From contig NZ_BJKB01000003.1 in NCBI RefSeq assembly GCF_010725055.1, positions 186,001 through 250,000 on the forward strand: 64,000 nucleotides of DNA. Reading direction: 5' to 3'. How positions within the stretch are numbered: position 1 is the first letter of the stretch; the number at the start of each line of letters is the position of its first letter. A program made the translations under genes and the position numbers. The DNA comes from Gelidibacter japonicus (lineage in GTDB: Bacteria; Bacteroidota; Bacteroidia; Flavobacteriales; Flavobacteriaceae). The notes under the pieces were generated by a model, which saw nothing but the letters and a program-made list of their open reading frames with translations, ran no database searches and had not been told where the DNA came from. This document shows positions 1-64,000 of this stretch, one piece after another.

Positions 1-148
1 TGCTATCACCTTTTTTTACCGCTTCTTCATAAAGTTCAGTTGCTTTTATGTAGGCAAAGTTTTCAAAAAACTTATCTGCCAATTTTCTTTGAGCAACCAT
101 AAGCGTGCTGCTAAGCGCGAAAAAGAATATAAATAATTTTGTTTTCAT
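1..148 (-). CDS. N-terminus of a probable T9SS-associated OmpA-family protein (partial)
   Basis: Only the first 49 codons are inside the window; the gene runs off the left edge. It starts with a Sec signal peptide (Lys-rich start, hydrophobic stretch, cut near VAQ). The next residues, with the pattern ADKFFENFAYIKATELYEEA, look like the first helix of a tetratricopeptide region. In Bacteroidota the usual order is large adhesin, PorP/SprF protein, then an OmpA-family protein with an N-terminal TPR-like region (PorE-like). This gene begins 11 bp after the PorP/SprF stop on the same strand, so an OmpA-type peptidoglycan-binding partner is the best guess. The OmpA domain itself is not visible. 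Confidence 0.6.
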   Translation of the reverse strand, partial: MKTKLFIFFFALSSTLMVAQRKLADKFFENFAYIKATELYEEAVKKGDS

Positions 149-159
149 AGTCATAGGTT

Positions 160-1077
160 TTAGAAGTATCGAGGCGATTTAATACGTTTACTTTTAAATA
201 TTTCAAACATCAGCAAAATTTCATGGGTACCGCTTGTATAGGGTCTCAGATCAGAAAATGGATATTCATAGGCATAACCAATACGCAGTTGTTTTGATAC
301 CTGGAAATCGGCTATCCCGCCTAATGCGGATGTGTTTTCATTTATTCTATATGATCCACCGATCCAAAACACGTCGTTGAATAGAAAATTAGCGGTTAAA
401 TCCATTGATAAAGGCGCACCATTTGTTGCTTTTACCAAAAATGCAGGTTTAAATTTTGTTGTGGCCCCCAGATCAAACACGTAACCTCCCGTAAAATAGT
501 AACTAAGACGTTCTAAAGCTTCATAGGCTTGTTCTCCATTATAGTCCGTATTCAATAATCTTGGCGCTGAAAGCCCTAAATACCATCTTTCGGAGTGCCA
601 ATAAGCTCCGGCACCGATATTGGGTTTCCATCGATTTTCGTAACCATAGATTACTGGGTCGTCAAATTCGGCTGCCCTAAAATCTGGGTCTAAACTAAAT
701 CCAGTAAAGCCAGCCTTCAATCCAAATGCCAATTTTGTGTTTTGGCCTGTTTGAATAGTATATGAAAAATCGGCATAGAGGTATTGGAAGTTTTGGTAAC
801 CCAATTCATCATTTATAAAGGACATTCCCAATCCGATCTTTTCATTTCGGAGTGGTGTATGAATGGAGAGTGTTTGGGTAGTTGGCGCTCCTTCGAGTCC
901 CACCCATTGGCTTCTGTGCAATCCCACCATACTTAATGTTTCTCTACTGCCCGCATATGCAGGGTTGATGGAAATGGTATTGTACATATACTGTGTAAAC
1001 TGTGGGAGTTGTTGTGCAACTCCCATCCAGCTTGTGAACAGTACTAAAACGATAATATTAAGCTTTACAAATTTCAT
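160..1077 (-). CDS. PorP/SprF family type IX secretion membrane protein
   Basis: A 305-residue outer-membrane protein with a signal peptide (first about 21 residues, cut near GVAQ). The PorP/SprF opening follows: QFTQYMYN, then NPAYAG at about residues 38-43, then alternating aromatic and polar strands typical of a beta-barrel. Family members pair with T9SS cargo that carries type-B C-terminal domains (SprF serves SprB in Flavobacterium johnsoniae) and help attach it to the cell surface. The gene starts 10 bp after the giant adhesin gene on the same strand, so the two are very probably one operon and partners. The family call is firm; the pairing is inferred from position. Confidence 0.93.
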   Translation of the reverse strand: MKFVKLNIIVLVLFTSWMGVAQQLPQFTQYMYNTISINPAYAGSRETLSMVGLHRSQWVGLEGAPTTQTLSIHTPLRNEKIGLGMSFINDELGYQNFQYLYADFSYTIQTGQNTKLAFGLKAGFTGFSLDPDFRAAEFDDPVIYGYENRWKPNIGAGAYWHSERWYLGLSAPRLLNTDYNGEQAYEALERLSYYFTGGYVFDLGATTKFKPAFLVKATNGAPLSMDLTANFLFNDVFWIGGSYRINENTSALGGIADFQVSKQLRIGYAYEYPFSDLRPYTSGTHEILLMFEIFKSKRIKSPRYF

Positions 1078-1087
1078 AGGTTAACAT

Positions 1088-4000
1088 TTATTTGGTTGCA
1101 ACGTAGATCGGGCCTGCGAAAGGTTTTAATCCACTATTTTTTAGATTAACGACATAATAATATGTTCCGGTTGGCACATAGTTTGAACTTCCGATAGAAG
1201 CCTTGGATGATGAGCCATTCCAATCATTTTGGTAATTATTGGACTCATAGATCATAGCACCCCAACGGTTGAATATTTGAAGCTCTATTGTAAATCCACA
1301 GTCTTCAACCCCCGTGATCGTAAAGAAATCATTCTTGCCATCAGCATAGGTTGTTACAGCTTTTGAAATTACGACATCTTCCGCGCCACATGGCAATACT
1401 ACACAATCATCATTCAATGTAATATTTACAAGAGTTTCAGTAGGGCAGTATTCATCAGCCACCGAGTACATAAACGTATAGGTTCCCAGTTCTAATCCAT
1501 ACGGATTGAAAATACTACCGTTTACGCTTGCGGTCCCGGCAACCACACTCCAAGTACCATTGGTATCATAAGATCCACTCAACAAGCTGAAAAGATCAAA
1601 ATTCAAATCATCGCCATTACATAGTTCAGTACCCGTGGCCACTATGATGTCAACTGTGTTGTCAACATTAATGGTTTGGGTGTATACTGCTTCATTGTGG
1701 CAAATGTCTGAAACTGTCCAAGTTCTTGTTATAACATATTGCAAACTACCTTCAGTAGCCGTTGACGTTTCATTAAACTCAACCTGAATGTCATCAGAAC
1801 AGGCATCTTCAAAAACCAATTCTGGTACTGAAGGAATATTGTCACAAGTTATAGAGATCTCAGATTGATATTCTGTTACTAAGTTTGGTGCAGTCATATC
1901 CCTAACGTGGATCGTTTGTGATGCCGTTGAAGCATTGCCACACGCATCTGTTGCCGTCCAAGTTCGAGTAATGGAATAATCACCTTCACAATCGCCAGGA
2001 GTCGTCACATCTTCAAAAGTCAATACTACGTCAGAACTACAAGCATCCGTTGCGGTAGCTTGGGCAAACTCAGGTGTAACCGTACAGTCAACAGTCGAGT
2101 CGGCAGGAAGGTTTGCAATAACTGGTGCAGTTACATCCTTAACGTTGATCGTTTGTGTTGCAGTTGAAGCATTGCCACAAGCATCCGTTGCGGTCCAAGT
2201 TCGAGTAATGGAGTAATCACCTTCACAGTCACCAGGAGTCTTCACATCTTCAAAAGTCAAGGTCACTTCCGAGCCACATGCGTCTGTTGCAACAGCTTGA
2301 GTAAACTCAGGTGTTACAGAACAATCAATTGTAGTCTCAGCAGGTAATTCTGCAATAACAGGAGCAGTTATATCTTGAACATTGATTGTTTGTGATGCCG
2401 TTGAAGCATTTCCACAAGCATCCTTAACGGTCCAAGTTCTAGTAATTGAATATTCACCTTCACAAGTACCAGGAGTTGTCACATCTTCAAAAGTGAAAGT
2501 CATGTCGTCACCACTACAAAGATCTGTGGCAGTAGCTTGTGTAAATTCAACAGCGACTGAACAATCAATTGTAGTTACGGCTGGTAAAGGGTCAATAACC
2601 GGAGCAGTGGTATCAACAATGGTGAACTTTGCCGTTGTGCTCGATGAGTTTCCGCAACCGTCAGTAGCGGTAAATGTTACCGTTGCTGAACCTGTAGCGC
2701 CACATTCGTCAGAAAGTCCATCAAAATCATTCGACCAGGTTACTGCTGAGCACTTATCAAATGCAGTTGCACCAGCATTTCCTTCCAGCCAGGTTTGTAA
2801 GTCGGTCATATTACCTAGTCCATCACATTCTACCGTTAGATCAGCAGCTGGTGTTGTTATCTCTGGTGCAATGACATCTTGTATCGCATAGGTTGCAGAC
2901 GTGGATGTAGAATTGCCACAGCCATCAGACACCGTAAAAATCACTTCAATAGGTGAGGAGCAATCTGAGGTTGCACCGTTATAGTTATTTGTCCAAGTTA
3001 AAGTTGTTGAACAGGCATCCGATGCCGTAGCACCACCATTTGAATTTAACCAAGCTTCCAATGCACTGTTGCTTCCGCTATCATCGCAATCAACCACAAT
3101 GTCAGATGCAGGATTGTCAATAATTGGAGACGTAGTGTCTACTACTGAAATCATTTGTGTGCCTGTGGTTGTATTTCCACATTCGTCAGTTACTGTCCAC
3201 GTTCTATTAATGGAATACTCACCTTCGCAATCTCCATCAGTGACCACATCGTCAAATGTAACTTGTACTGAACCACACATGTCTTCGCCTGTTGCACTTC
3301 CAGTAGCCAAAGGATCTTTAGATTCAGAACATTCGACTGTTATGTCTGCTGGAATTGTAATAGTTGGAGCAGTAGTATCAACAATAGAAATCGTTTGGAT
3401 TTCAGAAACAGAATTACCACACTCATCAGTAGCTGTCCAAGTTCTTGAAATCACTTGAGTGACTCCACATCCTTCTACGGCGCTATCTTCAAAAGTAATG
3501 ATTACGTTTCCACATGCATCAGTTGCAGTAGCCTCACCGTACATTCTTGAAAGACCAGTACATTCTAAAGTAACGTCGGCTGGTACTGTAAGAACTGGAG
3601 GTGTTGTATCAACTACGGTAATTATTTGTGTATTTGAAGTTGTATTGCCACATTCGTCAGTAGCCGTCCAAGTTCTTGTAATAGTTTGTGTATTGCCACA
3701 ACCCTCTTCGGCTGTATCAACATGAGTTATAGTGACCTCTCCACATGAATCTGTCGCAGTTGCCATTCCAGTAGCTGAAGGTTCAGTAGATTCAGAACAT
3801 TCAACCGTTGCATCTGCCGGAACAGAGAGAACAGGAGCCACATTATCAACCATATTTATAGTTTGTGATGCGGTAGAAGCATTTCCACAGGCATCCGTTG
3901 CCGTCCAAGTTCTGGTAATCGAATACTCACCTTCACAAGCACCAGGAGTAGTCACGTCTTCAAAAGTAAGTGTCACTTCAGAGCCGCAGCCATCCGTTGC

Positions 4001-7000
4001 AGTGGCTTGAGCGAACTCAGGCGTTACCGAACAGTCAATAGTCGAATCGGCAGGCAATGCAGCGATGACCGGTGCAGTCGTATCTTGAACATTGATCGTT
4101 TGTGATGCCGTAGAAGCATTTCCACAGGCATCCGTTGCCTTCCAAGTTCTGGTAATCGAATATTCACCTTCACAAGCACCAGGAGTAGTCACGTCTTCAA
4201 AAGTAAGTGTGACATCAGAACCACAGGCATCTGTTGCAGTCGCTTGAGCGAACTCAGGCGTTACCGAACAGTCAATAGTCGAATCGGCAGGCAATGCAGC
4301 GATGACCGGTGCAGTTGTATCTTGAACATTGATCGTTTGTGATGCCGTAGAAGCATTTCCACAGGCATCCGTTGCTGTCCAAGTTCTGGTAATGGAATAT
4401 TCACCTTCACAAGCACCAGGAGTAGTCACGTCTTCAAAAGTAAGTGTGACATCAGAACCACAGGCATCTGTTGCAGTCGCTTGAGCGAACTCAGGCGTTA
4501 CCGAACAGTCAATAGTCGAATCGGCAGGCAATGCAGCGATGACCGGTGCAGTCGTATCTTGAACATTGATCGTTTGTGATGCCGTAGAAGCATTTCCACA
4601 GGCATCCGTTGCTGTCCAAGTTCTGGTAATCGAATATTCACTATCACAAGCACCAGGAGAAGTCACGTCTTCAAAAGTAAGTGTGACATCAGAACTACAG
4701 GCATCTGTTGCAGTGGCTTGAGCGAACTCAGGCGTTACCGAGCAGTCAATAGTTGAATCGGCAGGCAATGCAGCGATGACCGGTGCAGTTGTATCTTGAA
4801 CATTGATCGTTTGTGATGCCGTAGAAGCATTTCCACAGGCATCCGTTGCCGTCCAGGTTCTGGTAATCGAATATTCACCTTCACAAGCACCAGGAGTAGT
4901 CACGTCTTCAAAAGTAAGTGTGACATCAGAACCACAGGCATCTGTTGCAGTCGCTTGAGCGAACTCAGGCGTTACCGAACAGTCAATAGTCGAATCGGCA
5001 GGCAATGCAGCGATGACCGGTGCAGTTGTATCTTGAACATTGATCGTTTGTGATGCCGTAGAAGCATTTCCACAGGCATCCGTTGCCGTCCAGGTTCTGG
5101 TAATGGAATATTCATCTTCACAAGCACCAGGAGTAGTCACGTCTTCAAATGTAAGTGTGACATCAGAACTACAGGCATCCGTTGCAGTGGCTTGAGCGAA
5201 CTCAGGTGTTACCGAGCAGTCAATAGTTGAATCGGCAGGCAATGCAGCGATGACCGGTGCAGTCGTATCTTGAACGTTGATAGTTTGAGCAACTGTAGAA
5301 ATATTTCCACAGGTATCAGTTGCTATCCAAGTTCTAGTAATGGAATATTCACCTTCACATGTACCAGGAGTGATCGCATCCTCATAGGTGATCTCAACAG
5401 CTCCACAGGCAGCTGAAACAGTTGCAGTTCCGGTAACTGATGGATCAGTTGAATCTCCACATTCTATGGTTTCATCTTGTGGTGCCACAAGTATTGGTGC
5501 CACATCATTTTCAATTGTAATGATTTGGGTACTGGAAGCCGTTTGGGCACAAGCGTCGGTAACGGAAAAAGTTCTCGTTACAACTATTGGACATTCTCCA
5601 GTAGAACTATCAATATAGGTCACATTGGCAATGTTATCACCGTTAAACGATCCACCTTCAGCCAAAAATTCAGCAGTACTTATGGTTACTAAAGTTTCGC
5701 TATAAACTAATGAAGTCAAATTGCCATTAGTAATGTCATCAGTTGTACATCCACTTACAGTAAGAGCAGTAGGTGCAGTAATTTCGACAGAACCAGTGTT
5801 TTCGGTGATAATTACAAAAGAAGCGGTGGCAGTACAGTTGGTATCAGTATCTGATACAACAACAGTATAGGTGCCATCAGGCAAGTTTGTTAAATCTTCG
5901 GTATCAGAATCAGGATCTTGCAATCCGTTGTGGTCCCAATCAAAAGTATAATTGCCAGAGCCGCCGCTAACACTGATATCAATGCTACCGTTATTGCTGT
6001 TAGCACAAGAGTTGTTAATTTGCTCTTCTAAGGTAATTGTTAAACCTTCATAAACCGTCACAGTTATTGGTGTTCTTGTAGCATTGACACAATTGGCTGC
6101 AGGACCTTCAGCTACATAATAAGTAAATACGCCAGCAATACTTGTATCTGGAATCAATGATGTTTGTCCAACAGTGTTTGGATTATTGTCGGCATAATAG
6201 AATAATGAATAATCCGGATTTGAAACTTGAGCCGTTAAAGGATCAGCTGTTTCATTTAAACAATAGTCCACATTGGAAACCGATGGCGATGATGTTATTT
6301 CTGTAACTTCAATCGTAAAAATATAGCTACATGCCGAGCTTCCAGGTGGCACTGCGTAATAAGTAGTTTTACCTATAGTTGCAGGAAAAGGATTTGATAC
6401 ATTATATTGAATTGAGTTGTCGGTTACAGGATAAGAATCATAAAATAATGATCCTTGAGGAAACTGTGCTTGAATTTCTGATACAGGAATTCCACTACTA
6501 TCAAAATTACAGTATAGAAATTCTCTTTCAACAGAGACTCCTGTACAGTTATCGATAATATATTGTTCCGAATCGATATCAACTTCAATCGGATCTGTGT
6601 TTGGTTCTCCTTCACAGATGCCATTCTCTTGATATCCCTGAATTAAAGGTAACGAATACTGAACGTTGGAGGTGACCCCAGTACCAGCGATATAGCCTCC
6701 TACAATGACAATTTTAGGCGCACAGTTATTGTTGACTAAGATTGAGCAGTCTTCTGTAGTTTTTAATCTAAAGCGTATATCTGCGAGCAACTTGGTTAGG
6801 TCGGTGTCTAACGGTAAATAGGAAATATCCCAGACAATTGCGCCGGTTGCACCTTCATTTGGATCGAAATAAGGAGCAGTGGCGTTAAACAAATTGTCAT
6901 ATTCGTTGAAGTTGATGCTGCCAGGAACAAACTCCGAAGTAAATGGAATTGGAATTACCAGCTTTGCGTCCTTGATAGGCTCTGTTCCTTTGTTTCTAAT

Positions 7001-8635
7001 TTCCAAACCATACTCCAATTGGTCACCTGGGAAAGCAATATAAGGTGCATTTGCCGGGTTTCCTGCAATACTTTGTAAGGATAATAACCCTTCAGATTCT
7101 GGAATATAGGCATCTACTGCAAAAGTAATATTGAAAATAATATAAGTATCCTGAGTAGAACCATATTCAAATCGTGTAGAGGTCTGATTGTTGCCTATAA
7201 GGCTATTATTGCTGTTATCAAGATCAAATATACTGATATCCAATCCCGTATTGTTTAGTAAGTCAGGGAATCTTGCACCATCAGTTAGAATTGAGGAATT
7301 AAAGAAGTTGGTAGTACTATTTCCGCTGTGATTTAAAGATTCGAATGTGTTATCACTATGTTTTCGCATTTTGAAGTAATCACCAGAAATATTTCGGTCT
7401 CCTTCACCCGCCATAACTCCAAGTTTTAAATTGACCGGTCCATTTTGTGCAGAGTTAAATCCTGCTACATCTAAGGTGTGGCTAACCGTAGTGTTCCCTG
7501 CAACATAGGCATGACCATCAAATACGGTAATGTCTTTCCATTTCATTTGTGAGTTTTCGTAAACCACAACCATTCCCCAACCACCATAATAGCCTGTTGA
7601 ACCTCCATCTCCTTCAACAAGGGCAATGTCAGCAACATGATAGAGACCAGCATTTCCGTTGTTTCTAACATAATCAGTCACATCCACATAAGCTGAAAAC
7701 ATGTCGCCATCGGTCCCTGAAGGGTAGTAAATATCGTTGGCATTTGCAGTTAATTGGGTGTAAGTAGATGCATTGGGCCCTTTAATAGACACCTTTCTTT
7801 TATCCAAGGTTTTAGTGAGTTGGATGATCTCAGGAATAGTTTGGTTATAAGTTACTTCCACATAAGCTCTAGCGGAATTGGACAAACGTAAACGATTGAC
7901 GGTTAGAGTGTAATCCGGACTTGAAAACACCGTATATGGAACGTCCAAATAAGCATTTGAATTATTCAGGCTGCTCGTTGCGACATTTGTTTGAGGACCG
8001 CCGTTTACTGATACTCTTAAATATCTGCTTGCGGAACTAAATCCGGTATTGTAAAAGAATTCAACAGTATCACCACTACCTGAAGAGGTAAATGTAAAAG
8101 TGGTCAATGAACCAGACACGCTCCTTGTTAGGGTATAATTTGTGTTGGGAATGGCATCGCCATCATATATGGTCTCATTGTTAGTGACTTGTTGCGTAAT
8201 GGTATTGCCAGTAGCAACATCCTTAGTAATTGTAAACGAATTCTCAGCTCTGGATCTTCCTGTCCAATACAGTCCAGCATATACAACATTGGAACATTCT
8301 GGGTTTGCGCCAAACTCATCCGAAAAGGTTAAAGTGGCCGCTGAGGAATTGAAGGTGTTGGGATCATTGTCTATATCCACATAGGTCATGGCGGAACTAT
8401 TGTTGCCATTATCGGTATAGTTTACCAATGTCAAATTGGTATTTCCCAACATTGTAAAATCACCCTTAACATTATAGACGGTCTTGTTGGGAGTAAATAC
8501 TGAAGACCTAGGTGTAAAGTCGACCCTAACCTGACCAAAAGAGACGATTGTGGGAGACAGTGCCAAAACTATAATCAATACGATCTGTAGTATTGACTTA
8601 GAGTAATTGATTTTTGCGGAGTATAATTTTTTCAT
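1088..8635 (-). CDS. Giant HYR-repeat adhesin with T9SS type-B sorting domain
   Basis: A 2515-residue secreted protein. A signal peptide covers about residues 1-35. The first 850 residues or so form a beta-rich region with a GDGGSTGYYGGWGMVVVYE stretch, common near the N-terminus of large flavobacterial adhesins. Then come many Ig-like HYR-type modules with the recurring pattern APV.. / ..C / TATDACGN, mostly Cys-paired. Six modules at about residues 1123-1597 are nearly identical. Three diverged relatives lie at about 2005-2250. The last 100 residues or so match the gliding-motility-associated C-terminal domain (NRWG, YESNNYQNDWNG, PTGTYYYVVNLK), the type-B T9SS signal. It is probably exported by T9SS and held at the surface by the adjacent PorP/SprF protein. 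Its ligand is unknown. Confidence 0.9.
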   Translation of the reverse strand: MKKLYSAKINYSKSILQIVLIIVLALSPTIVSFGQVRVDFTPRSSVFTPNKTVYNVKGDFTMLGNTNLTLVNYTDNGNNSSAMTYVDIDNDPNTFNSSAATLTFSDEFGANPECSNVVYAGLYWTGRSRAENSFTITKDVATGNTITQQVTNNETIYDGDAIPNTNYTLTRSVSGSLTTFTFTSSGSGDTVEFFYNTGFSSASRYLRVSVNGGPQTNVATSSLNNSNAYLDVPYTVFSSPDYTLTVNRLRLSNSARAYVEVTYNQTIPEIIQLTKTLDKRKVSIKGPNASTYTQLTANANDIYYPSGTDGDMFSAYVDVTDYVRNNGNAGLYHVADIALVEGDGGSTGYYGGWGMVVVYENSQMKWKDITVFDGHAYVAGNTTVSHTLDVAGFNSAQNGPVNLKLGVMAGEGDRNISGDYFKMRKHSDNTFESLNHSGNSTTNFFNSSILTDGARFPDLLNNTGLDISIFDLDNSNNSLIGNNQTSTRFEYGSTQDTYIIFNITFAVDAYIPESEGLLSLQSIAGNPANAPYIAFPGDQLEYGLEIRNKGTEPIKDAKLVIPIPFTSEFVPGSINFNEYDNLFNATAPYFDPNEGATGAIVWDISYLPLDTDLTKLLADIRFRLKTTEDCSILVNNNCAPKIVIVGGYIAGTGVTSNVQYSLPLIQGYQENGICEGEPNTDPIEVDIDSEQYIIDNCTGVSVEREFLYCNFDSSGIPVSEIQAQFPQGSLFYDSYPVTDNSIQYNVSNPFPATIGKTTYYAVPPGSSACSYIFTIEVTEITSSPSVSNVDYCLNETADPLTAQVSNPDYSLFYYADNNPNTVGQTSLIPDTSIAGVFTYYVAEGPAANCVNATRTPITVTVYEGLTITLEEQINNSCANSNNGSIDISVSGGSGNYTFDWDHNGLQDPDSDTEDLTNLPDGTYTVVVSDTDTNCTATASFVIITENTGSVEITAPTALTVSGCTTDDITNGNLTSLVYSETLVTISTAEFLAEGGSFNGDNIANVTYIDSSTGECPIVVTRTFSVTDACAQTASSTQIITIENDVAPILVAPQDETIECGDSTDPSVTGTATVSAACGAVEITYEDAITPGTCEGEYSITRTWIATDTCGNISTVAQTINVQDTTAPVIAALPADSTIDCSVTPEFAQATATDACSSDVTLTFEDVTTPGACEDEYSITRTWTATDACGNASTASQTINVQDTTAPVIAALPADSTIDCSVTPEFAQATATDACGSDVTLTFEDVTTPGACEGEYSITRTWTATDACGNASTASQTINVQDTTAPVIAALPADSTIDCSVTPEFAQATATDACSSDVTLTFEDVTSPGACDSEYSITRTWTATDACGNASTASQTINVQDTTAPVIAALPADSTIDCSVTPEFAQATATDACGSDVTLTFEDVTTPGACEGEYSITRTWTATDACGNASTASQTINVQDTTAPVIAALPADSTIDCSVTPEFAQATATDACGSDVTLTFEDVTTPGACEGEYSITRTWKATDACGNASTASQTINVQDTTAPVIAALPADSTIDCSVTPEFAQATATDGCGSEVTLTFEDVTTPGACEGEYSITRTWTATDACGNASTASQTINMVDNVAPVLSVPADATVECSESTEPSATGMATATDSCGEVTITHVDTAEEGCGNTQTITRTWTATDECGNTTSNTQIITVVDTTPPVLTVPADVTLECTGLSRMYGEATATDACGNVIITFEDSAVEGCGVTQVISRTWTATDECGNSVSEIQTISIVDTTAPTITIPADITVECSESKDPLATGSATGEDMCGSVQVTFDDVVTDGDCEGEYSINRTWTVTDECGNTTTGTQMISVVDTTSPIIDNPASDIVVDCDDSGSNSALEAWLNSNGGATASDACSTTLTWTNNYNGATSDCSSPIEVIFTVSDGCGNSTSTSATYAIQDVIAPEITTPAADLTVECDGLGNMTDLQTWLEGNAGATAFDKCSAVTWSNDFDGLSDECGATGSATVTFTATDGCGNSSSTTAKFTIVDTTAPVIDPLPAVTTIDCSVAVEFTQATATDLCSGDDMTFTFEDVTTPGTCEGEYSITRTWTVKDACGNASTASQTINVQDITAPVIAELPAETTIDCSVTPEFTQAVATDACGSEVTLTFEDVKTPGDCEGDYSITRTWTATDACGNASTATQTINVKDVTAPVIANLPADSTVDCTVTPEFAQATATDACSSDVVLTFEDVTTPGDCEGDYSITRTWTATDACGNASTASQTIHVRDMTAPNLVTEYQSEISITCDNIPSVPELVFEDACSDDIQVEFNETSTATEGSLQYVITRTWTVSDICHNEAVYTQTINVDNTVDIIVATGTELCNGDDLNFDLFSLLSGSYDTNGTWSVVAGTASVNGSIFNPYGLELGTYTFMYSVADEYCPTETLVNITLNDDCVVLPCGAEDVVISKAVTTYADGKNDFFTITGVEDCGFTIELQIFNRWGAMIYESNNYQNDWNGSSSKASIGSSNYVPTGTYYYVVNLKNSGLKPFAGPIYVATK
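3845..5266 (-). repeat. Six tandem 237-bp in-frame repeats inside the adhesin gene
   Basis: The same landmark (tatcttgaac or its variant) recurs at 4081, 4318, 4555, 4792, 5029 and 5266, exactly 237 bp apart each time. That is 79 codons, one HYR-like module per unit. Units differ at only a few bases. Single-site variants (DACGS or DACSS, GACEGEY, GACEDEY or GACDSEY) are shuffled between units, which suggests recent unequal recombination or gene conversion. The unit length keeps the frame, so copy number can change without breaking the protein. Confidence 0.95.
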
Positions 8636-8665
8636 AGTGATAACTTTTAAGGAAGTCAGTAGGTA

Positions 8666-9190
8666 TTATGAACGTTTATAAGAACTATAAAAGAAAGTGA
8701 TCTCAGGATCTGCATTCTGTAGGAATGACCTAATCTGATTTTCGGAAATAGGAAATTCGCATTTCAAATAGATGTATTTTAGATGGCTAAAACCTCTAAT
8801 GGCATCCACATCGAAAGGATTTCTCAAGTCATTTTCGGAATTCAAGTTTATGGTGATGAGTTCTATTTTGTTGTATAGCGAATTTCTTGTAGAAACGAAA
8901 TTAAAGGATTCGGTATCCAGAAACTTTAATACTACTGGTGCGCCAACACCTTCAATATTTAAAATGCCGTTATTTTTAATATAAACGGTAGATTTTAAAT
9001 CATACAACAAATCGTAGGGAATTTCTGAAGTAAACGTAGTACTTCTTTGACTAACCGTTGAGCCATGCGCAAGGGTCTGTTCACGATCTGATAATTTAAG
9101 GATTACATTTTCTTGAGAGAAAGAAGTGCTGGAGAAAAGTCCAATAAGTATTATCATACTTAAAAACTTTGTGTTAAATTTGGAGTTCAT
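8666..9190 (-). CDS. Small secreted protein of unknown function
   Basis: I do not recognise this protein. An upstream in-frame ATG would give 204 residues, but its extra 30 residues are charged. The ATG at 9190 gives 174 residues starting directly with a signal peptide (MNSKFNTKFLSMIILIGLFS, cut near SFSQ), so I prefer it. The mature part has hydrophobic strands and LKYIYLK-like segments that recall a short leucine-rich-repeat or solenoid fragment; this is only a resemblance. It lies 30 bp upstream of the giant adhesin gene on the same strand and may be its operon leader gene. It could be a further surface component of the adhesin/PorP set. Confidence 0.6.
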   Translation of the reverse strand: MNSKFNTKFLSMIILIGLFSSTSFSQENVILKLSDREQTLAHGSTVSQRSTTFTSEIPYDLLYDLKSTVYIKNNGILNIEGVGAPVVLKFLDTESFNFVSTRNSLYNKIELITINLNSENDLRNPFDVDAIRGFSHLKYIYLKCEFPISENQIRSFLQNADPEITFFYSSYKRS

Positions 9191-9424
9191 AGTCCTAAAT
9201 GGTTTAATTTGATCTAATTGTTTTTTATGGCTTCGGCAATTTTTTTTCAAAAATTTACCGAGCAATATGTTTATAAGCAATATGTTTTTATTTTAAGCTA
9301 CCCTTATCAAGAAAGAATATGCCTGAAATTGAAACTGCTTAAATATTTTGAGGGAAGGGGCATTGCGATACAATGCGGGAATGGATTCATTAATATGTCT
9401 TTGATTTGGGGTCATTTACATCAA

Positions 9425-9466
9425 TTTGTTTGAACAAAGCAACATATAACAATTTGTTAAAACAAA
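9425..9466. promoter_or_regulatory. Two operator-like inverted repeats TTTGTT-NN-AACAAA
   Basis: Two copies of the same dyad, TTTGTT TG AACAAA (9425-9438) and TTTGTT AA AACAAA (9453-9466), lie 28 bp apart in the 361-bp gap between the divergent secreted-protein gene and sixA-ppk1-ppx. The rest of the gap shows only AT-rich DNA and a short direct repeat (agcaatatgttt twice near 9260). Paired dyads at this spacing suggest a dimeric regulator bound on one DNA face. The regulator is unknown. Confidence 0.4.
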
Positions 9467-9551
9467 AATAAATGGTGAAGGGATGAAATAATCGATAAGA
9501 CGGACAGGGGCAACACATTATCCGTAAAACATGTATTTAATCGAATAAAAT

Positions 9552-10037
9552 ATGAAGACAATTGTACTAACAAGGCATGCTAAGTCCTCTTGGGACCACG
9601 ATGTCAGCGATTTAAAGCGTCCATTGAGTAAGCGAGGTTTTACTGATGCGAACTTGGTTTCCAAATCCTTTGGGACCTATAGTGTTATTTTTGACGCCAT
9701 TTACTCTAGTCCTGCAAACAGAGCGCTGACCACCTGTCAGATTTTTATGGACAATCTTGGGCTTGATCCTGAATTGTTGACCATTGACAAACAATTGTAT
9801 GATTTTGGAGGCAACCAGGTGAGGCGCTTTATAAAGTCATTGGACGATAATTTGGAAACTGTGATGTTGTTTGGCCATAATCACGCTTTTACATCCTTGG
9901 CCAATAGTTTTGGGGATGCTGATATTGACAATCTGCCTACCTCAGGCTTGGTCATGATTGAATTTGAAGTGGACCAATGGCAACACGTGAGTCAAGGTGA
10001 AACCAAACTGTTCCTAAGACCAAAGGATTTTAAATAA
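9552..10037 (+). CDS. sixA: SixA-like histidine phosphatase
   Basis: A 161-residue cytosolic protein of the histidine phosphatase (phosphoglycerate mutase-like) superfamily. The N-terminal catalytic motif reads LTRHAKSSW (RHA form, nucleophilic His at about residue 8). The second conserved His is in MLFGHNHAF at about residues 108-113. Length matches SixA, which dephosphorylates phosphohistidine in E. coli; the substrate here is not known. It is the first plus-strand gene of a cluster with ppk1 and ppx, which suggests a link to phosphate metabolism. The operator-like dyads at 9425-9466 may control it. Confidence 0.85.
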   Translation: MKTIVLTRHAKSSWDHDVSDLKRPLSKRGFTDANLVSKSFGTYSVIFDAIYSSPANRALTTCQIFMDNLGLDPELLTIDKQLYDFGGNQVRRFIKSLDDNLETVMLFGHNHAFTSLANSFGDADIDNLPTSGLVMIEFEVDQWQHVSQGETKLFLRPKDFK

Positions 10038-10187
10038 ACAGCTTAGTGATAATTATGAGGACATGTATTTATTAATTCCATGGGCATCTCATATCGACAA
10101 TAACTAATTGTTATATCTTGGGCGGCGACTTTATTTTGAGTTATAAATAGAATATATTTGTTGAAGATTAAATTCACTCCTCACTTA

Positions 10188-12248
10188 ATGGTTAAAGATA
10201 TAAATTCCAATACATACATCAATAGAGAGATAAGCTGGTTACAATTTAACGAGCGCGTTTTACAGGAAGCTGAGGATGAAAGTGTTCCACTTATTGAACG
10301 CCTTCGCTTCTTGGGTATATTTTCAAACAATTTAGACGAGTTTTTCAAGGTGAGATATGCCACTGTGAAACGTATTGATGAAGCGGGAAAGACAGGGAAA
10401 AGTGAATTGGGAGGGATTTCAGCTGGCGAATTATTGGAAATTATCACCCAAATCGTCATCAAACAGCAAAGTGATAGTCTCGAAATTTTAGCAACCATTC
10501 ACAAGCGCTTAGAGGATGAAAACATCCATATTGTCAACGAAACGCAAATTGATGAATCGCAGCACCGATTTATAAAGAATTATTTTATTCAGCATGTAAG
10601 TCCCGCATTGGTCATCATAATTTTGAGCGAATTGGTCAAACTTCCAACCTTAAAGGATAGTGCCGCTTATCTTGCCGTGAAAATGGTTTTTAGTGACCAA
10701 AAAAAACAATTTGCCCTTATTGAGATTCCTAAGACATTGGATCGTTTTGTGGTGTTGCCTAAGCAAGGCCCCGATAATTATATTATTTTGATGGACGATT
10801 TGTTGCGGTATTGCCTGAATGATATATTTAATATTTTTAAATATGAATCCGTTTCCGCCCACATGATCAAAATCACACGAGATGGTGAATTGGATTTTGA
10901 AAGTGATCTGAGCAAGAGCTTTATTGAGAAAATATCGGACAGTGTCAAACATCGACAAATTGGAGAACCTGTCAGGTTTGTCTATGATAAAACGATTGAT
11001 GATGAAACCTTGCAGTTGCTCATGAGTATGATGGGTATAGATGCTAAAGATAGTGTCATTCCTGGTGGACGCTACCACAACCGACGTGACTATATGGACT
11101 TTCCAAGTTTGGGAAGAACCGATTTGTTGTACGAAAAAATAGAACCATTACCGATTAAAGGGTTAAGTTTAGAGACTAGTATTTTTAATAATATCGCTAA
11201 AAAGGATTATTTGTTACATACACCTTATCAGACCTTTTCCTATATAGTCAAATTTTTAAGGGAAGCGGCTTTGGATCCTAAGGTGAAAAACATAAAGATT
11301 ACCATTTATCGATTGGCACAAATTTCACATGTGGCCAGCTCGTTGATCAATGCTGCTAAAAACGGTAAAAAAGTAACAGTAGCCATCGAGTTGCAAGCTC
11401 GTTTCGATGAACAAGCCAATATTGATTATGCCGAACAGATGCAAACCGATGGTATCAATCTTCTTTTTGGGGTCAAAGGACTCAAAGTGCATAGCAAAAT
11501 GTGCGTCATTGAACGTGAGGAAAACAATAAGATCAAGCGCTACGGGTTTTTGAGCACAGGTAACTTTAATGAATCTACGGCCACACTGTATACAGACTAT
11601 ACCTTATTTACATCAGACCAAAGAATTTTGAAAGACGTGGTCAAAGTATTCGACTTTTTTGAAACCAACTATCGAATTTTTAGATATAAGCATATTATTG
11701 TTTCGCCACATTATACTAAATCAAAATTATTCAAACTAATTGATTCTGAAATTGAAAATGTCAAAAATGGAAAACCGGCATTTATCAAGCTAAAGCTCAA
11801 TAGTCTGTCAAGTTATATGATGGTAGATAAACTCTATGAAGCCAGTAGGGCAGGTGTTAAAATTCAAATGATTGTAAGGGGTATTTGCTGCTTGGTGCCT
11901 GGTATTAAAGGCATGAGTGAAAATATTGAGGTCATCAGTATCATTGATAAGTTTTTGGAACATACCAGGTTATTGGTGTTTTGTAACAATAATGATCCAA
12001 AAATCTATATTTCTTCGGCCGATTGGATGTCAAGAAACATTGAAAATAGGGTAGAAGTCACTTGCCCTATCTATGACCAGGATATTAAAAATGAACTTTT
12101 AGACGTTTTTGATATTGCTTGGAATGACAATGTAAAAGCACGATTATTATGTGGCACGCATGAAAATAAATACCGACATAATAATTTGCCAAAAGTAAGG
12201 TCACAATTTGAGATCTATAATTATTATGTCAATAAACTACAAAATTAA
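10188..12248 (+). CDS. ppk1: Polyphosphate kinase 1
   Basis: A 686-residue PPK1, which reversibly transfers the gamma phosphate of ATP to polyphosphate. The N-terminal domain begins with NREISWLQFNERVLQEA. The catalytic phospholipase-D-like domains contain AIELQARFDEQANI and GLKVHSKM with the phosphohistidine region, and HTRLLVF lies in the C-terminal part. The reading frame extends upstream through two TTG codons, but ATG at 10188 gives the normal PPK1 N-terminus. ppx starts 3 bp after the stop, so the two opposing enzymes are co-transcribed. That arrangement could set polyphosphate levels through translation and activity rather than separate promoters. Confidence 0.96.
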   Translation: MVKDINSNTYINREISWLQFNERVLQEAEDESVPLIERLRFLGIFSNNLDEFFKVRYATVKRIDEAGKTGKSELGGISAGELLEIITQIVIKQQSDSLEILATIHKRLEDENIHIVNETQIDESQHRFIKNYFIQHVSPALVIIILSELVKLPTLKDSAAYLAVKMVFSDQKKQFALIEIPKTLDRFVVLPKQGPDNYIILMDDLLRYCLNDIFNIFKYESVSAHMIKITRDGELDFESDLSKSFIEKISDSVKHRQIGEPVRFVYDKTIDDETLQLLMSMMGIDAKDSVIPGGRYHNRRDYMDFPSLGRTDLLYEKIEPLPIKGLSLETSIFNNIAKKDYLLHTPYQTFSYIVKFLREAALDPKVKNIKITIYRLAQISHVASSLINAAKNGKKVTVAIELQARFDEQANIDYAEQMQTDGINLLFGVKGLKVHSKMCVIEREENNKIKRYGFLSTGNFNESTATLYTDYTLFTSDQRILKDVVKVFDFFETNYRIFRYKHIIVSPHYTKSKLFKLIDSEIENVKNGKPAFIKLKLNSLSSYMMVDKLYEASRAGVKIQMIVRGICCLVPGIKGMSENIEVISIIDKFLEHTRLLVFCNNNDPKIYISSADWMSRNIENRVEVTCPIYDQDIKNELLDVFDIAWNDNVKARLLCGTHENKYRHNNLPKVRSQFEIYNYYVNKLQN

Positions 12249-12251
12249 ACT

Positions 12252-13160
12252 ATGTTGACCATTAAAAAATATGCTGCTATTGACATTGGTTCCAATGCGG
12301 TACGTTTGCTTATTTCAAATATAATTGAACAAAAAGGAAAACCAACTCTCTTCCGAAAAAGCGCATTGGTGCGTGTACCTATACGTTTGGGAGCAGATGT
12401 CTTTTTAAATCATAGAATTTCCAAAGAAAACGAATTGCGCTTGGTAGACACCATGAATGCATTTAAGCTACTCATGGCCTCACACAAGGTTATTGCCTAT
12501 AAAGCTTGTGCCACTTCTGCAATGCGCGAAGCTGAAAACGGAAATGACATTGTAAAACTTATTAGAAAACAAGCCAAAATAAAGATTGATGTAATTGACG
12601 GCGAAGAAGAAGCAGCCATTATTGCTGCTACAGATTTGAACAGTTATATAGATCCGTCCAAAACCTATCTATATGTGGATGTTGGCGGTGGAAGTACTGA
12701 ATTTTCTGTGATCCATCAGGGGAAAACAGCCGCTTCAAAATCGTTTAAAATTGGTACGGTTAGGCTGTTAAATGACATTGTGCAAAAGGAAGTCTGGTTG
12801 GAATTGGAGGCTTGGATCAAACAAAACACTAAGGATTATGAGAAAATTGATCTCTTGGGTTCGGGTGGAAATATTAATAAAATATTCAAGATCTCAGGTC
12901 GGGCAGCCGGGAAGCCATTGACCTATTTCTATTTGACCTCTTACTACAATATGCTCCAAACCTATAGTTATGAAGAGCGAATTACAGAGTTGGATCTGAA
13001 CCAAGATAGAGCAGACGTTATCATTCCCGCTACCAGGATTTACCTTTCTGCTATGAAATGGAGCAATGCCAAGTACATCTACGTTCCCAAAATTGGTTTA
13101 TCTGATGGGATCATCAAAAGCGTCTACTTTGGAACCGTATCGTCTGTAAACTTGGTATAA
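12252..13160 (+). CDS. ppx: Ppx/GppA family exopolyphosphatase
   Basis: A 302-residue protein of the actin-like ASKHA fold. It carries the phosphate-1 motif AAIDIGSNAVRLLI (about residues 8-21), the acidic GEEEA motif at about 117-121 and the phosphate-2 motif YVDVGGGSTEFSV at about 137-149. LGSGGN follows at about 201-206. Length fits the short, two-domain form without the C-terminal HD domain of E. coli Ppx. It probably releases phosphate from polyphosphate ends or hydrolyses pppGpp; the sequence does not separate these. It lies 3 bp downstream of ppk1. Confidence 0.92.
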   Translation: MLTIKKYAAIDIGSNAVRLLISNIIEQKGKPTLFRKSALVRVPIRLGADVFLNHRISKENELRLVDTMNAFKLLMASHKVIAYKACATSAMREAENGNDIVKLIRKQAKIKIDVIDGEEEAAIIAATDLNSYIDPSKTYLYVDVGGGSTEFSVIHQGKTAASKSFKIGTVRLLNDIVQKEVWLELEAWIKQNTKDYEKIDLLGSGGNINKIFKISGRAAGKPLTYFYLTSYYNMLQTYSYEERITELDLNQDRADVIIPATRIYLSAMKWSNAKYIYVPKIGLSDGIIKSVYFGTVSSVNLV

Positions 13161-13253
13161 GTTAGCCGTTTATCTTCTTTTTACTGTTACATATCTAATA
13201 TTTCATTAGAATAATAATTTTCAATATATATTCACTGCCTCAAATCATGAATT

Positions 13254-13781
13254 ATGAAAAAATTATTTACTCTTTTGCTTATTGTAGGTATTTCAGCCTT
13301 CTCCTTTTCTCAAGATATCAATTACGGAGTGCATTTTGCCACCAATATCTCCAATATGGATTACGATGTTGATGGGATTCGTTCCAACCCACATAGAAAC
13401 GGATTTGTATTTGGAGCCTTTGTAGATTTTGGATTGACTGAAACTCTCGCTGTTATGACCGAGTTGCAGTACTCGCCTGAAGGTGCTAATTTACAAGACT
13501 TTAAGACGGATTATCTCAACCTTCCGGTGATATTGAACTACAATGTTTTTGGTGGATTTAAGCTTGGTGTTGGACCACAAGTTGGATTGAAAATCCATAA
13601 GCATCAGGACGGATTTAAGAACCTTGTATTCTCGGGAGTGGGATTGGCGGAATATATGATTACTGATGAATTCGGCATCGATTTCCGTTATATCTACGGG
13701 GTTTCCAACGTATTTGATGACGAATTAAATCTTAAAGCCACACAGGGTGTGATGCAATTTGGATTCACTTACAGACTTTAA
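13254..13781 (+). CDS. Outer-membrane beta-barrel protein (PorT-like family)
   Basis: A 175-residue protein with a clear signal peptide (MKKLFTLLLIVGISAFSFSQ, cut after FSQ). Amphipathic strands follow, with the family landmarks GVHFATNISN, GFVFGAFVDFGL, LQYSPEG, LNLPVILNYN and LGVGPQVGLKIH, ending in a C-terminal aromatic strand (FGFTYRL). This is the eight-stranded barrel family common in Bacteroidota and annotated as PorT-like or outer-membrane beta-barrel. Function is unknown and being PorT itself is unlikely given the length. It sits 93 bp after ppx and ends at a strong hairpin terminator, so it may have its own promoter. Confidence 0.85.
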   Translation: MKKLFTLLLIVGISAFSFSQDINYGVHFATNISNMDYDVDGIRSNPHRNGFVFGAFVDFGLTETLAVMTELQYSPEGANLQDFKTDYLNLPVILNYNVFGGFKLGVGPQVGLKIHKHQDGFKNLVFSGVGLAEYMITDEFGIDFRYIYGVSNVFDDELNLKATQGVMQFGFTYRL

Positions 13782-13800
13782 TGTCTTCAAAAAGTTAAAA

Positions 13801-13838
13801 AAAATTAAGCTCCATAATTTTGGAGCTTAATTTTTTTA
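13801..13838. terminator. Bidirectional intrinsic terminator
   Basis: A perfect 12-bp stem (aattaagctcca at 13803-13814 with tggagcttaatt at 13821-13832, 6-nt loop) has A-rich DNA on the left and T-rich on the right. It can end transcription of the beta-barrel gene from the left and of miaE from the right. Confidence 0.9.
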
Positions 13839-13894
13839 AAAGGATATGTGAACAATTACAATTCAGAACGTGTTAAATTCTATCTTCGAGGCGC

Positions 13895-14476
13895 CTATCC
13901 GTGTATCGTCTCACTTTTACCCAGGTTTTTCATAATTTCCGCTTCATATTCCAAAAGATCATTCCATTTTTTGTCCACTTCCTGTCTGTTGCCGTACTTT
14001 CTGGCAAAGCCTAAGAACATAGTATAATGATTGGCCTCACTGACCATCAATTTTCTGTAGAACTCGGCCAATTCCTTATCCTGTAATTCTTCTGAAAGCA
14101 GTCTGAAACGCTCGCAGCTTCTTGCTTCAATTAACGCAGCATAAAGTAGTCTATGGACCAGTTGCGTGGTCCTACTGCCACCTTTTGGAAAAAATTTCAG
14201 CAATTGAACAACATAGTCATCCTTCCGATCTCTACCCAAAGTCCATCCGTTTTCGAGTATTCTATCGTGTACCAATTTAAAATGGCTGATTTCTTCTTTG
14301 ACCAAAGCGACCATTTCTTGTACCAATTCTGTATATTCCGGGAAACTAACTATCAAGGAAATAGCCGTACTTGTGGCCTTTTGTTCGCAGTAAGCATGGT
14401 CAGTTAATATGTCTTCTATGTTTTTTTCAACAATATTGACCCAACGTGGGTCTGTAGGTAATTTTAATCCGAGCAT
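13895..14476 (-). CDS. miaE: tRNA-(ms2io6A)-hydroxylase
   Basis: A 193-residue MiaE-family di-iron monooxygenase, which hydroxylates the isopentenyl side chain of 2-methylthio-N6-isopentenyladenosine at tRNA position 37. The ferritin-like four-helix bundle shows EExSH at about residues 61-65, EARSCERF at 117-124 and EANHYTMF at 147-154, matching the E and H iron ligands. The length is normal. It is a single gene between a bidirectional terminator and a lipoprotein gene. It needs MiaA and MiaB products as substrate; those genes are not in the window. Confidence 0.93.
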   Translation of the reverse strand: MLGLKLPTDPRWVNIVEKNIEDILTDHAYCEQKATSTAISLIVSFPEYTELVQEMVALVKEEISHFKLVHDRILENGWTLGRDRKDDYVVQLLKFFPKGGSRTTQLVHRLLYAALIEARSCERFRLLSEELQDKELAEFYRKLMVSEANHYTMFLGFARKYGNRQEVDKKWNDLLEYEAEIMKNLGKSETIHG

Positions 14477-14543
14477 AATCTATATTTTAAAAGTTTAAAC
14501 GCTTTCATATATGTATGATTAATAATTTACAAATGCGATTTAT

Positions 14544-15104
14544 TTAACCGCGTTCTTCAATTAAATTAACCGATTCCTGACCATAAGGATCAATGGACAT
14601 TCGGTATAATCTATAGGCATTGTTTTTAGGGTTTATAAAGGACATATCCAGAATGATGTCATCATCTGTTAACAGATCCTGATTAACCCAGACGTGTTGT
14701 AACGTAACGTTAATCCAGAATGGATCGGCATCAAGTAATTTAAATTTTTTTGCAGAAATATGGGTTCTGAAAACATCTTTCGATGCTGTAGAAACAATGA
14801 CCTCCGATTCAAAAACGCGTTGATAGGTAGTTTCTTTATAATTTGCTTTTGTGGTACTTGAAACGAATATTTGTTCATCCAATAATGAATAATTTTTGAT
14901 ATGAACGTTGGTCCTGTTTGAAATAATAGTATCCGTCACTATCTCAACATAAGCTTCAGGGTGATAATTAAACATTTCCGAATCCGAATTTCTTAAATTA
15001 AATTCGAAAATAGCACGTTCTAAAGCTTCTTTTTTGGTTTGTCTTCCATCACAAGCCATAAAGACAATTGAAATAACAGAAGTTAATATAAATAGGTTTC
15101 TCAT
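14544..15104 (-). CDS. Lipoprotein of unknown function
   Basis: A 186-residue protein with a lipoprotein signal peptide; the lipobox is VFMAC with Cys at about residue 18. After it comes a Lys/Glu-rich start (KKEALERAIFEFN) and a beta-rich body with many Thr-Ile-Ser strands. I do not recognise a domain. It is probably anchored in the cell envelope facing the periplasm. It is 67 bp upstream of miaE on the same strand with no clear terminator between them, so co-transcription is possible. It looks like a lineage-specific flavobacterial lipoprotein. Confidence 0.7.
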   Translation of the reverse strand: MRNLFILTSVISIVFMACDGRQTKKEALERAIFEFNLRNSDSEMFNYHPEAYVEIVTDTIISNRTNVHIKNYSLLDEQIFVSSTTKANYKETTYQRVFESEVIVSTASKDVFRTHISAKKFKLLDADPFWINVTLQHVWVNQDLLTDDDIILDMSFINPKNNAYRLYRMSIDPYGQESVNLIEERG

Positions 15105-15204
15105 TGTCGTAATAATTAAAAACCTACAAAGTTTTTAGAAACACTGCAGGCTTTGAGTACAATAAACCGCGATTCGCAAGTTGTTGTGCAGTCCAAATTT
15201 AAAG

Positions 15205-16935
15205 TCACAGATCCAATCCAAAGGTTTTTTTCAAAAGCTCAATATTTGGATTCTTTTCCTTTAACTTCTCATATTTCTCCAATGGCGTAAAGGCGTATTT
15301 TTTTGCGACTTCTTCATTGACATCGACATGTAAAGTTAGATCAAAATTCCTAACTGTTTTTCTGAGATACTCCATCAATGGAAATTGCGCGCGTTCCAAC
15401 TCTATCTTAAGAGATTCGTTTGGAAATTCTACGTGAATTTTAGTGCCATGCAATTTTGGTTTTCCCATTTCCAGTATAGACACCATGATTTTTTCTCCTT
15501 TCTGATCCAAGGATTTAATGTAGTCCTTCCAAGCTTTATGGAAGGCTTCCGGAGTAAAATCTTCTTTGGGTAAATCGTTCGGATCAACAACAACTTCCAT
15601 CTGTTTAATGAGATGTTCCTTCTTAGCCCGAATACTTTTTAAGGACAGACCGGAAGTGCGTTTCGGATCGGGTTTCAGGTCGATCTTAGGAACTGTTTGT
15701 TGAGCAAATACATTAGGTTTTACCCCGGCAGAAGGTTCCGTTTTATTTTCTATGGGATCAGCAACTTTATGGACGACTGAAGCCTCATTTTTGGGAAGCG
15801 TTACCGCAATAGGCGTAATGCCCTTTGCTTTAAAATAAGAAGCTGGAACTATGTAGTGACTGCTATTTTTTTTTTCTCCATCAAAAGTGATAGAGGCAAG
15901 CTGCATTAAAGTGAGTTCAACGAGTAAACGCTGATTTTTGCTGCTTTTAAACTTAAGATCGCAGTCATTGGCAAGTTCAATGCCTTTCATCAGAAACTCA
16001 TAGGATGCTTTTCTGCACTGCTCCATATATTTCACTTTGGTGTCCTCTCCAACTTCAAGAAGTTCAACTGTTTGCTCGTTTTTACACACCATTAGGTCTC
16101 TAAAATGGGACGCCAAGCCAGCAATATAATGATGGCCATCAAAACCCTTTGATAAAGTGTCATTAAATTGAATAAGCAATTCTGGAATTTTATTTTCTAA
16201 AATCAAGTCAGTACTTGTAAAGTAAGTCTCGTAATCAAGGACGTTCAAGTTCTCTGTTACCGCGTGTCGGGTTAAGTTTTTACCAGAAAAGCTAACTACC
16301 CTATCAAAAATGGAAAGTGCATCGCGCATGGCACCATCTGCCTTTTGGGCAATGATGTGTAGAGCGTCATCTTCAGCATCTATGCCCTGTTCTTTGGCAA
16401 TGTATTTTAAATACTCCTTAGCATCCTTAACAGTTATTCTTTTGAAATCGAAGATTTGACAACGCGATAAAATCGTCGGAATTATTTTATGCTTTTCGGT
16501 AGTAGCCAAAATGAAAATACAGTGTTTTGGTGGCTCTTCCAAGGTTTTTAAAAACGCGTTAAACGCCGCTTGGGAGAGCATGTGCACCTCATCAATGATA
16601 TAAACTTTATATTTTCCAACTTGTGGCGGAATTCTGACTTGATCCGTCAAGTTTCTGATATCGTCAACCGAGTTGTTGGAAGCAGCATCCAGTTCAAAAA
16701 TGTTGAAGGCAAAATCTTCATCTTCTTTCTCTGTGCCATCACTATTGATCATTTTAGCCAAGATACGGGCACAGGTCGTTTTACCGACCCCGCGCGGACC
16801 AGTAAACAAAAGGGCTTGTGCTAAATGATGATGCTCAATGGCATTCATCAAAGTATTGGTAATAGCCTGCTGGCCCACAACATCCTTAAAGGTCTGTGGT
16901 CTGTACTTGCGTGCCGATACTACGAAATGTTCCAT
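15205..16935 (-). CDS. dnaX: DNA polymerase III gamma/tau subunit
   Basis: A 576-residue clamp-loader ATPase. The AAA+ core starts at once (ARKYRPQTFKDVVGQ). It has Walker A GPRGVGKTT at residues 46-53, Walker B DEVHML at 115-120 and the sensor/arginine-finger segment LSRCQ at about 156-160. The Zn-binding Cys cluster found in E. coli between Walker A and B is absent; that stretch is acidic (EKEDEDFAF), which I recall as normal in flavobacteria. A linker at about 370-440 leads to a C-terminal domain expected to touch the polymerase alpha subunit. It is transcribed divergently from rnpB. A promoter-like TAACTTTG lies 50 bp upstream. Confidence 0.95.
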   Translation of the reverse strand: MEHFVVSARKYRPQTFKDVVGQQAITNTLMNAIEHHHLAQALLFTGPRGVGKTTCARILAKMINSDGTEKEDEDFAFNIFELDAASNNSVDDIRNLTDQVRIPPQVGKYKVYIIDEVHMLSQAAFNAFLKTLEEPPKHCIFILATTEKHKIIPTILSRCQIFDFKRITVKDAKEYLKYIAKEQGIDAEDDALHIIAQKADGAMRDALSIFDRVVSFSGKNLTRHAVTENLNVLDYETYFTSTDLILENKIPELLIQFNDTLSKGFDGHHYIAGLASHFRDLMVCKNEQTVELLEVGEDTKVKYMEQCRKASYEFLMKGIELANDCDLKFKSSKNQRLLVELTLMQLASITFDGEKKNSSHYIVPASYFKAKGITPIAVTLPKNEASVVHKVADPIENKTEPSAGVKPNVFAQQTVPKIDLKPDPKRTSGLSLKSIRAKKEHLIKQMEVVVDPNDLPKEDFTPEAFHKAWKDYIKSLDQKGEKIMVSILEMGKPKLHGTKIHVEFPNESLKIELERAQFPLMEYLRKTVRNFDLTLHVDVNEEVAKKYAFTPLEKYEKLKEKNPNIELLKKTFGLDL

Positions 16936-16985
16936 TGTGTATTAAGAATTCAGTTATGCGTTTCATATGGCAAAACATGAAGTAA

Positions 16986-16993
16986 CAAAGTTA
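16986..16993 (-). promoter_or_regulatory. Predicted -7 element of the dnaX promoter
   Basis: Read on the minus strand this is TAACTTTG, an exact fit to the Bacteroidota -7 consensus TAnnTTTG. Transcription would start near 16979, leaving a leader of about 44 nt before the dnaX ATG at 16935. I found no convincing TTG at -33. Confidence 0.5.
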
Positions 16994-17210
16994 AAAATTC
17001 GGTTCTAATAAAGGAACTACATCCTGTGATTTTAGCATTAGTTATTAACAAAAAGGTTTAAAGCTGAGAGTTCAAAGTGCCTTAAGCAATTAAACTTGAC
17101 AACAATGATGGAATTTGAATATTTACTAAAGATTAGGCGCTCTAAGTGCCTACAATATTAGGTACTTAAAACTTTTAGTCGTATAATCTTATCGACTTAA
17201 ATTTTTATAT

Positions 17211-17218
17211 TAACTTTG
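17211..17218 (+). promoter_or_regulatory. Predicted -7 element of the rnpB promoter
   Basis: TAACTTTG matches the TAnnTTTG consensus and ends 6 nt before the predicted 5' end of RNase P RNA at 17224, the expected spacing to the start site. Confidence 0.7.
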
Positions 17219-17223
17219 TACTT

Positions 17224-17573
17224 AAGTAGATCGCCTTATCGCTTCCTTAGAAATTGGGAGGAGGAAAGTCCGAACACCGTAGTGCAACATAATGGTTAAT
17301 GGCCATCGGTCGTGAGATCAGGAAAAGTGCAACAGAAAGAATGTACAGGTCAAGCTGTAGTGAAATCAGGTAAACTCTATGTGGTGCAATGTCATGTAAA
17401 CCAACGTTCCGTCCCGGTAGGGATTGGGAGAGGGCGGCACGCTCGATTGTTGGAGGGTAGACAGCTAAAGTGCATTGGCAACAGTGCATTCAGATAAATG
17501 ATAAGGCCACTTTTCTATTTGGAATTCAGTTTCCAAAATGAAATTGGACAGAATTCGGCTTATAGATTTGCTT
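17224..17573 (+). ncRNA. rnpB: RNase P RNA (bacterial class A)
   Basis: This is the catalytic RNA of RNase P, which trims tRNA 5' ends. Universally conserved segments are visible: gaggaaagtccgaac near 17262, the GTGCAACAGAAAG region near 17327, ggtaaactc near 17369, agataaatgataaggcc near 17493, and the diagnostic 3' end gacagaattcggcttata near 17548. The two ends pair: aagtagatc at 17224-17232 with gatttgctt at 17565-17573, nine consecutive pairs including wobbles, forming helix P1. A -7 promoter element sits just upstream and a hairpin terminator just downstream. Small ORFs across this RNA on both strands are not genes. Confidence 0.95.
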
Positions 17574-17583
17574 ACTTAAACAG

Positions 17584-17613
17584 GCTCTTTGTTAATTCAA
17601 AGAGCTTTGTTTA
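17584..17613 (+). terminator. Terminator of rnpB
   Basis: Stem gctctttg (17584-17591) pairs with caaagagc (17598-17605) around a 6-nt loop, followed by T-rich tttgtttattta. It begins 10 nt after the RNase P RNA 3' end. The remaining DNA to 17784 holds nothing I can identify. Confidence 0.8.
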
Positions 17614-17784
17614 TTTAGTGAAATTACAGTCTGGCAACAGACAGACAAAACTCAAAAAAGGAGTGGATCAGGTTTTTCACATTGACTTACTAACTTTCAC
17701 GGATATGAAACGCCATAAAATAGCTCTTTTATCAAAACAGAATTTTCTCTGCTGTTGGTGGTCAGGTCTGCGAAATTTTGAATT

Positions 17785-18336
17785 TTAGAAGATCTCTTCG
17801 GCTTTTTCAAAGAAACTGAAGATACTACTCCCATAATTTTTGGAGTAACTAAAATAAGGCAGATGGGAGAGTTCCATCTGTTTGGCATGCTCTACAACTA
17901 AAACACCTTCATCTTCAAGAAGGTCATTTTGAAATACCAATTCAGGAATTTTAGAAAACTCCTCCAAACTAAAGGCATATGGTGGATCAACGAAAATGAC
18001 ATCCGATTTTATTTTTGTGGTTTCCAAAAATTTGAAAACATCACTCCTTACTGTTTTGATGGGCATTTCAAACTCTTCGGCAGTTTTATTGATGAACTTG
18101 ATGCACCCAAAATCTTCATCTACACTGGTAATATCTTCCGTTCCTCTGGAGGCAAATTCATAACTGATGCTTCCTGTGCCTGCAAATAAGTCCAATACTG
18201 AAATCTCATCAAAATAATAGTTGTTGTTCAGGATATTGAAAATGGCTTCCTTTGCCATATCGGTGGTAGGACGTACTGGTAGCTTTTTTGGCGGCGTGAT
18301 ACGTCTTCCTTTAAATTGACCTGAGATAATCCTCAT
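17785..18336 (-). CDS. rsmD: 16S rRNA (guanine966-N2)-methyltransferase RsmD
   Basis: A 183-residue class I SAM-dependent methyltransferase. It starts with the RsmD signature MRIISGQFKGRRI. PVRPTTDMAKEAIFNIL follows at about residues 20-35, then the SAM motif LDLFAGTGS at 48-56 and the catalytic DPPY motif at 117-120, which marks amino-group methylation. It methylates G966 of 16S rRNA in the small subunit. Its start codon overlaps the DUF3822 gene stop by one base, a pairing that is common in Bacteroidota, so translation is probably coupled. Confidence 0.95.
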   Translation of the reverse strand: MRIISGQFKGRRITPPKKLPVRPTTDMAKEAIFNILNNNYYFDEISVLDLFAGTGSISYEFASRGTEDITSVDEDFGCIKFINKTAEEFEMPIKTVRSDVFKFLETTKIKSDVIFVDPPYAFSLEEFSKIPELVFQNDLLEDEGVLVVEHAKQMELSHLPYFSYSKNYGSSIFSFFEKAEEIF

Positions 18337-19184
18337 TAGTTGAAACTGTTTAAAATAAGTGTATGCTGATGCTGTGGATTAACCCCATCAGCTTTAGTAT
18401 AATTGTAATTCTTTGAAGGCTCATCAAATGTTACAAATCTTATGTAAGTGTAGAGCATTTGATAGAGTTCATCATCTTCGACAATTTGACCGGATAATTT
18501 AACCATAACGGTTTCAGTGTCTAATTTTAATTGTTCAAAGGCGAAGAGGACATAATAGATAAAATCTTCTTTAGTGACATATTCAAAGCTGTTGTATAAC
18601 TGAAACTGTCCTTTTTTTACCACTGCCATTTCAAATTGGAAAGGTTCTACGTTGATATAAACTTTATCATCGTTTGAATTTTCTTCTTTCTTTAATATTT
18701 GTTCCAAAAAAATAGTGGAAGCATGTTTGTATTCAAACTCGCCATAAACCTCAAACAAATAATTGTTGATATTGATATATGGAACGAAGACATTAATACA
18801 ATTGCTGGCCTCTATTTTATCGTGTGAAATAAAATCGGTTTTGATGATTTTGGAACTGAACTTGAGATAATCTGCCGCATTCTGTTCTTCGAAAAACTCT
18901 TCTGGGACGAAATTGGAAAGTTCGTTTTGAAAAAGCACCAAAACGCTATCGAAAGTCTGAGAGAGTAGAGGCTCCTTTGAAAGGATGCCCTGCAGCTCTT
19001 CCAAGACAGCTCCTGGCGTCAATTTACTTTTAAAGTCAACACGCTTTAAAAATTCAATCTCAGAATCAGAGCTATTAAGGATACAAAAAGAAAGTCCACT
19101 CAAACTAATTTGAATGGACAGTTTTTTAAGGTTATTTAATTCCAATTTATTGTTCGGTTGAATAGTTTTTAGGCCAGTTACCAA
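18336..19184 (-). CDS. DUF3822 family protein
   Basis: A 282-residue cytosolic protein of a Bacteroidota-specific family seen beside rsmD. It appears to have an actin-like or ASKHA-type layout: LSIQISLSGLSFCIL at the N-terminus, a middle FVPYININNYLFEVYGEFEY region and a C-terminal VMVKLSGQI segment. Its function is unknown. The ATG at 19184 makes it overlap the upstream gene by 38 bp. A TTG at 19145, just after that gene's stop, would remove the overlap, so the true start is uncertain. The rsmD coupling hints at a role near ribosome maturation, but that is only association. Confidence 0.85.
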   Translation of the reverse strand: MVTGLKTIQPNNKLELNNLKKLSIQISLSGLSFCILNSSDSEIEFLKRVDFKSKLTPGAVLEELQGILSKEPLLSQTFDSVLVLFQNELSNFVPEEFFEEQNAADYLKFSSKIIKTDFISHDKIEASNCINVFVPYININNYLFEVYGEFEYKHASTIFLEQILKKEENSNDDKVYINVEPFQFEMAVVKKGQFQLYNSFEYVTKEDFIYYVLFAFEQLKLDTETVMVKLSGQIVEDDELYQMLYTYIRFVTFDEPSKNYNYTKADGVNPQHQHTLILNSFN

Positions 19185-19875
19185 TAGTTTTTACTTCATC
19201 CATGGATCCTACTGTAAGTCGAGGACCATTGACACCATCAACAGAAACCACTTGCTTTTCCTTTGCGATGAGATTCTTGTCTTCACCATCAAGAAGGATG
19301 GCTTTGTCCACACTCGCTTCAAATACAGGAATGTTATCCAATAATCCAGCCTTCAATTCAAATTTGGCACCAGGTTTTCCTACCGGAACATTCATCATGG
19401 TCTTATATCTTGTGTCTGCACCAAACAAAGAGTCTTTTACAGGGACATATCCTAAGGTATCAATTATGACAATATCTTTTGTCATGGTAACTCCTCCAAA
19501 ACGTTTCGTCATTTCCTCATCTATAATGGTTGAATCTCTACGTTGGGTAATTGTAAATTTGGCGGTATCTATAAAACTGACTAAAGCGTCAAAGTTATCC
19601 GTAAATTTCCCGTTAACTTGTTTGTACGCTAATTCCGCATCTCTAATGTCTTTTAGCTTTTCAATGGCAAGATGATAGCGCTTAACTTTAAGTTGATTGA
19701 ATTTAATCTCTCCATATACTGACATAAACGTCTGGTAGCCAAGAAAAGCAATAATTGCCCAAAGTAGAATGTGTAAAATTGGCTTGAAGTTTTTAGGTAC
19801 AAATTTGTCTATCACCCAAACGATTCCAATCGTGAGAAGGATAACAATTACAATGGCAAGAATTACTGTCAGCAT
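19147..19875 (-). CDS. Conserved membrane protein of unknown function
   Basis: A 242-residue protein with two transmembrane helices at about residues 2-22 and 33-52. A periplasmic domain of some 190 residues follows. Right after the second helix comes a long amphipathic stretch (KRYHLAIEKLKDIRDAELAYKQVNGKFTDNFDAL) whose AELAYKQVNGKF pattern recalls pilin-like or major-pseudopilin fold proteins. No enzymatic motif is visible. It is first in a minus-strand operon with DUF3822 and rsmD. Function is unknown; an envelope role is likely from its topology. Confidence 0.75.
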   Translation of the reverse strand: MLTVILAIVIVILLTIGIVWVIDKFVPKNFKPILHILLWAIIAFLGYQTFMSVYGEIKFNQLKVKRYHLAIEKLKDIRDAELAYKQVNGKFTDNFDALVSFIDTAKFTITQRRDSTIIDEEMTKRFGGVTMTKDIVIIDTLGYVPVKDSLFGADTRYKTMMNVPVGKPGAKFELKAGLLDNIPVFEASVDKAILLDGEDKNLIAKEKQVVSVDGVNGPRLTVGSMDEVKTIGNWPKNYSTEQ

Positions 19876-20079
19876 AGTTTGTGAGTTTATTTTTTATAAT
19901 TGGTCTAACGCAAATCTACAATTTTTTTTTATTCACGAAAACCAAACGTAATAAAAATGATGTAATAAAAGAATGTATTTAAAATAAATTATTTCAACTT
20001 GTCAAAAAGTAAGTCATAAAGTTACAACAATTCTTTATAAACCTTACCTTTCCGTTTTTAGAAAATGACTCTTCTTTAT

Positions 20080-21504
20080 ATGAACGCCTCCGAATTTTAT
20101 AAACATTTAAAGCAAAAATTTCCTTTTGAACCTACATTAAAACAAAATATCGTCCTTGATCAGCTGTCAAAATTTGTTTTGGATACCAATACTGATCAAT
20201 TGTATCTTTTAAAAGGATTTGCCGGTACTGGAAAAACAAGCATAATTGGCACCTTGGTTTCCAATTTATGGCATATTAAAAAAAGTGCGGTTTTGATGGC
20301 ACCAACAGGAAGAGCAGCCAAGGTTATTTCTAATTATTCTGGCAAGGAAGCATTTACCATTCATAAAAAAATTTATTTTCCAAAGAAAGATAAAGGTGGT
20401 GGTGTCAAATTTGTAATGCAGCCCAATAAACATCGCAACACAGTATTCATAGTTGATGAAGCCTCCATGATTCCTGATGTGCCTTCCGATTCCAAATTAT
20501 TTGAAAACGGATCGCTTTTGGATGATTTAATGCAATACGTGTATTCTGGCCATAACTGCAAATTATTGCTCATTGGAGACAAAGCACAACTGCCACCGGT
20601 GAAATCTGATTTAAGTCCCGCGTTGGACAGTGTTCAGCTCAATCTCAATTACAATAAAAATGTCATTTCTATGGAATTGGACGAAGTTGTAAGACAAGAG
20701 CAGGATTCTGGAATCTTGATGAATGCCACCAATCTGCGCGAAGTATTGGAAGGCGAGTTTTATGAATCCTTCAAATTTGACTTAAAAGGCTATTCAGATA
20801 TTGTGAGATTAATTGATGGCTATGAGATTATGGACGCCATAAATGATGGCTATTCAGATCAAGGCCATGAAGAGACCACCATTATTGTAAGAAGTAATAA
20901 ACGTGCGAATTTGTATAATAAACAAATCAGGGAGCGCATTTTAAACAATGAAAATGAACTCACAGTCGGCGACTTTTTAATGGTGGTAAAGAATAATTAT
21001 TTTTGGGTCAAGCCCACTTCCGAAGCCGGATTTATTGCCAATGGGGATATTATCCAAGTTCTAGAAATCTACAGTTTGCAAAATTTATATGGATTTAGGT
21101 TTGCTGAAGTAAAAGTACAAATGGTGGATTATCCAAAAATGGCACCTTTTGAAACGGTTCTTCTTTTGGATACTATCGAATCCGAATCACCATCATTGCC
21201 GTACGAAGAATCAAATAGATTGTATCAAGAGGTCCAAAAGGATTATGAAGATGAAGCTTCCAATTATAAAAAATTTTTAAAAATTAAGAATAACAAGCAT
21301 TTCAATGCTTTGCAGGTCAAGTTTTCTTATGCCATTACCTGTCATAAATCGCAGGGAGGCCAATGGCATACGGTTTTTGTGGAACAACCCTATTTGCCAA
21401 ACGGCATTGATAAAGATTACCTAAGGTGGCTCTACACCGCTATTACCAGAGCAAAAGAGAAATTATACTTGATTGGGTTTCCTGAAGAGTTTTTTGTGTC
21501 TTAA
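20080..21504 (+). CDS. RecD-like superfamily 1 ATP-dependent DNA helicase
   Basis: A 474-residue SF1B helicase without the RecD N-terminal interaction domain. Walker A is GFAGTGKTS at about residues 46-54, Walker B is VDEASMI, and the helicase motif with GDKAQLPPV follows. The C-terminal UvrD/RecD part contains YAITCHKSQGGQW (motif V) and YTAITRAK (motif VI). ATG at 20065 would add five residues; I chose 20080 because family members begin with the MN..FYKHL..FPF pattern. Such single-chain proteins are common in Bacteroidota outside any RecBC complex. The role is probably repair or recombination; no partner lies nearby. Confidence 0.88.
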   Translation: MNASEFYKHLKQKFPFEPTLKQNIVLDQLSKFVLDTNTDQLYLLKGFAGTGKTSIIGTLVSNLWHIKKSAVLMAPTGRAAKVISNYSGKEAFTIHKKIYFPKKDKGGGVKFVMQPNKHRNTVFIVDEASMIPDVPSDSKLFENGSLLDDLMQYVYSGHNCKLLLIGDKAQLPPVKSDLSPALDSVQLNLNYNKNVISMELDEVVRQEQDSGILMNATNLREVLEGEFYESFKFDLKGYSDIVRLIDGYEIMDAINDGYSDQGHEETTIIVRSNKRANLYNKQIRERILNNENELTVGDFLMVVKNNYFWVKPTSEAGFIANGDIIQVLEIYSLQNLYGFRFAEVKVQMVDYPKMAPFETVLLLDTIESESPSLPYEESNRLYQEVQKDYEDEASNYKKFLKIKNNKHFNALQVKFSYAITCHKSQGGQWHTVFVEQPYLPNGIDKDYLRWLYTAITRAKEKLYLIGFPEEFFVS

Positions 21505-21652
21505 AGTGAATTTAAATACCTTAGAGGAGTAAATTTCAGGTGGAGCTTATGAGCCATTAAACTCACTACTTTACGGTATAAAAGATAAACTTCATTCCGA
21601 ATCGATAATTTATAACTATTAATTTAATAAAAATCCTTTGGGTTTAACGATT

Positions 21653-22216
21653 ATGACAGAAACCATCATTAGTATTTGTCTCGGCATTGGGTTGGCTGCA
21701 TCTGTTGGATTTAGAGTTTTTTTACCCTTATTCGTTCTCAGTTTAGCCTCTTATTTTGAGGTTTGGGAACTTAATGCATCATGGCTTTGGATTGGAAGTT
21801 TAACGGCAGTTATTACTTTTGGCGTTGCCACATTAATAGAGATTTTGGCTTATTATATTCCATTCGTTGACAATTTGCTCGATACTATAGCTATTCCATT
21901 GGCCACCATTGCCGGTACCGCCGTTATGGTATCAACAGTGGCCGATTTAAATCCCGTGATTTCTTGGGCTTTGGCTATTATTGCCGGAGGGGGAACAGCC
22001 GCTGCCATAAAAAGTACCGCAACTGCATCGCGGGCAACTTCAACGGTCTCCACCGCAGGATTTGGGAATCCATTGATCTCAACCGTAGAAACGGGAGCCT
22101 CCTTAATTATTTCCATCTTTTCTATATTTCTACCAATATTTGCATTTGTCCTGGTTGTTTTAATTTTAATTGTCATTTTCAAACTTTATAAAAAGTTTAA
22201 ACAGTCCAGCCCATAA
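21653..22216 (+). CDS. DUF4126 family membrane protein
   Basis: A 187-residue polytopic protein, with about five hydrophobic segments: near residues 4-36, 43-62, 73-105 (two helices), and 150-175. The Ala/Gly/Thr-rich middle (GGGTAAAIKSTATASRATSTVSTAGFGNPLISTVETG) is the hallmark of DUF4126. Its function is unknown. An in-frame TTG at 21638 is possible but ATG at 21653 is better placed. It stands alone between the helicase gene and the kdsB operon, in whose promoter region it ends. Confidence 0.85.
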   Translation: MTETIISICLGIGLAASVGFRVFLPLFVLSLASYFEVWELNASWLWIGSLTAVITFGVATLIEILAYYIPFVDNLLDTIAIPLATIAGTAVMVSTVADLNPVISWALAIIAGGGTAAAIKSTATASRATSTVSTAGFGNPLISTVETGASLIISIFSIFLPIFAFVLVVLILIVIFKLYKKFKQSSP

Positions 22217-22232
22217 AATACTTTAAAAAGGG

Positions 22233-22240
22233 TTATTTTT
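22233..22240 (+). promoter_or_regulatory. Predicted -7 element of the kdsB operon
   Basis: TATTTTTG matches TAnnTTTG and lies 22 bp before the kdsB ATG, giving a short leader of about 15 nt. It would serve the four-gene run to 25350. Confidence 0.5.
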
Positions 22241-22262
22241 GACCGGAAACTCTTGATCAGCT

Positions 22263-22991
22263 ATGAAGATAATTTCAATGATTCCAGCACGTTATAGTGC
22301 CACACGTTTTCCAGCTAAATTGATGAAGGACTTAGCGGGAAAAACGGTTATTCTAAGAACTTACGAAGCGACCGTTGCCACCAATTTATTTGACGAAGTT
22401 TATGTAGTCACCGATAGCAAAATCATTTATGATGAAATTGTTAACAATGGAGGCAAAGCCATTATGAGTAAAAAAGAACATCAATCGGGTAGCGATCGCA
22501 TTGCAGAGGCGGTTGAAGATTTGGATGTGGATATCGTAGTCAATGTGCAAGGCGATGAGCCCTTTACTGAACGGGAAAGCCTTGAGAAGGTTCTAAATGC
22601 TTTTAAGGATGACCATCAGAAAGAAATAGATTTGGCATCTTTAATGGTCGAAATTCATGATTGGGAAGAAATCAGCAATCCAAATACGGTAAAGGTTATT
22701 GTTGACCAAAATAATTTTGCACTCTATTTTTCACGAAGTCCAATTCCTTATCCTAGAGATAAAGAAGCAGGTGCGCGCTATTTTAAGCATAAAGGGATTT
22801 ATGCATTTAGAAAGCAAGCTCTTCTTGACTTTTATAACTTACCAATGCAGTTCATTGAAGCCACTGAAAAAATAGAATGTATCCGCTACTTGGAATATGG
22901 TAAACGTATTAAAATGGTTGAAACCCACGTTGAAGGGGTAGAAATTGATACACCGGAAGATTTGGAACGCGCAAAACGTTTATGGAAATAG
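22263..22991 (+). CDS. kdsB: 3-deoxy-manno-octulosonate cytidylyltransferase
   Basis: A 242-residue cytosolic enzyme that activates Kdo (or a Kdo derivative) with CTP to give CMP-Kdo for lipopolysaccharide inner core. The family signature [16 protein letters not shown] is at residues 6-21. [10 protein letters not shown] at about 95-104 holds the metal-binding Asp, and the C-terminal part has GIYAFRK and [13 protein letters not shown]. It is the first gene of a tight operon and overlaps the HAD gene by 10 bp. The KdnB-like oxidase two genes downstream raises the chance that the real substrate is 8-amino-Kdo. Confidence 0.95.
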
Positions 22992-23728
22992 ATTATACGA
23001 ACATAAAAGTGATTGGCTTTGATGCCGATGATACGCTTTGGGTCAATGAAACTTATTTCAGGGATGCTGAACTTGCATTTGCAAAATTGATGGCGCCATA
23101 TGAAACAGCAAACAAAATTGATCAGGAGCTTTTTAAACGACAAATTGAAAACTTGCCGTTGTATGGTTATGGAATCAAAGGATTTATTTTGTCCATGGTT
23201 GAAATAGCCATGGAGCTATCCAACAACTCCGTGGACATTAAAACCATTGATTCTATTCTTAATATAGGCAAAGACATGCTCAACAAGCCTGTTAATCTTT
23301 TGGAAGGCGTAGAAGAAGTCTTGCAAACATTATCTTTAAAATACCGATTGATAGTAGTCACCAAAGGTGACCTATTGGATCAAGAAAGAAAATTGGAAAA
23401 GTCTGGACTCATGCATTACTTCCATCATATTGAAGTGGTCAGTGACAAACAAGAAGCGAATTATTCCAAATTATTGAACCATTTGGATGTAAAGCCATCT
23501 GAGTTTTTAATGATAGGAAATTCTCTAAAATCAGATGTTTTACCTCTGATTAACATAAAAGCACGCGCTATCCACATTCCATTTCATACCACGTGGATAC
23601 ACGAACAAGTTAGTGCCAGCAGACAGGACCATAAAAAATATGAAACCATTTCCAGTTTATTAGATGTACTTCCAATATTGGACAAAACACGAAAAACTGA
23701 ATTTAAGACCATAAAAAATGACATATAA
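22982..23728 (+). CDS. HAD family hydrolase
   Basis: A 248-residue haloacid-dehalogenase-type phosphatase. Motif I is GFDADDTLW (nucleophile Asp14, acid Asp16). Motif II is in VVTKGD at about residues 120-125, and motif III/IV lies in the [13 protein letters not shown] segment at about 178-190. A helical cap sits between motifs I and II. Such HADs cleave small phosphate esters; the substrate cannot be read from sequence. It is sandwiched between kdsB and the KdnB-like gene with overlaps of 10 and 11 bp. A role in Kdo or sugar-phosphate metabolism is possible, and KdsC (Kdo-8-phosphate phosphatase) is a candidate function, though its length is larger than usual KdsC. Confidence 0.85.
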
Positions 23729-24800
23729 AAATTATCCAATGGTGTCCAGGGTTGTTTTTGGACGTGGCAGTTTTAATCAAATAGGTGATATTTTGGCGCC
23801 AAAAAGATTAAATGTCAAGGCACCTTTTATTTATTTGGTAGATGACGTTTTTAAGGGAAATGCGTGGTTAACTTCGCGGATTTCTTTGGCTTATGCTGAT
23901 GAATTGATTTTTATTTCTGCTGATGAAGAACCGAAAACTTCACAGGTGGACGAATTGGTTGAACAAATTATTTTAACCCATAAAGATAGACCTTCCGGTA
24001 TTATTGGCATTGGAGGTGGAACCATATTGGATCTTGCAAAGGCGGTGGCAATTATGCTCACAAATCCTGGTGAATCTAAAGATTACCAAGGGTGGGATTT
24101 AGTGAAAACACCTGCCATTTACCATGTTGGAGTGCCCACCATATCAGGGACAGGGGCAGAGGTTTCAAGAACAACAGTGCTAACAGGTCCAGATAAAAAA
24201 TTAGGAATCAATTCTGATTACACTCCATTTGACCAAGTGATTTTAGACCCAGAATTGACTAAAGGTGTGCCCAAAGACCAATGGTTCTATACGGGAATGG
24301 ATTGTTTTATCCATTGTGTTGAATCGTTGAATGGCACATATTTAAATGCATTTAGTCAGAGCTATGGTGAAAAGGCGTATGATTTATGCACGGAAATCTT
24401 TCTAGACGGCAGCGGATCAGAGGAGGATTTACAAGATAAATTGATGATGGCTTCATGGCATGGAGGAATGAGCATTGCCTACTCACAAGTTGGCGTAGCA
24501 CATGCCATGAGTTACGGACTTGGATACCTTTTGGGAACCAAGCATGGAATAGGGAATTGTATTGTTTTTGATCATTTAGAAGAGTTTTACCCCGAAGGTG
24601 TGGCTGTATATAAAAAGATGAAGAAAATCCATCATATTGAGATTCCACAGGGGATCTGTTCACAACTCGACGATCATGAGTTCGACATCATGATTGATGT
24701 TGCTTTAGGATTGGAGCCACTTTGGGAAAATGCTATCGGTAAAAATTGGAAGAAAACCATTACAAGAGAAAAATTGAAAGCCTTATACCAAAAGATGTAG
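23718..24800 (+). CDS. kdnB: Iron-containing alcohol dehydrogenase, KdnB-like (Kdo 8-oxidase)
   Basis: A 360-residue group III alcohol dehydrogenase. The NAD-binding region contains GIIGIGGGTILDLAKAV at about residues 94-110, and the GTGAEVSRTTV loop is at about 146-156. Metal ligands fit the Asp/His pattern: GMDCFIHCVES, GVAHAMSYGLG and GTKHGIGN. Shewanella KdnB oxidises C8 of Kdo to an aldehyde that KdnA then aminates to Kdo8N. The N-terminal pattern (PMVSRVVFGRGSFNQ) and the operon with kdsB support KdnB rather than a general alcohol dehydrogenase. KdnA is not in the window, so the pathway is incomplete here. Confidence 0.75.
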   Translation: MTYKNYPMVSRVVFGRGSFNQIGDILAPKRLNVKAPFIYLVDDVFKGNAWLTSRISLAYADELIFISADEEPKTSQVDELVEQIILTHKDRPSGIIGIGGGTILDLAKAVAIMLTNPGESKDYQGWDLVKTPAIYHVGVPTISGTGAEVSRTTVLTGPDKKLGINSDYTPFDQVILDPELTKGVPKDQWFYTGMDCFIHCVESLNGTYLNAFSQSYGEKAYDLCTEIFLDGSGSEEDLQDKLMMASWHGGMSIAYSQVGVAHAMSYGLGYLLGTKHGIGNCIVFDHLEEFYPEGVAVYKKMKKIHHIEIPQGICSQLDDHEFDIMIDVALGLEPLWENAIGKNWKKTITREKLKALYQKM

Positions 24801-24801
24801 T

Positions 24802-25350
24802 ATGAGGTGGTTATCAAAATTTATTTATTATAGGGTTTTAGGGTGGAGTTTGAAAGGTAATGTCACTATGTCAAAAGACACCGTAAAAAGGGCAGTTATC
24901 ATTGCGGCACCACATACGAGTTGGCACGATTTTTACATTGCACTTTTAATGCGGCAGGTGATTGGTATAAAATCAAATTTCGTGGCAAAGAAAGAACTTT
25001 TCAGATGGCCCTTTAAGCATTATTTTAAGGCTATTGGTGGTGCGCCATTGGATAGACGTCCAGGACAAAACAAAGTAGAGGCCATTGCCAATTTGTTTAA
25101 AGGCAGGGAAGAATTTAGGTTGGCGTTGTCACCAGAAGGTACGAGAAAGAAAGTTGAGCAGTGGAAAACCGGATTCTATTATATTGCAAAAAAAGCCAAT
25201 GTGCCCATTATTATGTTCACCTTCGATTTTGAACATAAACAGAACAAGATTTCAGAACCTTTTTACCCTACTGACGATATTGAAGCTGATTTCAACTATA
25301 TACGCAGTTTTTTTGAAGGTGTTAAAGGGAAAGTCGCATCGTATTCGTAA
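24802..25350 (+). CDS. 1-acyl-glycerol-3-phosphate acyltransferase-like protein
   Basis: A 182-residue PlsC-type acyltransferase. The catalytic HX4D motif is HTSWHD at about residues 34-39. The substrate-binding block is FRLALSPEGTRKK at about 107-119, and IKSNFVAKKELFRWPF precedes it. It lacks an obvious transmembrane helix apart from the short N-terminal segment. Length is at the small end of the family. It starts 1 bp after the KdnB-like stop, so it is the last gene of the kdsB operon. The context suggests acylation of an envelope lipid such as a phospholipid precursor or lipid A related molecule. Confidence 0.85.
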   Translation: MRWLSKFIYYRVLGWSLKGNVTMSKDTVKRAVIIAAPHTSWHDFYIALLMRQVIGIKSNFVAKKELFRWPFKHYFKAIGGAPLDRRPGQNKVEAIANLFKGREEFRLALSPEGTRKKVEQWKTGFYYIAKKANVPIIMFTFDFEHKQNKISEPFYPTDDIEADFNYIRSFFEGVKGKVASYS

Positions 25351-25493
25351 AACCCATTTCATTTGTAAGTCAATGCGTCAAAATACTGATTTTTGGCATG
25401 CAGTTTGATTATTGGCTAGTGCATATAACTAATGAAACATACAGTAAACAAGTTTTTTGTCCCTAAAAAGAAACATTAGTTGGTTTGCGTCCC

Positions 25494-25524
25494 AAAAGCT
25501 ATCTTTTTTAAAAGGTAGCTTTTT
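25494..25524 (+). terminator. Terminator after the kdsB operon
   Basis: An imperfect hairpin (aaaagctatctttt paired with aaaaggtagctttt) ends in a T run. It lies 145 bp after the acyltransferase stop on the same strand. Confidence 0.65.
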
Positions 25525-25655
25525 ATATTTTTCAATATAAAACCGTCTTTATGAAATTTACGTATAGATCAATGAAGTAAAAGCTATTAATCTTTAATTG
25601 GAATACGTGTTAACTTTCTTTTGATTGGAAAATCATTGTTATGAGAAAGCGGAGG

Positions 25656-25686
25656 GCCAACAAAAAATTGTTGGCTTTTTGTTTTT
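25656..25686 (+). terminator. Second hairpin terminator in the gap
   Basis: Stem gccaaca (25656-25662) pairs with tgttggc (25669-25675), followed by tttttgttttt. No plus-strand gene lies directly upstream, so it may end a lost gene or an unseen short transcript, or act as a second stop for the kdsB operon. Confidence 0.7.
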
Positions 25687-25891
25687 AAAATAATGAAACT
25701 ATATTTTTAAAAATTGGCAAGCAATATATTGAAAAGTGATAGTTGTTTCCGATGCTCTGCGTCAAAGTTAAACAAGCATTTTTAATTTGATACTTCGTAC
25801 CCTTGGATCGAGGTAGTTCATTAATTAGAAAGAAAGTTTTAGACCATTCTTCAGAGGTTTCCTCCATAGTATGGTAGACGTTCTGTACATC
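25685..25891 (-). pseudogene. Duplicate of the yebC 3' end fused to a gene remnant
   Basis: At 25859-25891 (minus strand) 11 codons spell DVQNVYHTMEE, the same C-terminus as the intact YebC protein encoded about 3.03 kb away at 28889-28921. The two copies differ at 4 of 33 bases, all silent third positions. Instead of a stop the frame runs on for 57 codons to 25685. That tail (NELPRSK, YQIKN, SIGNNY) faintly resembles S23/four-helix-bundle proteins but is too short to be one. I read it as a broken gene fragment. The remaining DNA from 25351 to 26128 holds only the two terminators. Confidence 0.55.
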
Positions 25892-26128
25892 ATATAATTA
25901 TGGTTTTTCTCTTATTTTACAGTAGTTAATGAAAAAATAAAACTCGATTAGTTCGTTATTGGTTCGATTGAATTTAAAATTAGTAAAGTCGAATTGATAA
26001 CTGTCCTATTTGAGGGGAAGCCTACAAATTTCGTTTAACTAACTTATGGTACAAAAGTGGGATGTTTTATTTAACACATAGTGCAGGCTAAGTTAGTACA
26101 GTAGTTTTCTCTTATTTATAATGAAAGA

Positions 26129-27916
26129 TTATTGAATACAGATGACTTTTTCACCCACACCAATGGAGTCATTATACCTAAATGGACGTTTTGTACCTGA
26201 ACTGTCTACAATAACCAATGGTAATAACGTCTTGCTTTCAGAGACTTGAGATTTAACCCAATCGCGAGTATCTGTTTTTTCAGTAATTGTAATCTCAACT
26301 TCTCTATAGTTAGAGTCTTGTATTTTTTGAATCCATGGCTGTATATCCACTTTACTAGAAAATAAAGTGGAGGCAGATACCGAGCTCAAAAGGTTTATGC
26401 TGCCACCTTCTCCCTTAATAGGTGAAATGACAATAAACTTTTCAGGTATAAATAAGATATCATGGACAAATTGGGATGCCAATAGGTTTATTTCATTGTT
26501 TACTGTTAATGCAATAAACGTTCTAAAATCTTTAACAGCAGCTTCGTTCAGTGTAGATTCCTCTAGAATATTACCATGAACACAATCAAATCCTTGGCTT
26601 CTAGCGTTTTCACAAATACCTTTGTTGGCATCTATAAAAATCACTTTGTTTGCTACTGCTAAATGTTTACCTAATAATAAAGCTAGTGGATTCGCTCCCA
26701 ATATTACATATCCTTGTCTGGAGAATTGCTTCACCAATTCGCCGCGCTTTTTTAACCAATTTGTTGTCCAAGTTAATAGAACCGGAACAGATAGTGTGGT
26801 CAAAATGGCCATAAAGACAAGAATGGAAAAAATTTCTTGGGAAATAATGCCTTTTTGTAAACCAATACCTGCAATAACAATTTCTACAGCTCCGCGTCCA
26901 TTCATTCCTGTTCCTACAGCTAATCCTTCTCTCCAACCATGGCCACTCGGTAAATAAAATAAAACCGTACCTAGTATTTTTCCGGCAAAGGCGACACCAA
27001 CAATTAATAATAACAGCTGTAAATCTGTTTTAAAAACATCTAAAGTAACATGGAAACCAGCGGTCACGAAAAATATTGGAGCCATAAAACCTATAGACAC
27101 ATCATGAAAAACGTGTATAATGTCTTTAGTTATTTTTTCATGAAAAACGCCGTCCTTTATAAATACACCAGCAACAAATGCACCTAAAATACCATGTAGG
27201 CCAACAATTTCTGCTAACTCCGAAAGGCCAAAAACAATAAGAATTAGTATTGTAAAATAGGTAGTTCGGTTTTCTATATGTCTACTTGCCATCCATTTTC
27301 CAATTTTGGGAAGTATGTATAGTCCGAAGGCCGTAGCAAAGGCAAAAAACAGGATGATTTTACCAGCAATAAATAGAATTTCAGTCATATTTACAGCTCC
27401 AACATCAATAAAACTAGATAATCCAGCAAAAATGATCAAAGCCAAGGTGTCGGAAATTAGAGCCCCTGCCATCAAAACATAGGCAATACGTGTGTCTAAT
27501 AATCCTAGGTCAACAAGAATCCTGCTTTTGGTTGCTAAAGAGGTTACACCAACAGCAATACCTACAAATAACCCAGCCATACTCGTGCCACCAGTTACTA
27601 TTACCACATAATAGCCCAATCCAAAAGGAACCACAAATCCTCCAGTGGCAGCAAGAAGTCCTGCCCAAGAAGCTTTGCCTAAATCCTTAAAATTTATTTC
27701 CATGCCTATATAAGCCATAAGCAGAATAACACCAGCTTCGGAGATAATAACTAATGTGCTTGAGGAATCTACAAGACCAAGTAGTGAAGGGCCGATTATG
27801 ACACCCACCAATAGCTCTCCTAAAATTGCAGGATATCCAATACGATTAATTAACGCACCAGCTCCCCAAGCTGCGAGCAGTACAATGAATAAGTTTAAAA
27901 TGTCAAAACCTTCCAT
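26129..27916 (-). CDS. CPA2 family cation:proton antiporter with RCK/TrkA-N domain
   Basis: A 595-residue inner-membrane protein. About 12 transmembrane helices fill residues 1-385, starting MEGFDILNLFIVLLAAWGAG and including ALISDTLALIIFAG, the ND/DT-type ion-binding region of the family. A Rossmann TrkA-N (RCK) domain begins near 402 with GYVILGANPLALLLGKHL and VIFIDANKGICENA, normally an NAD(H)-sensing regulator. Relatives (KefB/KefC, NapA types) exchange Na+ or K+ for H+. The ion cannot be read from sequence. It is alone on its strand, between two copies of the yebC 3' end, so it may be acquired cargo. Confidence 0.9.
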   Translation of the reverse strand: MEGFDILNLFIVLLAAWGAGALINRIGYPAILGELLVGVIIGPSLLGLVDSSSTLVIISEAGVILLMAYIGMEINFKDLGKASWAGLLAATGGFVVPFGLGYYVVIVTGGTSMAGLFVGIAVGVTSLATKSRILVDLGLLDTRIAYVLMAGALISDTLALIIFAGLSSFIDVGAVNMTEILFIAGKIILFFAFATAFGLYILPKIGKWMASRHIENRTTYFTILILIVFGLSELAEIVGLHGILGAFVAGVFIKDGVFHEKITKDIIHVFHDVSIGFMAPIFFVTAGFHVTLDVFKTDLQLLLLIVGVAFAGKILGTVLFYLPSGHGWREGLAVGTGMNGRGAVEIVIAGIGLQKGIISQEIFSILVFMAILTTLSVPVLLTWTTNWLKKRGELVKQFSRQGYVILGANPLALLLGKHLAVANKVIFIDANKGICENARSQGFDCVHGNILEESTLNEAAVKDFRTFIALTVNNEINLLASQFVHDILFIPEKFIVISPIKGEGGSINLLSSVSASTLFSSKVDIQPWIQKIQDSNYREVEITITEKTDTRDWVKSQVSESKTLLPLVIVDSSGTKRPFRYNDSIGVGEKVICIQ

Positions 27917-28380
27917 AAATTCGTATTTAATCGTGGGGTTGAAATTTATTAAATATCGGTTATTTTTTTTAGAATCTCACAAAAAACATGTTGATGAAGA
28001 AGTACTGAAGTAAAAAAACACCTCTAAAATTAGCATCAATCAGCGATCCGACAATTAGTATTATTTACGAAATGACAATCGCAAAAACCAATAAACATAG
28101 ATCCTAAAGAAGATCTATAATTTACTTAAACTCGCACGGGAGTTGACCTTATTGTTAGGAGCGAATTGGACAGACCTACCACAGAAGAAATATATTATAG
28201 CAGTTATTTTATTAATTATAGTTTTGGCATACGTTCAACACTAAACAGGGAAGTTCAGTTTTCTTTTTTTTTGTCAACAAGGCAAAAATATGCTTGTCAT
28301 GCATACTGATTATAAATCTGACATTAAATGCGAATAATTAGATAATGACATTAGTGCTGAAAAAACGAGAGATAACACCT
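27917..28380. other. Gap upstream of the antiporter gene, no supported gene
   Basis: No gene of convincing length is present. On the plus strand 28098-28244 stays open for 48 codons without an ATG and would encode a short segment ending in one hydrophobic helix (YIIAVILLIIVLAYVQH). It may be a fragment of a lost membrane protein. The antiporter promoter should be in this gap but I could not place it with confidence. Confidence 0.4.
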
Positions 28381-28644
28381 TTAACTGTTGCAGAACCCCA
28401 TAAATGCATAAAAAACGAACTTATTTAAGCCCTTTTTTGGGCTTTTTCATTTTTTAGGTAGGCTGTTTAGCTAAATTTTGGAGCGCTTAAAAAACCGTTA
28501 ATTTAGTTTTGGAGTGACTTAATTCCATTGAATTACAGGACAAGTACTTTTGCACCACCATTTGTCAGTTTTTGCGTAATCTTCAGTTTTTTTTAGATTA
28601 TAGGCCATGGCGGTCAAGAATATGGCCTTTTTTGACTTGCTATA
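28381..28644 (-). pseudogene. IS transposase C-terminal remnant with possible IS end
   Basis: On the minus strand 28519-28644 is open for 41 codons and includes KKAIFLTAMAYNLKK, then a polar tail and a TAA stop. The A.AYNLKK motif is the usual C-terminal end of DDE transposases of the IS1182/IS5-like groups in Bacteroidota. Just upstream, one frame over, TIDIAS also fits the family pattern, so a frameshift is likely. The motif gttgcagaacccc at 28387-28399 may be the IS terminal repeat. Catalytic residues are gone. The other end of the IS is not visible, and yebC's stop lies 240 bp away. Confidence 0.5.
28427..28447 (+). terminator. Hairpin terminator in the IS remnant
   Basis: Stem aagccc (28427-28432) and gggctt (28439-28444) close a tttttt loop, followed by a T run on the plus strand. 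It may block outside transcription into the element. Confidence 0.65.
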
Positions 28645-28885
28645 TCAATGGTGTATGTTCCACAACTTCAAGGTTTTGTTTGTCCTTTCCATAAAGAGTA
28701 GGAAAGACAGAAAAAGGATCCATTCCCCTATATTTTTGATAATTGCTATTACTTTTGGAATAAGTGGTAAGGTTCTTTTAGCCGCAGCTCTTGACCTCGA
28801 CTTATGCATTGAATAAATTAATTCCTTGCCTACAATGTTTACCCATTTTAGTCTATAAATGTCTGAAAACCTCGGTGTAGTGTGA

Positions 28886-29596
28886 TTACTCCTCCATAGT
28901 ATGATAGACATTCTGTACGTCATCATCTTCCTCTAATTTTTCTAAAAGTTTCTCGACATCTTCAGCTTCTTCAGCTGTAAGTTTTTTGGTGATTTGCGGA
29001 ATGCGTTCAAAGCCCGAGGAGAGAATTTCAATATTTCTATTTTCCAATTCAGATTGAATAGCTCCAAAACTTTCAAATGGCGCGTAGATTAAAATTCCAT
29101 CGTCGTCCAAGAAAACTTCTTCTGCACCAAAATCGATGAATTCCAATTCCAATTCCTCAGGATCTAATCCCTCGGCAGGAATCCTAAAATTACAAGTATG
29201 GTCAAACATAAAAACTACAGAACCTGAAGTACTCAAACTCCCATCGCATTTATTAAAGTAACTCCGAACATTAGCAACTGTTCTGGTATTATTATCCGTT
29301 GCAGTTTCCACCAAAATGGCAATTCCATGTGGCGCGTAACCTTCGAAAAGTACCTCTTTAAAATCCCCTAAACTTTTATCAGATGCTCTTTTAATGGCTC
29401 TCTCCACATTGTCTTTAGGCATGTTGACTGCCTTCGCATTTTGTATTACTGCTCTTAAACGTGCATTGGTATCAGGATCAGGGCCACCGTCTTTAACTGC
29501 CATTACAATGTCTTTACCGATACGTGTAAAGGCTTTACTCATTGCTGACCAGCGTTTCATTTTGCGTGCTTTACGAAATTCAAAAGCTCTTCCCAT
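28886..29596 (-). CDS. yebC: YebC/PmpR family regulator or translation factor
   Basis: A 236-residue TACO1/YebC-family protein. The N-terminal domain starts MGRAFEFRKARKMKRWSAM and contains GPDPDTNARLRAVIQNAKAVNMP at about residues 40-62 and RYAPHG-like EGYAPHGIAILVE at about 85-97. The acidic C-terminal domain ends VQNVYHTMEE. The family was first described as transcription factors, and recent work ties it to easing ribosome stalling. Length is normal. Its 3' end is duplicated 3.03 kb downstream. The gene stands alone, 182 bp from the S41 protease gene. Confidence 0.93.
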   Translation of the reverse strand: MGRAFEFRKARKMKRWSAMSKAFTRIGKDIVMAVKDGGPDPDTNARLRAVIQNAKAVNMPKDNVERAIKRASDKSLGDFKEVLFEGYAPHGIAILVETATDNNTRTVANVRSYFNKCDGSLSTSGSVVFMFDHTCNFRIPAEGLDPEELELEFIDFGAEEVFLDDDGILIYAPFESFGAIQSELENRNIEILSSGFERIPQITKKLTAEEAEDVEKLLEKLEEDDDVQNVYHTMEE

Positions 29597-29778
29597 GTTA
29601 AGTTCTAAGTTTAAAAGTTTAAATTTTTATATTGGCAATCCTAAGTCATCAGTAGGCAGTTTTCAGTACTTTTGCCGCCTGCCATCCATCATTGAATATA
29701 CACTTTTCCGAATTAGGAGCAAATTTAAAAAAATCATTGTATCCATGTGTAAGTGTTCTTTCAAAAATTCATCTTGTC

Positions 29779-31830
29779 TCAACGACGTTTAATTTTTCTT
29801 ATATCGGATAGGATTAATAGTGCTTCGTGAATGTATATATCTGTTGATATATCATCAATCAGACTTCCATTCAGCTCAATATTATCTACGTTTAATTTGT
29901 TTTTTGTGTCTGATGTGTTTTTGACCTTGATTTGATTGGTTGCACTGTCAAGCACCTCATATAGTTTATTCCATACGTTATTATATGAATGCACATCGTC
30001 ATAAACATTGTTTAGCGTTAAGGCATAGCTTACATCTCTGTCTATATATGTACTTAACATCGTGGAACTTAAATTTTTAATGGCCTCAAAGCTTTCATTG
30101 TTTTCAACGCGGATGTTACTCTGAAGTTGAATTTCAGCCAAGGGCAGTTTTTTATATGATGTATGCTTAAATGCTGGAGTGATCGCATCATTGGAAAGAG
30201 CGAATGGGCTATGGGCCTCATTGGTTTTGATACCATCATAGAGCGAGGGTAAAACAATGTCAGGAACAATGCCAACCGATTGATGGCTTTTTCCCGTTAT
30301 CCGATAGAACTTTTCAATGGTTAGTTTGCAAAAACCTAAATCCCCAGTATCACTTAAAGGTAAAATCACTTGTGCTGAAGCCTTGCCATGGCTTGGTGAT
30401 CCAACAATAATGGCGCGGTTATAATCCTGCATTGCCGCCGCAAAAAACTCAGAAGCTGAGGCGCTGAAATTGTCTATTAGAATAATTACTGGTTTATTGA
30501 AAAGTGTACCTTTAAAGTCGTCAGTTATAGTAAAAGTGTCCCCATTTCCATATTTCAGAATTGCCAGTGGCCCTTTGTTTATAAATAATCCAGAAAGCTC
30601 AGCGGCCTCTTTCAATGATCCTCCTCCATTGAATCTTAAATCTATAATCAGACCTTTAACATTTTCCTTGTTAATTATTTGTAGTTGGTTCGCTACGTCA
30701 TGCGCTAATCCGTTGCCAAGTGGAGAGTCAAAATCGGTGTAAAAACTAGGAATATTTAAATATGCAAAATAAGATTTTTTATGTTTTATGATGAATGCAG
30801 TGCTTGAATTTTGCTCTATTTTTAGCTCAGTTTTTGTGAGTGGAATTTCTTGGATGGAACCATTTTGTTTTTTGATTTTAAAGATGATCGTTTTATTTTT
30901 TTCATTGGAAGTAAATGCCGAAATATCTTCATTTGACACACAAAAGGTTTCTAAGGTCTGTGTAGGAGAGGTGAGGGATTTGATGACATCATTCTCTTCA
31001 AAATTTCCGTTTAAAAAGGCGGCGCTACCGGGAGCAATGTAGGCAATGATAATATCTCCGTTCTTATTTTTAGCGGTATCAATACCAAAGGTCAATTGGT
31101 GGTTGGATACAGAGCTTTCAAATTGCGATTTATCAGAATCATTATAAAAAAATGTATTCGGATCTTGGTAATTGGCGAAAGCGTTCAAAAAGGATTCTTT
31201 TACAAAGCTGTCCATGTCTCCGTTTTTATGGAGAAGTTCATCCAAAAGACATATTTGATTTTGAATTACTTTTGGTTTAGCCTCTGCTTCTAAGATTTTA
31301 AAGTTTTCCTCTAAATATGAAATTGCAGTGTCCTGTTCCACCAAGTGATCAAGAATGAAATAACGGATCCGTTTGTTCCAATATTTTTTGAATATTTGAT
31401 CGTCCTTAAAATATTTAGAGTTAGCCTCAGCTTTAAAATAAAGCGTATCCTTTCCTGAATAGTCAAAAGTTTCATTCTCTAAGGAGGCAACATAGGTTTT
31501 GGATGCTTCAATTCGCTGTTTAAGTATGGTGCTATATTTCACTATAAAACTGCAGTCTCCCGATACAATGGCATCATCAAGTTGAAATTCGTCAGATTGA
31601 AATAGCAATAGATCAGACTGTTGAAAAAACCGTTTGTTTTCATCCAGACGCTCTAAAAACAAATCGAATACGGCTTTGGAAAGACTATCGTCAAGTGGTT
31701 TTGGTCGGAAATGAAACTGTTGAATGCGTTGGTTCAAGGCATTGATTTGCTCACAAAAAACAGGGTCATTTTGCGCATAGGGCAAAGAAACGATGAAACC
31801 AAAAGCAACAAAAATCAGCTTTTTCAACAT
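29779..31830 (-). CDS. S41 family peptidase (C-terminal processing / tail-specific protease)
   Basis: A 683-residue periplasmic protease with a signal peptide (MLKKLIFVAFGFIVSLPYAQ). The N-terminal 220 residues are a helical region like that of tail-specific protease Prc. A PDZ domain at about 230-330 contains IIAYIAPGSAA. The S41 core follows, with FAYLNIPSFY, GLIIDLRFNGGGSLKEA and the nucleophile in NFSASASEFFA. The general-base Lys is in GSPSHGKASAQ at about 475-485. Such enzymes degrade or trim envelope proteins from the C-terminus. The extended C-terminal 150 residues are less conserved. It lies 21 bp upstream of no other gene on its strand except the pterin dehydratase before it. Confidence 0.9.
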   Translation of the reverse strand: MLKKLIFVAFGFIVSLPYAQNDPVFCEQINALNQRIQQFHFRPKPLDDSLSKAVFDLFLERLDENKRFFQQSDLLLFQSDEFQLDDAIVSGDCSFIVKYSTILKQRIEASKTYVASLENETFDYSGKDTLYFKAEANSKYFKDDQIFKKYWNKRIRYFILDHLVEQDTAISYLEENFKILEAEAKPKVIQNQICLLDELLHKNGDMDSFVKESFLNAFANYQDPNTFFYNDSDKSQFESSVSNHQLTFGIDTAKNKNGDIIIAYIAPGSAAFLNGNFEENDVIKSLTSPTQTLETFCVSNEDISAFTSNEKNKTIIFKIKKQNGSIQEIPLTKTELKIEQNSSTAFIIKHKKSYFAYLNIPSFYTDFDSPLGNGLAHDVANQLQIINKENVKGLIIDLRFNGGGSLKEAAELSGLFINKGPLAILKYGNGDTFTITDDFKGTLFNKPVIILIDNFSASASEFFAAAMQDYNRAIIVGSPSHGKASAQVILPLSDTGDLGFCKLTIEKFYRITGKSHQSVGIVPDIVLPSLYDGIKTNEAHSPFALSNDAITPAFKHTSYKKLPLAEIQLQSNIRVENNESFEAIKNLSSTMLSTYIDRDVSYALTLNNVYDDVHSYNNVWNKLYEVLDSATNQIKVKNTSDTKNKLNVDNIELNGSLIDDISTDIYIHEALLILSDIRKIKRR

Positions 31831-31851
31831 AATCTAAAAAGTAATTTCTTG

Positions 31852-32142
31852 CTATTCCTGAACTTCCACTATAGCCTCAATGGCTTCGGCCAATTTGAAA
31901 TCTTTTTCAGTAACCCCTTTGGCGCTATGCGTAGATAATGAAATGGTCAAAATATTGTACACATTCTTCCAATCGGGATGATGATTTTGCGCTTCACACT
32001 CAAAGGCAATTCTGCTCATGGCACTGAAACAATCCTTAAAATTGTCAAATTCAAACTCGGCATGAAGCGCATTGTCATAATATTCCCAATCAGGAAAGTG
32101 CAATAATTTTTTTTCAATGATATCATCAGATAATGGAGACAT
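31852..32142 (-). CDS. Pterin-4a-carbinolamine dehydratase
   Basis: A 96-residue cytosolic enzyme that dehydrates 4a-hydroxytetrahydrobiopterin, recycling the cofactor of aromatic amino acid hydroxylases. The active-site signature is seen as ECEAQNHHPDW (His pair about residues 43-44) followed by YNILTISLSTHSAKGVTEKD, matching the E..HHP..Y..H..D spacing of the family. The length is typical. It starts 55 bp after the SDR gene and is followed by the S41 protease gene after 21 bp, so an operon is possible. A phenylalanine hydroxylase is not in the window. Confidence 0.92.
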   Translation of the reverse strand: MSPLSDDIIEKKLLHFPDWEYYDNALHAEFEFDNFKDCFSAMSRIAFECEAQNHHPDWKNVYNILTISLSTHSAKGVTEKDFKLAEAIEAIVEVQE

Positions 32143-32197
32143 AATCAGGTTTTTTAAGTTTCTTAAAATTATAAATTATAATTGACAATTAATAGGA

Positions 32198-33046
32198 CTA
32201 AGAGTTATAATTCATGTAATTATCCAATTCTTCGAGAAGTTCTGTACTGTTAATATGAAGATGTTTAGGAAGCTTGTTCCTTTTGGGCATTACTGCCAAA
32301 TAACGGTCTTCATTGGTAGTGTAAACCTGTTTGAAACGTACATTTTCTGATGTGATCAAGGCAACCATTTCCTTAATGAAATCATCGTGATGTACCAAAT
32401 CTGTACTTCCTAAATGAAATATACCATGTTTATCGCGATTGATGATATAATGGATTTGTTGGGTCATCTTAAAATCTGTAGTCACATTCATAATCAGATT
32501 AGGAAAGACTTCAATGGGCGTTTTTTCTGCAATGTGTTGCTTGATTTCCTTAAGGCGGGGAGACTGGTTGCCAAAAACCATTGGAAGTCTGATGATCACC
32601 ACTTTCTTCACGGGTAAGCGCAGGAGCATATTTTCAATTTTAATCTTGAAATGCCCGTAAATACTATCACTTAAAGTTTTGTCCTCCTCATAGCTTGGAT
32701 ATTTGCTATAAGCATCAAATACATTGGCCGAAGAGAAGAAGATGATTTTGCAATCATGAGATGCTACATATTCAGCCATATGTTGATGCGCGATTACCTG
32801 TGCATGAAAATCGCCACGCAAACAAGAAATGATCACAGAGGGCTTGACTGCTTGTAGAATTTCGAAAACATCGTCTTCCTCCACACGATATTGAAAAAAA
32901 TGTTGATTGTTTTCGTAGGTTTTATTTGAAATGTGATAGGTTCCAAAAGTCTTAAAATATGGACCCAGCTCCTTATACAGGGCATTCCCTATAAAACCAC
33001 TGGCTCCAAGGATAAGAATGCGATGTTTGTTGTCTGGTGTCATCAT
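32198..33046 (-). CDS. SDR family sugar-nucleotide-like reductase
   Basis: A 282-residue extended SDR protein close in style to dTDP-4-dehydrorhamnose reductase (RfbD/RmlD). The NAD(P)-binding motif is ILGASGFIG at about residues 12-20. IIFFSSANVFDA carries the conserved Ser, and the YxxxK pair is YGHFK at about 129-133. Substrate is unknown; no rhamnose genes are nearby. It starts 18 bp downstream of glsA on the same strand and probably shares its transcript with gcvT and glsA. A role outside amino acid metabolism is more likely than the position suggests. Confidence 0.8.
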   Translation of the reverse strand: MMTPDNKHRILILGASGFIGNALYKELGPYFKTFGTYHISNKTYENNQHFFQYRVEEDDVFEILQAVKPSVIISCLRGDFHAQVIAHQHMAEYVASHDCKIIFFSSANVFDAYSKYPSYEEDKTLSDSIYGHFKIKIENMLLRLPVKKVVIIRLPMVFGNQSPRLKEIKQHIAEKTPIEVFPNLIMNVTTDFKMTQQIHYIINRDKHGIFHLGSTDLVHHDDFIKEMVALITSENVRFKQVYTTNEDRYLAVMPKRNKLPKHLHINSTELLEELDNYMNYNS

Positions 33047-33064
33047 ATGTAGTAGCGAACTATT

Positions 33065-33979
33065 CTAAAAAATCGATAATTTGGTCATGCTCGTAAATTG
33101 TTCCAAAGCTTGCATTCCCAGCAATGAATTCCCTTTCATGTTTAATCCAGGCGACCATACTGAGATTGTGAAATGATTAGGTAAAAGGGCTACAATGCCA
33201 CCACCTACACCGCTTTTTCCCGGTAAGCCAACTTCAAATGCAAACTCGCCAGCCTCGTCGTAAAATCCACAGGTCAGCATAATTGCATTGATCCGTTTGG
33301 CTTGGCTTGCCGAAAGCTGATTAGTCTTTAAACAACATGCACCGTGGTTAGCAAACATAATAAATGCCTTGGACAATTGCTCACAGGTCATTTCAATGGC
33401 ACATTGATGAAAATAGAAATCCAACACCACATCCACATCATTTTCTAAATTCCCATAGGCTTTTAATAAATTGGCGGCGGCATAATTGTTATAACCGGTC
33501 AAACGTTCAGATTCTGCAACCTTCTGATTAAATTCAATAGTATGGTCATCAACAACCTCACGGACATAATTTAAGAAATCCTCTTTCGGGTTTTCAAGAA
33601 GACTAATTAAAACATCAGCAATAACAATTGCTCCAGCATTTATCAGAGGGTTTCTCGGAATGCCATTCTCCAATTCTAAAAGAGACAAATGGTTAAAAGG
33701 ATTGCCTGAGGGCTCTACATCTACCCGTTGCCACAAATTTTCAGGATACATTGGCAGTGCCATGGCAAGTGTCAATACTTTTGAAATACTCTGAATAGAA
33801 AATTTTTTGTTCCAATCGCCAGTTGCAAAAGTTTGGCCGTTTAAAAGTCTTAAATGAATTCCAAAATTCCGTACATTAATATCTGCTAATTCTGGGATAT
33901 AATCGGCCACTAAGCCTCTGTTGACTGCATCCTTTAAATTATGATGTATGGTATCAATGACATTCTGGTAGTCGATCAT
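33065..33979 (-). CDS. glsA: Glutaminase
   Basis: A 304-residue beta-lactamase-like serine glutaminase that converts glutamine to glutamate and ammonia in the cytoplasm. The SxxK nucleophile motif is SISK (in FSIQSISKVLTLAMA) at about residues 62-65. Other family blocks are PSGNPFNHLSLLE, PRNPLINAGAI with the conserved Asn, ESERLTGYNNYAAA, and LPGKSGVGGGIVAL near the end. Length is normal for the bacterial short form. The ATG overlaps the gcvT stop in an ATGA arrangement, so translation is probably coupled. Confidence 0.96.
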   Translation of the reverse strand: MIDYQNVIDTIHHNLKDAVNRGLVADYIPELADINVRNFGIHLRLLNGQTFATGDWNKKFSIQSISKVLTLAMALPMYPENLWQRVDVEPSGNPFNHLSLLELENGIPRNPLINAGAIVIADVLISLLENPKEDFLNYVREVVDDHTIEFNQKVAESERLTGYNNYAAANLLKAYGNLENDVDVVLDFYFHQCAIEMTCEQLSKAFIMFANHGACCLKTNQLSASQAKRINAIMLTCGFYDEAGEFAFEVGLPGKSGVGGGIVALLPNHFTISVWSPGLNMKGNSLLGMQALEQFTSMTKLSIF

Positions 33980-35064
33980 GAACTAATTTTATAAAAAGGC
34001 GTTTTTACAATGGTCGCCGGGACAGCATTTTTTCTAATTTGAATATTAATTTTGCTTCCCACTTCAGATAGTTCTGCCGGTACATAGCCTAACCCAATCC
34101 CTTTGTGAAGCGATGGAGACATGGTTCCTGAAGTCACCTTTCCAATAACTTTACCATCATTATCCACGATATCGTAACCTTGGCGAGGAATGCCTTTTTC
34201 GTCCAGTTCAAAGCCTACCAATTTGTTTTTAGGTCCGTTTTCCCTTTCCAATTTAAGGGCTTCACTATTGGTGAAATCCTTGGTAAACTTGGTTACCCAA
34301 CCCAATCCCGCTTCAATTGGTGAGGTGGTTTCATCAATATCATTTCCGTAAAGACAATAGCCCATTTCTAAACGCAAAGTGTCGCGAGCAGCCAATCCGA
34401 TAGGTTTGATGCCGTAGGCTGCGCCAGTTTCAAAGACCTTATCCCAAATTTGTTTCACTTCCGAGTTTTTACAGTAAATTTCAAACCCGCCACTTCCGGT
34501 ATAACCCGTTGCAGAAATGATTACATTTTCAATCCCTGCAAAATCACCCACTACAAAATTGTAGAATTTAATGTCTGAAAGATTATGACTTGTTAAACTT
34601 TGCATGGCTTCAACTGCCTTAGGACCTTGGATGGCCAACAAAGAATACTCTGGTGAAAGATCTCTTACTGTTGCCCCAACATCATTTTTAGCATTGATCC
34701 AGTTCCAGTCTTTCTCAATATTGCTGGCGTTGACCACTAATAAATAGGAGTCTTCCTTCATTTTGTAAATGATTAAGTCATCTACGATACCACCATCTTC
34801 ATTTGGTAAATAACTGTACTGTGCTTTCCCAACAGTCAATTTTGAAGCATCGTTACTGCAAATTTTTTGGATCAACTCCAAAGCATTCGGACCTTCAATT
34901 AAAAATTCACCCATATGCGAAACATCAAATACGCCAACGCCATTTCTGACAGTTTCATGTTCTACGCTGACACCTTCATATTGAACAGGCATATTAAATC
35001 CTGCGTAGGGTACCAATTTTGCTCCTAGAGCCTCGTGAGTTGCTGTTAATGCTGTATTTTTCAT
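33976..35064 (-). CDS. gcvT: Aminomethyltransferase (glycine cleavage T protein)
   Basis: A 362-residue folate-dependent GcvT, which transfers the methylene group of glycine to tetrahydrofolate and releases ammonia. Diagnostic segments are GVFDVSHMGEF at about residues 44-54, the catalytic Asp region DDLIIYKM near 95, ALLAIQGPKA, SATGYTGSGGFEIY at about 185-198, and LEMGYCLYGNDIDE. C-terminal GCV_T domain segments GTMSPSLHKGIGLGYV follow. The other gcv genes are not in the window, as is usual in flavobacteria. A 5' leader of about 190 nt with a small ORF precedes it. Confidence 0.97.
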   Translation of the reverse strand: MKNTALTATHEALGAKLVPYAGFNMPVQYEGVSVEHETVRNGVGVFDVSHMGEFLIEGPNALELIQKICSNDASKLTVGKAQYSYLPNEDGGIVDDLIIYKMKEDSYLLVVNASNIEKDWNWINAKNDVGATVRDLSPEYSLLAIQGPKAVEAMQSLTSHNLSDIKFYNFVVGDFAGIENVIISATGYTGSGGFEIYCKNSEVKQIWDKVFETGAAYGIKPIGLAARDTLRLEMGYCLYGNDIDETTSPIEAGLGWVTKFTKDFTNSEALKLERENGPKNKLVGFELDEKGIPRQGYDIVDNDGKVIGKVTSGTMSPSLHKGIGLGYVPAELSEVGSKINIQIRKNAVPATIVKTPFYKISS

Positions 35065-35136
35065 GTTTTGTTTTTTATTTCCGCGACAGCGTAATTCTTA
35101 TTTAAAATTCTTTTGTTAAAATCTAAACGATGTCAA

Positions 35137-35226
35137 TCATGAAAACCAATATTCAAAGTGCATATAAAACATGTTCTTTAGTCTAATCCGTAAACGATAT
35201 AAGCGATGGTATTTCAGAAAAGTCAT
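35137..35226 (-). CDS. Candidate 29-residue small protein in the gcvT leader
   Basis: An ATG at 35226 opens a 29-codon frame, MTFLKYHRLYRLRIRLKNMF and so on, ending SFS-like at 35137. It is strongly basic and aromatic (Arg, Lys, His, Tyr, Phe). It begins about 30 nt after the start site predicted from the TACTTTTG element at 35263-35270. An AAGGAGA run lies about 20 nt upstream, rather far for a ribosome site. It could be a regulatory leader or a microprotein. It could also be chance. The other DNA in the 35065-35472 gap shows no gene. Confidence 0.3.
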   Translation of the reverse strand: MTFLKYHRLYRLRIRLKNMFYMHFEYWFS

Positions 35227-35262
35227 AGGATTTTCAAGAATATCTCCTTCATAATTGCGTCA

Positions 35263-35270
35263 CAAAAGTA
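35263..35270 (-). promoter_or_regulatory. Predicted -7 element for the gcvT operon
   Basis: On the minus strand this reads TACTTTTG, an exact fit to TAnnTTTG. It predicts a start near 35256 and a leader of about 190 nt before gcvT. No riboswitch core was recognised in that leader. Confidence 0.5.
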
Positions 35271-35472
35271 TCGAAAATTATCTGTTTTAAAAATGAATCC
35301 TTCCGATTAAAAATTTGTTAATAGCGTACTTTGGAACATTTTTCGAAATCATTTAGAACACGATCTTAACTTAGGTTTTTCAAGTTGTATAAAATGTTTG
35401 CTTGACTTGGTAAACTTAAGTTAAATGTGATATAAAAATTGTCTGGGCTTCAATTTCTGTTACATTATAGGT

Positions 35473-36108
35473 ATGGAAAACGTATTAGTAGCAGGTGCTA
35501 ACGGCACCACAGGAAAACAGATTGTAAAACTTTTATCAGAAACGCAATATTTTAAACCAGTAGCTATGGTTAGGAAAAAAGAGCAGATTGACCAGTTTGA
35601 AAGTAAGGGCATTTCGACGGTGTTGGGCGATTTAGAGCAGGATGTTTCCCACGCTTTTAAAAATATAGATAAAGTCATATTTGCTGCCGGTTCAGGTGGT
35701 AAAAATGTGATTGGGGTAGATCAGGAAGGTGCAAAACGATTGATTGACACTGCAAAAAACTCAAATATCAAGAAATTCGTTATGTTAAGTTCTATGGGGG
35801 CAGATGCTCCCGAGAAAGCTGATCAATTACAAGATTATTTGAGAGCAAAACATAATGCCGATGAACATTTGAAAAGCAGCGGTTTAAATTATGCCATTGT
35901 AAGACCGGGAACCTTGAATAATAAACAGGCCACTGACCATATTCAGCTAAGCGAAAAGCTATCTCAATCTGGTGAAATCAGTAGGGCAGATGTGGCTCAA
36001 ACTTTGGTGCGTGTCCTCCATGAAGATACTTCAAATAAAGTGTCCTTTGAAATATTGGATGGGGATACTCTTATCGGGAAGGCTTTGGAAGAATTTTCTG
36101 ATAAATAG
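35473..36108 (+). CDS. NmrA-like NAD(P)-binding SDR protein
   Basis: A 211-residue atypical SDR protein. The Rossmann motif is VLVAGANGTTGKQIVKLL at about residues 4-21, with the AMVRKKEQ strand-end at about 32-39 that often reads NADP. VIFAAGSGG and FVMLSSMGAD follow, and the C-terminal segment YAIVRPGTL holds the family Pro-Gly. It lacks the classical YxxxK catalytic pair, as do most NmrA/YwnB-type members. It may be a redox sensor or a reductase of unknown substrate. It is a single gene between the gcvT leader and a thrC terminator. Confidence 0.85.
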   Translation: MENVLVAGANGTTGKQIVKLLSETQYFKPVAMVRKKEQIDQFESKGISTVLGDLEQDVSHAFKNIDKVIFAAGSGGKNVIGVDQEGAKRLIDTAKNSNIKKFVMLSSMGADAPEKADQLQDYLRAKHNADEHLKSSGLNYAIVRPGTLNNKQATDHIQLSEKLSQSGEISRADVAQTLVRVLHEDTSNKVSFEILDGDTLIGKALEEFSDK

Positions 36109-36352
36109 AACTCATAAAATAAATTTAAAATGATTATGAAATGAATCAGGACCGATTCGCTGCAGGATTCAAGATTCAAGACGATTTTTTGGATGATTTT
36201 AGTTTGAAAAGTATTTTTGTCGATTTAAAGGCGTGAAATGCAGATGATTGGCTGGGTTTTTTGATGATATCAGAAGATTCTAAGAAACATTCGATTTGAT
36301 GGCTTAAAGTAGGAGATTCTTTGAAAATTGTAAAATTTCGGGGGACAGCAAT

Positions 36353-36380
36353 AAAAAAAGAGGCGCTTGGCCTCTTTTTT
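36353..36380. terminator. Terminator of thrC
   Basis: Stem aagaggc (36358-36364) pairs with gcctctt (36370-36376), flanked by A and T runs, immediately after the thrC TGA on the minus strand. It also works from the NmrA-like gene side. Confidence 0.88.
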
Positions 36381-37681
36381 CAGGATAAAGTGTTCAATAA
36401 AACAGCTTTCAATTCGTCATAGTGCGCAATTGGTATGGCGGTTTTTTCTTGGTCCATCACCGCTTCAATCTGCGATGGCAATTCAATTTGTTCAGGAATG
36501 ATTTCTTCCACAACATTTAAAAATTTAGTAGGGTGTGCCGTTTCTAGAAACACACAATGCGCATTGTCGTTATTTTTCAAATACGATTTGCACCCTAAAT
36601 AACCGACGGCGCCATGTGGATCGGCAATATATTTGAATTCATTGTAGAGTTCCTTTAAAGCAACTCGGGTTTCGTCATCTGAAAAACTATAAGACGATAA
36701 ATTGGATTTTAAAGTCTCGAAATTGTTCTTGTAAATCTCCTGTATTCTGATAAAATTACTCGGATTGCCCACATCCATAGCATTGCTAATGGTCTGGACG
36801 GAAGGTTTTGGTTCATACAATTTAGTGGAGAGATATTCCGTCACCACATTGTTTTCATTGTTTGCTGCGACAAAATGATGGATTGGCAAGCCCAATTGTT
36901 GTGCCATCATGCCCGCACAAATATTTCCAAAATTGCCGCTTGGCACTGAAAACACAATGTTTTTATGGGTTTTGTGAAGTTGTTTATAAGCAAAAAAGAA
37001 GTAAAACATCTGTGGCAACCAACGTGCAACATTAATTGAGTTTGCTGAAGTCAACTGCATTTTGCTCGTCAATTCCTCATCTAAAAAGGCACGCTTTACC
37101 ATGGCCTGACAATCATCAAAAACACCATCTACTTCTAAAGCCGTGATGTTTTGTTTAAGCGTTGTCAATTGCTTTTCTTGAATATCACTTACTTTTCCAC
37201 TTGGATACAAAATGACCACTTTAACGCCTTTCACACCTAAAAATCCATTGGCAACAGCGCCACCGGTATCTCCAGATGTCGCAACTAAAACGGTGACTTC
37301 TTCGGTGTTATTTTGATTAAAATATCCTAAGCAGCGCGCCATGAATCGAGCCCCAACATCTTTGAACGCCATGGTCGGACCATGAAAGAGCTCTAAAGCA
37401 GAAACTTTGTCGTTAATGTTCACAACAGGAAAATCGAAGGATAGAGTTTCTGCAATGATTGTTTTTAAAACATCCTCAGGAATATCCGGACTGACAAATT
37501 GTTTTATGGCTTCAAAAGCAATAGCTTCATAAGACAAATTATCAATGTTTTCAAAAAATGAAGCGGGCAGGGGTGTTATGCTTTCAGGAAAATAAAGTCC
37601 CTTATCTGGCGCAATACCTTTGATCACTGCTTCTTTGAAGGAGGTGTTTGGGGCTTCTTTGTTTAGACTGTAATAATTCAT
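36380..37681 (-). CDS. thrC: Threonine synthase
   Basis: A 433-residue PLP enzyme converting O-phosphohomoserine to threonine. The PLP lysine is in GPTMAFKDVGARFMAR (Lys at about residue 108). The nearby ATSGDTGGAVANGF loop binds the PLP phosphate, VPSGNFGNICAGMMA and SNAMDVGNPSNF follow, and SYSFSDDETR lies near the C-terminus. Family and length fit the bacterial class typical of E. coli. It is the last gene of the thr operon, separated from thrB by 458 bp that hold a four-helix-bundle pseudogene. Confidence 0.96.
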   Translation of the reverse strand: MNYYSLNKEAPNTSFKEAVIKGIAPDKGLYFPESITPLPASFFENIDNLSYEAIAFEAIKQFVSPDIPEDVLKTIIAETLSFDFPVVNINDKVSALELFHGPTMAFKDVGARFMARCLGYFNQNNTEEVTVLVATSGDTGGAVANGFLGVKGVKVVILYPSGKVSDIQEKQLTTLKQNITALEVDGVFDDCQAMVKRAFLDEELTSKMQLTSANSINVARWLPQMFYFFFAYKQLHKTHKNIVFSVPSGNFGNICAGMMAQQLGLPIHHFVAANNENNVVTEYLSTKLYEPKPSVQTISNAMDVGNPSNFIRIQEIYKNNFETLKSNLSSYSFSDDETRVALKELYNEFKYIADPHGAVGYLGCKSYLKNNDNAHCVFLETAHPTKFLNVVEEIIPEQIELPSQIEAVMDQEKTAIPIAHYDELKAVLLNTLS

Positions 37682-37775
37682 AATAATTGGCGGGAGACGG
37701 ATGACAGGTGACCGTAGTCAGCGTCAATAAGTCATTTTTTCTAATTAATTTTATTTCTAAATGCGATCATCATAT

Positions 37776-38093
37776 TCATTCAAATGAGTTTTCATATAAA
37801 ATTTCGAACTGAGTGATATCTAAATAGTTTCTTCTTTTTGCTTTATAAAAACAAGTCACAACTTAGGCTAATGAGCGTATGGCGTAACCTATAAATTTCT
37901 TTTGTTCAGGATCTCTTTGTCCGATGGAACCTTCCGATATATTTAATGCTATAGAATCAGCTGCTCTTCTTATTTGGAAGGAAAGATCATCTTTCTCTTT
38001 ATCGGGAAAAGCTTCTGCCAAATCATCAATTTATTAACCAAAATCCATTGTTTTTTGCCATATCAGTAGCTTTTCTAATTTAAATTTATTCAT
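37776..38093 (-). pseudogene. S23/four-helix-bundle protein pseudogene with three TAA stops
   Basis: Read from ATG 38093 the frame is full length (105 codons) with clear S23-family text: LLIWQKTMDFG, FQIRRAADSIALNISEGS, FIGYAIRSLA and YKAKRRNY. It has no frameshift but three in-frame TAA codons, at 38034-38036, 38031-38033 and 37863-37865. From memory of the family these positions are usually Glu (GEE.. and SLAEVV), so each is a single G-to-T change from GAA. Family members are found as 23S rRNA insertions and free-standing genes of unknown function. It sits between thrB and thrC. Without the stops it would be ordinary. Confidence 0.85.
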
Positions 38094-38139
38094 AAATACA
38101 TTGATCTTTCTTAATTAACCTTATCATCCGTCATCCGTC

Positions 38140-39069
38140 TCATTCTATTTCTCTAATGCCTTCTATATTAATCTTCGAAACATAAGTTTCAAAATCAATC
38201 GCCGTTTTAGAATACACTTCCCGCATTGCTTTTTCCACATTCTTTGCATTCTCAATCCCTTTTGAAAGCGCAAATATCGCAGGGCCCGCTCCAGAAATAC
38301 TTGCTCCCAAAGCACCATGCTGCAATGCTGCCAACTTGACCTCTGAAAAATGCGGAATCAATTGACTTCTATGAGGTTCAACAATAACATCTTGTAAACT
38401 TCTTTTTAACAACTCATAATCACTGGTATGTAATGCATGAACAAAACTACCAAGATTTGCCCATTGGGTAATGGCATCCTTTAAAGGAAAGGTCTTGGGT
38501 AAAATAGCTCTGGCATCGGAGGTTTTGATTTCTATTTGCGGATGGATAATGGTGGCATAAACATCCTTAGGAGTTGGTAACTGTAAAATCTCCAAAGGCG
38601 ATATACTTTTAACTAAAGTAAATCCACCAAAAATTCCAGGTGCTAAATTATCAGCATGTTCGCTACCACTTGCCAAGGATTCACCTTTCATGGCAAAATC
38701 CGTCACTTGTGTCTTAGTATATGGTTTACCTAAAAGTTCATTGATGGCAAAAACACTACCTGAAGCACTGGCGCTACTGCTCCCAATACCGCTACCTGGC
38801 TTAATGTTTTTATAGATTTCAATTTCAAATCCGAAGTCGGGCTTTGCGTCGGCAATCATCGCCAATGCCGAAACACCTGCGACGTTTTTTGTGGCGTCAA
38901 GAGGTAAATCATATCCTTCAATTTTGGTGATGTAAATTCCCTTTCTTACTGTCTTACGGATGACCATCTCATCACCGATCGTATCCAAACAAAATCCGAG
39001 GACGTCATATCCACAGGACACATTGGCCACCGTTGCCGGTGAGAATATTTTGATTTCGTTCTTATTCAC
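38140..39069 (-). CDS. thrB: Homoserine kinase
   Basis: A 309-residue GHMP-family kinase making O-phosphohomoserine from homoserine and ATP. The GHMP motif 1 is FSPATVANVSCGYDVLGF at about residues 9-26. The ATP-binding loop is PGSGIGSSSASASG at about 91-104, and motif 3 is GALGASISGAGPAIFAL at about 252-268. The length is standard. It lies between thrA and the pseudogene and feeds threonine synthase. No promoter was seen in the 126-bp gap to thrA, which contains the palindrome CCGATAGCTATCGG. Confidence 0.96.
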   Translation of the reverse strand: MNKNEIKIFSPATVANVSCGYDVLGFCLDTIGDEMVIRKTVRKGIYITKIEGYDLPLDATKNVAGVSALAMIADAKPDFGFEIEIYKNIKPGSGIGSSSASASGSVFAINELLGKPYTKTQVTDFAMKGESLASGSEHADNLAPGIFGGFTLVKSISPLEILQLPTPKDVYATIIHPQIEIKTSDARAILPKTFPLKDAITQWANLGSFVHALHTSDYELLKRSLQDVIVEPHRSQLIPHFSEVKLAALQHGALGASISGAGPAIFALSKGIENAKNVEKAMREVYSKTAIDFETYVSKINIEGIREIE

Positions 39070-39092
39070 AAGTTTTTATATTTTGCCACGCT

Positions 39093-39106
39093 CCGATAGC
39101 TATCGG
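39093..39106. repeat. Perfect palindrome CCGATAGCTATCGG
   Basis: A 14-bp perfect palindrome sits in the gap between thrA and thrB. I recall the same palindrome as over-represented between genes in flavobacterial genomes, but could not count it here. It may form an RNA hairpin in the thrA-thrB transcript. Confidence 0.45.
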
Positions 39107-39195
39107 GATTACAATTATTTTTCATTTCGTTAATTGAAGTATTTGCGGTTGCCGGAACTCTTAATACTTAATTCTATGTACTTAATATTTATATC

Positions 39196-41640
39196 CTAAT
39201 TCCCAATTCTAATGATATCCGCAAACAATCCCGATGCGGTCACATCAGCACCAGCACCGGCGCCTTTAATAATTAACGGCTGCTCCGGATAACGTTGTGT
39301 GAAAAACATGACGATATTATCTTTTCCTTTTAAGTTATAAAATGGATGATCCTTAGGAATTTCCTTGAGACCAACTTTAGCGTTTTGGCCATCAAATTCT
39401 GCCACATATTTCAATTGACAATCGTTCTTTTTGGCAGAGGCATACAACTTTTGGAAGTGGGCTTCATCTGCAATTAAGGTCTGATAAAAATCGTCAACAG
39501 AATCACTTTTTAAGTTGCTTTCAGTCAAAAACGAATCATTTTCAATATCTTCCAAATTCATTTTTGTACCGCTTTCACGTGCTAAAATCAAGATTTTACG
39601 GGCAACGTCCACACCGCTCAAATCGATACGTGGATCAGGTTCGGTATAACCTTCTTTTTGAGCTTGTTTCACGACATCGTGAAAGTTTGTGGTATCATCA
39701 AAATTATTGAACACAAAGTTTAAACTTCCAGACAGTACCGCTTGAATAGAGGTGATTTTATCGCCTGAGGCAATGAGATGATTCAAGGTATCGATAATTG
39801 GAAGACCTGCGCCAACATTGGTTTCAAATAAGAACGGTGCATTGTATTTTACAGATAATTTTTTGAGATTGCTGTAGTTTTCGAAGCTACTTGAACATGC
39901 AATTTTGTTACAGGCGACTACGGCAATACTCTCTCTGAGGTAATCGGCATATATCTTGGAAACATCCTCGTTGGCCGTTACATCTACAAATATACTATTG
40001 CGTAAGTTTAAACTTTTTACACGTTCCAAAAATCCTTCCAATGTTGCCTTTTCACCAGATACCAATTGTTCTTTCCAAGATTTGAGGGAAAGTCCGGATT
40101 CATCGAAAATCATCGTTCTGGAATTGGACAGACCAATAACTCTCATATTGATTTTTAAGTGTTCCTTTACATATTTTTTTTGTTGATGAATTTGTTCTAC
40201 AAGACGTTCACCTACATTTCCAACTCCCGTGATAAATACATTTAACTGCTTGGTCTGGTCTTCAAAAAAGCGTTCGTGAAGGGTGTTTAACGCTTTTTTC
40301 ACATCTTTTTCAGCAATGACTGCGGAAATGTTCTTTTCAGATGCCCCTTGAGCAATGGCTCTTATATTAATATTGTTTTTTCCCAAGGCACTGAACATCC
40401 TGCCGCTTATACCTTGGTGATTTTTCATGTTATCTCCAACCAACGCAACGATCGACAATTCTTTTTCCACAATTATAGGATCAATTTTCAGTAGGGAAAT
40501 TTCATTTTCAAAAGCTTGGTTGATGCTTTCAGCCGCAAGGGATGCATCACTTTCATCAATTCCAAAACAAATGGAGTGCTCAGAAGAAGCTTGTGTAATA
40601 AAAATGACGTTTATTTTTTCCTGAGCCAAGGTTTCAAAAAGTCGCTTAGAAAATCCAGGGATTCCTATCATCCCATTTCCCTGTAAGGTCAGTAAAGCGA
40701 TATTACTGATATTGCTGATGCCTTTTGCGGCCTTTGAGAAACCATTGCTTTTGTCACTGGTAATAATGGTTCCATGAGCATCTGGTTGGGTTGTGTTTTT
40801 AATGTGAATAGGGATATCTAATACAAGAACGGGCTGCAGAGATGGTGGATAAAGTACTTTTGCTCCAAAATGTGAGAGTTCCATAGCCTCTTGATAAGAT
40901 AGCCTTTCGATCGGGTAGGCCTGCTTTACAAGCTTTGGATTTGCCGTGTACATCCCGTTTACATCGGTCCAGATCTCTAAACGATTGACTTTTAAAGCTG
41001 CTGCAATAATAGCCGCGGTAAAGTCAGATCCACCACGACCTAAAGTAGTGATTTCTCCTGTATTGGATTTTGAAATGAACCCAGGAAGAATGGTGATTTT
41101 TTGATTGGCATTCTTGAAATATTCGCGAATATTCATGTTGGTTATACCGTAGTTAACTTCTGCTTTCGTGAATTTCGAATTGGTCACAATAAGATCCTGG
41201 CTGTTTTTCCTAACAGCATTTAAACCTTGACTTTTCATGGCTTCTGCAACAATGTATGAGGAGAGAAGCTCTCCAAAAGTCACCAGTTTATCTGAGGTTT
41301 TTGGAGACAGTTCATTGATAAGATATATGCCGTCCAGCAAACTTTTTAAACTTGTTAATTTGCTTTCAACATACTCTTTTACAGCCTCAGTTTGATTGGG
41401 GATTAACTCCGATAAGAGATTGAGATGAGTATCTTTAATGGATTTAAATTCAGATAGATAGCTTTCGTTTTTCTGTTGAGCAAATTCGCCTGCCCTCAAT
41501 AATTTGTCGGTGATGCCACCTACAGCAGAGACCACGCAAATAACGGATTCCTTTTGTGAGTAATTATCGAGAATAGCAATGACTTTTTTGATGTTTTCTG
41601 CGGAACCGACTGATGTTCCTCCAAATTTTAATACGTTCAT
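39196..41640 (-). CDS. thrA: Bifunctional aspartate kinase / homoserine dehydrogenase
   Basis: An 814-residue fusion catalysing the first and third steps of the threonine pathway. The kinase part opens MNVLKFGGTSVGSAENI and continues with TTLGRGGSDFTAAIIAAAL at about residues 198-216. Two ACT-type segments at about 310-450 (GISNISNIALLTLQGNG and LSIVALVGDNM) fit threonine feedback control. The dehydrogenase part begins with the Rossmann motif FITGVGNVGERLVEQ near 466 and includes LSGSLNFVFN and the catalytic-site region GVDVARKILILARE. It is first in thrA-thrB-thrC. An upstream leader with a small ORF may be regulatory. Confidence 0.97.
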   Translation of the reverse strand: MNVLKFGGTSVGSAENIKKVIAILDNYSQKESVICVVSAVGGITDKLLRAGEFAQQKNESYLSEFKSIKDTHLNLLSELIPNQTEAVKEYVESKLTSLKSLLDGIYLINELSPKTSDKLVTFGELLSSYIVAEAMKSQGLNAVRKNSQDLIVTNSKFTKAEVNYGITNMNIREYFKNANQKITILPGFISKSNTGEITTLGRGGSDFTAAIIAAALKVNRLEIWTDVNGMYTANPKLVKQAYPIERLSYQEAMELSHFGAKVLYPPSLQPVLVLDIPIHIKNTTQPDAHGTIITSDKSNGFSKAAKGISNISNIALLTLQGNGMIGIPGFSKRLFETLAQEKINVIFITQASSEHSICFGIDESDASLAAESINQAFENEISLLKIDPIIVEKELSIVALVGDNMKNHQGISGRMFSALGKNNINIRAIAQGASEKNISAVIAEKDVKKALNTLHERFFEDQTKQLNVFITGVGNVGERLVEQIHQQKKYVKEHLKINMRVIGLSNSRTMIFDESGLSLKSWKEQLVSGEKATLEGFLERVKSLNLRNSIFVDVTANEDVSKIYADYLRESIAVVACNKIACSSSFENYSNLKKLSVKYNAPFLFETNVGAGLPIIDTLNHLIASGDKITSIQAVLSGSLNFVFNNFDDTTNFHDVVKQAQKEGYTEPDPRIDLSGVDVARKILILARESGTKMNLEDIENDSFLTESNLKSDSVDDFYQTLIADEAHFQKLYASAKKNDCQLKYVAEFDGQNAKVGLKEIPKDHPFYNLKGKDNIVMFFTQRYPEQPLIIKGAGAGADVTASGLFADIIRIGN

Positions 41641-41723
41641 AGTTGGTGATATGATGGATTAGAAGTAATAAATGTAAAAATATAGTAAAACAGGAAAATA
41701 TAGGACGAGATAAAATATAACAA

Positions 41724-41816
41724 TTAACCCCAAAGGGTAATAATGTTAAAAGTAATGTTGCCTTCTGAAGAGATAAAGGTCAGGAAAACATTTTTTATGT
41801 ATTGTAAAGTATGCAT
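41724..41816 (-). CDS. Candidate 30-residue leader ORF upstream of thrA
   Basis: From ATG 41816 a 30-codon frame (MHTLQYIKN..., ending NIITLWG) precedes thrA by 84 bp. It has four Thr and five Ile codons and begins about 12 nt after the start predicted from TACTTTTG at 41835-41842. thr-operon leader peptides in enterobacteria are Thr/Ile-rich, but here the excess is mild. I saw no terminator/antiterminator stems behind it. It may be an upstream ORF with some effect on thrA translation, or chance. Confidence 0.3.
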   Translation of the reverse strand: MHTLQYIKNVFLTFISSEGNITFNIITLWG

Positions 41817-41826
41817 ATCTTGTTCT

Positions 41827-41843
41827 ATACTTTTCAAAAGTAT
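41827..41843. promoter_or_regulatory. Palindrome with predicted thrA -7 element
   Basis: The 17-bp sequence atacttttcaaaagtat is a perfect inverted repeat. Its minus-strand half at 41835-41842 reads TACTTTTG, an exact TAnnTTTG -7 element pointing at thrA. The plus half reads TACTTTTC pointing at nnr. It could be a thrA promoter, or an operator placed over the promoter between the divergent genes. Confidence 0.45.
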
Positions 41844-41930
41844 TATTTTTACTGTTATAAAAAAATTTCCAGCACACTTTTAGGACTAAAAAACCAATTA
41901 TTAGAAATATCATAAAAAAATACGATTAAA

Positions 41931-43484
41931 ATGAAGATATTCTCAAAAGAACAAATCTATGAAGGCGATTTGCTAACAGCCAAAAAGCAAAATATAAGTT
42001 CTACCGAATTAATGGAACGTGCGGGCACGCAAATCTTCAACTGGATTCATCAACGAATGCAAGGTGCCCAAGTACCCATTCACGTATTTTGTGGGATTGG
42101 TAATAATGGTGGTGACGGATTGGTACTGGCAAGGCAATTGGTCAACTATGGCTATAACGTGCATACTTATGTAGTAAATTGTAGTGATAAGCGTACTCAG
42201 GATTTTCTGATAAATTACGATCGTATCAAACAAACCACTAAGAAATGGCCAATAATGCTCAATTGTAAGGCCGATTTTCCGCCAATTGGCTCCGATGATA
42301 TCATTGTAGATGCTGTCTTTGGAATAGGCTTAAATAGGCCTCCAAACGATTGGGTTAAAAGCTTGTTTCAGCATTTTAAAGAATCAAAAGCTTTTACCTT
42401 AGCAATTGATCTGCCATCGGGACTATATGCAGATAAAGTACCGAAAGATGAAAATGGAGTCGTTTGGGCTGATTACACCTTGAGTTTTCAATCGCCTAAA
42501 TTGGTGTTCTTTCTTCCCGATACTTCAAAATATACCCGTCAATGGGAAGTGCTTGATATAGGAATTGACCTTGAATTTCTGCAACAGACCGAAACCGAAG
42601 TTGAATTGATTGGGAAAAATGAAATGTTGCCTATCTATAAGCCAAGAGAAAAATTTTCGCATAAAGGCACTTACGGCCACGGTTTGCTCATTGGTGGCAG
42701 TTATGGCAAAATTGGGGCAATGCTCCTTTCCGGTAGGGGAATGTTGGCATCGGGTGCAGGATTGGTCACCGTTTATGTTCCTAAATGTGGTTATATGCCT
42801 ATGCAAACAGCTCTTCCGGAAGCTATGGTCATCACCGATATTGACGATGACATTCTTACAGCAATCAAATATGATATTGAGCCAACAGCCATTGGTATTG
42901 GCATGGGAATGGGGACGAATGAAAAAACGCATGCCGCGTTTCAGATGTTCCTGAAAACCAACAACCTTCCTTTGATCATAGATGCTGACGGAATTAATCT
43001 ACTATCCAAACATGAAGGAGATTTAGGACTAATAAAGCCTCAAACTGTATTCACTCCGCATCCAAAAGAACTGGAGCGTCTCTTAGGCAAATGGAAGGAT
43101 GATTTTGATAAGTTGAAAAAGGCAAAAGCTTTTTCAAAGAAATACAAATGTATTCTCGTAATCAAAGGCGCCCATACCATCACGGTATTTCAAGATAAAC
43201 TTTATATCAATTCAACGGGCAATCCAGGTTTAGCAACTGGAGGGACCGGAGATGTATTGACCGGTATAATAACTGGGCTTATTGGTCAAGGATATGAGCC
43301 TTTAACCGCTAGTTTGTTCGGAGTCTATTTACATGGAAAGTCTGCAGACATTGCTGTAAATGACTATAGTTATCAGAGTTTGACAGCAAGCCATATTATC
43401 GATTATTTAGGGCAGGCCTATCTCGATTTGTTTGCGAAACCACCTGTGCAGTCCGAATCCGAAAATAAAGATGACAATTTGTAA
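41931..43484 (+). CDS. nnr: Bifunctional NAD(P)H-hydrate epimerase / dehydratase
   Basis: A 517-residue repair enzyme for hydrated NADH and NADPH. The N-terminal YjeF_N epimerase domain covers about residues 1-215, with CGIGNNGGDGLVLARQL at about 54-70. The C-terminal ribokinase-like ADP-dependent dehydratase domain covers about 230-500, with PVFTPHPKEL-type VFTPHPKELERLLG and the nucleotide-site motif GNPGLATGGTGDVLTGII at about 430-447. Both domains are complete and fused as in E. coli. It is a single gene transcribed away from thrA. Confidence 0.96.
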   Translation: MKIFSKEQIYEGDLLTAKKQNISSTELMERAGTQIFNWIHQRMQGAQVPIHVFCGIGNNGGDGLVLARQLVNYGYNVHTYVVNCSDKRTQDFLINYDRIKQTTKKWPIMLNCKADFPPIGSDDIIVDAVFGIGLNRPPNDWVKSLFQHFKESKAFTLAIDLPSGLYADKVPKDENGVVWADYTLSFQSPKLVFFLPDTSKYTRQWEVLDIGIDLEFLQQTETEVELIGKNEMLPIYKPREKFSHKGTYGHGLLIGGSYGKIGAMLLSGRGMLASGAGLVTVYVPKCGYMPMQTALPEAMVITDIDDDILTAIKYDIEPTAIGIGMGMGTNEKTHAAFQMFLKTNNLPLIIDADGINLLSKHEGDLGLIKPQTVFTPHPKELERLLGKWKDDFDKLKKAKAFSKKYKCILVIKGAHTITVFQDKLYINSTGNPGLATGGTGDVLTGIITGLIGQGYEPLTASLFGVYLHGKSADIAVNDYSYQSLTASHIIDYLGQAYLDLFAKPPVQSESENKDDNL

Positions 43485-43491
43485 ATAAAAA

Positions 43492-43525
43492 AACCGCACA
43501 TTAATAGGATTATAAAGGTGCGGTT
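43492..43525. terminator. Terminator between nnr and the TlpA-like gene
   Basis: Stem aaccgcac (43492-43499) pairs with gtgcggtt (43518-43525) across an 18-nt loop. The T run is on the minus side, so it mainly ends the TlpA-like gene, but it also closes nnr. Confidence 0.75.
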
Positions 43526-43547
43526 CAAATAACAGGTTTTTATAAGT

Positions 43548-44585
43548 TTAGATATCTAAACTATCAAATAATTCTATAAGTCTTTTGCTTGATGGTCTTG
43601 GTGCGTTGGCATCTACAACATTACCATTTGGATCAATTAGGATAAAACGTGGAATGCCGTTGATTTTATAGTCTTTTACAAAATCCGATTGCCAGTTTTT
43701 GTCAGAGAACAACTGAATTCCAATTAAATTCTCTTCTTCAACCATCGTTTTCCATTTTGTTTTAGCTGCTTCTAAGTCGCCGCCGCCACTTCTCATGGCG
43801 TCATCAATTGAAATGCTCACAAACTGAATGTTTTTATCGGCATATTTGGCGTCCAATTCTTTTAATGAAGGTATTTCTGCAATACAAGGTCCACACCATG
43901 TGGCCCAAACATCAATATAAACATATTTCCCTTTTAGATCTGACAAAGATGTCGTTCCTCCTTTAAAATTTTCATAGTTTTCAAAAGTAGGGGAAGGAGA
44001 GCCGGCCGGAAACTGTTCTCTTATGGCAATAGATTCGGCAAAGAAATTCTGGTACATATTCAGCATAGGGTCTAAATTTGCTTTAGCCATGCTGGTTAGT
44101 GTACTGTCAATGCTTTTGTCATGGTTATAAAACGCAGTCAATTCTTTTCTAATGCTCTCAATTTCATTTCGTAGGCCTTCAGAACTCAAACTGCTCAGCT
44201 TATCCTGATCCAATAATTTTTTCTCCAAAGTCATCTGTTCTGTCAAATAATTATTATGTTCAGATCCAGGTCCGGAAAACTTTACGGTCTCTTCTAAATT
44301 ATCAATATCTGCAGTCATTTCTATATCGAATCCATTTTTCAAAAAGATTGGCGCAGCAATATTGCCGTTGAAAAAACCAAATACTTCAGGTTGACCAATT
44401 TTGAGTGTGTCAGAAAATGTACCATCCTGATCCACTAAAATGGTTTTGGTGATCATTCGGCTTCTCAATAAAATGGAATCGCTAGCTTTATTGGAAATCT
44501 TTCCAGAAAAAGTAACATAATCTTTAGGTTCTTCCTTACATGACACAATAGTTAATACACATAAGAAAATCAGTAATTTCTTCAT
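43548..44585 (-). CDS. TlpA-like thioredoxin-fold lipoprotein with DUF4369-type N-terminus
   Basis: A 345-residue protein anchored to the envelope by a lipobox (LTIVSC, Cys16). Residues 25-120 form a DUF4369-type beta domain common in Bacteroidota. A helical linker spans about 120-195. The thioredoxin/AhpC-TSA domain starts near 200 and holds the redox site WCGPC at 230-234, followed by GIPRFILID near 315. Such proteins reduce periplasmic disulfides, often for cytochrome maturation or cell-envelope stress; the target is not shown. A -7 element lies 28 bp upstream. Confidence 0.9.
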   Translation of the reverse strand: MKKLLIFLCVLTIVSCKEEPKDYVTFSGKISNKASDSILLRSRMITKTILVDQDGTFSDTLKIGQPEVFGFFNGNIAAPIFLKNGFDIEMTADIDNLEETVKFSGPGSEHNNYLTEQMTLEKKLLDQDKLSSLSSEGLRNEIESIRKELTAFYNHDKSIDSTLTSMAKANLDPMLNMYQNFFAESIAIREQFPAGSPSPTFENYENFKGGTTSLSDLKGKYVYIDVWATWCGPCIAEIPSLKELDAKYADKNIQFVSISIDDAMRSGGGDLEAAKTKWKTMVEEENLIGIQLFSDKNWQSDFVKDYKINGIPRFILIDPNGNVVDANAPRPSSKRLIELFDSLDI

Positions 44586-44612
44586 TTTTATATTTTAGTT
44601 TTTACAATTTTT

Positions 44613-44620
44613 CAAAAGTA
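44613..44620 (-). promoter_or_regulatory. Predicted -7 element of the TlpA-like gene
   Basis: On the minus strand it reads TACTTTTG, an exact TAnnTTTG match, with a predicted leader of about 20 nt. Confidence 0.5.
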
Positions 44621-44717
44621 ATAGTTTGTGGACACATTGTATGAATTTTTATTAATTATTAACATTTCTTGCAAAATGTAAAGGTTATGTTGATTTTTGA
44701 ACACAGAAACCCAATTA

Positions 44718-46229
44718 ATGAAATTGACACATTCCATATCCTCAAAAACCTTAGAACTAACAACTATTAGCGATATTCTATTTTTTAATAAAAAATTAGA
44801 ACTTTCGGAAGAAGTTATAGCCAAAATTAATAATTGCAGAACCTATTTGGATGATAGGATGCTTGAGCAAGATGAGCCTATTTATGGCATCAATACTGGA
44901 TTTGGTTCGTTGTACAATGTGAAAATATCTAAGGATAGACTAACTCAACTTCAAGAGAATTTAGTCATGTCGCATGCCTGCGGTATCGGCGATCAAGTTC
45001 CAAATTCTATAGTTAAATTGATGCTCTTGCTAAAAATTCAGTCGTTGAGCTACGGCCATAGTGGGATTCAGTTGGATACGGTTTTGCGTTTGGTCGATTT
45101 TTATAATCACGATGTTCTACCTGTCATTTATACTTTAGGCTCGCTAGGGGCATCTGGAGATTTGGCGCCATTGGCGCATTTAGCATTGCCATTAATAGGG
45201 AAAGGGGAAGTCTTTCACAATGGCCAGATAAAGCCTGCCCAAGAGGTCATGGACGATTTCAATTGGAAACCAATTAGGCTATTGTCTAAGGAAGGATTGG
45301 CTCTCTTAAACGGGACTCAATTTATGAGTGCCTATGGCGTGCACTTATTGTTGAAATCTTATAAACTGTCCTATTTGGCGGATCTTATTGGCAGTATTTC
45401 TTTAGATGCATTCGATGGTAGAATTGAACCGTTCAATGAATTGGTACATTTGGTAAGACCGCATAACGGCCAATTAAAAACAGCCCGACGCATCAGAGAG
45501 TTTTTGGAACATAGTGAACTAATTGCGCAACAAAAGCAACATGTACAGGATCCTTATTCATTTAGATGTATCCCACAGGTACATGGCGCGACCAAAGACA
45601 CCTTGGAATTTGTACATAAAACCATAAAAACAGAAATCAATTCTGTTACCGACAATCCAAATATATTTATTGAAGAAAATGAAATTATATCTGGAGGCAA
45701 CTTTCATGGGCAGCCGTTAGCATTGGCCTTGGACTATTTAAAGATTGCGATGGCTGAGTTGGGTAATATATCTGAGCGACGTATATACCAGTTGATTTCC
45801 GGACAAAGAGGTCTTCCAACATTTTTGGTGGATAACCCCGGACTTAATTCCGGATTTATGATTCCGCAATATACGGCTGCAAGTATAGTAAGCGCAAATA
45901 AACAATTGGCCACACCAGCGAGTATAGACTCTATAGTTTCTTCCAATGGTCAGGAAGATCATGTGAGTATGGGGGCAAATTCAGCAACCCAAGCCCATAC
46001 CTTAATTTATAATGTTGAGCGTATTTTGGCCATTGAATTATTGAATGCAGCTCAAGCCATCGAATTTAGAAAACCAAAATCATCCTCTCCCTTTATTGAG
46101 TCTTTTTTGAAGAGTTATAGCAACGAGATCAAATTTGTAATTCAGGATGAGGTTTTTCATGATCTTATAAAAAAATCAATACAGTTTGTTAGTGATTTCA
46201 GTATAGATAATGAATTGCTTTTTGAGTGA
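44718..46229 (+). CDS. hutH: Histidine ammonia-lyase
   Basis: A 503-residue enzyme deaminating histidine to urocanate. The self-formed MIO cofactor arises from Ala-Ser-Gly in LGASGDLAPLAH (ASG at 145-147). The catalytic Tyr lies in YGINTGFG at 56-63. MSHACG at 84-89 has the Ser-His pair typical of histidine rather than tyrosine lyases. Other landmarks are QDPYSFRCIPQVHGA and NFHGQP. An in-frame TTG at 44697 exists, but ATG 44718 gives the usual N-terminus. The other hut genes are not in the window. Confidence 0.95.
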   Translation: MKLTHSISSKTLELTTISDILFFNKKLELSEEVIAKINNCRTYLDDRMLEQDEPIYGINTGFGSLYNVKISKDRLTQLQENLVMSHACGIGDQVPNSIVKLMLLLKIQSLSYGHSGIQLDTVLRLVDFYNHDVLPVIYTLGSLGASGDLAPLAHLALPLIGKGEVFHNGQIKPAQEVMDDFNWKPIRLLSKEGLALLNGTQFMSAYGVHLLLKSYKLSYLADLIGSISLDAFDGRIEPFNELVHLVRPHNGQLKTARRIREFLEHSELIAQQKQHVQDPYSFRCIPQVHGATKDTLEFVHKTIKTEINSVTDNPNIFIEENEIISGGNFHGQPLALALDYLKIAMAELGNISERRIYQLISGQRGLPTFLVDNPGLNSGFMIPQYTAASIVSANKQLATPASIDSIVSSNGQEDHVSMGANSATQAHTLIYNVERILAIELLNAAQAIEFRKPKSSSPFIESFLKSYSNEIKFVIQDEVFHDLIKKSIQFVSDFSIDNELLFE

Positions 46230-46239
46230 TCAAAATGAA

Positions 46240-46617
46240 CTAGGTGGTTTCTTTGTTTAAAACCGAGTCCTTCCACGAGACAGCCTTTTGAATATCATCG
46301 AAAATTTCCAATGGTTTGTTGAGAAACAACTTTTCAACTTCGGCGTTAGACCTTGCCTTGAAATCTTTGGAAACTATAGCAAATGCTACAAGATTTTTAA
46401 TTTTTGAAGTTTCTATATATGTTGTAGGATCAACTGTATAGGAGTTTTTTCGATGTGATATATAAACAAATTTTTTGTTTCTAAAATACGTATCCACTAC
46501 ATTATTAAGTTCGATATTATGCTTTGGCGATACAATAATTCCTTCGTCAATGATAACAATGACGTAATCATCATAAATGTGCATCTCACAAAAATCGAAT
46601 TTTAGCAAATCTGTCAT
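46240..46617 (-). CDS. Hypothetical protein, possibly STAS/SpoIIAA-like
   Basis: A 125-residue cytosolic protein I cannot name. The alternation of strands and helices (MHIYDDYVIVIIDEG, FVYISHRKNSYTVD, LVAFAIVSKDFKARS, AEVEKLFLNKPLEIFDDIQKAVSWKD) recalls the STAS/SpoIIAA-like fold, with a C-terminal helix that ends in conserved-looking aromatic and acidic residues. No catalytic motif is seen. Its stop lies 10 bp from the hutH stop, facing it. It could be an anti-sigma-antagonist or lipid-binding type small protein, but this is not supported beyond the fold impression. Confidence 0.6.
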   Translation of the reverse strand: MTDLLKFDFCEMHIYDDYVIVIIDEGIIVSPKHNIELNNVVDTYFRNKKFVYISHRKNSYTVDPTTYIETSKIKNLVAFAIVSKDFKARSNAEVEKLFLNKPLEIFDDIQKAVSWKDSVLNKETT

Positions 46618-46647
46618 TTCTAAATTTAATTAATCTATAGATCAAAT

Positions 46648-46690
46648 CAAAAAAGCATCCGTTAAATTATAGGATGCTTAATTTTTTTAA
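46648..46690. terminator. Terminator of clpC
   Basis: Stem agcatcc (46654-46660) with ggatgct (46672-46678), followed on the minus side by a T run (and T-rich on the plus side too). It starts about 10 bp after the clpC stop. Confidence 0.8.
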
Positions 46691-46700
46691 TATGAACTAG

Positions 46701-49250
46701 TTAGGATTCAGTCTGTGTTTCAGGTTTCTCAATTTTTATAACCAATTCATTTGATTTACTGTCTAAATCCATAGTAATGGTATCCCCTTCGTGAATTTTA
46801 GAAGAGATTATTTCCTCTGCCAATGTATCTTCCACATATTTTTGAATCGCACGTTTTAAAGGCCGCGCGCCATATTGTTGGTCAAATCCTTTCACGGCAA
46901 TATAATCTTTAGCTTTAGGAGTAAGTATGAGTTCATAACCTAAATCCTTAATTCGGAGAATCAATTTCTCAAGTTCAATATCAATAATTTTGTTGATATG
47001 TTCCTTTTCTAGAGTATTGAATACCATGACATCGTCAATACGGTTCAAAAATTCTGGTGCGAATGCTTTTTTGAGGGCGTTTTCAATAACACTTCTTGTA
47101 TTATCACTTGCCTGCGCAGCTTTAGCTGCTGTACCAAAACCAACACCTTGTCCAAAATCCTTCAGTTTACGTGCTCCAATATTGGAGGTCATAATAATGA
47201 TCGTATTTCTAAAATCAATTTTTCGTCCGAGACTATCGGTTAGATAACCATCATCCAAAACCTGTAGTAACATATTGAACACATCAGGATGTGCCTTTTC
47301 AATTTCGTCCAATAAAACTACGGCATAAGGCTTACGTCTGATTTTCTCAGTGAGTTGTCCGCCTTCTTCGTACCCTACATATCCAGGAGGTGCACCAACA
47401 AGTCTTGAAATAGCGAATTTTTCCATATACTCACTCATATCAATTCTTACGAGGGCATCTTCACTGTCAAAAAGCTCTTTGGCCAACACTTTGGCTAACT
47501 GCGTTTTACCGACGCCTGTTTGACCCAAAAATATAAATGACCCAATAGGCTTATTAGGATCCTTGAGGCCAGCACGATTCCGCTGAATGGCCTTCACCAC
47601 TTTTGCAACGGCTTCGTCTTGACCAATTACCTTTCCTTTGATAAGTTCTGGTAGTTTGGCAAGTTTGTTGCTTTCGGTCTGAGCAATTCTGTTTACTGGA
47701 ATACCGGTCATCATTGAAACCACATCGGCAACATTATCCTCCGTTACGATTTCTTTATGAAGTTTGGTTTCTTCTTCCCATTTTTCTTGAGCTATAGCCA
47801 ATTCTTTTTCCAATCGCTTTTCATCATCCCGCAATTTAGCGGCCTCCTCATATTTTTGCTTTTTGACTACCGTGTTTTTGGTTTCTTTAACCGCTTCCAA
47901 TTGTTTTTCAAGTTCTAAGACTTGCTTCGGAACGTTGATGTTGGTGATATGGACTCTTGAGCCCGCTTCATCCATTGCATCAATAGCTTTATCTGGCAAG
48001 AAACGCTCGGTCATATATCTATTGGTCAAACTTACACAAGCTTCAATAGCCTCTTGTGTATATTGCACATTGTGATGTTCTTCATATTTGTCTTTGATGT
48101 TTTCCAAAATCTGAATCGTTTCCTCGACGGTTGTCGGTTCGACGATTACTTTTTGGAAGCGTCGTTCCAAGGCGCCGTCTTTTTCAATATACTGTCTGTA
48201 TTCGTCCAAAGTGGTCGCGCCAATACATTGAATTTCACCTCTTGCCAAAGCTGGCTTAAACATATTGGATGCATCCAAACTACCCGTGGCGCCTCCTGCG
48301 CCAACAATCGTATGGATTTCATCAATAAAAAGAATAATATCATCATTCTTTTCCAATTCGTTCATAACGGCTTTCATTCGCTCTTCAAACTGGCCCCGGT
48401 ATTTGGTCCCAGCAACCAAGCTCGCCAAGTCTAAGGTGACCACGCGTTTATTGAAAAGTATTCTGGACACTTTCCGCTTGATGATCCGCAGCGCCAAACC
48501 TTCTGCAATGGCCGATTTGCCAACCCCAGGTTCACCAATCAGCAGTGGATTGTTCTTTTTACGTCTGCTCAAAATTTGGGAGACACGTTCTATTTCCTTT
48601 TCTCTTCCAACAACAGGATCGAGCTTGCCTTCTTCAGCCAAAACCGTTAAATCACGACCAAAATTATCTAAAACAGGTGTTTTCGATTTTTTGGCGCCTT
48701 TTGCAGCCGATTGACTGAAAGGGTTGTGCTTTGCCTCATCCCCTTCATTTATGTCATCATCAGAAAATGACTCCGCCTTTGGAGCTTCTGTGTAGTCATC
48801 ATTGTTAGTTATCATAGATTTGAATTGTTCTTTAACGTTATCATAATCCACTTTGAGCTTATTCAATAGCTTTGTCGTAGGATCATTTTCATTTCTTAAG
48901 ATGCACAATAATAAATGTGCCGTATTAATTGAGGTGCTTTGAAACAACTTTGCTTCTAAAAACGTTGTTTTGAGCGCACGCTCCGCTTGTCTTGTCAAAT
49001 GCAAATTCTTCTTTTCATTTGACATTGTTGCACTGCTTGGGTTGGCCGGGCTTAAAATTTCTACTTTACGTCGTAAATGGTTTAAGTCGATTTCCAGTGC
49101 GCTTAAAATATCAATAGCCTTGCCATTGCCGTCTCTCAGCAACCCCAGCATTAAATGTTCTGTCCCAATAAAATCATGTCCTAACCTTAAAGCTTCTTCC
49201 TTGCTATAGGCTATAACATCTTTGACTCTTGGGGAAAAATTATCATCCAT
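46701..49250 (-). CDS. clpC: ATP-dependent Clp protease ATPase subunit ClpC
   Basis: An 849-residue class I Clp ATPase (AAA+ unfoldase). The N-domain repeats cover about residues 1-145. The first AAA+ module has Walker A GEPGVGKSA and Walker B ILFIDEIHTI. The second has GQTGVGKTQ and a later DEIEKAH. A UVR-like coiled segment (EEAAKLRDDEKRLEKEL) lies between them, which marks ClpC rather than ClpA or ClpB. It feeds substrates to ClpP. The frame extends to 49286, but ATG 49250 (MDDNFSPRVKDVIAYS) gives the family start. No McsA/McsB partners are in the window. Confidence 0.95.
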   Translation of the reverse strand: MDDNFSPRVKDVIAYSKEEALRLGHDFIGTEHLMLGLLRDGNGKAIDILSALEIDLNHLRRKVEILSPANPSSATMSNEKKNLHLTRQAERALKTTFLEAKLFQSTSINTAHLLLCILRNENDPTTKLLNKLKVDYDNVKEQFKSMITNNDDYTEAPKAESFSDDDINEGDEAKHNPFSQSAAKGAKKSKTPVLDNFGRDLTVLAEEGKLDPVVGREKEIERVSQILSRRKKNNPLLIGEPGVGKSAIAEGLALRIIKRKVSRILFNKRVVTLDLASLVAGTKYRGQFEERMKAVMNELEKNDDIILFIDEIHTIVGAGGATGSLDASNMFKPALARGEIQCIGATTLDEYRQYIEKDGALERRFQKVIVEPTTVEETIQILENIKDKYEEHHNVQYTQEAIEACVSLTNRYMTERFLPDKAIDAMDEAGSRVHITNINVPKQVLELEKQLEAVKETKNTVVKKQKYEEAAKLRDDEKRLEKELAIAQEKWEEETKLHKEIVTEDNVADVVSMMTGIPVNRIAQTESNKLAKLPELIKGKVIGQDEAVAKVVKAIQRNRAGLKDPNKPIGSFIFLGQTGVGKTQLAKVLAKELFDSEDALVRIDMSEYMEKFAISRLVGAPPGYVGYEEGGQLTEKIRRKPYAVVLLDEIEKAHPDVFNMLLQVLDDGYLTDSLGRKIDFRNTIIIMTSNIGARKLKDFGQGVGFGTAAKAAQASDNTRSVIENALKKAFAPEFLNRIDDVMVFNTLEKEHINKIIDIELEKLILRIKDLGYELILTPKAKDYIAVKGFDQQYGARPLKRAIQKYVEDTLAEEIISSKIHEGDTITMDLDSKSNELVIKIEKPETQTES

Positions 49251-49460
49251 AGTAAAATCCTTTCTGCATAAAAATAATGAAAACAACTTGAATACGGCAA
49301 AAACTATACCTTAAATGTTTTCGTATGTGCTAAGTGACGAAAAAAACTTCACAATTTCAAAACATTTAACGAGATACTTATCAAATGGAATCCCTTATTT
49401 ATTGTTAATAAAATATACCAAAAAACCTCAATAAAGTGGCGTTAAAACTCGTAAAATGGT

Positions 49461-49468
49461 TATCTTAG
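49461..49468 (+). promoter_or_regulatory. Candidate -7 element of gyrA
   Basis: TATCTTAG differs at one position from TAnnTTTG. It predicts a start near 49475 and a leader of about 34 nt. The rest of the gap to clpC holds nothing else I could support. Confidence 0.3.
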
Positions 49469-49508
49469 CACGATTTGAAAATCTACAAAAAATCTAATTA
49501 ACTTATAT

Positions 49509-52076
49509 ATGACAGAAGGAGAAAAATTGATCCCTATCAACATTGAAGATGAAATGAAATCGGCTTACATTGATTATTCAATGTCGGTCATTGTGTCACG
49601 TGCGTTGCCAGATGTTAGAGATGGTCTTAAGCCCGTACACCGACGAGTGCTTTTTGGCATGCATGAGCTTGGTATTAGATCCAATACCGCTCATAAGAAA
49701 TCGGCTAGAATTGTTGGGGAAGTTTTGGGAAAGTACCACCCACACGGAGATACATCGGTTTATGACACTATGGTGCGTATGGCCCAAGAATGGAGTTTGC
49801 GTTATATGTTGGTGGATGGTCAAGGGAATTTTGGTTCCGTTGATGGCGACAGTCCAGCAGCAATGCGTTATACAGAAGCTAGGATGCGTAAAATATCTGA
49901 AGACATGTTGGCAGATATTGAGAAGGAAACCGTAGATCACAAACTGAATTTTGACGATACCTTACAAGAACCAACCGTGTTGCCAACCCGAATCCCAGGA
50001 CTTTTAGTCAATGGTGCTTCTGGTATTGCGGTAGGTATGGCAACAAATATGCCGCCTCATAATATTAGTGAGGTGGTTGATGGTATTGTTGCCTATATTG
50101 ATAACCATGATATTGATATCGATGAGTTGATTACACATATCAAAGCACCGGACTTTCCTACTGGAGGAACAATTTATGGTTATGATGGCGTTATTGAAGC
50201 GTTTAAAACAGGTCGTGGACGGATTGTGATAAGAGCTAAAGCTACTATTGAAGAGGTCCAGGGCAGAGAATCGATTGTCGTAACTGAAATACCTTACTTA
50301 GTCAATAAAGCGGACATGATCAAGAAAACGGCTGATCTGGTCAATGAAAAGAAAATTGACGGTATTTCAATGATTCGCGATGAATCTGACCGAAATGGAA
50401 TGCGTATCGTTTATGTTTTAAAACGTGATGCTATTCCAAATATAGTTTTAAACACCTTATATAAGTACACTGCGCTGCAATCGTCGTTTAGTGTAAACAA
50501 TATTGCACTCGTTAATGGTCGACCTCAATTGTTGAACTTGAAGGATATGATCCATCATTTTGTTGAGCATAGACACGATGTAGTTGTAAGAAGAACCACT
50601 TATGAACTTCGTAAGGCAGAAGAACGGGCCCATATATTAGAAGGTTTAATCATTGCTTCAGATAATATTGATGAAGTTATTGCATTAATCCGTGCATCAT
50701 CCAATGCTGACGAAGCACGCGAGAAATTGATTGAACGTTTTCAGCTTTCAGAAATTCAAGCGAAAGCCATTGTTGAGATGCGTTTGCGTCAATTAACCGG
50801 TCTTGAGCAGGATAAATTACGTTCGGAATATGAAGAGTTGATGAAAACCATTGAGGATTTGAAGGATATTCTTGACAAGAAAGAACGTCGTATGCAGATC
50901 ATCAAGGACGAATTGATTGTAGTTAAAGAAAAGTATGGTGATGAGCGTCGCTCTGTTATTGAATATGCCGGTGGCGATTTGAGCATTGAAGATATGATTC
51001 CTGATGAGCAAGTGGTCATTACCATTTCTCATGCAGGCTATATCAAACGGACATCGTTGACAGAGTACAAAACCCAACATAGAGGAGGAGTGGGCCAAAA
51101 GGCATCCACAACGCGTAATGAAGATTTCTTAGAGCATTTATTTGTGGGTACCAATCATCAATACATGTTATTCTTCACTCAAAAGGGAAAATGTTTCTGG
51201 ATGCGAGTTTATGAAATACCCGAAGGCAGCAAAACATCTAAGGGTAGAGCCATCCAAAATCTCATCAATATTGAGCAGGATGATAAGGTGAGAGCTTTTA
51301 TTTGTACTCAAGACCTTAAAGATGAAGACTATATTAACAGCCATTATGTTATTATGGCAACCAAGATGGGCCAGGTTAAAAAAACCTCTTTAGAGCAATA
51401 TTCCCGTCCAAGGACCAATGGTATCAATGCCATTACCATTAAGGAGGATGATATGCTATTGGAAGCAAAATTAACCACAGGTAATAGTCAGATCATGTTG
51501 GCCCTTAAATCTGGTAAGGCCATTCGTTTTGAAGAAGCTAAAACGCGTCCGATGGGTAGAAATGCCTCGGGAGTGCGCGGAATTACTCTGGCACATGCCA
51601 ATGATGAAGTCATTGGTATGGTCACCATTGAAAATCCAATGGAAGAATCTGTTTTAGTGGTTTCTGAAAACGGCTATGGTAAACGTACATATATTGATGA
51701 TCCGGAGGATGGAGAAGCCGTATATAGAATTACCAACAGGGGAGGAAAAGGTGTTAAAACCATTTCTATTACTGAAAAGACTGGCGATTTGGTTGCCATA
51801 AAGTCGGTGAGCGATGAAGACGATTTAATGATTATTAACAAATCTGGAATTGCCATTCGTATGGCGGTTAACGATTTACGTGTTATGGGAAGGGCTACCC
51901 AAGGTGTCAAATTGATAAATTTGAAAGGAAGTGATTCTATTGCAGCTGTCGCTAAAGTGATGAAGGAGGAAGAAGATTTACTCTTAGAAGACGGATCAGA
52001 TGAGGCCGTTGAAAACCAGTCCGAGGAAGATAATGGCACAACTCTTGATAATTTAGACGACGAAAACAATAATTAA
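49509..52076 (+). CDS. gyrA: DNA gyrase subunit A
   Basis: An 855-residue gyrase A subunit that cleaves and rejoins DNA to introduce negative supercoils together with GyrB. The catalytic Tyr is Tyr121 in AMRYTEARM. The quinolone-region motif [10 protein letters not shown] is at 77-86, with Thr82 at the place of E. coli Ser83. GyrA C-terminal beta-pinwheel blades occupy about 500-820, including the GyrA-box-like motif QHRGGVGQK-type HRGGVGQKA. The last 30 residues are acidic ([17 protein letters not shown]...). It is followed by a TPR gene 24 bp downstream. Confidence 0.97.
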
Positions 52077-52100
52077 CACTTAAATTTAAAACAACTAAAA

Positions 52101-53375
52101 ATGAAAAAACAAATAATAATCGCTTTGGCACTTTTAGTAGGTACTTTTTCGTTCGCACAAAAAAGCGAAATAAGAGATGCTGAAAAGGCTATAAAGAAGA
52201 ATAATTTTGCAGAGGCTAAATCTGCTATTAACACTGCAGAATCCTTAATTGGAAGCGCAGACGATAAATTGAAAGCCCAATTCTACTTTGTAAAAGGCCA
52301 GGCATTTTACGCCAATGGTACAGGAACAGATGCAGATATGGACATTGCCATTGAAAGTCTGAACATGGTAGAAAAAGTGGAAGGTAAAAACGGAAAATAT
52401 TCCAAAAATGTTGATGAAATTAAGCAAGGCATGCTCAATACCTTTTTGACCAAAGCAAACGCCGCCTTAGAGAAAAAGAATTATGCAGCGTCTTCTGCTG
52501 GATTTGAAAAGGCCTACAAAATGTCAAAATCGGATACCTTGTTCCTTTATTATGCAGCAGCTACAGCTGTAAACGGTGAAGATTATGACACAGCATTAAA
52601 GCATTACGAAGAGCTTAAAAACTTGGGTTATGTAGGTGTTGAAACTGAGTATCTTGCTGTCAATAAAGAGACAAATGAAGAGGAAGCGTTTCCTTCAAAG
52701 GCAATGATGGATATTTCTGTAAAGGCTGGTACCCATATTAAACCAACGATTAAGAAATCAGAATCAAAGCAGGGAGAAATAGTTAGAAATGTTGCCTTGA
52801 TTTATATGAACCAAGGTAATAATGAAAAAGCTCTCGAAGCTATGAAAGATGCTAGAGTGGCAAATCCAGACGATGCTAGTTTAATTATTTCTGAAGCCAA
52901 TATGCAATTGAAAATGGGCAATAGAGATGAGTTCAAGAGACTTATTCAGGAAGCGTTGGTAAAAGATCCAAATAATCCGGAATTGTTATTCAACTTGGGA
53001 ATTGTTGCTGCAGAAGCTGGAGAAACTGATGCCGCAAAAGGATATTACGAGAAAGCTTTAAAAATTAAGCCAGATTATACAGACGTTCATAACAACATGG
53101 CTGTATTGATCTTGAGTCAAGAACAAGCCATTATTGAAAAAATGAATGCACTCGGAAGTTCTGCTGCCGATAACAAAAAGTATGATGAACTGAAAGAGGA
53201 AAGATCCCAACTTTATAGAGAGGCCATTCCTTATTTGGAAACCACGCTTAAGCTAAGACCTACAGATTTGCAAACCGCAAAAACCTTGCTGAATATTTTT
53301 AGTGCCTTGGGTGATACCGCTAAGCAGAAAGAAATGAAAGCTAAAGTTGAAGCTATAGAAAGTGGTCAAAATTAA
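52101..53375 (+). CDS. Tetratricopeptide repeat protein, secreted
   Basis: A 424-residue protein with a signal peptide (MKKQIIIALALLVGTFSFAQ). It is almost wholly helical with TPR-like units, such as AAATAVNGEDYDTALKHYEELKNLGY, ALIYMNQGNNEKALEAMKDA, and LFNLGIVAAEAGETDAAKGYYEKALKIKPDY. The last unit's Y.. NMAVLI region is followed by a long helix. It probably scaffolds a periplasmic or outer-membrane complex; the partner is unknown. It follows gyrA after 24 bp but may have its own promoter, and it ends at a strong terminator. Confidence 0.85.
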   Translation: MKKQIIIALALLVGTFSFAQKSEIRDAEKAIKKNNFAEAKSAINTAESLIGSADDKLKAQFYFVKGQAFYANGTGTDADMDIAIESLNMVEKVEGKNGKYSKNVDEIKQGMLNTFLTKANAALEKKNYAASSAGFEKAYKMSKSDTLFLYYAAATAVNGEDYDTALKHYEELKNLGYVGVETEYLAVNKETNEEEAFPSKAMMDISVKAGTHIKPTIKKSESKQGEIVRNVALIYMNQGNNEKALEAMKDARVANPDDASLIISEANMQLKMGNRDEFKRLIQEALVKDPNNPELLFNLGIVAAEAGETDAAKGYYEKALKIKPDYTDVHNNMAVLILSQEQAIIEKMNALGSSAADNKKYDELKEERSQLYREAIPYLETTLKLRPTDLQTAKTLLNIFSALGDTAKQKEMKAKVEAIESGQN

Positions 53376-53399
53376 AATTGACTGTTGAACATTATAAAG

Positions 53400-53429
53400 A
53401 TGCTATCTCCTTGAGGTAGCATTTTTTTA
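53400..53429 (+). terminator. Terminator after the TPR gene
   Basis: Stem tgctatct (53401-53408) pairs with aggtagca (53414-53421), followed by seven T. It also sits at the 3' end of the opposing NlpC/P60 gene. Confidence 0.85.
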
Positions 53430-54179
53430 TTATATAATTTTTTTAATGACCCGGAGTTTGTGGGTATGCATTTTCACGTCCGTATTGTAAATTCCTGAAT
53501 GGTCCAATCTATCAACCCGTACTTTCCCATGGGCATGAATGATGTAGTTATCAGGCATTATGATGCCAACATGCACAATTTGACCTTCGTTATTGTCAAA
53601 AAAGGCCAAGTCTCCTGCTTCGCTTTCCTCTATAAAACTTAAGGCTTCACCTTGTTTTGCTTGTTGCTCTACGCCACGGTATAAGTTATAACCGTTGAGT
53701 TTATAGACCATTTGTGTCAGGCCTGGAGCATCAATACCAAAAGGTGTTTTTCCTCCATATAAATAAGGCGAGTTGCGATATAAGAAAGCAGTCTCTATTA
53801 ATTTTGATTTTGGATGAATGCCTTTAATACAATTTCCGTCAAAGGCATGTTTGAGGATATTCAAAGCGGTCAATGAAGATCCTAATGGAATTGTGAGTAA
53901 TTGATGGTTACTGTCTTGAACGAACTCTATTAAATCGCCAGAAAGCTTCTGAGGGCATTCTGCCAAGAAACTATATTCAGATTCGGATAGTTCACGATAC
54001 TGGTTGTTGTCAATCCATCCTTCAAATTGATCATAGGTCAAACGGACTTTACTCCATTTTTTTCGACGTTCAGTCACCTTGAAGATTTCACCATATAATA
54101 CTTGGGACACAAGTTCGGTAGTATCTGACGGTTCTATTCTTAAAGGTACGATGCTTAAATTGGCAATTCCGTAGGTCAT
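53430..54179 (-). CDS. NlpC/P60 (C40) family protein lacking the catalytic Cys
   Basis: A 249-residue protein without a signal peptide. Two bacterial-SH3-like segments lie in residues 1-120 (for example KVRLTYDQFEGWID at about 44-57). The NlpC/P60 domain begins near 125: SPYLYGGKTPFGIDAPGLTQM at about 134-154, AGDLAFFDNNEG and VHVGIIM with the catalytic His, and YIIHAHG for the third residue. Active members have Asp-Cys-Ser-Gly at the nucleophile; here the codons GAT GCT CCA GGC give Asp-Ala-Pro-Gly. The remaining site is intact. Active relatives cut the gamma-D-Glu-dipeptide link in cell-wall peptides (dipeptidyl-peptidase VI type). Confidence 0.85.
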   Translation of the reverse strand: MTYGIANLSIVPLRIEPSDTTELVSQVLYGEIFKVTERRKKWSKVRLTYDQFEGWIDNNQYRELSESEYSFLAECPQKLSGDLIEFVQDSNHQLLTIPLGSSLTALNILKHAFDGNCIKGIHPKSKLIETAFLYRNSPYLYGGKTPFGIDAPGLTQMVYKLNGYNLYRGVEQQAKQGEALSFIEESEAGDLAFFDNNEGQIVHVGIIMPDNYIIHAHGKVRVDRLDHSGIYNTDVKMHTHKLRVIKKII

Positions 54180-54316
54180 AGAGGTGAAATGGTCTATTGA
54201 CTATTTTGATTGATTGTTAGGCCATGATTGCCTAAGAATATGAAATGAAAAAATGTTGTATTTGAAAATAATTCCATCAATAAATACTAAGAATAGAATC
54301 TACAATACAATGTTTG

Positions 54317-55495
54317 TTAGGAGCGTTCAATAACCATTGCCGAGGCACCTCCGCCACCGTTGCAAATGGCTGCTGCACCAATTTTAGCATTGTTTTGCTC
54401 TAATACGTTCAACAGTGTAATGATGATCCTGACCCCTGAGCAACCTAACGGATGTCCTAAGGATACTGCGCCTCCATTCACGTTGACATTGCTATCATTC
54501 AGGCCTAAAATTTTCATATTGGCCAAACCAACTATCGAAAAGGCCTCATTGAATTCAAAATAATCGACATCATCTATTGAAATCCCTGCTTTATCAAGTG
54601 CTTTTGGCAATGCCTTGGCGGGAGCGGTAGTAAACCACTTAGGTTCTTGTGCCGCATCAGCATAACTTTTTATGGTAGCCAAAGGCTTTAGTCCAAGTTC
54701 ATCGGCTTTATCTCTACTCATTAAAACAACCGCACCAGCGCCATCATTAATAGTGGAAGCATTCGCGGCGGTAACCGTACCATCTTTTGTAAAAGCAGGT
54801 CTTAATGATGGAATTTTATCCATCTTTACGTTTGTGTATTCCTCATCTCTGGAAACTACAATGGCGTCTCCGCGACGTTGAGGGACTTCTACAGGTACCA
54901 CTTCATTATCAAATTTACCGGCATCCCATGCTGCCGCCGATCGCTTATAAGACTGAATTGCAAACGCATCTTGATCTTCTCTACTGAACTTATATTCAAT
55001 GGCACATTCATCAGCACAAACGCCCATGGCATTTTCATCATAGGCATCTACCAAACCGTCTTTTTGCATGCCGTCAATTAAGGTAGCTGGTCCAAATTTT
55101 GTACCTGTTCTAGCGTGTAAATAATGAGGAATCAAGCTCATGTTTTCCATTCCACCGGCAACAATGATATCTGCATCACCTAACGCAATGGCTTGGGCTG
55201 CTTGCATCACTGCTTTCATTCCAGAGGCGCAAACTTTATTGACCGTAGTACATGGTACAGTGTCTGGTAGTCCAGCATAAATAGCCGCCTGACGTGCAGG
55301 TGCCTGTCCTGTACCTGCCTGTACTACATTGCCCATGATCACTTCCTGAACCAAATCAGGGTTTAAGTTGATTTTATCCAAGGCACCTTTTATAGCTATG
55401 GCACCTAATCTTGGCGCCGGAACTGTAGATAAGGCACCTAAAAAACTACCTATTGGCGTTCTGGCTGCAGATACAATGACGACTTCTTTACTCAT
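54317..55495 (-). CDS. Acetyl-CoA C-acyltransferase (thiolase)
   Basis: A 392-residue thiolase that joins two acetyl-CoA units or performs the last step of beta-oxidation. The nucleophilic Cys is in [16 protein letters not shown] at about residues 86-101. The catalytic C-terminal Cys is in [13 protein letters not shown] at about 379-391 and His lies in [15 protein letters not shown]-terminal [15 protein letters not shown] is typical. Length and motifs fit the AtoB-type biosynthetic or degradative enzyme; these cannot be told apart here. ATG 55495 gives the family start; the 10-residue upstream extension lacks family residues. Confidence 0.94.
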
Positions 55496-55595
55496 TTTTA
55501 ATGGGTTTTGATTTGAATGATGCAAAATTAAACATTTTTAATTTGATTTTGGAATGAAACCTGACGTTAAACCTTCAAATCCTTTTATATTTTAT

Positions 55596-55603
55596 TACTT
55601 TTG
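55596..55603 (+). promoter_or_regulatory. Predicted -7 element of the HD-domain receptor gene
   Basis: TACTTTTG matches TAnnTTTG and predicts a start near 55610, 16 nt before the ATG at 55626. Confidence 0.5.
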
Positions 55604-55625
55604 AAAGACAATTGATGCGACTTTG

Positions 55626-57671
55626 ATGAAAAACATTATAAACAAGTGGTATAAGAATCATTCACTTATTTACAAAATCCTCCTTTTTATTGGGACTACT
55701 TTTTTAATTGTTTATCTCTTTCCCAAAAGTGGCAAATTCAAATATAATTTTGATAAAAATAAGCCGTGGCAGTCGGAAAACCTCTATGCGCCATTTGATT
55801 TTGCCATTCAAAAATCGGCAGAAGAACTACAAAAGGAAAAATCGGCCATTATTAAGGAAAGCGCGGTATATTTTGATGTTATAGACGAAATTAAGGATTT
55901 TGTTTTTGAAGATTACAACAAGAAGTTCAACGCCACCTTTCATGACTCATTGGGCAGAAAAAAGACCGAGCTTTACAGGATAGGCAAAGGAGTGTTGAAC
56001 GAGATCTATAAAAATGGTGTACTCGAAGAGGAATATAACTATCCAAATGATAAGAACGTTATTTTGTTGGATGGTCAGAATCAAATAGCTTCTACAACCT
56101 ATTCTGAACTATCTAAAATAGATGCTTTTAGGCGATTATTGGAAAAGCAATTGGAAGACCGCGGGGATTCAAAATTTACGGCTGTTTTCGTCTCTATGTT
56201 TTTTGATTTGATTGAACCCAATCTCAAAATCAATAAATCCATTACACAAAATGCACTTAATGAAGAATTGGATAAAATATCTTCAACACGTGGGAATATT
56301 GAAAGAGAAACCCTGATAATCTCGAAGGGGGAGCTCGTTGAAGGTCATAAATATGACATTTTAAAATCTTTGGAATCTGAATACGAATCTCAGGTCTGGA
56401 GTTCCTCAAATTATACTTGGGTCGTAATTTCCTATTCAATCCTTGTGGCGTTGACCTTATTGATGCTGCTTTTGTTTTTACGAAAATATAGGATTGAAGT
56501 GTTTTTGGACAATACCAAGGTGACTTTTATATTTTTTAATATTCTCTTAATGGTATTGTTGACAACATTGATTGTCAATTACAATTCCAAATACGTTTAT
56601 GTGGTACCGCTATGTGTACTTCCGCTGGTCTTAAAAGCCTTTTTTGATGCAAGGTTAGGATTGTTTGCACATGTCCTGACTGTGCTTCTACTGGGTTTTA
56701 TAGTACCAAATAGCTACGAATATATGTTTTTACAGATCACGGCTGGTATTGTGACCATCCTGACGGTTTCTGAATTGTACAAACGTGCAAATTTATTTAT
56801 TTCGGTAGGCCAGATCACGCTTATTTATATCATTACCTATTTTGCTTTTTTCGTTATTCATGAAGGAAGTATTGCGACCCTGAATTTTGAAGCTTTCGGA
56901 ATGTTCATTTTATGCGGATTGGCAACCTTATTTGTGCAGCCCCTAATTTACATTTATGAAAAGCTGTTTGGATTAGTGTCGGATGTCTCGCTATTGGAGC
57001 TTTCAGATACCAATACCAAGCTTTTGAAAGAATTGTCAAATAAGGCACCCGGAACTTTTCATCATAGCTTAAATGTGGCCAATTTAGCTGAAGCCTCTGC
57101 CAATGAAATTGGTGCAAATGCCATGTTGGTTAGGGTAGGTGCGCTTTATCACGATATCGGGAAAATGAAAAACCCGACGTATTTTACCGAAAACCAATCC
57201 ACTGGTCTCAATCCACATGACGAATTATCTCCACAGGAAAGTTCAAATATCATTTTTGCACACGTTTTAGATGGCATTGAAATAGCCAAAAAGAATAATT
57301 TACCTGATCGGGTTATTGATTTTATTAGGACACATCATGGTACTAGTGTGGTATATTATTTTTATATGAAGGAAAAGGAACTGGATATTGATGCAGATAT
57401 TGCCGATTTTAGATATCCAGGCCCAAAACCCTTCAGCAAGGAAACTGCAATTTTAATGATGTGTGATAGTGTAGAAGCGGCTTCTAAAAGTTTAAAAGAC
57501 CCATCATCCACTAAAATCAATCACTTTGTGGAAAATATTATCAATAAGCAAATGGAGGACGGGCAGTTTTTAAATGCCAATATTACCTTCAAAGAGATTG
57601 AATCCATTAAGAAAATATTAAAAAATAAATTAGCTAACATCTTCCATCTCAGGATAGAATATCCAGAATAA
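55626..57671 (+). CDS. 7TMR-HD family protein (PgpH-type c-di-AMP phosphodiesterase)
   Basis: A 681-residue membrane protein. A first helix lies near residues 15-35, then an extracytoplasmic 7TMR-HDED-type region of about 210 residues with coiled segments. Seven transmembrane helices fill about 260-460. The cytosolic HD domain at about 475-640 shows the metal motif ALYHDIGKMKNP, HHSLNVANLAEASA and FIRTHHGTSVVYYFY. In Listeria and others PgpH of this architecture degrades cyclic di-AMP; flavobacterial use of c-di-AMP is not shown here. It is a single gene upstream of tRNA-Ser. Confidence 0.9.
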   Translation: MKNIINKWYKNHSLIYKILLFIGTTFLIVYLFPKSGKFKYNFDKNKPWQSENLYAPFDFAIQKSAEELQKEKSAIIKESAVYFDVIDEIKDFVFEDYNKKFNATFHDSLGRKKTELYRIGKGVLNEIYKNGVLEEEYNYPNDKNVILLDGQNQIASTTYSELSKIDAFRRLLEKQLEDRGDSKFTAVFVSMFFDLIEPNLKINKSITQNALNEELDKISSTRGNIERETLIISKGELVEGHKYDILKSLESEYESQVWSSSNYTWVVISYSILVALTLLMLLLFLRKYRIEVFLDNTKVTFIFFNILLMVLLTTLIVNYNSKYVYVVPLCVLPLVLKAFFDARLGLFAHVLTVLLLGFIVPNSYEYMFLQITAGIVTILTVSELYKRANLFISVGQITLIYIITYFAFFVIHEGSIATLNFEAFGMFILCGLATLFVQPLIYIYEKLFGLVSDVSLLELSDTNTKLLKELSNKAPGTFHHSLNVANLAEASANEIGANAMLVRVGALYHDIGKMKNPTYFTENQSTGLNPHDELSPQESSNIIFAHVLDGIEIAKKNNLPDRVIDFIRTHHGTSVVYYFYMKEKELDIDADIADFRYPGPKPFSKETAILMMCDSVEAASKSLKDPSSTKINHFVENIINKQMEDGQFLNANITFKEIESIKKILKNKLANIFHLRIEYPE

Positions 57672-57701
57672 AAAAATCATAATAAAAAGTCTTTAAAATA
57701 G

Positions 57702-57732
57702 TTGCTTTCTTTGGAATGAAGGGCTACATTTG
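57702..57732 (+). promoter_or_regulatory. Promoter of tRNA-Ser (TTG-N20-TACATTTG)
   Basis: TTG at 57702-57704 and TACATTTG at 57725-57732 are 20 bp apart, close to the Bacteroidota consensus TTG-N19-TAnnTTTG. The start site would be near 57738, followed by gcatccgcattt, a start region typical of stable RNA genes, then tRNA-Ser at 57766. Confidence 0.8.
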
Positions 57733-57765
57733 CATCCGCATTTAGGAGATGTTCTTTAACAAATA

Positions 57766-57849
57766 GGAGAGGTGCCAGAGTGGTAATGGAGCAGATTGCT
57801 AATCTGTCGACGGGAAACTGTCGCCAGGGTTCGAGTCCCTGTCTCTCCG
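57766..57849 (+). tRNA. tRNA-Ser(GCU)
   Basis: An 84-nt cloverleaf. Acceptor ggagagg pairs with tctctcc. The anticodon stem cagat/atctg holds the loop with GCT. A long variable arm (class II, gacgggaaactgtc) marks serine, the T arm is cagggttcgagtccctg and the discriminator is G. CCA is not encoded. It has its own promoter upstream and the tRNA-Pro region follows 21 bp downstream. Confidence 0.97.
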
Positions 57850-57869
57850 CAATATTTAGATAACCAATT

Positions 57870-57964
57870 CGGGGTGTATCACGCTAAGGCGTGACAGGTC
57901 TACCCAGGTTATCGCGTCACGCCAATGGCGTGAAGGTTGTCACGCTTGAGGCGTGACCACCCAA
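57870..57964 (+). other. tRNA-Pro-like sequence with three identical-type hairpin arms
   Basis: It opens with the same 5' block as the intact tRNA-Pro 343 bp away (accaattcggggtgta) and keeps segments of its D-arm region (tacccaggttatcgcg, intact copy tagcccggttatcgcg) and variable loop (aaggtt, intact copy gaggtc). It ends with CACCC, which can pair with GGGTG of the 5' acceptor arm. Where the D, anticodon and T arms should be, it has TCACGCTAAGGCGTGA, TCACGCCAATGGCGTGA and TCACGCTTGAGGCGTGA. The middle hairpin is exactly 17 nt, the size of the anticodon arm. No anticodon is recognisable, so it cannot be a normal tRNA. I call it a tRNA-derived or tRNA-mimicking sequence. Confidence 0.6.
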
Positions 57965-57974
57965 ACAGTAAATT

Positions 57975-58222
57975 ATGGATTATACGGTTTACATATTGTA
58001 TAGCCAAAAACGTTCAAGATATTATGTTGGTCAAACAGATAATATCGAAAGTAGATTGATACGACACAACAAGGGCTTAGTAGCATCGACTAAAACAGGA
58101 ACGCCATGGAATTTGGTTTTTACCCAACATGTAAAAACAGATCAGAGGCATTAATTTTAGAGAAGAAGATTAAAAAGCGAGGAGCCAAAAGATATATTGA
58201 AGATAACCAATTCGGGGTGTAG
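57975..58222 (+). pseudogene. GIY-YIG nuclease family ORF with a frameshift
   Basis: From ATG 57975 the frame reads MDYTVYILYSQKRSRYYVGQ with the GIY-YIG pair (here Y-I-L ... Y-Y-V-G), then DNIESRLIRHNKGLVASTKTG and PWNLVFTQH, and stops at 58152-58154. A shift by one base near 58130 restores KNRSEALILEKKIKKRG then AKRYIED and ends at 58222. The restored protein would be 82 residues, the usual size of the small single-domain UPF0213/YhbQ-like family. The last codons (NQFGV, stop) are encoded by the first 10 bases of tRNA-Pro. A one-base deletion is the simplest cause; a sequencing error is possible. Confidence 0.8.
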
Positions 58223-58287
58223 CGTAGCCCGGTTATCGCGCCGCGTTTGGGACGCGGAGGTCGCAGGTTCGAATCCTGCCACCCCGA
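58213..58287 (+). tRNA. tRNA-Pro(UGG)
   Basis: A 75-nt cloverleaf. Acceptor cggggtg pairs with caccccg, the anticodon stem ccgcg/cgcgg carries the loop tttggga (anticodon TGG), the T arm is gcaggttcgaatcctgc and the discriminator is A. CCA is not encoded. Its 5' end overlaps the 3' end of the frameshifted GIY-YIG ORF. A terminator follows at 58335. Confidence 0.97.
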
Positions 58288-58334
58288 CATAATGGAGGTC
58301 GTCACGCCTTAAAGCGTGACCACTCCGACCAGTA

Positions 58335-58371
58335 AAAGCCTAACAAACCAAATATTTGTTAGGCTTTTTTC
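58335..58371 (+). terminator. Terminator of the tRNA-Ser/tRNA-Pro unit
   Basis: Perfect 11-bp stem agcctaacaaa (58337-58347) with tttgttaggct (58355-58365), then a T run. It probably ends one transcript that begins at the tRNA-Ser promoter and includes both tRNAs. Confidence 0.9.
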
Positions 58372-58999
58372 ATTTGTGGCGTTGCTAACGGAATAGAGCA
58401 TAGGCAAACAAACAAAGGGTAAAACCATGAATACCGTTCTTGGTAATTTTAGGCTTTTACTGAGCAACGATCCAGACTCAGGATCAACGAAGTTAATCCG
58501 CTTCTGAAAAATCAAGGTTAAGTCAGAAATTTTGAGATTTCAAACTTAAGTGAAAATTATTAGTAGAAAACCTTACTAATGTGATAGGGGATCCCGTTTT
58601 TTTTTCTTCAAATGAGTGGTGCCAAAATAGCCCATAATTTATAAGATTGTTACAGTGAAACCTTGATTCTATTGGGTCAATATGTTGCTTGTTGAAAAAT
58701 CACAAAATAGAACAGAATTAAATAAGATTACAACACCCTCGAAATTAACAATATGAGGTCCACAACATCACGAAACTTGTCACCTTCTTTTTAATCCATC
58801 CTTCCTTAAACCTTCATCTGAAATACAATTTATCTTTTCAGGACTGAAATAGTTCTTTAAAGATATTTTACTTTTATTCAGCACGTATTAAATTATGCCA
58901 ATTCGTGAGTTTTTGAAAAAGAAGATGAACTCCCATGAAAAGAATAAGAACTAAAATGTAGATCAATTTTAATTGGATGCTCTCATTATAAACGATATG
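58372..58999. other. Gap without a supported gene
   Basis: The 630 bp hold no convincing gene. A short plus-strand frame at 58427-58507 would encode 26 residues ending DSGSTKLIRF, with no ribosome site or family match. A minus-strand frame (58874-59074) could give a one-helix peptide but its codon choice is not gene-like. Confidence 0.5.
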
Positions 59000-59075
59000 T
59001 TTGATATGGATCAATATATATTTTGGCACTAATTGCCGACTCCAACATTGTACAGAATTTTTGATATATATCAAA
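59000..59075 (+). promoter_or_regulatory. Two TTTGATAT-type palindromes 60 bp apart
   Basis: TTTGATATGGATCAAT at 59000-59015 and the perfect palindrome TTTGATATATATCAAA at 59060-59075 share the same half-sites and lie exactly 60 bp apart, just upstream of the small lipoprotein ATG at 59086. They look like a pair of operators for one regulator. Confidence 0.4.
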
Positions 59076-59085
59076 TTGAATTATC

Positions 59086-59540
59086 ATGAAGAAAAATTAC
59101 TTTTTTATTAGTTTTCTAATAGCAATCGTTTCATTAGTCGCTTGTACAAATGATGATGTGAAAGATGTACCTTATACAACAGGGGTTATTAAATTTGAGT
59201 ATCAGAAATCAACACTAATTAACGGATTATCAAAGTCAAAAGACACAATTATAAGCTTTACCTCAATGTTGTAAACCACTTGTGTTAAATGTGGGATGAT
59301 AGCAGAAAACAGAAATATACAATGACATTATGGGAGAATAAATGGGCAGTCTTTAATGGCTATAATAATGAACTTTTGTGGTGCACAAATGATGTATTTG
59401 GATTTAATCCTTTATCACATAATCAACTAATTGATAGAATTGAAAGTTCAGAAAATTCTTATGAATGTGTTCTAGGCAATAATAGGTTGTTTTGCTCGAA
59501 AATTTTAAAGAAAATAACAATGGCGGTGTTTGAGAAATGA
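59086..59540 (+). pseudogene. Probably degraded small lipoprotein gene
   Basis: 59086-59274 encodes 62 residues with a signal peptide and lipobox LVAC (Cys at about 20), then stops (TAA) after SFTSML. A second frame (59289-59540, 83 residues, MWDDSRKQKYTMTLWENKW...) starts 14 bp later in another frame. I cannot join the two by one simple change. The second part looks beta-rich like the rest of a small lipoprotein. Either the gene is broken or the 62-residue lipoprotein is real and the rest is debris. No family was recognised. Confidence 0.4.
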
Positions 59541-59614
59541 AAAAGTATAATTGAAAATTTGTATCCCTGTTTGTAAAGTCCGGTGATTGTAGGTGTAATT
59601 TTAATGCGGATTCT

Positions 59615-60166
59615 CTAAAAGTATTCTTTTAATCTATTCATGAAACCTTTAGGTCTAATTTTAAATTCATCTTCAAGCTCCTGCATGGTCTTATCTGCAT
59701 CATTGATCTTATTAAAAACCTTGGCTCTAATTAAATAAATTGAAGGGATTATTAAAGCCATAATTGGCAATAGATATACTAAGTCAAATTCGTCTAATTT
59801 AGTGTCTTGATAAATAGCTATTACCACTTGATAAATGTACATTATTATTGGTACCAATAAAGCGTGGTACCACCAATGGCGACATGTGAAAAACCAAATA
59901 ACAAGAAATAAGAGCGTGATTAATTTACCAGTGAGCATCCACATGGCGGTTTGCGCATTTTCATAATAACCACTGTGGTATGTAAATAGGAAGGTTTCCC
60001 AATCTGTTGTGGGAGGAACGTAATTATATAGATAAAATAAAAAGGGAGATCCTGCAATTAAAGTTGCAATGATACTCCCTAAAAAAAATCTCTTTTTTAT
60101 ACTGTTTTTATCCTCCAGCTGGAATTTTGATTGAAGCTCTTTCAATTTGTGTTGTTGTTTGTCCAT
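59615..60166 (-). CDS. Membrane protein of unknown function
   Basis: A 183-residue protein starting with a charged segment (MDKQQHKLKELQSKFQLEDK). Four hydrophobic helices follow at about residues 27-48, 72-94, 98-118 and 128-146, and it ends in a charged C-terminal helix with EDEFKIRPKGF. No family was recognised. Its start overlaps a short secreted-protein ORF (60108-60251) by 59 bp in another frame, which suggests translational coupling or that one call is wrong. The context gives no function. Confidence 0.65.
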   Translation of the reverse strand: MDKQQHKLKELQSKFQLEDKNSIKKRFFLGSIIATLIAGSPFLFYLYNYVPPTTDWETFLFTYHSGYYENAQTAMWMLTGKLITLLFLVIWFFTCRHWWYHALLVPIIMYIYQVVIAIYQDTKLDEFDLVYLLPIMALIIPSIYLIRAKVFNKINDADKTMQELEDEFKIRPKGFMNRLKEYF

Positions 60167-60251
60167 CTAAATCAATAAAATTTGTTGCTTGTGCAGTGAA
60201 CAACGCACCACCGAAAATTGCCAAGGCAATCATGTACTTTTTTGTTTTCAT
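60108..60251 (-). CDS. Candidate 47-residue secreted peptide
   Basis: A frame from ATG 60251 to TAA 60108-60110 gives MKTKKYMIALAIFGGALFTA, then QATNFIDLDGQTTTQIERAS and a short Gly end. The first 22 residues form a textbook Sec signal peptide with a cut after TAQA. The last 19 codons lie inside the first part of the membrane protein gene. A TACATTTG (exact TAnnTTTG) lies at 60282-60289 on the same strand, about 30 nt upstream of the ATG, a good promoter distance. The mature product would be about 25 residues. Small secreted peptides of this type are common and unstudied in flavobacteria. Confidence 0.45.
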   Translation of the reverse strand: MKTKKYMIALAIFGGALFTAQATNFIDLDGQTTTQIERASIKIPAGG

Positions 60252-60408
60252 AATTCAAGGGATTTAATTAATTAATTAATTCAAATGTAACATCAACACC
60301 GTATAATTCGTGTTAATCAAATGTTAAAATCAATTGCTTAAGCCGCTTGAACGTTACGGTTTTACCGTACTTTTCAAAATTGACGCGGGGTGTGGTTGCC
60401 AAAAGTTT

Positions 60409-60861
60409 TCAATCTTTTTTCTGCTTTTTCACTTTTTTTTGGGTTAAGTTAGTATTGCTGCTCAATTTAAGAATCCTTGAGCCATCTAAATTCAATTTAA
60501 TTTCAATTTTATTGAACTTTTCAGGAAGAAAACTCACTAATTTATCTGGCCACTCAATAAAAATCCACTGGTCATTAAATAAATAATCTTCTATACCAAA
60601 GTTCAGGGCTTCTTCCTCGTCTTTTATTCTGTACAAATCAAAATGATAAATGAGCCCGTCCTCAATTTCATACTCGTTTACAATTGAAAATGTTGGACTA
60701 CTGACATTCGACGTGCTTCCCAATTGTTTTGAAAGTGCCTTAATTAAGGTTGTTTTTCCTACGCCCATATCGCCATAAAATAAAAGCGTTTTGGATGTCA
60801 CCTGTTTTAATATGGCACTCGCAACGGATTCAATATCTTCAATAGGATATTTGAATATCAT
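60409..60861 (-). CDS. tsaE: tRNA threonylcarbamoyladenosine biosynthesis ATPase TsaE
   Basis: A 150-residue P-loop protein needed with TsaB/TsaD to make t6A at tRNA position 37. Walker A is GDMGVGKTT at residues 30-38. The family motifs are SSPTFSIVNEYE at 54-65, HFDLYRI at 73-79, and FIEWP at 101-105. Size is standard. The C-terminus is Lys/Gln-rich (TQKKVKKQKKD). TsaB and TsaD are not in the window. It is 102 bp downstream of porX on the same strand. Confidence 0.95.
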   Translation of the reverse strand: MIFKYPIEDIESVASAILKQVTSKTLLFYGDMGVGKTTLIKALSKQLGSTSNVSSPTFSIVNEYEIEDGLIYHFDLYRIKDEEEALNFGIEDYLFNDQWIFIEWPDKLVSFLPEKFNKIEIKLNLDGSRILKLSSNTNLTQKKVKKQKKD

Positions 60862-60963
60862 GATTTGCGCTTATGAAATTGATTAGGTAGCAATATTAAA
60901 CATAAAAAATGAGAAATACTAATAAAAAATGTATTTCATCGGGTTTTTTGGCATTACATAGAT

Positions 60964-62517
60964 TTATTTTGGATTGAGAACCACAAAAGGAATGATCATT
61001 TCTTCCAATGAAACGCCTCCATGTTGATAGGTGTTTCTGAAGTAACTTACATAGTGATTGTAATTGTTTGGATAGGCCAAAAACAGATCGCCTTTAGCGA
61101 AAATGAAAGAACTGCTCATCGTTATGGAGGGGAGATGGATGCTTTTCGGATCCTTCACAACAAAAACATCTTTAGCTTCATACGTTAAACTTCGCCCAGT
61201 TTTATAACGTAAATTCAAACTTGTATCTCTATCTCCAATAACCTTTGAAGGGTTGTTAACGTTTATGGTGCCATGATCTGTTGTCAAAATCAATTTAAAG
61301 CCCATTTGCTGCGCCTTTTGTATCATTTCAAGCAAGGGTGAGTTTTTAAACCAACTTAAGGTCAGAGACCGATAGGCTTTGTCATTTGAAGCCAATTCCT
61401 TGACGACTTCCATTTCTGTTTTAGAGTGGGAGAGCATATCCACAAAATTATAGACAATAACAGATAAATCGTTGTTTTTTAATGTTTTGAAGTTTTCAAC
61501 TAACTTTTTACCTGATTGGAGATTGGTTATTTTATGATATTCAGTTTTTAGGTTTTGAAGTCCCAATCGTTTTAATTGAGCTTCCAGAAATTCGGCTTCG
61601 TATAGATTCTTACCACCGTCATCTACATCGTTCCTCCAATATTCGGGATGCCGTTTTTCCATGTCACTTGGCATCAGTCCAGAAAAGATGGCATTACGGG
61701 CATATTGTGTGGCCGTTGGGAGAATGCTGTAAAAAGAGCTTTCTGAGGCTTTTTTGTAATAATTGTTCACAATAGGCTCAAAAGCTTTCCATTGATCGTA
61801 TCTTAAATTGTCAATGACGATTAATAGGGTAGGCTGTTTGTCGCTAAGTTCAGGTACTATTTTGTTTTTGAACAACGTGTGGGACATGACCGGTGCATCG
61901 GCATTCTTTTCAAACCAATCTGTGTAGTTTTTTTCAATAAATTTCCCAAATTGAGCATTGGCTTCAGTCTTTTGGGACTCAAGGATTTGAGTCATACCAA
62001 CATCTTCTATATCTTCAAGCTGAAGTTCCCAGTAAATTAATTTCTGATACAATTCTGACCATTCCTCATAGCTGTTGACCATAGCCATGTCCATGGCAAT
62101 TTTCCGAAACTCCTGCTGGTAATTGGAGGTTGTTTTTTCTGAAATTAATCTGGAGTGATCTAAATTCTTTTTTAGGCTCAACAGAATTTGATTGGGGTTA
62201 ACAGGCTTTATAAGATAATCTGCAATTTTATTGCCTATGGCTTCTTCCATAATATATTCCTCTTCGCTTTTGGTAATCATGACCACAGGAAGATTGGCAC
62301 GGCGCTCCTTAATCTCATTCAGCGTTTCCAAACCCGTTAATCCAGGCATATTTTCATCTAAAAAAACAATGTCAAAATTGGTGTCATCTAAATTTTCTAA
62401 AGCTTCTGTGCCACTTTTGCAGGTAGTAACATTATAGTTCTTTTTTTCTAAAAACAGGATATGGGGTTTTAGTAAATCAATTTCGTCGTCAACCCAAAGA
62501 ATATTTATATGGTTCAT
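60964..62517 (-). CDS. porX: PorX: response regulator with PglZ (alkaline phosphatase-like) domain
   Basis: A 517-residue two-domain protein. The receiver domain covers residues 1-120, phosphoacceptor Asp54 in VFLDENMPG. A helical linker covers about 125-205. The PglZ-type domain begins near 210 with TLLIVIDNLRYDQWKAFEP at about 236-254 and includes LILTTDHGTINVNNP at about 393-407 with the metal-binding Asp and His. PorX with the kinase PorY controls T9SS genes in Porphyromonas and Flavobacterium. It is transcribed divergently from the HD gene with only a 20-bp gap between start codons. Confidence 0.95.
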   Translation of the reverse strand: MNHINILWVDDEIDLLKPHILFLEKKNYNVTTCKSGTEALENLDDTNFDIVFLDENMPGLTGLETLNEIKERRANLPVVMITKSEEEYIMEEAIGNKIADYLIKPVNPNQILLSLKKNLDHSRLISEKTTSNYQQEFRKIAMDMAMVNSYEEWSELYQKLIYWELQLEDIEDVGMTQILESQKTEANAQFGKFIEKNYTDWFEKNADAPVMSHTLFKNKIVPELSDKQPTLLIVIDNLRYDQWKAFEPIVNNYYKKASESSFYSILPTATQYARNAIFSGLMPSDMEKRHPEYWRNDVDDGGKNLYEAEFLEAQLKRLGLQNLKTEYHKITNLQSGKKLVENFKTLKNNDLSVIVYNFVDMLSHSKTEMEVVKELASNDKAYRSLTLSWFKNSPLLEMIQKAQQMGFKLILTTDHGTINVNNPSKVIGDRDTSLNLRYKTGRSLTYEAKDVFVVKDPKSIHLPSITMSSSFIFAKGDLFLAYPNNYNHYVSYFRNTYQHGGVSLEEMIIPFVVLNPK

Positions 62518-62518
62518 G

Positions 62519-62526
62519 TATATTTG
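62519..62526 (+). promoter_or_regulatory. Candidate -7 element of the HD gene
   Basis: TATATTTG matches TAnnTTTG exactly and lies 12 bp before the HD gene ATG, so the transcript would be nearly leaderless. It falls in the 20-bp gap next to porX; the -33 part would be inside porX. Confidence 0.45.
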
Positions 62527-62537
62527 TTTATAATTTA

Positions 62538-63779
62538 ATGTTTAAAAACATAAGTTTGGATAAAGTAAACAAACTCAAAATATTTAACGACCCAATTTAC
62601 GGTTTTATTACCATACCGAATTCGTTAATCTTTGATTTAATTGCCCACAAATATTTTCAAAGGCTGCGGCGGATTTCTCAAATGGGCATGTCTTATTTGG
62701 TGTATCCGGGAGCACACCATACAAGATTCCATCATGCCATGGGGTGTATGCATTTAATGCAAAAAGCTGTGAATGTACTTCGTTTTAAGGGGGTTGACAT
62801 TTCTGAAGAGGAAGAAAACGGTTTGCTGATTGCGATTCTATTACATGATATTGGCCATGGCCCGTTTAGTCACGCTATGGAGCATAGTATTGTAACGGGA
62901 ATATCTCATGAAGCCATTTCGCTTCTGTTTATGGAGCGTTTGAATGTAGAATTTAACGGAAGTTTAACGCTCGCCATTCAAATGTTTAAAGGAGAATACC
63001 ATCGAAATTTTATGTGCCAGCTCATTTCGAGCCAGCTGGATATGGATAGGGCCGATTATTTGAAACGTGACAGTTTTTACACCGGTGTGGCGGAAGGAAA
63101 TATCAATGCCGAACGGTTGATTACCATGCTCAATGTTGAAAATGATGAATTGGTAGTGGAAGAAAAGGGCATTTATAGTGTTGAAAAATTTCTTGTCGCC
63201 AGAAGATTGATGTATTGGCAAGTTTATTTGCATAAAACAAGTGTGGTGGCGGAACAACTGTTGATGCGTGTTTTAAAACGTGCCAAGGAACTTACTGTAA
63301 GTGGCATGGATTTAAAAGCGAGTAGGGCATTGTCCTATTTTTTACATAATGAGATCAACAATTCAAATTTCACAACAGATACATTGGCTGTTTTTGCTCA
63401 GCTGGATGATTATGACATTGTTTCGGGTATGAAAGAATGGCAATTTCATGATGACTTCGTTTTAAGGAATCTGTGTGACATGATCATCAATAGAGATTTG
63501 CTCAAAGTGAAGATGAAGAATAAGAAACCTAAGTTAGCCGATGTGAAAGAGCACAAAGAGAATCTGATGAAGCGTTATAATATAAGTGAAAAGGAAGCTG
63601 ATTATTTTGTGTTCACAGGAGAGATCTCCAATCAAGCCTATCAACTGAAAACACAAACTATAAATATTTTGCACAAATCGGGAAAAATACAAGATATCGT
63701 CAAAGCTTCCGACCAATTGAATTTAAAAGCACTCTCAAAACCCGTCACAAAATATTATATCTGTTATCCGAAGAAATAG
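62538..63779 (+). CDS. HD domain phosphohydrolase (dGTPase-like)
   Basis: A 413-residue cytosolic HD-superfamily protein. Metal ligands are visible: HHTRFHHAMGCMHL at about residues 56-69, LLHDIGHGPFSHAMEH at about 96-111, and SSQLDMDRADYLKRD with the third Asp at about 170. The mid-part NINAERLITML and YWQVYLHKTSVVAEQLLMRVLKRA match the YdhJ/SAMHD1-like family, which includes dNTP triphosphohydrolases. The true substrate here is unknown. It is a single gene divergent from porX; downstream in many flavobacteria the lpxD/lpxA lipid A genes follow. Confidence 0.9.
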   Translation: MFKNISLDKVNKLKIFNDPIYGFITIPNSLIFDLIAHKYFQRLRRISQMGMSYLVYPGAHHTRFHHAMGCMHLMQKAVNVLRFKGVDISEEEENGLLIAILLHDIGHGPFSHAMEHSIVTGISHEAISLLFMERLNVEFNGSLTLAIQMFKGEYHRNFMCQLISSQLDMDRADYLKRDSFYTGVAEGNINAERLITMLNVENDELVVEEKGIYSVEKFLVARRLMYWQVYLHKTSVVAEQLLMRVLKRAKELTVSGMDLKASRALSYFLHNEINNSNFTTDTLAVFAQLDDYDIVSGMKEWQFHDDFVLRNLCDMIINRDLLKVKMKNKKPKLADVKEHKENLMKRYNISEKEADYFVFTGEISNQAYQLKTQTINILHKSGKIQDIVKASDQLNLKALSKPVTKYYICYPKK

Positions 63780-64000
63780 GCATTGGGGACTCGCCCGAAC
63801 GTGCCTTTTAGCTACGGGCGGGTTAGGAGTAAGGATTTTTTTGTAGAGGCAAGACGGTAGGGAAAGACGACTATGAATGTTTAATTGTTAAAGATTGAAG
63901 ATTGTTGATTTTTGAATAACGAATAATGAACTATAATGGTCAACTCCATTTAGAAACATTCAAGCGGCATGAGAGATGATAAAGTTTGATTAACGCTTAA
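63780..64000. other. Right end, no gene seen
   Basis: Only a GC-rich inverted repeat (cgcccg at 63792-63797 with cgggcg at 63815-63820) and AT-rich DNA are present. The hairpin has no T run, so it is a weak terminator candidate for the HD gene. Confidence 0.4.

Follow-up and report, generated by a model that had tools for sequence, protein, structure and literature searches.

A frameshifted GIY-YIG gene and a hairpin-tagged tRNA-Pro remnant in Gelidibacter japonicus, probably a decayed minimal mobile element that parasitizes tRNA genes in Bacteroidota

Upstream of an intact tRNA-Pro gene of Gelidibacter japonicus lies a second, incomplete copy of the same gene that carries palindromes in the places of arms, followed by a short gene of the GIY-YIG type. 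The locus raises the question of whether this arrangement is a mobile element, a host module or the debris of a duplicated tRNA. A first-pass annotation of the 64,000-nucleotide stretch of DNA analysed here (the window) had proposed a tRNA-mimicking mobile or regulatory element, perhaps a substrate of tRNA-processing enzymes or of the GIY-YIG protein; the mobile element associated with the GIY-YIG gene is now upheld by the architecture of the unit and by its presence/absence polymorphism within the genus and the family. The best reading is of a minimal SLX1-like GIY-YIG element that recombines into tRNA genes, restoring one tRNA and leaving behind a remnant tagged by a hairpin; the window would then probably hold a decayed copy of such an element, which parasitizes tRNA genes in Bacteroidota.

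Four perfect palindromes of the form TCACGC-N-GCGTGA are present at the locus (Table 1). Shuffled versions of the window contain a mean of 0.02, with none of 100 shuffles reaching four, and the palindromes in tRNA-Pro frames can be regarded as real. Read against the intact tRNA-Pro(UGG), the partial copy still has the leader and the 5' end, a portion of the D arm, the variable loop and CCACCC. Replacement of all three arms had been claimed for it, which is correct for the anticodon arm, swapped exactly (17 nt for 17), and for the T arm, where palindrome 3 has been exchanged with the outermost G-C pair kept, as palindrome 4 has in the small 3' tRNA-Pro fragment. The D arm departs from this description, palindrome 1 being an insertion rather than a clean swap, with the 5' half of the arm displaced; its CAGGTC tail also trails TCACGC palindromes at two other loci (L008 and L009).

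Table 1. Features of the tRNA-Ser/tRNA-Pro locus, in window coordinates
Feature	Position	Strand	Evidence
TACATTTG, match to TAnnTTTG, ahead of tRNA-Ser	57725..57732	+	sequence
tRNA-Ser(GCU), intact upstream neighbour	57766..57850	+	ARAGORN, Rfam
Inserted 343-bp unit (partial tRNA-Pro copy and GIY-YIG gene)	57859..58201	+	empty sites of congeners
Direct repeat copy 1, GATAACCAATTCGGGGTGTA, leader and 5' end of tRNA-Pro	57859..57878	+	
Partial tRNA-Pro copy, hairpins for arms	57870..57962	+	sequence; palindrome scan; fold
Palindrome 1, D-arm region, then CAGGTC tail	57879..57894	+	palindrome scan
Palindrome 2, 17 nt, exact place of the 17-nt anticodon arm	57917..57933	+	sequence; palindrome scan
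Palindrome 3, place of the T arm; with flanking G and C, GTCACGC...GCGTGAC	57940..57956	+	
SLX1/UPF0213-like GIY-YIG gene, frameshifted	57975..58222	+	ORF reading, Pfam, PDB matches
Direct repeat copy 2, end of GIY-YIG frame and start of intact tRNA-Pro	58202..58221	+	
tRNA-Pro(UGG), intact, rebuilt target	58213..58288	+	ARAGORN, Rfam
Small 3' tRNA-Pro fragment, 38 bp, GGAGGTCG-palindrome-CCACTCCGACCA, without a gene of its own	58294..58331	+	
Palindrome 4, T-arm place in the 3' tRNA-Pro fragment	58302..58319	+	palindrome scan

The predicted fold of the partial copy has a z score of -4.9 and contains the expected pairing of CACCC with GGGUG of the 5' end, but a tRNA shape is not recovered: the best predicted fold is not a cloverleaf, because palindromes 1 and 2 pair with each other. 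ARAGORN called only the tRNA-Ser(GCU) and the tRNA-Pro(UGG) around the unit. The copy reached the gathering score of no Rfam family and gave no match to the Rfam tRNA model at E values up to 10, its T loop being absent; a recognized cloverleaf with a T loop, the mark of a functional tRNA, was not found in it. The octamer TACATTTG matches TAnnTTTG, the -7 promoter box of Bacteroidota, and this candidate promoter may drive the tRNA-Ser, the fragment, the GIY-YIG gene and the tRNA-Pro jointly. Counting the motif was uninformative as promoter evidence, since it lies upstream of the gene in 28 of 50 related loci and inside the unit in 23 of 50.

The GIY-YIG gene is the only recognized gene in the unit, and the 343 bp leave no room for an integrase or a transposase gene. 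Two of its features had been overlooked: the last codons of the original frame fall in the tRNA leader and in the opening bases of the tRNA-Pro, and a frameshift breaks the gene, so that the window copy is probably dead. The first piece nevertheless matches Pfam family PF01541 with an E value of 6.7e-12, compared with 9e-15 for an intact relative (L055/L098). This relative is 79 residues long and consists of the GIY-YIG domain alone, residues 2-69 matching the Pfam model. Its six PDB matches at E values up to 1 include SLX1 (E = 0.002) and the UPF0213 protein 1zg2 (E = 0.003) and contain no I-Tev chain, and the group I intron endonuclease model scored 19.5 bits against a cut-off of 56. These matches place the protein in the SLX1/UPF0213 branch of the GIY-YIG superfamily. 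The genes are under strong purifying selection, with a median dN/dS of 0.186 and values below 0.5 for all 689 pairs compared (from 62 equal-length open reading frames, 70-97% identical).

Mobility of the unit is well supported by comparison within the genus. At the Ser-Pro locus, two of nine genomes carry the unit (the window genome and G302) and seven are empty. A different tRNA-Pro locus, recognized across the genus by the same upstream sequence, is also occupied in two of the nine genomes (once in G301 and twice in tandem in G300), the unit being absent from the other seven. The 20-bp direct repeat that bounds the window unit is single at the empty site of G303 and, with two base differences, at that of G013. 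In its nuclease part the window unit shares 93.4% identity with G301, whose unit lies at the other locus, but only 84.5% with G302, which is occupied at the same locus, although for the neighbouring host gene the identities to G301 and G302 are 85.0% and 82.0%, respectively. Two loci from named Gelidibacter species (L135 and L147) match the elements of G300 and G302. The G301 fragment has an anticodon arm that is half foreign and half native, as if it had arisen through recombination inside the arm. The small 3' tRNA-Pro fragment also varies in presence within the genus; it is similar in G303, G013, G302 and G300 and is absent beside the tRNA-Pro in G301. Searches of plasmids and phages at E 1e-8 and of viral contigs gave no copy and hence no vector, a point against the mobile reading.

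An explanation without movement would be that the units are ancient and vertically inherited and that their number changes only through unequal crossing-over between the duplicated tRNA parts. An empty site is the expected outcome of crossover between repeats, tandem arrays are frequent (up to five units, at L214), and several genera have a unit at the tRNA-Ser/Pro locus. The finding of units at two different tRNA-Pro loci within a single genus, the nearest relative of the window element being at the other locus, and at least ten changes of target amino acid on the nuclease tree, poorly resolved as it is, argue against this explanation and make it unlikely.

Palindrome searches in 149 genomes led to further loci with tandem units. 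In Altibacter, four 349-bp units, each comprising a tRNA-Pro fragment, hairpins and a GIY-YIG gene, stand ahead of a single intact tRNA-Pro(UGG). Queries with three proteins from such arrays extended the set to 185 loci, of which the best 80, mostly from Flavobacteriaceae and some from other Bacteroidota, were typed as 62 of form A, eight of form B and ten untyped, several on account of contig ends. Form A duplicates the 5' part of the tRNA and has the intact tRNA downstream of the gene; form B duplicates the 3' part, with the intact tRNA upstream of the gene. The order in form B, as found in Flavobacterium and Chryseobacterium records, is an intact tRNA with its terminator, the gene and then the 3' tRNA part, in which the anticodon arm is exchanged and after which the terminator is repeated in several cases. 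An active unit is approximately 300-400 bp long and consists of a partial copy of the target tRNA, a nuclease gene (approximately 75-95 residues; a single GIY-YIG domain of the SLX1/UPF0213 type) and a second tRNA stretch that, joined to native sequence, restores an intact tRNA. Related genomes thus keep the arrangement, a retention on which the first-pass proposal had been made to depend. At least three remnants (L099, L100 and L104) are called tRNA-Pro by ARAGORN, which is a caution for tRNA annotation pipelines.

Of the first 130 loci, 123 yielded open reading frames of at least 60 residues, and a tRNA lies on the same strand within 450 nt in 109 of these 123. Since the 130 loci had partly been picked for arrays, 40 further hits were taken in list order, regardless of context; in 38 of them a same-strand tRNA is found within the same distance (Met, Ala, Arg, Asp, Asn, Phe, Ser, Pro, His or Val). 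Taken together, 152 of the 170 loci (148 distinct) have such a tRNA and 18 have none in reach, several of the latter being at contig ends. These figures and the empty-site comparison bear out insertion in tRNA genes with restoration of the tRNA, the targets including Pro, Arg, Ala, Met, Asn, Asp, Phe and Val. An exact tRNA fragment of at least 10 nt on the opposite side of the gene, sought after all complete tRNAs had been masked, is present in 125 of the 152 loci, compared with four of 152 when the tRNAs were reversed. A perfect hairpin of non-native sequence was detected near this fragment in 110 of the 125 loci, leaving 15 without one by this test. Of the 27 loci with no far-side fragment, some are real units in which the fragment has diverged or the contig has ended, and those at tRNA-His look like true exceptions. 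In the 50 form-A loci where the tRNA directly follows the gene, the gene end is overlapped by 10 or 15 nt in 45.

A competing account, that decaying tandem tRNA duplicates collect spreading palindromic repeats and that the GIY-YIG gene is an unrelated neighbour, can be weighed against these data. It holds locally, the window gene being frameshifted, and the window copy is itself debris. For the family as a whole it fails, given the conservation of the arrangement and the purifying selection on the nuclease, so that the units are not debris in general. The existence of several palindrome classes and of other tRNA copies that carry palindromes with no GIY-YIG match near them (in a search of this genome) would suit it, as would the palindromes outside tRNA frames described below. 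Decay does not account for the adjoining same-strand tRNA at the context-blind loci, for gene 3' ends that are fitted to the tRNA or for an arm exchange that is exact and recurs at several tRNAs, and it would also be expected to yield deletions and native loops; as a general explanation it is improbable.

A further competing account, in which the GIY-YIG protein is a resident repair or tRNA-related enzyme encoded in tRNA operons and the hairpin copy is a leader that controls its mRNA, is very unlikely. The gene is conserved and in the sense orientation relative to the tRNA, the T-arm hairpin has a nearly invariant stem with a variable loop and a few G-T pairs, and a prokaryotic relative of SLX1 is reported to be fused to a TrmH-like tRNA methyltransferase (PMC1564403), all of which would be compatible with a host function. 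Against it are the patchy distribution (relatives at E 1e-8 or better in 82 of 299 family genomes), the presence of the unit in only four of the nine genomes of the genus, split over two loci, and the occurrence of five-unit arrays, many target tRNAs and both topologies, which are unsuited to a single function.

The exchange of hairpins follows arm boundaries in many cases. Among the best 80 of the 185 loci, 48 hairpins replace tRNA positions 51/52-66/67 (the T arm) and 16 occupy positions 29-45 (the anticodon arm), 15 of the latter being foreign, whereas that of L126 is a native arm in variant form. In this set, the hairpin nearest upstream of the gene has a stem foreign to its tRNA in 60 of the 62 form-A loci, the exceptions being L155, where it is half native, and L103, which is cut by the contig end; a native-like TTCRANTC T loop within 90 nt of the gene is found in none of the 62. 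Exact arm exchange recurs at tRNA-Leu (28-44), tRNA-Gly (50-64), tRNA-Val (29-45) and the form-B tRNA-Pro; for tRNA-Gly it is exact in L086 and L255, and a two-base shift appears in the program output for L080. The tRNAs for Met, Asn, Arg and Phe show no such exchange; there the hairpin has been added within a loop or next to one.

In most units the foreign hairpin lies near the break of the fragment. Homology to the tRNA stops 5-8 nt past the hairpin in 53 of 59 form-A loci with a T-arm or anticodon-arm exchange, a distance that is partly forced for the T arm because the tRNA ends there; for the anticodon arm, where it is not forced, the same distance is found in nine of 11. Much of the T-arm pattern is shared descent and not a series of independent events. 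Compensatory changes do not establish pairing in the T-arm hairpin, since the stem is nearly invariant and several of the segments (26 distinct ones selected by pattern, representing 57 of 85 sequences) are too long. In L155 the native anticodon arm of tRNA-Pro(GGG), CCACGCTGGGGGCGTGG, has the form CCACGC...GCGTGG, the same stem as one foreign class, and the arm of the fragment is a near-copy of it; some hairpin classes may therefore descend from tRNA arms.

One candidate role, in which the hairpins would prevent mispairing of the duplicated half with the real tRNA, was rejected as weak at best. In a folding test of the tRNA the mean was 0.362 with the hairpin and 0.305 with the native arm restored, the value with the hairpin being higher in 16 of 24 cases, and at 19 loci the actual hairpins gave approximately 0.36 compared with approximately 0.33 for shuffled hairpins.

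On a nuclease tree of 141 rows and 83 columns, in which many forks are unresolved, lineages mostly carry their own target tRNA and hairpin class. The Pro-associated clade has mostly short NNNCGC...GCGNNN hairpins, the Arg/Ala/Met clade mostly long GC-rich hairpins and the Asn/Arg-CCU/Met clade mostly CGAT...ATCG hairpins, with five misfits (L157, L205, L212, L220 and L223). Among the rows with an assigned class, hairpin class requires at fewest seven changes, a figure that includes the effect of kinship. The match between class and clade is a lead rather than proof of cognate recognition, since shared descent alone could produce it.

A tentative possibility is that the GIY-YIG nuclease and its hairpin form a cognate pair that moves through tRNA genes guided by the hairpin and gives rise to derivatives without a gene. 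The nuclease would cut tRNA arms in single-stranded or cruciform form, the hairpin of the element would be substituted for the arm at a distance of a few bases from the junction, and the gene-less copies of tRNA-Leu, tRNA-Gly and tRNA-Trp that bear the same hairpin would be non-autonomous derivatives. Such a pair would be a Bacteroidota counterpart of REP/RAYT with a different nuclease fold and a possible source of the dispersed palindromes in flavobacterial genomes. Template switching during replication is reported to create and maintain hairpins (PMC8794818), but alone would not explain the same TCACGC stem at different tRNAs.

Several tandem series were also noted. At L080, L086 and L255, small 3' tRNA-Gly fragments with an exchanged T arm lie in tandem, four copies with a 44-bp period in L086, and no GIY-YIG gene was noticed beside them; it is possible that they are non-autonomous derivatives. 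At L080 (2197-2720 in G123), five tandem 106-bp tRNA-Trp 5' fragments with TCACGCCTAAGGCGTGA precede an intact tRNA-Trp. At L204/L208 (G256), three tandem GIY-YIG genes occur with TGCCGACCAATCGCGTCGGCA hairpins; no tRNA or tmRNA was called there, and a T-arm-like CCGGTTCGAAACCGG lies beside the first gene.

For the recombining element favoured here, we infer the nuclease step and the role of the hairpin as follows. The GIY-YIG nuclease would break DNA at or near tRNA arms, and repair by homologous recombination over the duplicated tRNA stretch could then insert, remove or multiply the unit, as has been proposed for SegB. One crossover joining the target tRNA to a circle or to a donor copy would leave just such a duplicated stretch. 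The foreign hairpin may mark the junction of the element, or may protect the remnant from the nuclease and from tRNA maturation. It counts against the mechanism that the rebuilt, intact tRNA should itself be cut by any nuclease acting on native arms.

Classical GIY-YIG homing endonucleases such as I-TevI and the Seg proteins carry a separate C-terminal DNA-binding module after the catalytic domain. The 79-residue protein has no such module. Such enzymes also cleave alleles that lack the gene and convert them; here, empty and occupied alleles are both seen at the sequence level. The element may work most like a free-standing homing endonuclease. SegB, the nearest tested system, is a free-standing GIY-YIG homing endonuclease encoded beside the tRNAs of T-even phages; it is reported to cut tRNA-containing DNA, and tandem amplification follows, for which its authors consider it likely that the 5' region of the tRNA recombines with the 3' region of segB (PMC13096335). 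The present element resembles it in the position of a GIY-YIG gene beside tRNAs, and the overlap between gene end and tRNA is similar to the regions of SegB recombination. Unlike phage SegB, the element is chromosomal, is found in Bacteroidota and encodes a catalytic domain of approximately 80 residues closest to SLX1/UPF0213; it also includes a partial tRNA copy with exchanged arms, hairpins of a kind absent from the available portion of the SegB account (PMC13096335).

The stand-alone SLX1/UPF0213 proteins (PDB entries 7cq2 and 1zg2) are sequence relatives that likewise consist of one minimal domain. Through its stimulation of recombination SLX1, a structure-specific enzyme, maintains the copy number of rDNA, and the accessible part of PMC1564403 does not describe these proteins as mobile or as linked to tRNA copies. 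The element offers a testable function for stand-alone SLX1-like GIY-YIG proteins.

REP palindromes are short hairpins paired with RAYT/TnpA-REP transposases, which are Y1 HUH nucleases. Short hairpins accompanied by a small nuclease, a hairpin class that mostly follows the nuclease lineage and a break at a short, fairly fixed distance from the hairpin are common to both systems, whereas in the present one the nuclease is GIY-YIG rather than HUH/Y1 and the hairpins lie within tRNA fragments. Some integrative elements insert in tRNA genes and restore the target with sequence that they carry. Rebuilding of the target tRNA by element-borne sequence is a shared property, but here there is no integrase, the element is approximately 350 bp long with one gene, foreign hairpins are present in the remnant and the duplicated stretch spans the leader and much of the tRNA. 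Since the element lacks defining features of classical homing endonucleases, REP/RAYT and integrase-bearing elements, the architecture is classed as new; a literature search limited to open-licence PubMed Central found no description of it. It points to a class of very small one-gene mobile elements that have essential tRNA genes as homes. It also explains the occurrence of odd tRNA pseudogenes and of tandem arrays in the genomes of flavobacteria, and its hairpin-for-hairpin exchange at exact arm boundaries calls for a mechanism at the DNA or RNA level.

Beyond the window, the pattern recurs in the genome at tRNA-Leu, tRNA-fMet and tRNA-Asn, which had been missed. Random scatter of the palindromes had been put forward as evidence against a tRNA frame; by this test, five of the nine TCACGC palindromes in the genome lie in tRNA frames (four in the window and one in a second tRNA-Leu(UAG) whose anticodon arm it replaces exactly) and four lie elsewhere, one of these within a terminator-like repeat. 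At L006 (G000:C12:83894) a TCACGC palindrome occupies the centre of another inverted repeat that was already there, AACTAAAAAA...TTTTTTAGTT, resembling an apex set into a terminator. In the family, TCACGC palindromes occur in 54 of 149 genomes, many of which may be background, a reversed control pattern also giving some matches. A simple genome-wide spread of palindromes was set aside, the exact T-arm form GTCACGC..GCGTGACCACC being confined to five of the 149 genomes.

A k-mer comparison of 30 tRNA loci with their flanks (of 38 matches above the cut-off) revealed further broken tRNA copies in this genome. A second tRNA-fMet copy lies 430 bp downstream of the first (L039; G000:C8:179050 and 179580); its D-loop part is preceded by a CCGTCTGAACGAATTCATTCGGACA palindrome and followed by a long one, CCCGCCCG..CGGGCGGG, and the search of this genome gave no GIY-YIG match nearby. 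Directly upstream of the tRNA-Asn at 243836 (L025; G000:C4) is a tRNA-Asn 5' fragment in which TCGTGATAGCTATCGGGA replaces GTT of the D loop, and the same arrangement occurs in G292 (L224), there with a GIY-YIG gene. In G143, a TCACGC...GCGTGA hairpin was identified by eye inside a 23S rRNA stretch (L094, 600-900), and the same palindrome pair, approximately 1.6 kb apart, is found again at a second place in that genome. The window also contains a class A bacterial RNase P RNA at 17223-17578 and a pair of adjoining short frames at 59086-59540 that look like pieces of one broken gene, the first of them beginning in the manner of a lipoprotein (MKKNYFFISFLIAIVSLVACTND).
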